A stretch of DNA of 30,673 nt from a virus. The stretch's first letter is position 1; the number at the start of each line of letters is the position of its first letter. The stretch is taken from positions 1 through 30,673 of IMG/VR virus record IMGVR_UViG_3300025087_000744; one strand, 5' to 3'. Below are positions 1-30,673 of the stretch, piece by piece. A program made the translations under genes and the position numbers. Under the pieces are notes generated by a model, which ran no database searches, was not told where the DNA came from, and saw only the letters and a program-made list of their open reading frames with translations.

Positions 1-2
1 AA

Positions 3-83
3 GAACCTGATTTAGTAGCGACTGAGAATTTAACTGATGAAGAATTTATTAAGACCGTAGTGGGGGATAATGAACCCGCTTAA
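3..83 (+). CDS. 3' end of an unknown upstream gene (partial)
   Basis: An open frame runs from the window edge to a TAA at 81-83, giving the last 26 residues of a protein with an acidic tail (ends GDNEPA). It overlaps the next start codon by 14 bases, the same tight packing as the rest of the operon. In many tailed phages the gene before the portal is the large terminase subunit, but too little is visible to claim that. Its reality rests on the open frame and the overlap only. Confidence 0.5.
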   Translation, partial: EPDLVATENLTDEEFIKTVVGDNEPA

Positions 84-318
84 GAGAGCACAAGAATTGT
101 TAGATGCAACCCCTGTCTTGGGAAACGTTAGACGTTTTAACCAAAAACTCTTTAAGACCAAAAATCAAGGACTTCTGGATTTGGCTCTGTCTATTGGAAC
201 TCATGGTGGTGCACGGAGGTCAGGCTTTCTAAGCCGTCTCTTAGGGAGAGTCAATAATAAAGGAGAGTTAGTCAGGAATGAGAGAATGGTTCCTTTACCA
301 ACTGAATTACTAAGATAA
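70..318 (+). CDS. Small basic protein upstream of portal
   Basis: An 82-residue protein starting at an ATG inside the end of the preceding frame, with GTGGGGG about 5 bases upstream as a possible ribosome site. It is rich in Arg, Lys and Leu (for example ARRSGFLSRLLGR) and has no recognised domain, signal peptide or membrane segment. Its TAA shares one base with the portal ATG, so the two are probably translationally coupled. Position between the unknown upstream gene and the portal suggests a head or packaging accessory role, but this is inference only. Confidence 0.6.
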   Translation: MNPLKRAQELLDATPVLGNVRRFNQKLFKTKNQGLLDLALSIGTHGGARRSGFLSRLLGRVNNKGELVRNERMVPLPTELLR

Positions 319-2255
319 TGGCTAAACAATCTGCATTCACTTCTAAATTAGACATTAAAGGCATTGGAGAAGCAGTTGATGACATGAGAAATCGTGCCAA
401 AGATGCCCGCATGAACTTTGAGCGGCATTGGTACGATAATAACTTCTTTGATGACGGCTATCACTTCCGTTACTGGTCTCGCCAACAGAACAAAATTATT
501 GACCTTTCTTCTAACTCAACGATTTACAACCCAATGCGGGCTATCCCTAAAGCCTCCCGTCAAATCAGGGGAATTGCTAATCTTCTGCTTTCTACCGATC
601 CAACCCCGATTGTTTATCCTGAGAAAGTTAACGCTTCGGCCTTTACTCCGGAAGAATTTGAAGCAGCTTACAAAGAAGCTAAGAAAGTTGCTCGTTTGAC
701 AGGCCATTGGCTGTCTGAGGAATGGAAAGAGCAGGATTTAATGGAGAAACTGGCTCATCAAGTCATATTAGCTGCCAAACATGGGGTAGCCTATATGCAG
801 GTATGGCCTGATCCTATCGAAGAAAGAATAAAAACCCAAGTTTTTGACGCTTTTGATGTCTTTTTAGACGGTACCCTTACTGATATCGAGGATTGTCCCT
901 TTGTAATTAAGACCCAGAGACGTTTTATTGCCGAAATTAAGGCTGATGAGCGTTTCGACCCTGAACAAGTGGCCAAAATCTCTCCTGACAGTCGCTATGC
1001 TTCCTCAGAGATCAAAGATGCCTACATGAAGGCCCGCCATCAAGGGGTAAGTGCGGAAACTACTCAATCTTTAATCGAAAAAGAAGCCTTTATCAAAGAA
1101 TACATAGACGAAGATAACACTCCCCGTATTCGAGCCCAGAAAAACGGGGAAGAAATCCTCAAAAACAGGAAAAAAGGCGATCCAATTCTGAGACAAGTTT
1201 TTGTTGAGGGCAACGTGGCTGTTAAAGACAGTTATGTTACCTTGCCAGGCTACCCGTTAGTAGATTTCCGCTTTGAGCCCGGCCCACTTTACCAAGTACC
1301 GACTATTGAGAGGTTTATACCCACTAACAAGTCTCTGGACTTAATTATCTCCCGTGTTGAACGCTACTTGCATACAATGACGACTGGTATTTACATGAAA
1401 CGCAAAGGAGAGGATTTTGAACTTAATAACACGCCTGGCGGACAAATGGTGGAGTATTCCCAAACTAAGCCAGAGCAAATGCAACTAGCCGCTATCCCAG
1501 CCAACGTAGACCGTTTCATTGGAATTTTAAACCAGCAACTTGAAGAACAAGGAGTAACGACCACAACGCTGGGTAAAATCCCTCCAGGGGTTCGAGCCAA
1601 CGCCGCCATAGAGTCCTTAAAAGAAAGTGAACTGGCAAACTTAATTATCCCCAACCGCAGACTTCAGGGGACAGTTAAGAGGATTTCTGAGAAAATGCTG
1701 GATTTAGCCGATAACTACTTTCTGACTCCCCAAACAGTAATGTATTTAGAGAAAGGCGAACCTGCTTACTTTGATATTATTGGCAAAGGGGCGATTGCTA
1801 AAAGGGCAGAACTGAAAATTGACACTCCAAGAGACGTAGTACCGATCAGTAAAAACTACCGAGTGGATATTCAAGTGGAAAAAGGATTAGGATATACTAA
1901 AGAGGGACAGAAGGCAGCTGCTAAGGAGCTGGGGGACTGGTTCGTAGAGATGGCTAAATTACAGTTAATTGATCCTAAAGTAGTCCAGCTCTACACTCAA
2001 CAGTTGATGGAAGTCTACGGCTTCGGAGCTACTCAGGAGATCATGGAAGCTCTGGAACAAGTACAGGCGGGAATGCAACCTCAACAAGTTGACCAGATGA
2101 AACTAGCCATGCTGCAAACAATGGGAGATTTACAGAAAGCAGGTATGTTCCCAACTCAAGACCAAAGAATAGAGGAAAACAAAGTAGGAGTAGCCCAAAC
2201 CGCCGCTGATCTAAATAAAAATGGGATACCTGATAATCAGGAGGGAAATGGCTAA
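318..2255 (+). CDS. Portal protein
   Basis: A 645-residue protein, the size of podovirus-type portals. The N-terminal third has the portal-like pattern of a charged helix followed by an aromatic stretch (RHWYDNNFFDDGYHFRYW, about residues 36-53) and then an N-rich/R-rich segment (NPMRAIPKASRQIRGIANLL). The middle holds predicted alpha/beta wing-like sequence, and the last 100 residues are Gln/Met-rich helices, as in the crown or barrel of portals. In tailed phages the portal dodecamer sits at one capsid vertex and is the DNA entry and exit channel. Scaffold and capsid genes follow downstream, which fits, although about 5 kb of surface-protein genes intervene. The call rests on length, composition and context rather than a single diagnostic motif. 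Confidence 0.75.
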   Translation: MAKQSAFTSKLDIKGIGEAVDDMRNRAKDARMNFERHWYDNNFFDDGYHFRYWSRQQNKIIDLSSNSTIYNPMRAIPKASRQIRGIANLLLSTDPTPIVYPEKVNASAFTPEEFEAAYKEAKKVARLTGHWLSEEWKEQDLMEKLAHQVILAAKHGVAYMQVWPDPIEERIKTQVFDAFDVFLDGTLTDIEDCPFVIKTQRRFIAEIKADERFDPEQVAKISPDSRYASSEIKDAYMKARHQGVSAETTQSLIEKEAFIKEYIDEDNTPRIRAQKNGEEILKNRKKGDPILRQVFVEGNVAVKDSYVTLPGYPLVDFRFEPGPLYQVPTIERFIPTNKSLDLIISRVERYLHTMTTGIYMKRKGEDFELNNTPGGQMVEYSQTKPEQMQLAAIPANVDRFIGILNQQLEEQGVTTTTLGKIPPGVRANAAIESLKESELANLIIPNRRLQGTVKRISEKMLDLADNYFLTPQTVMYLEKGEPAYFDIIGKGAIAKRAELKIDTPRDVVPISKNYRVDIQVEKGLGYTKEGQKAAAKELGDWFVEMAKLQLIDPKVVQLYTQQLMEVYGFGATQEIMEALEQVQAGMQPQQVDQMKLAMLQTMGDLQKAGMFPTQDQRIEENKVGVAQTAADLNKNGIPDNQEGNG

Positions 2256-2514
2256 GGAACTGGCTTCTATTAAACTTCATTTACTTATTGAGCCTAACCA
2301 AGCATGGCGAAGTGTGGCTGATATCAAGACAGATTTTTCCAAATTTTTAGCGGGTAGAAACTTAATAGCCAAAGAACTTAATAGTTTTGGTATAGCAACG
2401 GGAGAACTAGTTATCCACATTACTCAGATGGATAAACTGGATCAAATGAGAGAGGAACCTAAAAAAATGACTCCCCCTTCGGTGATCCTTAAGAAAATGG
2501 CGAGGAGTAAATAA
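2248..2514 (+). CDS. Small protein between portal and fibre-like gene
   Basis: An 88-residue protein if it starts at ATG 2248, which follows AGGAGGG (2239-2245) with very short spacing and overlaps the portal stop by 8 bases. A start at ATG 2221 is in frame but has no ribosome site. The protein mixes a beta-like N-terminal half with a basic C-terminus ending KKMARSK. No family recognised. Its TAA overlaps the next ATG (TAATG). Confidence 0.6.
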   Translation: MAKELASIKLHLLIEPNQAWRSVADIKTDFSKFLAGRNLIAKELNSFGIATGELVIHITQMDKLDQMREEPKKMTPPSVILKKMARSK

Positions 2515-4535
2515 TGGCCGCAAGTAGAACTGAACCTCCTTACAATGCCGCACAAGACGCTAATGACTTTCCTTCCTTAACTGCTGTTTCGGGTACCGCT
2601 GGTACAGCCGATGTAAGTGGTACTGCTGAACAGATCAGAATTGGTGGTAATCCAACTACAGGAGCTTTGTATGTTCAAGACTTAGCTGGCGCCGGTGGAA
2701 CTAATTCAGTAACGGTTGTTAGTGGTACCCAGCAAACATTGGGAACAGTAGGCACAGTTATTGGTTTGGGTACAGCCACTAATTTAGGTTCAGTTACAAA
2801 TGTTGGGGTCGTTCATAATGCAGGAACTATAGCGGCGTTGCCAATTCTTAATTTAACTACAGGTACAATCACTACTGGTTCTTTATCTAATGTAGCTATG
2901 TTCCATGCAGGAACCGTTGTTCAAGCATCAGGAACGACTACGTTAGTTTCCACCGTAACTACGTTATCCAGTTTAACTAATGGCTCAGTAAACATTCTTA
3001 CTGGCACTCTACAGTCTTCAGGAACAACAACCGGTGTCGGGGTTGTGTCTAACTTAACTAATGGGTCTGTAAATATACTTACCGGTACTTTAGCAGTGTC
3101 TTTAGGAACTGTAGGGGGAAAAGCGGCCTCTGGTGTAGCCGCAGTTGCTAACCCTGTTCAAATAGCCGGTACTGACGGTGGTGGCACGATTTACTCTCCG
3201 GTAGTAACTACTGGCGGGGTTCTGTCCGCTCTTATGCCGACAGGTACGGTTACAACAGGTTCTTTGTCAAACGTAGCTATGTTAAATGCTGGTACAGTCA
3301 TTGTACCAACCGGAACGATTACGACTATAGCGGCGGGAACACAAAATACTTTAGGTACAGTGGGTGTATTGAACAGTCAGGCAGCAGGAACCCAGCAAAC
3401 TTTAGGTACAGTTGGGGTTGTAAATAACCTTGTAAAAGGTACTATTACTGCTTTGGAGACAGGTACTTTAACTGCCCTAGCTGTTGGTACCATTGGTGGT
3501 AAAGCTGCAAGTGGGGCGGCTGCTGTAGCAAACCCAGTCTTAATCGCAGGAACAGATGCCGGTGGGACTATTTATGCACCATTAGTTACTTCGGCTGGGG
3601 CTGTATCCGTAACAGGAGCATCAGCAGGAACTTTCGTTAATATATCTACTGGAACAGCTCAAACCCTCGGGACGGTAGGTGTGGTTAATAATTTAGTAAC
3701 GGGGACTATAGCAGCGGTTACAGCTTTATCCGTAGGTACTATTGGGGGGAAAGCTGCTTCAGGTGCAGCAGCTGTTGCTAATCCCTTACAAATAGCTGGT
3801 ACTGATGCAGGCGGTACAATTTACTCCCCTCTTGTTACGTCTGCAGGTGCATTAACAGTTACAGGAGCTAGTGCAGGTACATTTGTAAACATTGTTACTG
3901 GTACTCAGCAAACTTTAGGGACTGTTGGAGTAGTCAACAATCTAGTCACAGGTACAATTGCTGCAGTTACCTCCGTTGCTGAAGTTGTGAAGGGAACAAC
4001 AACTTTAGTTTCCACAGTTACAACTCTTTCTAATCTAACTAACGGATCAGTAAATATTTTGACAGGTACACTTCAATCCTCAGGTACGACTACAGGGGTT
4101 GGCGTGGTTTCCAACCTTACCAATGGGAGTGTTAACCTATTAACAGGTACGGTAACCTCAGTTACTAACTTAGCTGGTGGAACAGTACAAACCAATCCAA
4201 CTACTATACCCGCTATGGTTCAGCACGGCACTTTAGGTACTGCTGGAGGGAGTTTCTTTGGAACAATCTCCGCAGCAAGCGGGGCTGGTACAAAGCATTA
4301 CATACAAGGTGTCGATATTGTGATACAATCAGGAACAGCTGATGTACGTGTTCTAGTAGGAACAGCAATTCAGGGTGCTGGGGTTTTAGCTGGTGGTTTC
4401 TTTGGTGCCCCTGGTGGAGGTATTTCTAAAAATTGGTGGCCTCACTACAATACTGGTACTAACACAGAACTTACTTACCATTTTGTTGGTGCTGGTACTG
4501 CTTTTATAACAACTAGTTATTGGAAGGGAACATAA
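2514..4535 (+). CDS. Repetitive Gly/Thr/Val-rich virion surface protein (fibre/adhesin-like)
   Basis: A 673-residue protein of low complexity, dominated by Gly, Thr, Val, Ala and Asn and crowded with the dipeptide Gly-Thr. It carries long internal repeats: a 78-residue block twice (encoded 3486-3719 and 3735-3968) with a shorter 38-residue cousin at 3105-3218, and a 50-residue block twice (2940-3089 and 4002-4151). Such patterns are typical of beta-solenoid or trimeric fibre shafts. The last 100 or so residues are different, non-repetitive and aromatic (SKNWWPHYNTGTNTEL), and could be a head or trimerisation domain. No Cys-rich, enzymatic or membrane motif is seen. Start is TAATG-coupled to the preceding gene. 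Binding role is inferred. Confidence 0.7.
   Translation: MAASRTEPPYNAAQDANDFPSLTAVSGTAGTADVSGTAEQIRIGGNPTTGALYVQDLAGAGGTNSVTVVSGTQQTLGTVGTVIGLGTATNLGSVTNVGVVHNAGTIAALPILNLTTGTITTGSLSNVAMFHAGTVVQASGTTTLVSTVTTLSSLTNGSVNILTGTLQSSGTTTGVGVVSNLTNGSVNILTGTLAVSLGTVGGKAASGVAAVANPVQIAGTDGGGTIYSPVVTTGGVLSALMPTGTVTTGSLSNVAMLNAGTVIVPTGTITTIAAGTQNTLGTVGVLNSQAAGTQQTLGTVGVVNNLVKGTITALETGTLTALAVGTIGGKAASGAAAVANPVLIAGTDAGGTIYAPLVTSAGAVSVTGASAGTFVNISTGTAQTLGTVGVVNNLVTGTIAAVTALSVGTIGGKAASGAAAVANPLQIAGTDAGGTIYSPLVTSAGALTVTGASAGTFVNIVTGTQQTLGTVGVVNNLVTGTIAAVTSVAEVVKGTTTLVSTVTTLSNLTNGSVNILTGTLQSSGTTTGVGVVSNLTNGSVNLLTGTVTSVTNLAGGTVQTNPTTIPAMVQHGTLGTAGGSFFGTISAASGAGTKHYIQGVDIVIQSGTADVRVLVGTAIQGAGVLAGGFFGAPGGGISKNWWPHYNTGTNTELTYHFVGAGTAFITTSYWKGT
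2940..3089 (+). repeat. 50-codon protein repeat, copy 1
   Basis: Encodes a block running from TLVSTVTTLS to SVNILTGT. The partner copy is at 4002-4151. By eye, 12 of 50 codons are identical, 36 differ synonymously and only 2 differ in amino acid (Ser/Asn and Ile/Leu). Confidence 0.9.
3486..3719 (+). repeat. 78-codon protein repeat, copy 1
   Basis: Begins GTIGGKAASGAAAVANP and ends VVNNLVTGTIAAV. It matches the block at 3735-3968 at 71 of 78 residues by eye. A shorter diverged relative (GTVGGKAASGVAAVANP onward) lies at about 3105-3218. Confidence 0.88.
3735..3968 (+). repeat. 78-codon protein repeat, copy 2
   Basis: Second copy of the block at 3486-3719, separated from it by five codons, with seven amino-acid differences and many synonymous changes. 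Confidence 0.88.
4002..4151 (+). repeat. 50-codon protein repeat, copy 2
   Basis: Second copy of the block at 2940-3089. The protein is 48/50 identical while most codons have changed, so the DNA identity is far lower than the protein identity. Confidence 0.9.
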
Positions 4536-4552
4536 CATAGAAGGAGATTAAA

Positions 4553-5350
4553 ATGTCAATTATAACTTTAGATGAAGTTATTGAGGGTATGCAGCCGTTA
4601 AACCCCATTATTAAAGTGGGTGTAACTATGGAAGCGATTGGGCTCTCGAATTCCCATTTCTACTCTGCTGGTTCCCCAGGTGCGGCAGTAGCCCCCTCAC
4701 CTGGTGTCAACGGGGCAGCTCTAACAACTTATGCAGGACAGATCCCTTTTACCAATCCTGTTAGCGGTAATTCTTATTTAGCTAGCGTAGTTATTGGCGC
4801 TAGTCAAGCTTGTACAATTCTCGTCTGTGACAGACTTTGGCATAATTCTGGTTTAAGTGTAACCTCAACTTCCTCACAAGGTATCACTTCTCCTACTTGG
4901 CCTGCTCGTGATCGAGACGGTACTACAAACGGAGCGGGTCTTCTCTGCGGCATTGAATGGTCGGCAGCAGGTGGGGCTGGGGTTCCGACTCTCACTTTAG
5001 GTTATACCAACCAAGACGGGACATCAGGTAGAACTGCGACTATAACGGCAGTCACCACTCCTCTCGTTGGAACATTTGAGAGATTTGGACTTCAAGCGGG
5101 AGATACTGGAATTCGTTCCATCCAATCTTATCAAGCAAATGCTACCAGAACTTCGGGAACTTTTCACTTAGTAGTTTATCGGGTCTTGGCGGTAATAACT
5201 TTACCCTTGGCAAATGTAGCAGGGGTGATAGATGCTATAACTGGTGGGTTTCCCAGACTCTACGACAATACCGTTCCCTTCCTAATCCAGATACCTTCCG
5301 CCACAACTGCAACTACTATTAGTGGAGCACTGACGGTATCTCAGGGGTAA
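4553..5350 (+). CDS. Hypothetical virion-associated protein
   Basis: A 265-residue protein with a clear ribosome site (GAAGGAGATT, about 4541-4550) before ATG 4553. It is rich in Gly, Thr, Ser and Ala with alternating beta-strand patterns (for example TLTLGYTNQDGTSGRTATIT), the look of a phage surface or tail protein. No catalytic motif, signal peptide or membrane helix is evident. It sits between the repetitive fibre-like gene and two further structural-looking genes, all closely spaced, so a virion role is likely. I do not recognise the family. Confidence 0.65.
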   Translation: MSIITLDEVIEGMQPLNPIIKVGVTMEAIGLSNSHFYSAGSPGAAVAPSPGVNGAALTTYAGQIPFTNPVSGNSYLASVVIGASQACTILVCDRLWHNSGLSVTSTSSQGITSPTWPARDRDGTTNGAGLLCGIEWSAAGGAGVPTLTLGYTNQDGTSGRTATITAVTTPLVGTFERFGLQAGDTGIRSIQSYQANATRTSGTFHLVVYRVLAVITLPLANVAGVIDAITGGFPRLYDNTVPFLIQIPSATTATTISGALTVSQG

Positions 5351-5353
5351 CAA

Positions 5354-5986
5354 ATGATTAATGGACAGGGAAGCAGAATTGGATTTAAATTTCCGGTTAG
5401 TAGTCTTTTGTGGAAAAACGGGTTTCAACTTTCACTGGAAAACTACTTCTTTTATAAAGAAATAATCCTTAGTTCCGCTGCCCAAACTGTTTTCTTGGCT
5501 ATTGTCCATATTAATGCTTCTCAAGTTAACGGAATTTTACAGAAACTCAACCAAGCAGTTTTAGACCCTGGAATAATTAATTGGCTTAGTCTATCTGGGA
5601 CTGATTATACTGTAACAATTTTCAACATATACCCAATTGGTATCAATCCTTCAAACACAGACTTTTTAGCAGGAGCCAGCATCCGTTACTCCGAAAGCCA
5701 AGTTCCCAACCGCTATTTTAACGAGGCGATGCGTCACGGTCTGGTTAACAACTTTAATTATATTATTTATATAGTTGACTATAGCCTTCTCTCAAAGGCA
5801 GCCATGATCGCAGCCATTGCTCAACTTATCAATAATGTAGTTATGGTGGAGAAAAACTGGGGCTACGTTTTACGTCCTGATATTGTTCAAGCAGGTGGCC
5901 TTTTAAATGAAGGTGTCAGTTTTAGTCAGGCTATTTCAGACTGGAAAAGCACTATTACTACTAATGGTTATGATTGGGAGAGTTAA
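5354..5986 (+). CDS. Hypothetical protein in surface-protein cluster
   Basis: A 210-residue protein starting 3 bases after the previous stop, with CAGGGGT as a weak upstream ribosome site. It is more hydrophobic and aromatic than its neighbours (NYIIYIVDYSLLSKAAMIAA near residues 136-155) but has no clear membrane anchor. The C-terminus has predicted helix (SFSQAISDWKSTITTNGYDW). No family recognised. Co-directional tight packing suggests expression with the surface proteins on either side. Confidence 0.6.
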   Translation: MINGQGSRIGFKFPVSSLLWKNGFQLSLENYFFYKEIILSSAAQTVFLAIVHINASQVNGILQKLNQAVLDPGIINWLSLSGTDYTVTIFNIYPIGINPSNTDFLAGASIRYSESQVPNRYFNEAMRHGLVNNFNYIIYIVDYSLLSKAAMIAAIAQLINNVVMVEKNWGYVLRPDIVQAGGLLNEGVSFSQAISDWKSTITTNGYDWES

Positions 5987-7246
5987 ATGGGACGACTTGG
6001 ACCATTAGGAACTTGGGGCTTCGAAATGCAATCTGCTACCGCAGGGATGGAGTTTTCTTCTGTTTTCAATTCCCCCTCAATAGATACCACTATTAAACAT
6101 GGCGGAGCTGCCAGCGGGAAGATTAGTGGTTCTATTGCTGCGGGGACAGTTCAAGGGTTCGCACACGTTATGACTATGGCAACCCGTGTCTTTGGACGTG
6201 CTTACGTGTATATAGACTCACTAGATGCCTCAGACGATGGTGTTGTTTTCTTTGAAATCATGGATACAACTGGAGCAACCTCAGCTCTTGCTGTTCAGTT
6301 TATTAACTTAGCAGGCACTTTGCGTATGGAAGCCTACGCTAACGCTTTTGGTGACTCTATAGACGTTTCCTCAGCCGCTCCTGTTTTTGACCAGTGGATG
6401 AGGGTAGAGTTTGAATACAACGCTGCTAATGCTGGAGCAACTGATGTTGTTACTATAAAACTGGCAGTAGCCGACCCAGAAGGAACCGCTGATACGGTTG
6501 GAACACGGTCAGATCTTACTTTAGCAACCACCCCAGGGTTTTTCCAAGTTGGCGTTTTCAACAGTTCGGGAATAGCCATTACGGGCAGTACAGTTTACTT
6601 TGACGACATTTGCTTTAACACCTCTACTGGTTCTGTAAACAATAGTTTCCCAGGCTCAGGTATAGGAGTAATCGCTCTCCCAACGGCGGCTGGGGACAAT
6701 GCTGCTACCGCAGGTTTGTTTAGTTACATCAATGAAATTCCACCCAGCGATACAGCCACCGCTGGCGGTACGGATATAATTGAACTGGACACCACGACTG
6801 CTATTGGCGATTACAATGTTACCGATACCGCTACTTTAGGAATTAGTAGTTCCGATACCATCAATATGGTAGCAGTTGTGGGTCGTATAAGAGAGGAGAT
6901 TGCAGGAACGAGTAACTACACTCTGAGGATAAAATCAGCCTCAGGAGGAACTACGATTGCCAGCTCGAGTGTTGATGCAGGTAATGCTACACCCCGCACC
7001 AATCCAAGCGGCACTACCGCCTTTGCTATTAGTTTGGTTAGTGAAACTGATCCAACCACAGGTGTAGCGTGGACTTCTACAGGAACAAACTCAATCGAGA
7101 GTATGCAAATTGGAGCCGCTACTACAGACGGATTTCCCGACACTTGGTGTCTCTGGCTAGGAGTAATGATTGAATATATAGACGTTGCTGCTCCACCATC
7201 CACAGCAGCAATCGGTTATAGAAACCTTTTAGGAGTGGGTATATAA
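5987..7246 (+). CDS. Lectin-fold (concanavalin/LamG-like) virion protein
   Basis: A 419-residue protein starting directly after the previous TAA. Residues about 10-210 show the alternating strands of a jelly-roll carbohydrate-binding domain, including FGRAYVYIDSL, MRVEFEYNA and a closing VYFDDICFN, the typical last strand of LamG/concanavalin-like domains in phage tail proteins. The second half (about 225-410) is a separate beta-rich domain with GT/DT-rich turns. The likely role is binding sugars on the host surface or decorating the virion. Fold assignment is by pattern only. It is the last gene before a terminator and new promoter. Confidence 0.6.
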   Translation: MGRLGPLGTWGFEMQSATAGMEFSSVFNSPSIDTTIKHGGAASGKISGSIAAGTVQGFAHVMTMATRVFGRAYVYIDSLDASDDGVVFFEIMDTTGATSALAVQFINLAGTLRMEAYANAFGDSIDVSSAAPVFDQWMRVEFEYNAANAGATDVVTIKLAVADPEGTADTVGTRSDLTLATTPGFFQVGVFNSSGIAITGSTVYFDDICFNTSTGSVNNSFPGSGIGVIALPTAAGDNAATAGLFSYINEIPPSDTATAGGTDIIELDTTTAIGDYNVTDTATLGISSSDTINMVAVVGRIREEIAGTSNYTLRIKSASGGTTIASSSVDAGNATPRTNPSGTTAFAISLVSETDPTTGVAWTSTGTNSIESMQIGAATTDGFPDTWCLWLGVMIEYIDVAAPPSTAAIGYRNLLGVGI

Positions 7247-7263
7247 TAAATTTAACGAGTAAT

Positions 7264-7293
7264 TTGACAAACACGCTCTTGTTTGTATATATT
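7264..7293 (+). promoter_or_regulatory. Promoter P1 of the head module
   Basis: TTGACA at 7264-7269 and TATATT at 7288-7293 with 18 bases between (TATATA at 7286 gives 16). Predicted transcript start is about 7300. An inverted repeat ACAAAC/GTTTGT (7267-7272, 7281-7286) lies across the spacer and could be an operator. The bases from the -10 onward (TATATTTAACTTAG) closely match promoters at 17857 and 23702. Confidence 0.7.
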
Positions 7294-7299
7294 TAACTT

Positions 7300-7339
7300 A
7301 GTAGAGAAATAAGCTCTACCAATACTGTGTGATAAGAAG
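7300..7339 (+). promoter_or_regulatory. Leader RNA with 5'-end hairpin (copy 1)
   Basis: The predicted transcript opens with a hairpin GTAGAG (7301-7306) / CTCTAC (7314-7319) around the loop AAATAAG. It then carries GTGATAAGAAGACC, shared with leaders at 17893 and 23737. The 171-base gap 7247-7417 therefore holds promoter, leader and terminator rather than a gene. Confidence 0.65.
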
Positions 7340-7366
7340 ACCAGTCCCGAAAGGGCTGGTTTTTGT
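7340..7366 (+). terminator. Rho-independent terminator or attenuator in P1 leader
   Basis: An 8-bp stem ACCAGTCC (7340-7347) / GGGCTGGT (7353-7360), one G-U pair, loop CGAAA, followed by TTTTTG. Strong intrinsic terminator form. It lies downstream of P1 and upstream of the scaffold gene, so it either ends readthrough from 7246 or acts as an attenuator of P1. Confidence 0.8.
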
Positions 7367-7417
7367 ATTTAGAAAACTTTACAGATCTTATTAGATACTG
7401 AAAGAAGGTGAATTAAA

Positions 7418-8134
7418 TTGGCCGAGAAAGATTTTTTTGAAGATGGAGACCAAGAGGCTCAAGTACCTGAAAAAACTAAAGTTGGTGATAAAGAGTATAC
7501 ACAAGATGAGCTTTCCGCTCTCGTAGGACTAGGAGAAACTGCACGGGACATAGAAACCAAGCAGAACACTAAGTTAGACAAGGTTTTCCCTTCCTTTACT
7601 AAGGTAAGTCAGGAAAACAAAGAACTTAAAGACAAACTCTCTGAGATCGAAAAGGAACAGGAACGGTTTAAGCAAGCAATCACAGGAGAAGCTAGTAAAC
7701 CCGATCCTGAAGCTCTTAGAGCACAGGCTCTTGAACAAGCTAAGTCTTTGGGAATTCCTACGCTTGACGACGTTAGGCAGATCGCTTTTGAAACTCTAAA
7801 AGGTAAAGAAACCTTAGATGAGATTAAAGCGATAAATAAGGAAGCTGAAACGCTTGGACAGCCGAAGATTGATACCAAAGAGTTTCTTGAGTACGCACAA
7901 CAGAACGGGTTGGATAATGTACCAGTTCGTACTATCTACAAACTAAGGTATGAAGCCGAACTAGATGCTTGGAAAACTGAGCAGCTTAATAAAGTTAAGC
8001 AGCCAGATTTCCAGACTCAAACAACTTCAACCGCAGGAGCTAAAGTCCCACCGACTGGTGAAGCACCTACTGGATCTTTTAGTGAACAGATAACTAGGTT
8101 TATACAAAGCAGAGAGGGTAAAGAACAAACTTAG
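7418..8134 (+). CDS. Capsid scaffolding protein
   Basis: A 238-residue, strongly charged, helix-rich protein starting at TTG 7418 after AGAAGGTG (7403-7410). Residues about 40-110 form an Glu/Lys-rich coiled coil (KELKDKLSEIEKEQERFKQA), followed by more helices and a Thr/Pro/Gly-rich linker. The C-terminal helix (SFSEQITRFIQSREGKEQT) is the kind that docks to the inner capsid. Acidic N-terminus, coiled coil and position immediately before the major capsid gene are the standard scaffold signature. It would direct procapsid assembly and leave before or during packaging. No protease domain is seen. Confidence 0.82.
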   Translation: MAEKDFFEDGDQEAQVPEKTKVGDKEYTQDELSALVGLGETARDIETKQNTKLDKVFPSFTKVSQENKELKDKLSEIEKEQERFKQAITGEASKPDPEALRAQALEQAKSLGIPTLDDVRQIAFETLKGKETLDEIKAINKEAETLGQPKIDTKEFLEYAQQNGLDNVPVRTIYKLRYEAELDAWKTEQLNKVKQPDFQTQTTSTAGAKVPPTGEAPTGSFSEQITRFIQSREGKEQT

Positions 8135-8186
8135 ATGTCAACATATTACTTGAAACTTAGAAAGGTGGTGGAAAATAAAATAAATT

Positions 8187-9443
8187 ATGGCGAACCTATC
8201 AGATTGGACGGCGGCCTTGAAAGAGGTTGTCCTTCCACGTATTCAAGATAACTTTCCTAAAGAAACTATTCTTCTCGACCAGATGAAACGAAACGTAGAT
8301 GTTGAGCAACTAAATGATGAATTTATTGCTCCTGTCTACACTTCCCGTCATGGTGGGGTGGTTAACCTTACTAATGATGGTAATAGCGTTAATGCTGCTG
8401 TCGGTAGAACTGTTTCTCGTGGAACTGTTCCTGTAGAAATCGTTTCGGCTTCATTTAACATCTCCAAACTGGCTATAGATGCTTCTCGCAGTAACAACCT
8501 AGCGGTTGCCCCTGCATTAAGTTCTCAAGCCACTACTCTGGCTAAAGATTACGCAAGACACGTTAACCGTCAGCTCTATGGAGAAGCTGTTGGTGTAGTT
8601 GGTAAGGCGAGAGCAAGTGGTGGATCAGTTGGAGCTGGTACTATTGCTATTGAGGCGATTGATGCTAGTGCAGATGACGGTAGAATTCAGGATTGGTACG
8701 GTACCATCAACAATGATATTGCTCCTAACAAGTACTTTGCTACGGATCAAATTATCGGTATCGGGACTGCTGCTGTAGACTTGGGAACGATTACCAGCGT
8801 AACTGGAACTTCTCTGGTTGTAACAGGAGATCCAGCTATCGTTGCTAATGACTCGATCTACTTGGTAGATGGTTCTAGCACAACAGCTGCTAGTGGAACA
8901 AACGAGTTCTTAGGAGTTCGTTCTGCACTCAGTTCTTCAACCGGTACTGCTACTTATGCAGGTCTAGCTCGAAGCACAATCGGCTGGACTCCGCAGTTTG
9001 GAAGTGCAAATGAGGCTCTGACTCAGAAAAGAATGGAAGATACCTATCTTGCCGCTTTAGAGTACGCTTCAAAGACAGACAAGTACGTCATTTTGGTCAA
9101 TAAAACTTTGTTCGGTAAATACGGACAAATCTTGACCTCAATGAGAAGGACTGTCAGTGAAACTGACCTCTTAGGAGGTTGGACGGGATTAGAATTTGCT
9201 GCTGGTGGATCACGGGTCGGAGTATTTCCTGACTACGATGTACCAGATGGAGAGGTTATCATCCTCAACTTGGACACTTGGACAATAACCCAAGTAGACG
9301 ACGTTGGATGGATGGAAGACCCAAGTGGGAACTTGCTTAGACTTCAGAACACAATTCGATACCAAGCCGTTATGGTTTGGTTTGCGAACCTTCTGTGTCT
9401 AGCACCTGCTGCTAACGGAAAGCAAACCCGCAAGACAGCTTAG
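8187..9443 (+). CDS. Major capsid protein, HK97-like fold
   Basis: A 418-residue protein following the scaffold gene, start ATG 8187 with AAAGGTGGTGG (8161-8171) somewhat far upstream. The N-terminal helix and arm (SDWTAALKEVVLPRIQDNFP) lead into an HK97-type P-domain pattern including DYARHVNRQLYGEAVGV. Residues about 185-260 (GTAAVDLGTITSVTGTSLVV onward) look like an inserted beta domain. The C-terminal third has the A-domain-like DKYVILVNKTLFGKYG and FPDYDVPDGEVIILNL. It forms the icosahedral shell. A perfect hairpin starts in its stop codon, which may raise message stability for this highly expressed gene. Confidence 0.88.
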   Translation: MANLSDWTAALKEVVLPRIQDNFPKETILLDQMKRNVDVEQLNDEFIAPVYTSRHGGVVNLTNDGNSVNAAVGRTVSRGTVPVEIVSASFNISKLAIDASRSNNLAVAPALSSQATTLAKDYARHVNRQLYGEAVGVVGKARASGGSVGAGTIAIEAIDASADDGRIQDWYGTINNDIAPNKYFATDQIIGIGTAAVDLGTITSVTGTSLVVTGDPAIVANDSIYLVDGSSTTAASGTNEFLGVRSALSSSTGTATYAGLARSTIGWTPQFGSANEALTQKRMEDTYLAALEYASKTDKYVILVNKTLFGKYGQILTSMRRTVSETDLLGGWTGLEFAAGGSRVGVFPDYDVPDGEVIILNLDTWTITQVDDVGWMEDPSGNLLRLQNTIRYQAVMVWFANLLCLAPAANGKQTRKTA

Positions 9444-9469
9444 GGATAGTTACCTAGAGTAACTGTCCC
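9443..9469 (+). other. Hairpin at capsid gene stop
   Basis: An 11-bp stem, GGGATAGTTAC (9443-9453) with GTAACTGTCCC (9459-9469), loop CTAGA, one G-U pair. The last base of the TAG stop is part of the stem. Only TTG follows, not a T-run, so it is more likely an mRNA 3'-end stabiliser or weak terminator than a full terminator. Confidence 0.65.
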
Positions 9470-9543
9470 TTGTAGAAAAGGAGAAGTACATTAAACAAAG
9501 GTAATTCGCTTATCAACTGACAAAGGAAACACACTTATTTAAT

Positions 9544-9897
9544 GTGCATATCCTAAAGACTATGGACAAGATTGCAAAAGAAGATTGGCAATACGTAGAA
9601 CAAAATCCCGAAGGAGATGCAGACTTTTCTGAAGAAAGAAATAAGTCGGTTATTGCAGGTGTCCTTAAGAAGTACGAAAAGATGCGTCGAGTCAAACGAC
9701 GAGAGTTTGAAGAAGATAGTAGAGAGCGGGGAGAAGCAGCCGCCCACTACTTAAAGGCATTAGAAAGTGGAGCTTCGACTGCAGCTACTAAATACTTCGG
9801 CCGTAAGGAGCTTGCCCGCCTTAGGGGCGAAGAAGTTTTAAATAAATTAAAGGCCAGTCCAGAGTTACTGGCGAAATTAAAAGAAAAATTTAACTAA
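9544..9897 (+). CDS. Small helical charged protein after capsid gene
   Basis: A 117-residue protein from GTG 9544. ATG 9562 (111 residues) is an equally possible start, because AAAGGA at 9522-9527 is too distant for a firm choice. It is almost all helix and heavily charged (KKYEKMRRVKRREFEEDSRE). Residues 85-117 carry a second amphipathic helix (LARLRGEEVLNKLKASPELL). No family recognised. A head-completion or capsid-associated role is suggested only by position. Confidence 0.65.
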   Translation: MHILKTMDKIAKEDWQYVEQNPEGDADFSEERNKSVIAGVLKKYEKMRRVKRREFEEDSRERGEAAAHYLKALESGASTAATKYFGRKELARLRGEEVLNKLKASPELLAKLKEKFN

Positions 9898-9898
9898 T

Positions 9899-10033
9899 GT
9901 GCCGAGACGAAATTATAAAGCTAAGGTTAGACAACACGACACTAGGTTGAAGTTCTGGGAAATTTCTAAAATAATGGGATTAAGCCCTAAACAGAGAATT
10001 GAATTTAAACTTTACTTAATGAGAAAGAGGTGA
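9899..10033 (+). CDS. Very small basic protein
   Basis: A 44-residue reading frame from GTG 9899, starting one base after the previous TAA (TAATGTG), ending TGA 10031-10033. It is strongly basic with two short helices (RLKFWEISKIMGLSPKQRIE). It fills an otherwise empty gap in the packed operon, supporting a real gene, but no clear ribosome site precedes it, so coupling to the upstream gene is assumed. An ATG at 9897 in another frame gives only 17 codons. Confidence 0.45.
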   Translation: MPRRNYKAKVRQHDTRLKFWEISKIMGLSPKQRIEFKLYLMRKR

Positions 10034-10039
10034 ACACTT

Positions 10040-10055
10040 AGATCTTTAAAGATCT
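10040..10055. repeat. Perfect 16-base palindrome before the next gene
   Basis: AGATCTTTAAAGATCT is exactly self-complementary. It sits between the AGAGGTG site (10026-10032) and ATG 10064. As RNA it could form a short hairpin that shortens the ribosome-site distance. As DNA it could be an operator. Confidence 0.6.
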
Positions 10056-10063
10056 CTTAAATT

Positions 10064-11116
10064 ATGGCTTCTTATGGAGATAATGAACCTAGTATCCGCA
10101 TAAGCGGAAACAGAATAGATCCTTTATCAGAGATCAGAAACGCTGGTATTATAACTAGCGGTGATGTTTTCTGGGTAAAAGACCCTTCTGATGCTGACTA
10201 TGTAACAGTTAAAGACGCTGTTGGTGCTGGTGTCTTTCGAGACACTCCCGCACAAGCTCTAACTTTGACTGCAACTGACACTAATGACTACGTGTTAGTA
10301 GCTCCTAAACTCAATGGTGCTGCCTACGCATTGGGAACTGCTATTGATATAACCAATGACCGAGTTCACTTACTAAGTCTTGGCTATACCCATGCAATAG
10401 AAGGTTATTCCAACACTCTTGAAGGATACGTCTCTGCTAGCGGTATTGATACAGAAATAGTGAAAGTTACTGCTTCTGGTATTGAACTGGCTGGTTTTCG
10501 TATTCTTGGAACCAGTGGTACGGCTGACGGGGGTACTTTGAGTGGTGGTTTCCTTAACTTGGGAACTGCTTCCTCAGGAACTGCTCATCAAGGCCACTAC
10601 CACGACTTAGTGGTTGAAAATACTCAAGCTGCTGCAGCTGGTGGAACAACCGACATCATATCCTTTACAGGTAATAGTGCTAGAGGGTTGGTTGGTAACC
10701 GCTTTGACAGGATTTGGGCTGGTGACTGGTCTTGGGCTCCCGCTAACGTGGTTAACTTCGGGGCTGGGACAGCTGGGCCTTCCCGAACTAGATTTGCTGA
10801 CTGTGAGTTCTTAATTGACGCACAAGCCACAACTGATCGTTTCATAACATTGGGAACTGGTGCAACAGAATTTACCGAGTTCAACAGATGTAAGTTTATC
10901 AACGTTGAAGCTGGTACAGCTCCCGCATCTGCTATCGCAGGTGCTGTGTTAGTGGATAACCCAGCTCTGATGATTAACTGTGTTTCAGTTAACGTAACTA
11001 ACTTCGGTACAGATACCGAGTTACTGGTAACTCCAATACAAGCAGGTACTGCTGGTGCTGGATTGCACAACCCAGGTCTGGCGATAATCGGAACTGCTCC
11101 GATAGTTGCTGCCTAG
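10064..11116 (+). CDS. Beta-helix-like virion protein
   Basis: A 350-residue protein starting ATG 10064. From about residue 110 onward it shows successive short strand-turn units typical of right-handed beta-helix proteins (GIELAGFRILGTSGT, HYHDLVVENTQ, NRFDRIWAG, TRFADCEFLIDA, TEFNRCKFINV). The N-terminal 60 residues look globular. Parallel beta-helices in phages are tailspikes, head fibres or capsid decorations. The location within the head module favours a head-surface fibre or decoration protein. No catalytic residues can be assigned. It is the last head gene before promoter P2. Confidence 0.65.
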   Translation: MASYGDNEPSIRISGNRIDPLSEIRNAGIITSGDVFWVKDPSDADYVTVKDAVGAGVFRDTPAQALTLTATDTNDYVLVAPKLNGAAYALGTAIDITNDRVHLLSLGYTHAIEGYSNTLEGYVSASGIDTEIVKVTASGIELAGFRILGTSGTADGGTLSGGFLNLGTASSGTAHQGHYHDLVVENTQAAAAGGTTDIISFTGNSARGLVGNRFDRIWAGDWSWAPANVVNFGAGTAGPSRTRFADCEFLIDAQATTDRFITLGTGATEFTEFNRCKFINVEAGTAPASAIAGAVLVDNPALMINCVSVNVTNFGTDTELLVTPIQAGTAGAGLHNPGLAIIGTAPIVAA

Positions 11117-11118
11117 AG

Positions 11119-11148
11119 TTGACAACTAGATTAGTTGGTTGCTAAAAT
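11119..11148 (+). promoter_or_regulatory. Promoter P2 of the cargo operon
   Basis: TTGACA at 11119-11124 and TAAAAT at 11143-11148 with 18 bases between. It begins 2 bases after the stop of the beta-helix gene. Predicted transcript start is about 11155, inside the first of two hairpins. Confidence 0.65.
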
Positions 11149-11180
11149 GGAAACTGATCCGTCCGAGAGGATCGGTTTCC
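11149..11180 (+). promoter_or_regulatory. First leader hairpin of the cargo operon
   Basis: A 12-bp stem, GGAAACTGATCC (11149-11160) with GGATCGGTTTCC (11169-11180), loop GTCCGAGA, one G-U pair. No T-run follows. It lies at the predicted 5' end of the P2 transcript. Confidence 0.65.
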
Positions 11181-11186
11181 GAAATG

Positions 11187-11220
11187 GAGACTTATTCTTC
11201 TCGGAGAATGAGTCTCTTTT
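11187..11220 (+). terminator. Second leader hairpin: terminator or attenuator
   Basis: A 12-bp stem, GAGACTTATTCT (11187-11198) with AGAATGAGTCTC (11205-11216), loop TCTCGG, followed by TTTTCTG. It has the form of an intrinsic terminator but sits 6 bases before the likely methyltransferase start, so it would have to be conditional or leaky for P2 to express the operon. Confidence 0.7.
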
Positions 11221-11225
11221 CTGTA

Positions 11226-11894
11226 ATGAAAGACACCAATTTGCACGCCATTTTCTACAAAGGCGATATTGAAGATAATTACTTAGGGCACATGGCCGAA
11301 GAAATCTTCAAAGCTCGTATTTACGCTCCTTACTTAGAGAATAAGAAAGACGCTGTTGTAATTGATATCGGGGCTAATATCGGGCTCTTTTCCCTTTACG
11401 CTGCCAAGTACGCTAAACAGGTTTTTGCATTAGAGCCTGCCGAGCAACACTTTGACACCTTAAACAGAATGATTATTTATAATAAACTCACCAACGTTAA
11501 ACCAATTAAAAAGGCTCTCTACTTTGAAAACTCTAAACTCCCCTTTTACCATAACGACACTAACCAAACTATGTGGTCTTTGTACGCTAATGTGCAACAT
11601 GGAAATGACCAACCTGAAATGGTGGAGACGATTACTTTAGAGGATCTTCTTAAGGAAGAAAAGATTGACCACGTTGATCTCCTGAAACTGGATTGTGAAG
11701 GAAGCGAGGGGGAAATCTTAGGTGGTAAGGCGTTTGCTAACGTAGCTGATAAAATAGATACGATTGTCTTAGAAACTCATGATTGGGGGCTTCGGCCTAG
11801 ACAACAAGTAATTGACTCTCTAACTAATCGGGGATTTAAAGTCCAGCAAATACCGCACGATGCGCATCTTTTCGTTGCCCAACATGAACACTAA
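11226..11894 (+). CDS. FkbM-family SAM-dependent methyltransferase 1
   Basis: 222 residues from ATG 11226. The frame is open upstream (ATG 11184, 11208), but those starts lie in the leader hairpins and no start has a good ribosome site. Residues 45-53 form the SAM-binding motif I (VIDIGANIG) and 67-71 the motif II acidic residue (FALEP). The FkbM-typical LLKLDCEGSEGEIL follows, with VADKIDTIVLETH after it. FkbM enzymes mostly O-methylate sugars or natural products, so with the sugar genes downstream a glycan-methylating role on virion or host surface is plausible. It is the first of three tandem paralogues, overlapping the second by 11 bases. Confidence 0.85.
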   Translation: MKDTNLHAIFYKGDIEDNYLGHMAEEIFKARIYAPYLENKKDAVVIDIGANIGLFSLYAAKYAKQVFALEPAEQHFDTLNRMIIYNKLTNVKPIKKALYFENSKLPFYHNDTNQTMWSLYANVQHGNDQPEMVETITLEDLLKEEKIDHVDLLKLDCEGSEGEILGGKAFANVADKIDTIVLETHDWGLRPRQQVIDSLTNRGFKVQQIPHDAHLFVAQHEH

Positions 11895-12651
11895 CAACAT
11901 AAGGTTTGGGGGCACTTCTCTAAATAAGTACGTACTTAATGATATTAAACTCAAGAAAACTGATAAAGAGGAATTCTACACCCCCTTAGATCAACAGCAC
12001 TTTTCAGATCAGTACTCAGAGATTTTCATTATTGAAGAATACAAACCTGCTCTAAGAAAAAAAGATATGGTTATTTTAGATATTGGGGCCAATATGGGAC
12101 TTTCGATACTTTACTTTGCCCCCTACGCCAAGATGGTCTATGGCCTTGAACCTTCTGCGGCGCATTACAAAGCACTAGAGGCAAACGTCAAAGATTTAAC
12201 TAATGTCAAAATCTACCCTTTCGGTATTAGCAGTCATACGGGAAAGGATTTACTAATTTCCAACGGAGACGGTTTTATCCCTGAGTCTATTTATGGAGAC
12301 GGTAAGACAAGAGAAGAAGTCGAAATGGTGACTCTTGATAAGTTTATGGCTGACGAGAAGATTGACCATGTTGACGTAATGAAGATAGATACCGAAGGTT
12401 CTGAATACGAAATTCTCACGTCCAAAGGTTTCTTAAATGTTGCTGACAAAATTGATTTCATTATTGGAGAAGGGCATTATTTAGGTAACCTCGACCCACG
12501 CTTGATACCCTTAATTTTAGCCGGTGCTGGTTTCGAAACGAAGTTCCTACCCATTAAGAATATAACCCGTAAGGTACAAAGCGTGGAAACTGGTATCAGC
12601 TACGAAATTGGACTTGAGACCCTCTTTATAGCCGAAAGGAAGCGTGAATAA
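11884..12651 (+). CDS. FkbM-family SAM-dependent methyltransferase 2
   Basis: 255 residues from ATG 11884 (ATG 11860 is an in-frame alternative; neither has a clear ribosome site). Motif I is VILDIGANMG (residues 63-72) and motif II is YGLEP. The FkbM hallmark VDVMKIDTEGSEYEIL is intact, followed by VADKIDFIIGEGHY. It shares with its upstream neighbour the phrase KIDHVD before the hallmark, showing local duplication. Likely to methylate a sugar hydroxyl, substrate unknown. It overlaps the third copy by 8 bases. Confidence 0.85.
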   Translation: MNTNNIRFGGTSLNKYVLNDIKLKKTDKEEFYTPLDQQHFSDQYSEIFIIEEYKPALRKKDMVILDIGANMGLSILYFAPYAKMVYGLEPSAAHYKALEANVKDLTNVKIYPFGISSHTGKDLLISNGDGFIPESIYGDGKTREEVEMVTLDKFMADEKIDHVDVMKIDTEGSEYEILTSKGFLNVADKIDFIIGEGHYLGNLDPRLIPLILAGAGFETKFLPIKNITRKVQSVETGISYEIGLETLFIAERKRE

Positions 12652-13270
12652 AGAAGGTTTTGACAGGTACACAGAAAATTACGCAGGCGATCGTTTTTAT
12701 AAAGAAGTTTTCGAGCAGACTATTTATGAGCAGATCCTAAACGCTAAAAGTAGAGATGTTATTGTGGATGCAGGTGCGCTTGCAGGAGAGTTTGCTTTCT
12801 GGATGCTGGCACACGGAGCTAAGAAAGTTTATGCGATTGAGCCTTTCCTGCAACACTACGAGGAATTAGTTGAGAATATTAAACTAGTGGGGGCCGAAGA
12901 TCAGGTTATACCTTTTCAAATTGCTTTGGCTGGGGAAAACTCGCAAAGATCAATCAAAGACAATGGTCGGGGTGGTAACGTGCTAATAAACTATGATGAA
13001 ACAAAGCAGCCAATAGAAGGGGTAACCCTAGCAACTTTTATGCAGCAAAATAAAATTAAAAGAATTAACATTCTCAAAATAGACGTGGAAAATGCTGAGT
13101 TAGAGATATTTTCAGCTTCTGACTTTGAGACTGTAGCCGATAAGATTGACTGTATAATTGGAGAGCACTTTGACGTACTTGATGATGTATTTATAAATAA
13201 GTACGGGTTTAAATCATTACGTGGTGAGCGTAATTTAGTTTTTTACAAGGAGAATAAATGGGCAAGTTAG
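12644..13270 (+). CDS. FkbM-like methyltransferase 3, diverged
   Basis: 208 residues from GTG 12644, preceded by GAAAGGAAGC. It aligns with the two upstream copies, but motif I is VDAGALAGEF (41-50) instead of DIGANIG, and the hallmark reads ILKIDVENAELEIF where the others have EGSE. The motif II residue YAIEP and the VADKIDCIIGE stretch remain. It may have a changed substrate or weakened activity. Its end overlaps the groES-like start by 13 bases, tying the methyltransferases to the chaperonin genes in one operon. Confidence 0.75.
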   Translation: MNKEGFDRYTENYAGDRFYKEVFEQTIYEQILNAKSRDVIVDAGALAGEFAFWMLAHGAKKVYAIEPFLQHYEELVENIKLVGAEDQVIPFQIALAGENSQRSIKDNGRGGNVLINYDETKQPIEGVTLATFMQQNKIKRINILKIDVENAELEIFSASDFETVADKIDCIIGEHFDVLDDVFINKYGFKSLRGERNLVFYKENKWAS

Positions 13271-13536
13271 TTCCTTTGGCAGGCTTCGTATTAGCTGAGC
13301 CTCTTGATGATGATCTTCAAGCTAACGGTGGTATCTACATTCCAGAAACTACTAAAGATAAACCAGCTAAGGCAACGGTCTTGGCAGTTGGAGAAGATAC
13401 TACGGATATTGATCTGTCTTGGTGTAAAGTCGGCCAGACAATAATTCACAAACAATGGTCCCCGACTAGGATTAAAGATAAAGGCAAAGAAGTAGTTTTT
13501 GTAGCTGCTAGCGATATTTTAGGATACGAAGAATGA
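13258..13536 (+). CDS. groES: GroES-like co-chaperonin
   Basis: 92 residues, near the usual 95-97, from ATG 13258 with AAGGAG just upstream. It shows the GroES order: PLAGFVLAEPLDDD at the first strands, the mobile-loop signature GGIYIPETTKDKP (about 24-36), then AKATVLAVGED, and VGQTIIHKQWSPTRIKDKGKE matching the later conserved barrel strands. It caps the chaperonin ring through the mobile loop. The next gene is GroEL, overlapping at ATGA, so the pair is co-translated. T4 gp31 is the known precedent for a phage co-chaperonin used in capsid folding. Confidence 0.9.
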   Translation: MGKLVPLAGFVLAEPLDDDLQANGGIYIPETTKDKPAKATVLAVGEDTTDIDLSWCKVGQTIIHKQWSPTRIKDKGKEVVFVAASDILGYEE

Positions 13537-15122
13537 TTATCAAAAAAGATATTTTAACTAAACGAGCCGCACATGAAAAACTTCTTGAGGGTATCAACGC
13601 TGTTGGAGATGCTGTAGCTTCTACTTTAGGCCCACGCTCTCGAACAGTAGCTTTCGATCAATTTATTGGAGTAGATATTGCCCCGAGTATCTTCCGAGAC
13701 GGAGTTAGCGTTGCCCGCTCAATTAACCTACAAGACCCTTTTGCTGATATGGGAGCAAGACTAATTAAGAGTGCGGCTATTAAAACTGTAAATGACGTTG
13801 GTGATGGTACAACTCTGACCACAATCCTTACCCAAGCCATAGTTTCCGAAGCCCTAACGGCAATAGCGGCTGGTTCTAACCCCATGCAAATTAAAGCAGA
13901 AATTGAAGCTGCAGCCACCGAAAATCTAGCACTCCTGAAGAAAACTGCTAAACCTGTTAAAACTAATGAAGAAACTACCCAAGTAGCCACTATTTCAGCT
14001 TCTGATCCCAAGCTTGGGCAGTTAGTAGCAGAAGCTATTGGTAAGGTGGGTAAAGACGGTATCATTACAGTTGAAGAAGGACAGGCCCTAGAAACTACAA
14101 TCGAGTACAAACAAGGCATGGAGATTGATCGAGGTTACTACTCCTCTTATTTCGTTAACGATCAGAAGCGTGCTGAAGCAGTCAGTCAGAAACCATATAT
14201 ATTGATGACTGACAAACTCTTAAACAACGCCCATGAGATCGTTCCCTTCCTGCAGAAGATGGCAGCCAGTCAAATAAAAGACTTAGTTATCTTTGCCGGT
14301 GAAGTTACTGAGGAAGCTCTTGCAACTCTAGTCCTTAACCATTTGAAGCACACCTTTAACCTTATTGCTATTCAGGCCCCTGCCTTTGGTGGAAGAAGAA
14401 CTGACGAACTGGAAGATATTGCTTCTCTAGTGGGTGGTCACCCGATCCTCATGGACGAAGGTCGGGAACTTGACAGCGTGGAAGTTGAGGAACTAGGTCG
14501 GGCCGACAAAGTTACTGCTGACAGAGACAAGACGATTATCCTGAATGGTGGAGGTAGTAAAGAAGGGCTTAAAAAGAGAATTGAGGATCTAAAAGCTCAG
14601 ATTGATATACCTAACTCTAACTACGATAAAGACATTAAAGAACAACGCATGGCTAACTTAGCTGGACTTGTGGCGGTTATTAACGTTGGTGGTGCAACTG
14701 AGGTGGAAGTTAAGGAAAAGAAGGAAAGAGTAATTGATGCAGTTAACGCTACTAAAGCTGCTGTAGAAGAAGGCATCGTGGCTGGTGGTGAAATTCCCCT
14801 ACTAAATCTAGCTTTACGAGCCTCTGTAAGCCCCTCAGAGCTACTTTCTACAGGTGAGAGGATACTTAAGTCAGCTCTGAAAGTACCTTTTAAGCGTTTG
14901 GTTGAAAACTCAGGATTAGACTATGCAGAAGCCCTTCTGAAACTCTCTAATAAGAAATATCCTTATGGGATTGACGTACTTGACGGACAAGTAAAGAATT
15001 TAATTGAAGTTGGAATTATTGATCCAGTCAAGGTGCTTAGGTGTGCGTTAGAAAATTCGGTAAGTGTGTCTGGAATGTGTTTAACGACAGATACGTTAAT
15101 TGTAAACGTGGAAGAAAAATGA
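13533..15122 (+). CDS. groEL: GroEL-like chaperonin
   Basis: 529 residues, against about 545 in bacteria. The nucleotide site is intact: STLGPRSRTV (30-39), RDGVSVAR (55-62), GDGTTLTTIL (90-99, with D91 at the E. coli D87 position), and VIDAVNATKAAVEEG (400-414, with D402 at the D398 position). The apical domain keeps DRGYYSSYF and QAPAFGGRR. The C-terminus ends after NSVSVSGMCLTTDTLIVNVEEK and lacks the Gly-Gly-Met tail of bacterial GroEL. It should assemble an ATP-driven folding ring with the upstream GroES. It is coupled by ATGA overlaps to GroES and the glycosyltransferase. The client is unknown; capsid protein is the obvious guess. Confidence 0.95.
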   Translation: MIIKKDILTKRAAHEKLLEGINAVGDAVASTLGPRSRTVAFDQFIGVDIAPSIFRDGVSVARSINLQDPFADMGARLIKSAAIKTVNDVGDGTTLTTILTQAIVSEALTAIAAGSNPMQIKAEIEAAATENLALLKKTAKPVKTNEETTQVATISASDPKLGQLVAEAIGKVGKDGIITVEEGQALETTIEYKQGMEIDRGYYSSYFVNDQKRAEAVSQKPYILMTDKLLNNAHEIVPFLQKMAASQIKDLVIFAGEVTEEALATLVLNHLKHTFNLIAIQAPAFGGRRTDELEDIASLVGGHPILMDEGRELDSVEVEELGRADKVTADRDKTIILNGGGSKEGLKKRIEDLKAQIDIPNSNYDKDIKEQRMANLAGLVAVINVGGATEVEVKEKKERVIDAVNATKAAVEEGIVAGGEIPLLNLALRASVSPSELLSTGERILKSALKVPFKRLVENSGLDYAEALLKLSNKKYPYGIDVLDGQVKNLIEVGIIDPVKVLRCALENSVSVSGMCLTTDTLIVNVEEK

Positions 15123-15814
15123 AAAGAGCCTATTTCTGTCTCGCAACTAAAAACTTCGATAACGATTTTGAAATGCTGAATAAGTCTTTTAAGAAGTTCC
15201 ACAAGGAAGATATAATCCGCTTTAACGATGAGTCAGTTCCTAAAGATGCACAGTTCTTCTTTAGAGCCACGCCTTACTTTACTAAGAAACTCTTCGACGA
15301 AGGATATGAGGAAGTCTGTCATTTAGATGCTGACCAGATCGTGCTTGGCAATTTAGACCATATCTGGGAAGGAGATTATGATGCTGCGGTTGTCTTAAAC
15401 TCACCTGACTTTCCAATTAGTGTTTGGGACGTTGGAGCAGCTTCCAAGACCCCGTACTTCAACAACGGGCTGAACGTCTTTAAGAGTAAGGCTTTTGTAG
15501 ATCATTGGTTAAGGCTCTGCCACTCCCTCCACTTTGAGCGTTACCAGTTCCGTGAACAAGATCTACTTACTCTACTTTGCAGCGACTACTTTGATTACAA
15601 GGTTCGTATACTAGATACAGAGGATAAAATTCATGGGGAGTTAGCCAAACCAGTCTGGAAGGAAGCAAGGATTGAAAATGATAAAGTTATGATTGGAGAC
15701 AAGCAACTTATGGTAGTTCACTTTGGTGGTGGTAGCGGAGATCCAAGTAAGGGTAATTACCATATTAGATTTCAAGAACCTGTAATTGCGTATATAGATG
15801 GGATATTGAAATGA
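15119..15814 (+). CDS. GT8-like glycosyltransferase
   Basis: 231 residues from ATG 15119, which overlaps the GroEL stop. The frame is open further upstream, but that part duplicates GroEL coding sequence. HLDADQIVLGNLD contains the metal-binding DAD (residues 70-72) of GT-A enzymes, in the arrangement of GT8 family proteins (glycogenin, LPS glucosyl/galactosyltransferases). FNNGLNVFKSKAF and HFGGGSG further on match the conserved acceptor/nucleotide segments. It would transfer a sugar from a nucleotide donor to a glycan or protein. Coupling to GroEL and the epimerase is by 4-base overlaps. Confidence 0.82.
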   Translation: MKRAYFCLATKNFDNDFEMLNKSFKKFHKEDIIRFNDESVPKDAQFFFRATPYFTKKLFDEGYEEVCHLDADQIVLGNLDHIWEGDYDAAVVLNSPDFPISVWDVGAASKTPYFNNGLNVFKSKAFVDHWLRLCHSLHFERYQFREQDLLTLLCSDYFDYKVRILDTEDKIHGELAKPVWKEARIENDKVMIGDKQLMVVHFGGGSGDPSKGNYHIRFQEPVIAYIDGILK

Positions 15815-16707
15815 AAATTTTAATCACAGGTAGTTCGGGAATGCTGGGGTATAGTCTTTGCCAATGGCTAAACCGTGAGCAACCCCAAGTTCTAATCCAG
15901 CAATTTGATTTAAGCACAGGGCACGATGTTAGAAATTACGATCAAGTATTACAGTCAGTAGAAGGTAAAGACCTAGTAATTCACGCTGCGGCTCTTACTC
16001 ACGTGGACTTCTCGTTGCATAACGATTTACAGGATCAAAAGAAGTTTGTAGATACAAACGTCAATGGAACCTTGAACGTTATCAAGGCGTGTGAGAAATA
16101 CAAAGTAAAGATGATCTACATTTCTTCAAGTGAAGTTTACGGGCAAAATGTTAATTCAGGTAAACTAATGTCAGAAGATCACCCTCTTAATGCTCAAGCT
16201 GGTATCTACGCCACTACTAAATTGTGTGCTGATAGAACTTGCAAAATGGAAACTCTTACTCAAGGAGCAGATATCGTAATTCTTAGACCATTTAACTTTT
16301 GGGGAGTTCACCAATCGGTAGAGAAAGCTATCCCTCGCTTTATTTACCAATTCTTAAACGGAGAATACCTTACTGTCTATGGTGATGGAGAACAGTTGAG
16401 AGACTATGTTTGGATACAAGATGTGGCTAGGGCTATTTGGTTGGCAAAAGATTTACCAAGTGGAACTGTTGCCAATGTTTGTACTGGAAAGCCGATTAAG
16501 ATAAAAGACCTCGCAAGTATGGTAAGTTCTAAAGTTAAGTTAGTAGATCCTAGACCAGCAGAAGTAGCGGAATTAAGAGGGGATTATTCGTATTTCAACA
16601 AATTGACAGGTTGGAAACCTACTCGGTTTATTAACAAGGATACTATTGCCAACTTAATTGGTTGGTATAGGGAGAACGAATGGATACATCAAAAAGACGT
16701 GACTTAA
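15811..16707 (+). CDS. NAD-dependent sugar epimerase/dehydratase (extended SDR)
   Basis: 298 residues. Residues 3-13 are the Rossmann glycine motif (ILITGSSGMLG), followed by VIHAAALTHVD, a catalytic-type Ser segment (YISSSEVYG) and YATTK, the YxxxK active site. LRPFNFWGVHQSVEKAIPRF and YGDGEQLRDYVWIQDVARA are typical of nucleotide-sugar epimerases and dehydratases such as UDP-glucose 4-epimerase and dTDP-glucose 4,6-dehydratase relatives. It probably makes the donor sugar used by the flanking glycosyltransferases. The exact substrate cannot be read. Starts at ATGA overlap; overlaps the next gene by 28 bases. Confidence 0.88.
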   Translation: MKILITGSSGMLGYSLCQWLNREQPQVLIQQFDLSTGHDVRNYDQVLQSVEGKDLVIHAAALTHVDFSLHNDLQDQKKFVDTNVNGTLNVIKACEKYKVKMIYISSSEVYGQNVNSGKLMSEDHPLNAQAGIYATTKLCADRTCKMETLTQGADIVILRPFNFWGVHQSVEKAIPRFIYQFLNGEYLTVYGDGEQLRDYVWIQDVARAIWLAKDLPSGTVANVCTGKPIKIKDLASMVSSKVKLVDPRPAEVAELRGDYSYFNKLTGWKPTRFINKDTIANLIGWYRENEWIHQKDVT

Positions 16708-17894
16708 GAATTATATGGTCGAGTAACTCCTCATTTTCGTACTCAGGATACGGAACTTTCACTAAAAACATTCTTAAAAGAATGATTGAAGATGGTTGGA
16801 TTGTCGGGGAAATTGGTTGGTTTGGTTTACAAGGCCATTCAATCGAGTACAACAACCACAAAATATACCCCGTAATGCGTCATGTCTTTGGCTCTGATGC
16901 CTTAGTTGCACACAGTCTGGACTTTCAAGCCAACGTCATCTTTACTATGCAGGATATCTGGGCACTTGATCCCAACGACTTAAAACAACTTAAGTATTTC
17001 ATTCCCTATTTACCCATTGACAAGGAACCAGCTCCTCAAGGCGTACTTAACAATTTAAACTACGCTTACCGCATTCTTACCTTTTCTAAGTTCGGCCATG
17101 ACGAATTGGAGAAAGCTAATTTCACTTCCCGACTAATCGTTGAGGGAACAGATACTGAGATCTTTAAACCTATGGATAAACAAGAAGCCCGTAAGGCGAT
17201 TGGCATTCCACCAGACATTTTCCTTTTCTCAATTATTGGGGCCAATAAAGAGAACCCACCAAGAAAAGGCCATCAGGAGTCTTTGACTGCTTTTAAGACC
17301 TTTTCCGATAAACACCCTGAGGCTAGGCTTCTGTTCAGTACCCAACAACCTGATCCGGCTGGTTTTCCAGTTCAAGGCTATGCTAAGTATCTGGGTATTT
17401 TAGATAAACTAATCTTTACGAACGAATACAACACTATCTACAAGTTCACTTCTGAGGATATTAACAAGTTCTACAACGCTAGTGATGTTCTTTTACACCC
17501 TTCCCAGACTGAGGGTTTTGGATTGTGTATTGTGGAAGCTCAGTCGGCAGGAGTTCCAGTCATTATCCAAAACGTTAATTCTATGACTGAGTTAATTCGA
17601 GAAGGCAAGACTGGTTGGGGAGCAGCCACTATCTATAAACAGTTCCGTAATGATGGGGGCTTCACTAATATCGCTGATCCTAATTCTGTTTATTCTTGTA
17701 TGGAGAAAGCCTACAAAGCTCTCAAAGAGAACCCTGAACAAGTAAAAAAAGACTGTCGGGATTGGGTTGTTGAGAACTACAACATAGATAAACTCTACGA
17801 AACACATTGGCGGCCTTTGTTAGAGCAGCTTCAAGATGAAATTCTTGGAGCAAAACTTGACAACTCCTCAGTAAGAACACTACAATCTACTTAG
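16680..17894 (+). CDS. GT4-like (GT-B) glycosyltransferase
   Basis: 404 residues from ATG 16680 with GGGAGAACGA upstream. The N-terminus has the GT-B glycine loop SYSGYGTFTKNIL. The C-terminal Rossmann domain carries FLFSIIGANKENPPRKGH and the GT4 signature TEGFGLCIVEAQSAGVPVI, with E278 and E286 in the E-x7-E spacing that binds the donor sugar nucleotide. GKTGW follows, as usual. It closes the cargo operon. The last 13 codons contain promoter P3, so the gene end doubles as a regulatory region. Confidence 0.88.
   Translation: MDTSKRRDLRIIWSSNSSFSYSGYGTFTKNILKRMIEDGWIVGEIGWFGLQGHSIEYNNHKIYPVMRHVFGSDALVAHSLDFQANVIFTMQDIWALDPNDLKQLKYFIPYLPIDKEPAPQGVLNNLNYAYRILTFSKFGHDELEKANFTSRLIVEGTDTEIFKPMDKQEARKAIGIPPDIFLFSIIGANKENPPRKGHQESLTAFKTFSDKHPEARLLFSTQQPDPAGFPVQGYAKYLGILDKLIFTNEYNTIYKFTSEDINKFYNASDVLLHPSQTEGFGLCIVEAQSAGVPVIIQNVNSMTELIREGKTGWGAATIYKQFRNDGGFTNIADPNSVYSCMEKAYKALKENPEQVKKDCRDWVVENYNIDKLYETHWRPLLEQLQDEILGAKLDNSSVRTLQST
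17857..17886 (+). promoter_or_regulatory. Promoter P3 of the tail module
   Basis: TTGACA at 17857-17862 and TACAAT at 17881-17886 with 18 bases between, lying inside the 3' end of the glycosyltransferase gene. TACAATCTACTTAG matches the -10 region text of P1. Predicted transcript start is about 17893. Confidence 0.7.
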
Positions 17895-17960
17895 ATACCC
17901 GATAAATAAGGCGGGCATTCGAGTGAATAAGAAGACCGAAAGGTTTTCTTTTCGTTTTTA
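17893..17960 (+). promoter_or_regulatory. Leader RNA with 5' hairpin and terminator-like hairpin (copy 2)
   Basis: A short stem CCCG/CGGG (17898-17901, 17912-17915) encloses a loop containing AAATAAG, as in the P1 leader. GTGAATAAGAAGACC follows, and AAGAAGACC (17929-17937) pairs with GGTTTTCTT (17942-17950) across a GAAA tetraloop, 9 bp with one G-U, followed by TTCGTTTTT. It lies upstream of a separate strong ribosome site AAAGGAGG. Confidence 0.7.
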
Positions 17961-17981
17961 TAATTAGTTAAAGGAGGATTT

Positions 17982-18278
17982 ATGGCAACTCAGCCACCGC
18001 AAGGAGATAGGTTTGTAGTAGTAGCTGCAGCAGGAACTACTGTTGCATCAGACATTGGGGCAACTCTTAAGAAAGTAATTTTATCAGGTACTTATGTTGG
18101 TTCGGTAGAATGGTACAACTCTGCAACTGCCGCTGGAACTGCAGCTACCAATAAAATTTTTGACATTGGGCTACCATTAACTAATCTAAATCGAAGCATT
18201 GACATTAACGCCTATGGTAGAAACGGTTTAGTGGTAGTAGCTACTGGAACACCCACGCTTACTTATACCCTAGAATAA
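17982..18278 (+). CDS. Small structural-type protein, first of tail module
   Basis: 98 residues from ATG 17982 with a strong AAAGGAGG site (17970-17977). Beta-rich and Ala/Gly/Thr-rich with no charged clusters (GTTVASDIGATLKKVILSGT), similar in style to small phage head or tail surface proteins. No family recognised. As first gene after P3 with the best ribosome site in the region it should be highly expressed, which suits a multi-copy virion protein. Confidence 0.65.
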   Translation: MATQPPQGDRFVVVAAAGTTVASDIGATLKKVILSGTYVGSVEWYNSATAAGTAATNKIFDIGLPLTNLNRSIDINAYGRNGLVVVATGTPTLTYTLE

Positions 18279-18287
18279 GGAGGCATT

Positions 18288-18488
18288 TTGGCCACTCCTA
18301 ACCAGATAAAGTACTTCAATAGAACCCCAAAGATTGTTAAACCTTGTTTGACCTGTACTAAAGTATTTGCCAGGCCACCCTCAACTGCGGGTAATTACTG
18401 TCTGGAAATAAAGGTAAAGAGTCGCTCAATAAAGGGGAAAGTCATTATAACTGGCAAGGAGGACTTCCGTGGCGTATCCCTCCACTAA
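18288..18488 (+). CDS. Small protein with Cys motif
   Basis: 66 residues from TTG 18288 after AAGGAGG. It carries KPCLTCTKVF (C-x2-C, residues about 18-27) and one more Cys about 16 residues on, possibly half of a metal site, but a complete four-ligand set is not visible. Basic C-terminus. Its end overlaps the next gene by 20 bases. Function unknown. Confidence 0.55.
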   Translation: MATPNQIKYFNRTPKIVKPCLTCTKVFARPPSTAGNYCLEIKVKSRSIKGKVIITGKEDFRGVSLH

Positions 18489-19311
18489 AGTAACATTTAG
18501 TTCAACAACAGGCACATCCTTACTTTCAAGTCCAGACCATTCTGCTTTGCACAATAGTGTTTCTACTACGCTTGAAGCAATTCAAGATACCGCAGGTACA
18601 ACTTTAGGCACAAATATCTTTAGAGATTTTGCTGCTGGTAACTTCCCAGCTCGTGTAACAGGAGTAGCTGCTACAGGTACTTTTGTCCAAACTTTAGTTG
18701 GTGGAACACTAAGTGCGAATATAGTTAGTAATATGCAAGGAACGCTAGGGTTCCTTAATAAAGGAACTCTTGGTTCTGTAGCTTCTGTAGGTGGAACTCT
18801 TACCTCACCTTTAATAAATACTGCAACGGTTGGTACTTCTAATATCATCGGGGGTACGTTAGGAAGTGCGTTTATTGGTACCCCAACCTTTAGTCAAAAC
18901 GCTATTGTAGGATCAGCTTTGGGAACTAACGCAGGATTGCTTGGTCATACCCCTTTAACAATCGGTACTCAAGGAACGATTACTACGGAGACTATGCTAG
19001 TCGGTGGAACACTAGTCGTCACCGTCCCTGCTGGTGGTAGGGCTGCTGAGGTTTCAGTTTATCTACCAGACATTACTAACGGTGGTGTTAATCAGACAAC
19101 TACAATTCGAATTAAAGAAGGTGCTGGGACATTACAGAGTTTTTACCTACGTCATACAGAAGCCGCTAGTGAGAGTGGCTATGTTTCTTGGATTGGTACA
19201 CCCTCTGCTGCCTCACACACTTATACAGTTACCGCAGCCGCCACAGGCGGATCATGTGTTATTGTTAACCAGGTTGGAGCAGTTGGATATATTCTAGCTA
19301 AACTACTATGA
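18469..19311 (+). CDS. Gly/Thr-rich fibre-like protein
   Basis: 280 residues from GTG 18469, chosen because AAGGAGG (18456-18462) lies 6 bases upstream. The N-terminus has the helical DHSALHNSVSTTLEAIQD seen near the start of many phage tail proteins. The middle is a GT-rich repetitive shaft (VGGTLSANIVSN, IGGTLGSAFIGTPTF). The last 90 residues form a beta-rich globular domain (VTVPAGGRAAEVSVYLPD). It resembles the larger repetitive protein at 2514-4535 in composition. Probably a tail fibre or appendage. Confidence 0.65.
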   Translation: MAYPSTKVTFSSTTGTSLLSSPDHSALHNSVSTTLEAIQDTAGTTLGTNIFRDFAAGNFPARVTGVAATGTFVQTLVGGTLSANIVSNMQGTLGFLNKGTLGSVASVGGTLTSPLINTATVGTSNIIGGTLGSAFIGTPTFSQNAIVGSALGTNAGLLGHTPLTIGTQGTITTETMLVGGTLVVTVPAGGRAAEVSVYLPDITNGGVNQTTTIRIKEGAGTLQSFYLRHTEAASESGYVSWIGTPSAASHTYTVTAAATGGSCVIVNQVGAVGYILAKLL

Positions 19312-19526
19312 GAGTATTTATTGATAAACCTAAAAACTCAATACAAGGTGGTGCTGGGAGCTTTCAAGACTCGGATATTACTTATAATGAAGCAGGGTAT
19401 ACTTATAACCAAGCCGGAGTTGTTTACGGTGGGTTCTATGGTGAAAGTAACAAAGGTGAGATTACTATGCGGGTTGAAGATACAAGACCAACTAACAGAA
19501 CTGTGGAGGAGATTAAACCTAAATGA
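19308..19526 (+). CDS. Small tail-module protein with Tyr/Gly repeats
   Basis: 72 residues, ATG 19308 overlapping the previous TGA. The centre has a short internal repeat (DITYNEAGYTYNQAGVVYGG, about residues 23-42). The C-terminal part is charged and basic. No known family, but such YNxAG repeats look like strand-turn units of small virion proteins. It ends overlapping the next start by 4 bases. Confidence 0.55.
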   Translation: MRVFIDKPKNSIQGGAGSFQDSDITYNEAGYTYNQAGVVYGGFYGESNKGEITMRVEDTRPTNRTVEEIKPK

Positions 19527-20683
19527 GAATAGATGCTGAGAACACGCTAGCGGTACACGTTCATAAGACTTTTCTATCTACTAGTATTGCCGCTGGTGCA
19601 ACCACTTCTCCTGCCAAAAACACCTCAGGTTTTACCACCCAATACGCAGTTCAAATCGGTGAGACAGGCCAAGACCAGACCGAAGTCTTAATTGGTACAG
19701 TTGCCTCTGGTACTTCTTTTACCCACCCAGGAGCAGCCTTTCCTCACAGTGCTGATACACCCATCTACAATATTAAATATAACCAAGTAGTCTTTCAGAA
19801 ATCTACCTCTGGAACTGCGGGTACGGCCACTTCAATTACTGATGGGACAGTTACCTATACTCCTGATAATTGGGACTTAGAAGCTCAGCAAAGCTACACC
19901 AGTTTTGACGATACTGCAGGAGCAACTACTGACGCTTACCGAACTCGCTTTCTTAACAGTGTCTTAGGGACAAGTACCTCTAATCCAACTTCACAGAGTG
20001 ACTGGACTACTTCGGCTGGATATCCTTTTTATTCACTAGCGGCTGTTACCGAAAGGATTAAGAATGAACTGTGGAACTCTACCTATATTCAAGACGACAA
20101 GAGAATACACAACTGGGTAAATGAACTTAAGGATAATTGGACTAACGCTGTGGTTTCCTTTAACCAAGACTTTGCCTTAGGTACAACTAACATCGCCTTT
20201 GGTACTAATGGTTTGGGTACTATCACTACCGCAGATTACGCAGATGTAAGACGGCTTTGGGTTACTTATAACAGTGTGGATAAGTTCCAATCTACTAAAC
20301 AAAGTGTTAATGATCCCTTGCCTAACCAGATCTATTCTTCTGCTCACCCTTACCACCAATGGTTTGGAAATACAGTCTTTCAAGTCTCACCGGCCGAAAC
20401 TGGAGGTACTGCGGAGCTAGTTTTCTATAGGTTTGGCACTACAATGGTAAATGACACAGACGAGCTGCCTCACCCCTTCAGGAGTTACACCGATGCTTTT
20501 GTAGGCTATGGGGTAGCAAAAGCTGCATTTTTAGACCAAAAGTTAGATATGTATGACCGTAAAATGGTGGAAGTAAATAACATTAAACGAGACTTTATTA
20601 CCAATGTTGTACCTAGAGACCGTAGCGGAGTTCAGTATATTGATATTACTAATCCCGTCGAAGGAGAAGATTATAACTTGTAA
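19523..20683 (+). CDS. Probable head-tail connector / adaptor protein
   Basis: 386 residues from ATG 19523. The first 100 residues are a Gly/Thr-rich beta domain (TSPAKNTSGFTTQYAVQIGE). The rest is mixed alpha/beta with paired helices (VTERIKNELWNSTYIQDDKRIHNWVNELKDNW) and a closing helical stretch (YTDAFVGYGVAKAAFLDQKL, then YDRKMVEVNNIKRDF), a layout seen in podovirus adaptor/tail-tube proteins. Position directly before the beta-propeller-like nozzle gene supports an adaptor role linking portal to tail. This is context-based and could be wrong. Confidence 0.5.
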   Translation: MRIDAENTLAVHVHKTFLSTSIAAGATTSPAKNTSGFTTQYAVQIGETGQDQTEVLIGTVASGTSFTHPGAAFPHSADTPIYNIKYNQVVFQKSTSGTAGTATSITDGTVTYTPDNWDLEAQQSYTSFDDTAGATTDAYRTRFLNSVLGTSTSNPTSQSDWTTSAGYPFYSLAAVTERIKNELWNSTYIQDDKRIHNWVNELKDNWTNAVVSFNQDFALGTTNIAFGTNGLGTITTADYADVRRLWVTYNSVDKFQSTKQSVNDPLPNQIYSSAHPYHQWFGNTVFQVSPAETGGTAELVFYRFGTTMVNDTDELPHPFRSYTDAFVGYGVAKAAFLDQKLDMYDRKMVEVNNIKRDFITNVVPRDRSGVQYIDITNPVEGEDYNL

Positions 20684-22116
20684 TGGCTGCATATCCTGTT
20701 TACCAACTTCGTGGCTTAAACCTCAAAATAAATCCTTTAGACCTAGCTGAAGGAGAGCTGATACGTGCTGTAAATGTTGACAGCAACCCTATCCTAGCCA
20801 AGTCTAAAAGACCAGGTTATATCACCTATTTAGGTACTACACCCAACGGTTCAGTAGTAGATGACTTAATGAACTGGACTCGTAACAATGGGACTCAGTT
20901 CTGGAACTATGCTTATGCAGGAGGACTTCTCTATTACTCTACTCAAGGAACAGGGGCTTGGACGATTTCAGGTAATGGTACTTTTTCCGCAGTAGGAACA
21001 TTAACCTCCGCTGTCCTTGAAGATACCCTTTATGTAGGTGATGGAGTGGGGACACTTAACTTTTCTACTACAGGAACTTCTTTTGTTAACGCTGGAACAA
21101 ACCTTTATAACGGTACTTCTACAACTCCTGCACCAATAGCAGTTTCTTTACTTGAGTACCATCAGAGGATATTCGCTGCCGGTACTGCTTCAAACATCTT
21201 TTGGTCTAATGTAGGAACAGGGACTGATTGGACTAACGACTCGTCTTCTGTTCTCGTGCCAGGTGCAGGTAAACTTCTTTCAACCTTTAAGTCTAATGAC
21301 CGTTTAATCGCTACTAAGAATTCTGGTGCCGTGTATCGTTATGATGAATTCAATTTACAGGATAGTGCTACAAATTTAGGCCCAACTTCTTCTCGTTCCG
21401 TCGGGAATTTAGAAGATTACCGAATTTATTTAAACCGACAGGGTTTCTTTGGTTACGGTGGAAATAAACCTGAACTTCTCTCTAATCCAATCGAAAGTCA
21501 GATTTATAATAATCTAGGCAGCGGGATAATCGGAACTACTTTCGATAACGCACCTGGGGTTGCTCATCAATACAAGTATTACTGCTCAATCGGAACGGTA
21601 ACTGACGATCTAACCGACGAAACTGTTTCCAACGCTGTTGCAGTCTATGACTTTCAGTTAAATGAGTGGACTAACTATACTTTTGCTAACCGCCCTACTA
21701 GCTGGCTTTCGTATAAAGACCCAAGTGGTAACCAGCAACTCTTATTCGGTGGAGGCAGTCAAGTCTATCAGATAGCGGGTACCGCTACTAGCGATAATGG
21801 CAATGCGATTGAAAGTGCTATTGAAGGAGTTATTCATTATGGAGCTCCCCAGACTGATAAGAGGTGGAATTACTTAAGAGCTTTCTTTAACCCTGGCTGT
21901 GAGGCTAACATCCAAGTGGCTCTAACTGATACTTTTACCAAAGCTCAAAAACAATGGCTAACTCTGGGAGATGCTAAAGACGGGGTTGTTGAGTACAAGT
22001 TTAAACCTAACCAGAACAGTAAATTACTTTTCTACAAAATAACTGACGCTTCTATCAATACAGGATACTCATTTTATGGGTTTGCGTGTGATGCCAATCT
22101 TGAGGAGAAAAGATAA
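20683..22116 (+). CDS. Probable tail nozzle/hub, beta-propeller-like
   Basis: 477 residues, TAATG-coupled to the preceding gene. Repeated blade-like units alternate strands with short motifs: YAYAGGLLYYSTQGT, AVLEDTLYVGDGVGTLNFS, LLEYHQRIFAAGTASNIFWSN, FKSNDRLIATKNSGAVYRY, YRIYLNRQGFFGYGG and FGGGSQVYQIAG. This pattern, with an N-terminal GLNLKINPLDLAEGELIRAVNV arm, matches the propeller proteins of podovirus tails (P22 gp10 and T7 gp12 are the known types). It would form the distal tube or DNA exit gate. Assignment is by pattern. Confidence 0.65.
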   Translation: MAAYPVYQLRGLNLKINPLDLAEGELIRAVNVDSNPILAKSKRPGYITYLGTTPNGSVVDDLMNWTRNNGTQFWNYAYAGGLLYYSTQGTGAWTISGNGTFSAVGTLTSAVLEDTLYVGDGVGTLNFSTTGTSFVNAGTNLYNGTSTTPAPIAVSLLEYHQRIFAAGTASNIFWSNVGTGTDWTNDSSSVLVPGAGKLLSTFKSNDRLIATKNSGAVYRYDEFNLQDSATNLGPTSSRSVGNLEDYRIYLNRQGFFGYGGNKPELLSNPIESQIYNNLGSGIIGTTFDNAPGVAHQYKYYCSIGTVTDDLTDETVSNAVAVYDFQLNEWTNYTFANRPTSWLSYKDPSGNQQLLFGGGSQVYQIAGTATSDNGNAIESAIEGVIHYGAPQTDKRWNYLRAFFNPGCEANIQVALTDTFTKAQKQWLTLGDAKDGVVEYKFKPNQNSKLLFYKITDASINTGYSFYGFACDANLEEKR

Positions 22117-22325
22117 TGGGGGCCAATTACGAGAGTTTGGGTTTAACTGATAGGCTCCAATCAAAAGACAGTTTATCAGTCAAAAGTAACTATACAAGTG
22201 CGTATGCTTTTGACTCAAGTTTTGAGGGAGCCCCAGCTGGGCAGATCGTTTCCGGAAGAGTCAAGGGGGTTATCATTATTAACGATGGTACCAACGATCG
22301 TGTAATGATGGGAAAGTTGGATTAA
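22116..22325 (+). CDS. Small protein after nozzle gene
   Basis: 69 residues, one-base overlap with the nozzle stop (TAATG). The N-terminal half is polar (GLTDRLQSKDSLSVKSNYTS), the second half beta-rich and ending GTNDRVMMGKLD. No family recognised. A small tail component by position. Confidence 0.55.
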   Translation: MGANYESLGLTDRLQSKDSLSVKSNYTSAYAFDSSFEGAPAGQIVSGRVKGVIIINDGTNDRVMMGKLD

Positions 22326-22718
22326 ATGGTAACCTATGGTATTAAAGTTTCAAACTCTGGCTACAATGTCGGTACAGCTGCAGATCAAAATTTACTATTA
22401 ACTACAGCCTTACCTAACTACAAAGTGGCAGCGAGTGGCACCTTCGGAGTTACTATTCCAGTCGGCAGTGTTACTGCAACGACAAACATACCCCACAATC
22501 TTGGCTATTCCCCAACTACAGTGCTGATGTGTCAATATAATCTCGGGGGTAATTACCGAAGAGTTAATGGTTTTAGTAATAGTTTAGATGATATTGATTT
22601 AAACGTTGTAAATGGAACAGCTAATATATCCGTGCAAGCATTTGTAGTTGATCCGAGTGCCGAAGGTCAAACCTTTAGCGGCTATTATTACATTTTTTAC
22701 GACCCTAACAATGCCTAA
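22326..22718 (+). CDS. YGIKVS-type tail protein, paralogue 1
   Basis: 130 residues starting directly after the previous stop. The N-terminus VTYGIKVSNSGYNVGTAADQ starts a shared domain found again in the next two genes. HNLGYSP (about residues 57-63) and a final FYDPNNA strand also recur. I recall this opening in phage tail-associated proteins, but no function is assigned. Probably a small beta-sandwich receptor-binding or tip component. Confidence 0.65.
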   Translation: MVTYGIKVSNSGYNVGTAADQNLLLTTALPNYKVAASGTFGVTIPVGSVTATTNIPHNLGYSPTTVLMCQYNLGGNYRRVNGFSNSLDDIDLNVVNGTANISVQAFVVDPSAEGQTFSGYYYIFYDPNNA

Positions 22719-23097
22719 TTATGGTATTAAAGTTTCAAAGCCTGGAGTAAATGTCGGTACGGCCGAAGGACAAAGCCTAGTTCTCTTTTCTACTTACAAC
22801 AGCCCTAAAATCCTTCAAGAAGCATTGGGAACGCAAAGTTATTCAGGAACAGCTTTTAGTGCTGTAAATATCGCCCATAATTTAGGTTACGTTCCTGGGT
22901 TTGATATGTGGGTATCTCCAGGCACCACTGCGGAATGGTACACTTTTAGTGGGGGACGGGAGGTTGGATCGGGAACAAACATTACCTGGTATTCGGAAAT
23001 TGATACGGCTAATCTTTCTTTATTTGCAAGGGTAGAGGGTGGGGGAAGCGTAAGTTTAATTTACCATTATATAGTTTTTGTTGACCCAGGAGCTTAG
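22711..23097 (+). CDS. YGIKVS-type tail protein, paralogue 2
   Basis: 128 residues from ATG 22711, overlapping the previous gene by 8 bases. An upstream in-frame extension exists but reads through that gene, and the shared N-terminus (MPNYGIKVSKPGVNVGTAEG) fixes the start. HNLGYVPGF and the final IVFVDPGA match paralogue 1. The loops between differ greatly, as expected for a conserved scaffold with variable binding face. Confidence 0.68.
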   Translation: MPNYGIKVSKPGVNVGTAEGQSLVLFSTYNSPKILQEALGTQSYSGTAFSAVNIAHNLGYVPGFDMWVSPGTTAEWYTFSGGREVGSGTNITWYSEIDTANLSLFARVEGGGSVSLIYHYIVFVDPGA

Positions 23098-23098
23098 A

Positions 23099-23485
23099 AT
23101 GCCAACTTATGGTATTAAAATTTCCCAAGAAGGTTTTGATGTTAAAACAGCTACCAACCAACAGCTTGTTTTTTCCACCGACTTCAATACTTATAAAATT
23201 GCCAAGAGTATGACAGTTGAAGTCCCTTTTCCAGCTAGTCTAAGTACCAATCAAGTAAATGCAACGCATGGGTTGGGGTATCCACCTGCTTGGGCAGCAG
23301 TAGCTTATGGTGATGCTACCACTAATGTTATTAGCGTTCCTGTTAGTGCTGGGTGGGCGAATATCTATGTTGACACTTGGGTTACGGCTACTGATGTGTA
23401 CTGCTTAGTTTCGAATTTTGGTGCCTCTTCCGATACCGTTTTTACTTTTAAAGTAATCCTCTTTGCTTTGGATTTAGGAAGTTAG
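23099..23485 (+). CDS. YGIKVS-type tail protein, paralogue 3
   Basis: 128 residues from ATG 23099, with AGGAG at about 23088-23092. MPTYGIKISQEGFDVKTATN and THGLGYPPAW align with the two upstream copies. It is the last gene of the tail module. Its stop overlaps by four bases the stop of the minus-strand gene that follows. Confidence 0.68.
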   Translation: MPTYGIKISQEGFDVKTATNQQLVFSTDFNTYKIAKSMTVEVPFPASLSTNQVNATHGLGYPPAWAAVAYGDATTNVISVPVSAGWANIYVDTWVTATDVYCLVSNFGASSDTVFTFKVILFALDLGS

Positions 23486-23670
23486 TCAGAAGTAGTGCAT
23501 ATAAGGATGTCGTTATCGTTCTCGCAACTAATTGAAGAAGCTTCTGAATAGAATTGAAAGTCTGGTTCTCGGTCAGGTCGGTGAGGATTATTTAAAGTTA
23601 GAGAGGAAACTGCTAAAATAATTAGTGTGGACAGAAAAACACCTACTATCAAAATTAAAATGTTTTTCAT
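23482..23670 (-). CDS. Lone minus-strand small membrane-anchored protein (candidate moron)
   Basis: 62 residues on the opposite strand to every other gene. The N-terminus is a clear signal-anchor or signal peptide (MKNILILIVGVFLSTLIILA), followed by about 40 polar, acidic residues with two Cys (ISCENDNDILIC) that could form a disulphide outside the membrane. TATAAT lies only 6 bases before its ATG, so the transcript may be leaderless. It fits exactly between two plus-strand modules, ending tail-to-tail with the tail gene. This is the usual form of phage morons such as superinfection-exclusion or surface-modifying proteins, but no specific function is recognised. Confidence 0.6.
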   Translation of the reverse strand: MKNILILIVGVFLSTLIILAVSSLTLNNPHRPDREPDFQFYSEASSISCENDNDILICTTSD

Positions 23671-23676
23671 AAGTAC

Positions 23677-23696
23677 ATTATAACCCTTACAGTCAA
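23677..23696 (-). promoter_or_regulatory. Probable promoter of the minus-strand gene
   Basis: On the minus strand TATAAT (plus 23677-23682) lies 6 bases before the ATG, with TTGACT (plus 23691-23696) 8 bases further upstream. That spacing is too short for a normal -35, but the same TTGACW-N8-TATAAT layout precedes the HTH gene at 28366. No good -35 at 17 bases is seen. Confidence 0.45.
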
Positions 23697-23707
23697 GTAA
23701 CTTGACT
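23691..23707. repeat. Inverted repeat in the divergent promoter region
   Basis: AGTCAAG-TAA-CTTGACT, 7-bp arms. The right arm is the -35 of promoter P4 and the left arm faces the minus-strand gene. It could be an operator controlling both directions. It is followed on the plus strand by GGCTTTTT, so a weak terminator for the tail module is the alternative. Confidence 0.55.
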
Positions 23708-23730
23708 TGGCTTTTTAAATCGAATACTAT
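23702..23730 (+). promoter_or_regulatory. Promoter P4 of the internal-virion and lysis module
   Basis: TTGACT at 23702-23707 and TACTAT at 23725-23730 with 17 bases between. The -10 region TACTATTTAACTAG matches P1 and P3. Predicted transcript start is about 23737. Confidence 0.7.
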
Positions 23731-23736
23731 TTAACT

Positions 23737-23795
23737 AGCAATAATCAAGATTGCCACAGTCTGGTGAACAAGAAGACCGACAGAAAGGTCTTTTA
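23737..23795 (+). promoter_or_regulatory. Leader RNA with 5' hairpin and terminator-like hairpin (copy 3)
   Basis: The 5' stem GCAAT/ATTGC (23738-23742, 23750-23754) encloses the 7-base loop AATCAAG. GTGAACAAGAAGACC follows, and AGAAGACC (23771-23778) pairs with GGTCTTTT (23787-23794). The ribosome site AAAGG (23784-23788) is partly in the 3' arm, so this hairpin could also limit translation of the GTG start at 23796. Confidence 0.65.
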
Positions 23796-24581
23796 GTGGC
23801 AATACAACCCGACTACAGTTCAATACTTCAACAATCTACTCAGCAAGCAGCTGCTGCTATTCAGCCGGCTCTACAACAACTAGAGTCCACTAAACCCACT
23901 CTTCAACAACAGTATCAGTCTGCTTTAGGGCAGATAAAAGAACAGCAACAAGCTGAGACTTCTAGGACACAGACGGCGACTTCCAGAGAGTTTGGAAAAA
24001 GAGGCATTCCCCTATCCTCTGGTGTTTTCGATACTACTTTAAACGAACAACTTGCCCCGATTGGTCGTTATTACACAGGTCAGGGACAACAAGCAGACGT
24101 TAACTACCAGAACTCACTTAACAGTCTCTTACAACAGATAGCCGGTTTACAGAGTGGGGCTAACCAGAACGCTATTAGTGCTGCTCAAGGGTTGTACGGC
24201 CAGCAACTAGGTAACTATAATGCTGAGTTAGATCGAGCAGCTCAGGAAAGGCAATCAGCTTTAACTAGGAGTTCGTCTGCTAGTTTACAGAGTCAGTTTC
24301 TTGCTGCTCAAGCTGCCGCTGCTAGAGAAGCTGAGACACGGTTAACTGCTAAGGAACACCAAAGTCAACTATCAGGAGCACTTAATTACTTAACAGGAGC
24401 TGCTTTCAATAACCCTAATACCACAGTTGACTCTAACGAACTAGATATGGCATATCAGTACTTGATAAATCAGGGCTTAGATAAGAATAGTGCAATATCT
24501 ACTATTAAAAGTGCATTTAATAATCAAGGCTTAGAGCCTTATCGGTTAAGCAGTGCTGCACAGAAATTTTATGGACTATAA
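23796..24581 (+). CDS. Internal virion-like protein, Gln/Ala-rich coiled coil
   Basis: 261 residues from GTG 23796, with AAAGG 7 bases upstream. The frame is open from TTG 23751, but that part is leader RNA. The protein is dominated by Gln, Ala and Ser in long helices (STQQAAAAIQPALQQLE, ADVNYQNSLNSLLQQIAGLQ), with a helical C-terminal domain (NELDMAYQYLINQGLDKNSA). This composition and position resemble the small ejection proteins of podoviruses, which leave the virion with the DNA. No enzymatic motif seen. TAATG-coupled to the next gene. Confidence 0.6.
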   Translation: MAIQPDYSSILQQSTQQAAAAIQPALQQLESTKPTLQQQYQSALGQIKEQQQAETSRTQTATSREFGKRGIPLSSGVFDTTLNEQLAPIGRYYTGQGQQADVNYQNSLNSLLQQIAGLQSGANQNAISAAQGLYGQQLGNYNAELDRAAQERQSALTRSSSASLQSQFLAAQAAAAREAETRLTAKEHQSQLSGALNYLTGAAFNNPNTTVDSNELDMAYQYLINQGLDKNSAISTIKSAFNNQGLEPYRLSSAAQKFYGL

Positions 24582-26524
24582 TGGCATACGATCCTTTAGC
24601 AAACATAACCGCCCTAAATAGACAGCAGCAACCACAGACGCAAGGTGGGTTTAATTTGATACAACTTTTAAAAGACGCTACTTACTTTCCTAGAGGAGCA
24701 ATGGGTGCTTTATTCGAAGTAGGTCGTGGTGGCTTATCTTTAATCCCTGGCATTGGTGATAGAGCTTACACCACTAAAGAAGGCAAGGCTAAACAAAATC
24801 CTTTTATTAGTGAGCAGGAACTAGGGAATATACAAAAGAACCCAGTAAAAGAAGCAACTAAACTTTTCGCTAGCGGTGCCTCTTATGCTGTTCCTTTTGG
24901 TAAAGGGATAAAGGCAGTACAAAGCGTAAACCCACTTTTGAGAGCAATTTTAAATACTGGAACGAAAGCAGCCTTACCTGGAGCTGCAGTAGGTGGATTA
25001 CAATCATTCTCTACAGATAAAGACGTTATAGGTGGGGCAATAAGTGGGGGGGCGACAGCAGGAGTCTTAAAAGGAACTGGTAATTTAGGGCAAGGACTCT
25101 TAAAAATGGGTGGTAACCTTGGTCGGTCGTCCTTACAACAAGCAGTAGTTAGACCTTTTGTGCGTCCTTCCGCAACGGCTGCCCAGACGGAAGCTGAACT
25201 GACCAAAGAAGCTAAGAACCTCTTTGGTTCTGCATTTAGTAGTGCACAAGGAATGCGAGAGAAGTCTACTTCCATTTTCAATAAAGTACAAGCCAAAATC
25301 AGTCAACTACTCCCTAAGATTAAAAAAACAGTCAGTCTGGAAAAAGATGTTCTCCCCAAACTTTCAGAGAACTTTGATGACGTAATTAACAAAGGTGCCG
25401 ATTTTACTGCTAAACAAGAAGAGATAATCAATAAGTTAACCCAAAAAGCGACTAACGGAAAATTAACTGCTACTGCTATTAGTGAGTTAAAAAATAAATA
25501 TTCAAGTATTTTAAGCCGAGCTTTCGACAGAATTGATAAAGGAAACCCACTTAGTCAGCAAGAAGAAGCAACACTAGCAGCCTGGGAGGCGTTAGACGAT
25601 ATAATGCTTAACGCTTTCCCAGAGATTAAAAAACTTACTCTTCAACAATCAGTTCTTCACCGTCTCGCTCCTGGACTAGAGAAATCTGCCAAACAAGGGA
25701 TCCCAGGTAATTTTCTAGGATTACCTTTAAAAGTAGCTACTCGACCCGTACAGGCAGCGCAAAATGCATTGGGTGGTGTTTTAGAGGGAGCGGGCAATCT
25801 AGCCAATAAGCAAGCTCCTAACCCCCTAATGCAATTTCTTTTTCAAGGAGCATCACGCTTAGGGGGAGATACTCCTGAATTGGAAGGGGAAGTACAAGGT
25901 GCTTCCATCCCCGAAGAGCAAGGGTTAGGCGTTACAGGACAATTACCCAGCCAAGAGAGTGGTTTTAGTCAAGGTTCAGCAGGTTTACTACAACCAAGCT
26001 ACTCTCCAGCTAATTTAGACCTGCGAGATGTTCTTAGTTTAATTGCCAACAATCCTCAAGGAGCCGATCTTTTCCGTTATCTTTATGAACAAGGCCAAAA
26101 GGCACAAGAAAGTACATTAAGTGCAGCAGAGAAAAAAGACTTACAGAAGTACTCCCAAGCAGAGAATGTAATCGCCCAATTAGAGTCTAGCTTACCTACT
26201 TTGGAAGGACGTGGTAGAGTCAGTGGTAATATTCAGCAAGTCCTTTCTAAAGCAGGACTGGCAACTAATGTTAAAGTTTACAATGATTTCAAGGATGGTG
26301 TAGTTATACCTTTAGTTCGTTCTCTTGGTGAGTCGGGAGCACTGTCTAATATTGATGTTGAAAGAGCTATCAGTCTTGTTCCTGCAGTAACTGATACCCC
26401 TAAAGAAGCCAGTGGTAAGTTAGGTAAGTTGAAAAGTCTACTTAAAGCAAATAAAGAAAGCCTTTATAAGGTTAGTCAATTGGGTGGAAACTCTAACTCC
26501 CTACTCCAATATTTAGGATTATGA
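24581..26524 (+). CDS. Large internal virion / ejection-type protein
   Basis: 647 residues. The first third has Gly/Ala-rich, membrane-prone segments (FPRGAMGALFEVGRGGLSLI, PGAAVGGLQSF, IGGAISGGATAGVL). The middle (about 235-360) is a long charged helical region (KVQAKISQLLPKIKKTVSLE). The C-terminus has further helices ending SLLQYLGL. A large protein with hydrophobic-helical N-terminus next to a Gln-rich partner and before the lysis genes fits an ejection protein that helps DNA cross the host envelope. It is too short and segmented for a typical siphovirus tape measure, though that remains possible. ATGA-coupled to the next gene. Confidence 0.55.
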   Translation: MAYDPLANITALNRQQQPQTQGGFNLIQLLKDATYFPRGAMGALFEVGRGGLSLIPGIGDRAYTTKEGKAKQNPFISEQELGNIQKNPVKEATKLFASGASYAVPFGKGIKAVQSVNPLLRAILNTGTKAALPGAAVGGLQSFSTDKDVIGGAISGGATAGVLKGTGNLGQGLLKMGGNLGRSSLQQAVVRPFVRPSATAAQTEAELTKEAKNLFGSAFSSAQGMREKSTSIFNKVQAKISQLLPKIKKTVSLEKDVLPKLSENFDDVINKGADFTAKQEEIINKLTQKATNGKLTATAISELKNKYSSILSRAFDRIDKGNPLSQQEEATLAAWEALDDIMLNAFPEIKKLTLQQSVLHRLAPGLEKSAKQGIPGNFLGLPLKVATRPVQAAQNALGGVLEGAGNLANKQAPNPLMQFLFQGASRLGGDTPELEGEVQGASIPEEQGLGVTGQLPSQESGFSQGSAGLLQPSYSPANLDLRDVLSLIANNPQGADLFRYLYEQGQKAQESTLSAAEKKDLQKYSQAENVIAQLESSLPTLEGRGRVSGNIQQVLSKAGLATNVKVYNDFKDGVVIPLVRSLGESGALSNIDVERAISLVPAVTDTPKEASGKLGKLKSLLKANKESLYKVSQLGGNSNSLLQYLGL

Positions 26525-26781
26525 TAAGCAAAAATAACGGCGACATTGGCGAATTCAAAGGTTCAACTAAACAAGCTCTTTCAGATATTCGCAGTGATAT
26601 TAGTGAGATTAAAACCTCAGTTCAAAACTTAGCAACTAATTTCCAAGCTCTGGAAGCAGGGAGACTCTCAAGACTGGAAAGTGAGCTGGCCAACATTAGA
26701 GGACAGGCTCTAATAGTAATTGCTCTCTTTACCTTAATTGCCACAGCCATAGCTAACTGGCTGTTTAGAATGATAAAATAA
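26521..26781 (+). CDS. XhlA-like lysis protein (coiled coil plus C-terminal membrane helix)
   Basis: 86 residues. The N-terminal 60 residues form a coiled coil (QALSDIRSDISEIKTSVQNL, RLSRLESELANIRGQ), followed by one membrane helix (ALIVIALFTLIATAIANWLF) and a short basic tail. This is the layout of XhlA-type haemolysin/holin-associated proteins of phages. It is the first of a lysis cassette with endopeptidase and holin-like genes. It would sit in the inner membrane with its coiled coil in the cytoplasm. Start overlaps the previous TGA. Confidence 0.6.
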   Translation: MISKNNGDIGEFKGSTKQALSDIRSDISEIKTSVQNLATNFQALEAGRLSRLESELANIRGQALIVIALFTLIATAIANWLFRMIK

Positions 26782-26837
26782 TGCCAAATTTAGTTTACCC
26801 ACTAAAAAAGGGTACCAAGCATTTCGCTATAGTGTAA
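26781..26837 (+). CDS. Possible 18-residue peptide (MPNLVYPLKKG...)
   Basis: An ATG overlapping the previous TAA (TAATG) opens an 18-codon frame ending TAA 26835-26837. Its start, MPNLVYPLKKG, resembles the start of the next protein, MLNLTKPLKGN. It could be a leader peptide, a remnant of a duplicated endopeptidase start, or chance. Too short to be sure it is made. Confidence 0.25.
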   Translation: MPNLVYPLKKGTKHFAIV

Positions 26838-26846
26838 AGGAGTCTT

Positions 26847-27539
26847 ATGCTCAATTTAACTAAACCCTTAAAAGGCAATCCAAAAATAAGCCGAGGTTTT
26901 GAGGCTCACCGAAGTGCTAACCCTGGAACCTGGTATGGGATTGACTATGCAGTCCCTACAGGGACGGATTTAATTGCAGTTGAAGACGGTACAGTTTCCA
27001 ATGCCCAGAAGATAACTACGGGAGGAGGTTGGAACTTCCGACTCAACTTAACTAAGTATCCTAATTGGTTTGTTTGGTATGCCCACTGTTCGGCAATACC
27101 TAGTAATGGACAGGTGTTTAAAAGAGGCCAAGTAATAGGAAAGTCTGGTAACACGGGTTTTTCTACGGGTAGCCATTTGCATATGAGTTTAATGAGTGGG
27201 TTAACACCCGTTGACCCAGATAATAAAAACAACGTAACTTGGGAGGAGGTGGATACTGTTGTGACCGAAGAAGATAAATTTAGGGTAGCTTTTATCACTG
27301 TTCAGCAAGACATAGCAAAACAAGCTGACATTAACGCTTGGGCCTCTAGCGGTAAAACTCCAACTGACTACGTTCAAAGAACTTTTCTCTTTCCTATCTA
27401 TGAGGGCTTTAATAAACAGATTAAAGACTTAAACACCAGAGTAGTCGACTTAAAGAAACAACTGGCCTCTCAGCCCACTACAGGGCCTTCAGAGATAGAC
27501 GTAAGCAAGTTAAAGAGAATTAACTTTACTTATAAATAG
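26847..27539 (+). CDS. M23-like peptidase (endolysin candidate)
   Basis: 230 residues from ATG 26847 with AAAGGAG upstream. The M23 zinc-peptidase core is clear: GIDYAVPTGTDLIAVEDGTV (31-50, with D33), VWYAHCSAI (H80), FKRGQVIGKSGNTG, and GSHLH (H110 and H112). In the canonical H-x-G-x-D motif the first ligand His is replaced by Trp (W29); H21 lies nearby. The C-terminal 100 residues are a helical tail with a coiled coil (GFNKQIKDLNTRVVDLKKQL), perhaps for wall binding or multimerisation. It would cut peptidoglycan cross-bridges at lysis. No signal peptide, so release needs the holin. Confidence 0.82.
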   Translation: MLNLTKPLKGNPKISRGFEAHRSANPGTWYGIDYAVPTGTDLIAVEDGTVSNAQKITTGGGWNFRLNLTKYPNWFVWYAHCSAIPSNGQVFKRGQVIGKSGNTGFSTGSHLHMSLMSGLTPVDPDNKNNVTWEEVDTVVTEEDKFRVAFITVQQDIAKQADINAWASSGKTPTDYVQRTFLFPIYEGFNKQIKDLNTRVVDLKKQLASQPTTGPSEIDVSKLKRINFTYK

Positions 27540-27555
27540 AAGGGTGGTGATTTAG

Positions 27556-27819
27556 ATGGAATTTCTAGGTGGAATTGATTTAGCAACAATAACTTACGTT
27601 GCACTATTTACTTTCGGCGCAGTTAACGCAGTTAGTATCTTCAAGAAAGATTTAACCTCCCAACAGAAGTGGTTCTTAGCAGTTGTCTTTGCTTTTGTCT
27701 TTGGGTTTATCCCAGCAGACTTAGGTAACGAAATAGCTAACAGGATTAAAGACGCTCTTGCTGTTGGTGCAGGTACTTCGGCTGTTGCCGGAGTTGCCAG
27801 TCGTATTGGCGGGAAGTAA
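27556..27819 (+). CDS. Holin-like small membrane protein
   Basis: 87 residues from ATG 27556 after AGGGTGGTG. Two membrane helices are visible, about 10-28 (ATITYVALFTFGAVNAVSIF) and about 39-55 (FLAVVFAFVFGFIP), with a third weakly hydrophobic Ala/Gly segment near the end (ALAVGAGTSAVAGVA) and a basic tail. Size and position right after the endopeptidase fit a holin, which opens the inner membrane. Last gene before the late terminator. Confidence 0.65.
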   Translation: MEFLGGIDLATITYVALFTFGAVNAVSIFKKDLTSQQKWFLAVVFAFVFGFIPADLGNEIANRIKDALAVGAGTSAVAGVASRIGGK

Positions 27820-27880
27820 TTATTAGTCTGCTTTACGGAGAATTCGCTACTAGCTGTTTAGCTATTCTATACGGCGGAAA

Positions 27881-27922
27881 GAGAAAGTCCCTAACATAAT
27901 ACTATGAAAGGGACTTTTCTCA
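27881..27922 (+). terminator. Late-operon terminator
   Basis: AGAAAGTCCC (27882-27891) pairs with GGGACTTTTCT (27910-27920) across an 18-base loop, with one unpaired T. The T-rich 3' arm (TTTTCT) suits termination of the lysis module. The large loop makes it moderate rather than strong. Confidence 0.6.
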
Positions 27923-28027
27923 CTTATTCTAAAGAATTCTTTTCAAGGCTAAGGGGCTTATGCAAGGTACTTCTAAGAGCCTTGTTAGTAGTGGTTCATG
28001 AGTCATGTAACAGCTAGATGTGGGGGA

Positions 28028-28056
28028 TTGACTAAAAAACCACTCCTTGATAGAAT
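28028..28056 (+). promoter_or_regulatory. Possible plus-strand promoter in the control region
   Basis: TTGACT at 28028-28033 and TAGAAT at 28051-28056 with 17 bases between. It overlaps the hairpin that would end the minus-strand RNA. The next plus gene is 300 bases away, so the promoter may be incidental. Confidence 0.4.
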
Positions 28057-28141
28057 GGTCTTTTAGAAAGTTTTTTGCAAAAACTAACAGTATTTAATTT
28101 TTAGAACTCAAAGAACCTTAACAATTTAAGGATGCTTTTAT
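28034..28141 (-). ncRNA. Candidate small RNA, about 108 nt
   Basis: A minus-strand promoter (28148-28176) would start RNA near 28141. The transcript begins with a CCTTAA/TTAAGG hairpin (plus 28117-28132) and ends at ACCATTC/GGAGTGGT (plus 28039-28059) followed by TTTTTT on the minus strand, a good intrinsic terminator. It has no ATG and no coding frame. Prediction only. Confidence 0.4.
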
Positions 28142-28147
28142 AATGAA

Positions 28148-28176
28148 ATATTAGCATAAATGTTTAAGCTTGTCAA
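28148..28176 (-). promoter_or_regulatory. Minus-strand promoter of the candidate small RNA
   Basis: On the minus strand TTGACA (plus 28171-28176) and TAATAT (plus 28148-28153) are separated by 17 bases, a near-consensus housekeeping promoter pointing away from the early genes. Confidence 0.55.
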
Positions 28177-28337
28177 CCCCCTTTCCGCCCCTCTCACACT
28201 CTCCCCACTAAACCCCACCCTTCGGGTTTACCTCGTTACACTCGGTCGTAGGTTAAACTTTTTTTCTTAACTTGCCCCCTTTTTCTTAGAAGTACCAAGA
28301 AATCTTTTTCCCCCAAACGGCGCAAATGGAGCAAAGC

Positions 28338-28357
28338 TTGACAAAAGGTTGTATAAT
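28338..28357 (+). promoter_or_regulatory. Promoter-like site of the HTH gene
   Basis: TATAAT at 28352-28357 ends 8 bases before the ATG, so a transcript from it would be leaderless or nearly so. TTGACA at 28338-28343 is only 8 bases upstream, the same odd spacing as before the minus-strand gene at 23670. Confidence 0.45.
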
Positions 28358-28365
28358 ACCCATAT

Positions 28366-28524
28366 ATGAGACAAGTAGACAAAGATACCGCAAAAGATAT
28401 ATTATCCTTGTTACAACTAAAAATTCCCAAAACGCAGATTGCACTACAGAAAAAGCTCAACCGGCGAACTATCTGGAAAATATCCAAACACCCTGAAAAA
28501 TACCTACTTGACAAGGTCTCGTAA
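28366..28524 (+). CDS. Tiny helix-turn-helix protein
   Basis: 52 residues from ATG 28366 to TAA 28522-28524. DILSLLQLKIPKTQIALQKK followed by LNRRTIWKISKHPEKYL is a classic homeodomain-like/resolvase-like HTH: helix, short turn with conserved hydrophobics, then an Arg-rich recognition helix. It lacks any dimer or effector domain. It is probably a phage transcription regulator of the early region. The next promoter (28508) lies in its last codons, so it may autoregulate or control the following genes. There is no Shine-Dalgarno site at normal spacing; AAAGG lies about 18 bases upstream. Confidence 0.65.
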   Translation: MRQVDKDTAKDILSLLQLKIPKTQIALQKKLNRRTIWKISKHPEKYLLDKVS

Positions 28525-28534
28525 GTGTGATAAT
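28508..28534 (+). promoter_or_regulatory. Promoter of the early operon
   Basis: TTGACA at 28508-28513 and GATAAT at 28529-28534 with 15 bases between and an extended TGT before the -10 (TAATGT at 28531 gives 17). Predicted start is about 28541. The transcript then opens with a hairpin, TAACAAG (28545-28551) pairing CTTGTTA (28568-28574), before the strong site AAAGGAGG. Confidence 0.6.
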
Positions 28535-28590
28535 GTATCTAGCGTAACAAGCTTTTTAGAAAGGAGACTTGTTAACGAAAGGAGGCGAAT

Positions 28591-28800
28591 ATGAGAAAAG
28601 GATCAATTCTGTATGATTTGTACAGAGAGGCTAATGCCGATAATCCTTCTAAGGTTCGTTCAGTAAACGACCTGTTGGATAAAGGCTACACCGGACTGGC
28701 AGAAAGTGTTGTAGCCAAGTATTTCCGAGCCAAACTAGCTCAGAAAGTTCAGAAAGAAGGAATTCGTGTCAATCAGAACGGTGCGAGTTTCTACATTTAA
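28591..28800 (+). CDS. Small early protein, unknown
   Basis: 69 residues from ATG 28591 with a very strong AAAGGAGG ribosome site 7 bases upstream. Mostly helical and basic (SVVAKYFRAKLAQKVQKEGI), no Cys, no membrane segment. RSVNDLLDKGYTGLAESVVA could be a small helical DNA- or protein-binding fold, but I recognise no family. Strong promoter and ribosome site imply an abundant early product, such as a host-takeover factor; this is inference. Confidence 0.65.
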   Translation: MRKGSILYDLYREANADNPSKVRSVNDLLDKGYTGLAESVVAKYFRAKLAQKVQKEGIRVNQNGASFYI

Positions 28801-28824
28801 CGGGGACAGGAGAGAGGTAACTTT

Positions 28825-28882
28825 GAGGCGGCGTTCAACTCCAAAACGGGCAGGGTTTGGTTCCATAAAAAAACGCCGCTTC
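28825..28882 (+). promoter_or_regulatory. Large nested RNA hairpin between early genes
   Basis: GAGGCGGCGTT (28825-28835) pairs with AACGCCGCTTC (28872-28882), 11 bp with one G-U. Inside, CCAAA (28841-28845) pairs with TTTGG (28856-28860). No T-run follows, so it is not a standard terminator. Confidence 0.65.
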
Positions 28883-28900
28883 TAAATTGACAGTTCGCAA

Positions 28901-28936
28901 TATAGGCTGGTCACGGGGAACCGAAACTGGCCTATG
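28901..28936 (+). promoter_or_regulatory. Second structured RNA hairpin before zinc-ribbon gene
   Basis: ATAGGCTGGT (28902-28911) pairs with ACTGGCCTAT (28926-28935), 10 bp with two G-U. Inside are an internal loop (CA/AA) and CGG-GGAA-CCG with a GNRA-type GGAA tetraloop. It lies between early genes and ends about 25 bases before AAAAGGAGTG. Confidence 0.65.
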
Positions 28937-28970
28937 CTGTGAGGTTTACAATTATCAAAAGGAGTGAATT

Positions 28971-29156
28971 ATGTTAAATGTTCATTGTCCGAAATGCTTT
29001 AGTACCAAGTTACACAACGATAAAATAAAGGAAGATTTACTCTGGTGTTCAAAATGCGACTACACTTCTTACGCCGAGGACTTCATCACTCAACCTTCAC
29101 AAGTTCCTTACAAGTACCATTACTTGAACACTTGGTTTCTAAAATGGATACACTAA
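28971..29156 (+). CDS. Zinc-ribbon protein
   Basis: 61 residues from ATG 28971 with AAAAGGAGTG upstream. CPKC (residues 6-9) and CSKC (26-29) form a four-Cys zinc ribbon with the usual beta spacing (LLWCSKCDYTSYAEDF). The C-terminal 20 residues are aromatic and basic. Such small ribbons occur in phage transcription or replication accessory proteins. Function here is open. Its end overlaps the next gene by 13 bases if that starts at 29144. Confidence 0.75.
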   Translation: MLNVHCPKCFSTKLHNDKIKEDLLWCSKCDYTSYAEDFITQPSQVPYKYHYLNTWFLKWIH

Positions 29157-29338
29157 AACTTCAACAACTAATTGAACACGCCCGACAGATGAACCACTTT
29201 GCTGACCCCTTTGAGCAGTTAGTCCTTATTCAAAAATTGGAAAGTAAATTAAGAATTGCGCAAATGAAAGAAAAGATAGAAAACATTGGCAATTATACAA
29301 AGTACCCAAAAGGAGGGTTTAATGAAGAGAATTTATAG
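29144..29338 (+). CDS. Small helical protein, unknown
   Basis: 64 residues from ATG 29144. The frame is open further upstream, but that part overlaps the zinc ribbon fully. Two amphipathic helices ([36 protein letters not shown]) suggest a small coiled-coil or helical bundle. No clear ribosome site, so coupling to the zinc-ribbon gene is likely. Function unknown. Confidence 0.5.
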
Positions 29339-29519
29339 GCAGGGTGATGTCTATCCAATTCCCGCCTACTTTCTGAAGTACAAAGACCCAAGTACTGACA
29401 GAATTTACGTCTCAGGGATTGACCCAGAAATAGGCAAACATAAAGATGCAGATTTAGCACAAGCTTGGAAGTTTGGTATTACTAAAACCGAGTATCAAAA
29501 TATCATAGCGGAAGCATGA
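29322..29519 (+). CDS. Small early protein, unknown
   Basis: 65 residues from ATG 29322, chosen because AAAGGAGGG (about 29308-29316) precedes it; a longer TTG-started frame from 29286 has no such site. The protein starts with beta-like [19 protein letters not shown] and ends helical ([20 protein letters not shown]). No family recognised. It overlaps the nuclease start at ATGA, so the two are co-translated. Confidence 0.6.
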
Positions 29520-30310
29520 CGGCACGAGAAGTCAACCAAATACTAGAGAACTTTTACAAAACTAATAAAGTTGAATTCGACAGGCAGATGCACGCCTATC
29601 GAATTAACGAAGAACTCTTTACCGGAGTCACCAGTGTTACAGATGTACGCCACAAGGACTTTCTCGCTTTCTGGAGCGTTAAGGAAGCTTACAGATACCT
29701 TCTGGAGAACTGGGACTTAAATAAGACTTACACTCAAGAAGAGAAGGAAGGCTTGCTTGAAAAGGCAAAGAGTGCGTGGACTGATAAATCAACTAAGGCA
29801 AAGAACAGTGGTACGGTCGCCCACCTTTGGATAGAGAATTATTTGACTGGTAAAACTCAGGAAATGCCGAAAGATAAAGAAGCCGAGAATGCCATAATCG
29901 CATTTCTAAATTGGGAGATTAAAAGAAAACCAGTCTGGGTAGCTTCGGAGAAGATAGTTGCCTCATTGACTCATAAAGTAGCTGGCACGTTAGATAGCTT
30001 GGCAATACTGGACGGTAAGTTAATTTTAGTGGATTTTAAAACTTCGGGGACGATTTCAGAGAGCTTTCTCCTCCAACTCTTTGGTTACGAGCTTTGTTTA
30101 GAGGAAATGGGCATCGAGGTTGACGACAGGATAATTTTAAGGGTACCTAAAGATGGGACAGAGGCAGAGGAGCTTGAGATTAAGAACGGGGACGGGTTTC
30201 CAGAGTTTTGTAAAGAGACTTTTCTGCACTGCCGGCAGGTACACAGGTGGAATTTGTACATTGAGAACCATTTAACAAAAGATAGACAGATTATATTGAA
30301 AGGAAACTGA
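29516..30310 (+). CDS. PD-(D/E)XK exonuclease, RecB/Cas4-like
   Basis: 264 residues from ATG 29516. The RecB-type nuclease motifs are in order: GTVAHLWIE (H103), EKIV (E145), [13 protein letters not shown] (D160), [10 protein letters not shown] (D173, K175) and [10 protein letters not shown] (Q187, Y191). This is the full active-site set for a magnesium-dependent DNA nuclease of the family that includes phage recombination exonucleases and Cas4. It lacks the Cys cluster of iron-sulphur Cas4 proteins (Cys 194, 232, 239 are scattered). The probable role is DNA end processing in phage replication or recombination. Confidence 0.85.
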
Positions 30311-30312
30311 AG

Positions 30313-30673
30313 ATGTTGTGCACAGTTCATCAAATAGAAAGAGATAAGACAGACAAAACAGGCACGGAATATCACTGGGTAAAGGGTGAAGAAGGTACGA
30401 TGTGCTACGGGGCCTACTCTTTTAATTTTAAAACAAAAGAGACAGTTCAATACGGAACAGACCCTCTGCCAAGACCTGTCAGTCTCCCACCAAAGGTTCA
30501 GAAAGAAGTAAGTGACTTTGAGAAAGAACTTGGAGAAGTAGCAAAAAAACAAGTAGAACAAGTAGAAATAGAATACAAGCCAGAAACTCGTGAAGAGAAG
30601 ATGTGGCGAGCTAAAGAGGAAAGGGAAAAAATAACCTTTGAAAGAAAACAACAGCGAGACCTAAGAAAAGATT
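30313..30673 (+). CDS. Unknown protein, 5' part (runs off window)
   Basis: An open frame from ATG 30313, 2 bases after the nuclease stop, with AAAGGAAAC upstream, continuing to the window edge (120 codons without a stop). The N-terminal 50 residues include YHWVKGEEGTMCYGAYSFNF, and the rest is strongly charged helix (EKMWRAKEEREKITFERKQQ). No family recognised; an early gene, possibly a partner in the recombination/replication set. Confidence 0.6.
   Translation, partial: MLCTVHQIERDKTDKTGTEYHWVKGEEGTMCYGAYSFNFKTKETVQYGTDPLPRPVSLPPKVQKEVSDFEKELGEVAKKQVEQVEIEYKPETREEKMWRAKEEREKITFERKQQRDLRKD

Follow-up and report, generated by a model that had tools for sequence, protein, structure and literature searches.

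A two-hairpin leader before the late operons of a group of uncultured phages, and a zinc-ribbon protein as its candidate factor

Two hairpins that precede several eut terminators are recognised by EutV (PMC3369931), and the target RNAs of ANTAR proteins in general (EutV, NasR, AmiR; PMC3369931) share several properties with the phage leaders reported here: two small hairpins in the 5' leader, conserved loops, several copies per regulon and a shared sequence that overlaps the terminator in its 5' part, with a second hairpin (here P2) that excludes the intrinsic terminator. In contrast to the ANTAR targets, which have hexaloops with A1 and G4, the loops of the phage leaders comprise 7-10 nt in the first hairpin (P1) and 7-13 nt in P2; moreover each copy has its own promoter, P1 is optional and the genes that follow are phage late genes. 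The ANTAR domain (PF03861) was found in 0 of 27 records, but the control genomes were equally negative, and the protein could come from the host. The RAT elements of BglG, LicT and SacY are similar in that an antiterminator hairpin, stabilised by a protein, partly overlaps the terminator, whereas the phage leaders are without the RAT internal-loop structure and have a second hairpin. The CAT_RBD domain (PF03123) gave 0 hits in 27 phage records, the positive control being detected in 4 genomes.

Other comparisons concern antitermination in long operons and in phages. In the dfn and mln leaders a small hairpin is needed for LoaP to pass a terminator before a long operon (PMC12691694), but the hairpin there is of the UNCG type, the protein is a NusG paralogue and the leader is ~417 nt long, compared with at most ~70 nt here; the NusG family (PF02357) was found in 0 of 23 records, with the positive control detected in 10 genomes. 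The put RNA of HK022 (PMC9378689) is likewise a phage leader RNA of ~70 nt with two stem-loops right after the promoter, and differs from the present leaders in their short stems, phage-specific loop, mutually exclusive terminator and linked protein family; no sequence likeness was noted. Lambda Q acts at pR', again a constitutive late promoter with a promoter-proximal terminator awaiting a phage antiterminator, whereas here three to five operons per genome are concerned and the signals lie in RNA instead of DNA; the Q families PF03589 and PF06530 gave no match over the cut-off in 21 records. Regarding lambda N and nut, no boxA-like sequence was seen by eye, and the P1 loops of 7-10 nt contrast with the boxB pentaloop.

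Leader copies in the window and in related phages

The window, meaning the whole stretch of DNA analysed (30,673 nt), comes from IMG/VR and represents 30.7 kb of a tailed phage in which a portal and a major head protein are present. The first-pass annotation had described a promoter with a two-hairpin leader at 7264, 17857 and 23702, and all three copies are present as described. A fourth copy of the window's phage lies before terS on another contig (L003:106-214) and is also found in L004 and L018. L003 is otherwise near-identical to the window; the 419-aa tail-region gene of the window (5987-7246) is split on L003 (8701-9960) into ORFs of 89 and 328 aa, as a frame difference or variant. The window at 13258-15122 and L018 carry GroES/GroEL, several FkbM methyltransferases and glycosyltransferases, and L018 in addition heptose-type sugar genes, transketolase halves and a transaldolase; the closest match found in GTDB for the phage GroEL, from a Clostridia MAG, has an identity of only 43%. 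The elements of the three window copies are as follows.

7264-7293, plus strand: copy 1 promoter, TTGACA-18 nt-TATATT (11/12 matches); predicted +1 at A7300
7301-7319, plus strand: copy 1 P1 hairpin, GTAGAG-AAATAAG-CTCTAC (folding; stem covariation in relatives)
7324-7345, plus strand: copy 1 P2, putative antiterminator, ACTG.GT[GATAAGAAG]AC-CAGT (MFE of 46-58 nt prefixes; swap tests)
7336-7364, plus strand: copy 1 terminator hairpin and U-run, overlapping the 3' half of P2, upstream of the scaffold gene (folding)
7418-8134, plus strand: scaffold-like gene that follows copy 1 (a family found in 19 genomes)
17857-17886, plus strand: copy 2 promoter, TTGACA-18 nt-TACAAT (11/12 matches); predicted +1 at A17893
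17898-17915, plus strand: copy 2 P1 hairpin, CCCG-ATAAATAAGG-CGGG (folding; covariance model E=1e-4)
17918-17940, plus strand: copy 2 P2, putative antiterminator, TTCG.GT[GAATAAGAAG]AC-CGAA (MFE of 48-52 nt prefixes)
17929-17950, plus strand: copy 2 terminator, AAGAAGACC-GAAA-GGTTTTCTT, then a T-rich tail, upstream of the 98-aa gene (folding)
17982-18278, plus strand: 98-aa gene that follows copy 2, function not assigned (a family found in 13 genomes)
23702-23730, plus strand: copy 3 promoter, TTGACT-17 nt-TACTAT (9/12 matches); predicted +1 at A23737
23738-23754, plus strand: copy 3 P1 hairpin, GCAAT-AATCAAG-ATTGC (covariance model E=0.003; 46-52 nt prefixes)
23759-23781, plus strand: copy 3 P2, putative antiterminator, GTC.GGT[GAACAAGAAG]ACC-GAC (MFE of 46-52 nt prefixes)
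23771-23794, plus strand: copy 3 terminator hairpin, TTTT at its end (folding)
23796-24581, plus strand: internal virion protein-like gene that follows copy 3 (a family found in 18 genomes; predicted start)

Remeasured distances from the -35 box to AAGAAGACC were the same as given before (70, 72 and 68 in copies 1, 2 and 3), and AAGAAGACC, previously taken for an arm of a terminator-like hairpin, is indeed the 5' arm of a hairpin that is followed by a U-run. With the 7th base after the -10 box taken as +1, hairpin 1 starts at +2 in copies 1, 3 and 4 and at about +6 in copy 2, in agreement with the earlier range of +2 to +6, while the onset of GTGA, formerly placed at +34 to +37, had to be corrected to about +28 to +31. 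The z-scores of the leader MFE are -4.7, -4.0, -2.5 and -5.1 for copies 1 to 4; hairpin 1 of copy 3 is absent from the MFE of the complete leader and present in shorter prefixes. By itself AAGAAGACC is not significant in the window (10 matches with at most 1 mismatch, 10.4 expected), and the significance rests on the ordered set of promoter, hairpin, linker, terminator and gene, not on this 9-mer. The internal virion protein gene probably starts with the GTG at 23796, and the SD-like GAAAGG belonging to this start lies inside the copy 3 terminator, so that P2 would free elongation and translation alike.

When 2.9 million viral contigs were searched for the exact motif GTGA-N-AAGAAGACC-N-GAAAG, only unrelated and mostly coding matches were obtained beyond this phage. 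Since the structure rather than the exact motif is conserved, relatives were sought through the portal protein (7 loci first, 80 with the portal alignment). All sequences compared are contigs from metagenomes, many of them incomplete. The same late modules are preceded by promoter, leader and terminator in more than 20 related IMG/VR phages, and the recurrence in relatives expected from the first-pass annotation was thereby found. A scan of 82 loci for the pattern TTGAC-N15-19-TA...T, followed by an intrinsic terminator within 14-120 nt, gave 67 matches on the coding strand versus 2 on the reverse strand. As a MAFFT alignment limited to the window copies misaligned the stems, a covariance model (R1) was built from relatives, with a seed of 16 relatives from which the window's phage was left out. 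R1 yielded 57 matches in 87 loci, every one in the coding orientation of its phage, and one weak match (17.8 bits) in 414 kb of unrelated phage DNA; run on the window, L003 and L018 alone, it found the four copies at E = 1e-4, 0.003, 0.007 and 0.04. At the gathering score no Rfam 15 family matched the window or 105 kb of sequence from relatives. A likeness of copy 1 to STnc370 (28.9 vs 54 bits) was sub-threshold, did not recur at copy 2 and was regarded as chance. No portal relatives of the phage were found in GTDB genomes or in INPHARED, and a search of open-licence papers found no such phage system.

The genes behind the leaders are those for terminase (terS/terL), scaffold, the 98-aa protein and the virion protein, at times also portal or tail genes. 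Among well-formed intergenic promoters a leader was present in 40 of 48 cases before late families versus 9 of 51 before other genes, and at least 3 of the remaining 8 late promoters have leaders whose terminator scored too low. Early promoters are without the leader. At several of them (G008:20417, G018:27056, G006:33636) an ATG follows about 7 nt after the -10 box, suggesting that early mRNAs are of a leaderless type, unlike the structured late leaders. In the window ~700 nt that separate the lysis-end genes from the early genes (27900-28590) are mostly non-coding and contain promoters at 28176 on the minus strand and at 28341 and 28508 on the plus strand as well as a hairpin at about 28213-28265; this is probably an early control region.

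A different arrangement is seen at 11119-11190 of the window, where a promoter (TTGACA-18-TAAAAT) precedes two long hairpins of 12 and 11 bp with the complementary loops TCCGAGA and TCTCGG, possibly a kissing-loop leader whose T-rich tail lies where an FkbM methyltransferase gene begins. Similar kissing-loop leaders occur at G017:34498, G011:2410 and L105:12062, and H-type pseudoknots abut the ATG of methyltransferase genes at L092:12835, L097:9239, L099:11427 and G009:14666. These kissing-loop and pseudoknot leaders constitute a second leader class of the same phages.

Leader hairpins and their possible role in attenuation

Of 62 non-redundant leaders, 39 have a P1 that starts 5-8 nt after the -10 box (about +1/+2), compared with 6.8 ± 2.4 (maximum 13) at this fixed place in 200 dinucleotide shuffles. 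Its four core pairs are paired in 94-100% of the sequences (15-16 of 16), each pair has both of its bases changed in 6-7 of them, and the covariation score of the whole structure is 0.488, as against 0.202 ± 0.024 when shuffled and ≤0.11 when slid. Covariation, the absence of which would have spoken against the first-pass annotation, is thus strong in stem 1 of the relatives. In G005 the three P1 loops ACAAAATGG, ACGAAATGG and ATAATATGG each sit on a different stem, and in phages with short leaders P1 is missing and P2 is kept. Of the two-hairpin leader as first described both hairpins stand, but a third, mutually exclusive helix, P2, had been missed, and hairpin 1 proved dispensable in a subset of phages. 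A kissing interaction between P1 loop and linker was not seen by eye in the window copies. A leader peptide was also discarded: GTG-start frames differ between copies (1-nt difference from GTGA to AAGAAG), and many linkers contain no start codon and no SD.

In P2 a linker segment X, which the conserved GA..TAGAAG loop follows directly, pairs with its complement X' within the 5' arm of the terminator; as P2 uses this arm, P2 and the terminator are mutually exclusive. It is found in all four copies of the window's phage (in copy 4 as ACGT.GT[GATAAGAAG]AC.ACGT), each time interrupted by a single bulge or mismatch at a similar position. The pairings in G005 are TTCGGT..ACCGAG, GTGGT..ACCAC and TCGTGT..GCACGA, and G023, in which P1 is absent, has four P2 helices, GTGTT[ATTTAGA]AACAC, AGTGT[ATTTAGA]GCACT, GTGTT[ATTTAGA]AGCAC and AACGT[ATTTAGA]ACGTT. 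As bulges and unequal loop lengths blurred the covariation map of P2 over fixed columns, swap tests were used instead. The leader's own terminator arm was better than swapped arms both in helix score (z 5.5, 0 of 10,000 permutations) and in folding energy (z -4.9, 0 of 20,000; +1.7 for an upstream control region). In a cruder count a helix of at least 4 bp was present in the MFE of 55 of 78 leaders versus 41.8 ± 3.8 after swapping, a high baseline that makes P2 less certain than P1 and the terminator. When growing transcripts were folded, all four copies formed P1 and P2 at about 46-60 nt and then switched to the terminator. From the sequence data P1 and the terminator appear very well supported and P2 well, while the link to a protein is suggestive.

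Promoter, P1 and terminator, their recurrence and covariation, the late-only position, the mutual exclusion by pairing and the co-occurrence with a zinc-ribbon gene described below can be read from the DNA itself, and they make probable a protein-dependent attenuation of the late regulon, with the zinc-ribbon protein as the likely factor, which would work in the manner of ANTAR or RAT systems with an unrelated RNA and protein. Each late operon would be transcribed from a constitutive sigma-70-type promoter, and RNA polymerase would reach an intrinsic terminator after 35-70 nt. The leader would fold in order, first into P1, the 5'-terminal hairpin with its phage-specific A-rich loop that is absent in some phages, and next into P2, a weak antiterminator of which the conserved loop (GA..TAGAAG) and 3' arm double as the 5' arm of the terminator. 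Without assistance the stronger terminator would displace P2, and transcription would halt ahead of the gene. A phage protein produced earlier than the late stage, likely the zinc-ribbon protein encoded upstream of the terminase module, would bind the P1 and P2 loops and hold P2, RNA polymerase would pass, and all late modules would be switched on together. Attenuation relieved by a phage factor was one of the roles first suggested, and it has gained good support from the U-run terminator found only before late genes, the recurrence and the covariation; put-like antitermination and 5'-end protection, proposed alongside it, fared less well.

The position of P1 at +2, its phage-specific loop and its variable stem, as expected for a hairpin recognised by a protein, would also agree with processive antitermination, in which P1, with or without the linker, serves as a loading site similar to boxB or the LoaP hairpin, the protein-modified RNA polymerase ignores this and later terminators, and P2 is incidental; LoaP does depend on a small hairpin that the leader forms ahead of a terminator (PMC12691694). 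However, several phages without P1 keep terminator and P2, the complementarity of X and X' between linker and terminator arm exceeds that of swaps, and none of the 23 records encodes a NusG family protein, which makes this reading unlikely. A GC hairpin followed by 5-8 U with an A-tract complement, as present here, is a canonical terminator, and a mere protection of the mRNA by 5' hairpins, with U-runs aiding an SD-poor translation and no attenuation, would explain neither why P2 and the terminator exclude each other nor why the position is strictly a late one; although hairpin 1 starts one base after the predicted 5' end and U-runs often abut the start codon, we consider it improbable.

Comparing leaders within and between phages, identity is 0.69 and 0.46 for the loop and 0.60 and 0.47 for the linker, but 0.46 and 0.44 for the promoter spacer and 0.43 and 0.41 for the upstream 20 nt. 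A conserved DNA element at the promoter was thus not found, spacer and upstream DNA being no more alike within than between phages. Because loop and linker are alike within a phage and the promoter DNA is not, selection acts in the transcribed part, and recognition probably takes place at the RNA level. The selection on RNA that the first-pass annotation had deduced from three copies is well supported by recurrence, stem covariation and this conservation of loop and linker without conservation of promoter spacer and upstream DNA. These data bear directly on a DNA-bound factor of the Q or AlpA type loading at a promoter-proximal pause: a constitutive promoter with an early terminator before late genes follows the logic of lambda pR', and loop 1 sequences such as GATAAT are -10-like and could cause a sigma-dependent pause, but DNA upstream of +1 is not conserved within a phage, stem 1 covaries as RNA, and there was no PF03589 match and a single sub-threshold PF06530 match, in a leaderless phage. 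Such a mechanism seems very improbable to us.

A candidate protein factor

HMMs of 35 protein families, each present in at least 6 genomes, were compared with all six frames of the records. Family A8 comprises small proteins of about 60-120 aa with two CxxC pairs (CPxC..CGxC), and its member in the window's phage is encoded as follows.

L018:6395-6661, minus strand: zinc-ribbon gene of the window's phage, among sugar genes, upstream of terS and the terminase module

A8 is the sole family of the 35 that is present in 20 of 20 leader-bearing records covering its region and in 0 of 5 leaderless records. The gene lies 2.8-13 kb upstream of the portal gene, with one phage at only 2.8 kb; leader-bearing records without A8, whose contigs begin 0.3-4.6 kb upstream of the portal gene, were set aside. 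Only three leaderless records (G020, G021, G022) cover the A8 region well (Fisher about 6e-4, before allowing for 35 families). The leaderless phages are polyphyletic in the portal tree, where G020 is sister to G023/G026 and G021+G022 are sister to G005, all sisters being leader-bearing and having the gene; leaderless phages placed in this way beside leader-bearing sisters imply at least 2 independent joint losses of leader and gene.

The protein also varies with the leader. P1 is found in 1 of 22 leaders of phages with an insertion of 5-14 residues in A8 versus 27 of 33 leaders of phages without it (at least 3 clades; Mann-Whitney 3e-4 per genome, and Fisher 7e-9 when the leaders, which are not independent of one another, are counted). 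G031 is doubtful, as its domain was cut in the insertion comparison, a short insertion appears in the alignment and its P1 is atypical, and the L088/L090 phages have neither the A8 insertion nor P1. No Pfam or PHROG match above the cut-off was obtained for the A8 protein. Its AlphaFold model has a pLDDT of 76, with residues 1-60 mostly >83, and a structure search with this model gave no solved fold at E<0.001.

RNA binding and antitermination by the zinc-ribbon protein are what we infer from these sequence patterns. Tentatively, and with somewhat less confidence than for attenuation as such, we propose that this protein, unrelated to N, Q, LoaP, ANTAR and BglG, could bind RNA sequence-specifically and act as the antiterminator that turns on all late operons via the leader of P1, P2 and terminator, RNA and protein co-evolving by loss of P1 and insertion in the protein. 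The co-occurrence of the protein family with the leader and of its subtype with P1, together with the phage-specific loop and the lack of put-type long stems, leave as the least probable reading a put-like RNA (~70 nt, with hairpins directly after the promoter and the size of putL; PMC9378689) that acts on RNA polymerase alone, letting own-promoter transcripts pass always and stopping those from upstream operons, the more so as transcripts from upstream operons would carry the same RNA and nothing would be distinguished.

If protein-dependent attenuation holds true, the late-gene switch of a large group of uncultured phages would consist of a similar attenuator at each late operon and would operate without a phage sigma factor, a phage polymerase or a single Q-type promoter. 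The analysis yields an RNA family new to Rfam, a structure-based test for it and a candidate cognate protein without a fold match. As many natural RNA/protein pairs are available in P1-plus and P1-minus subtypes, the specificity of an antiterminator for its RNA and the co-evolution of the two would be directly testable.
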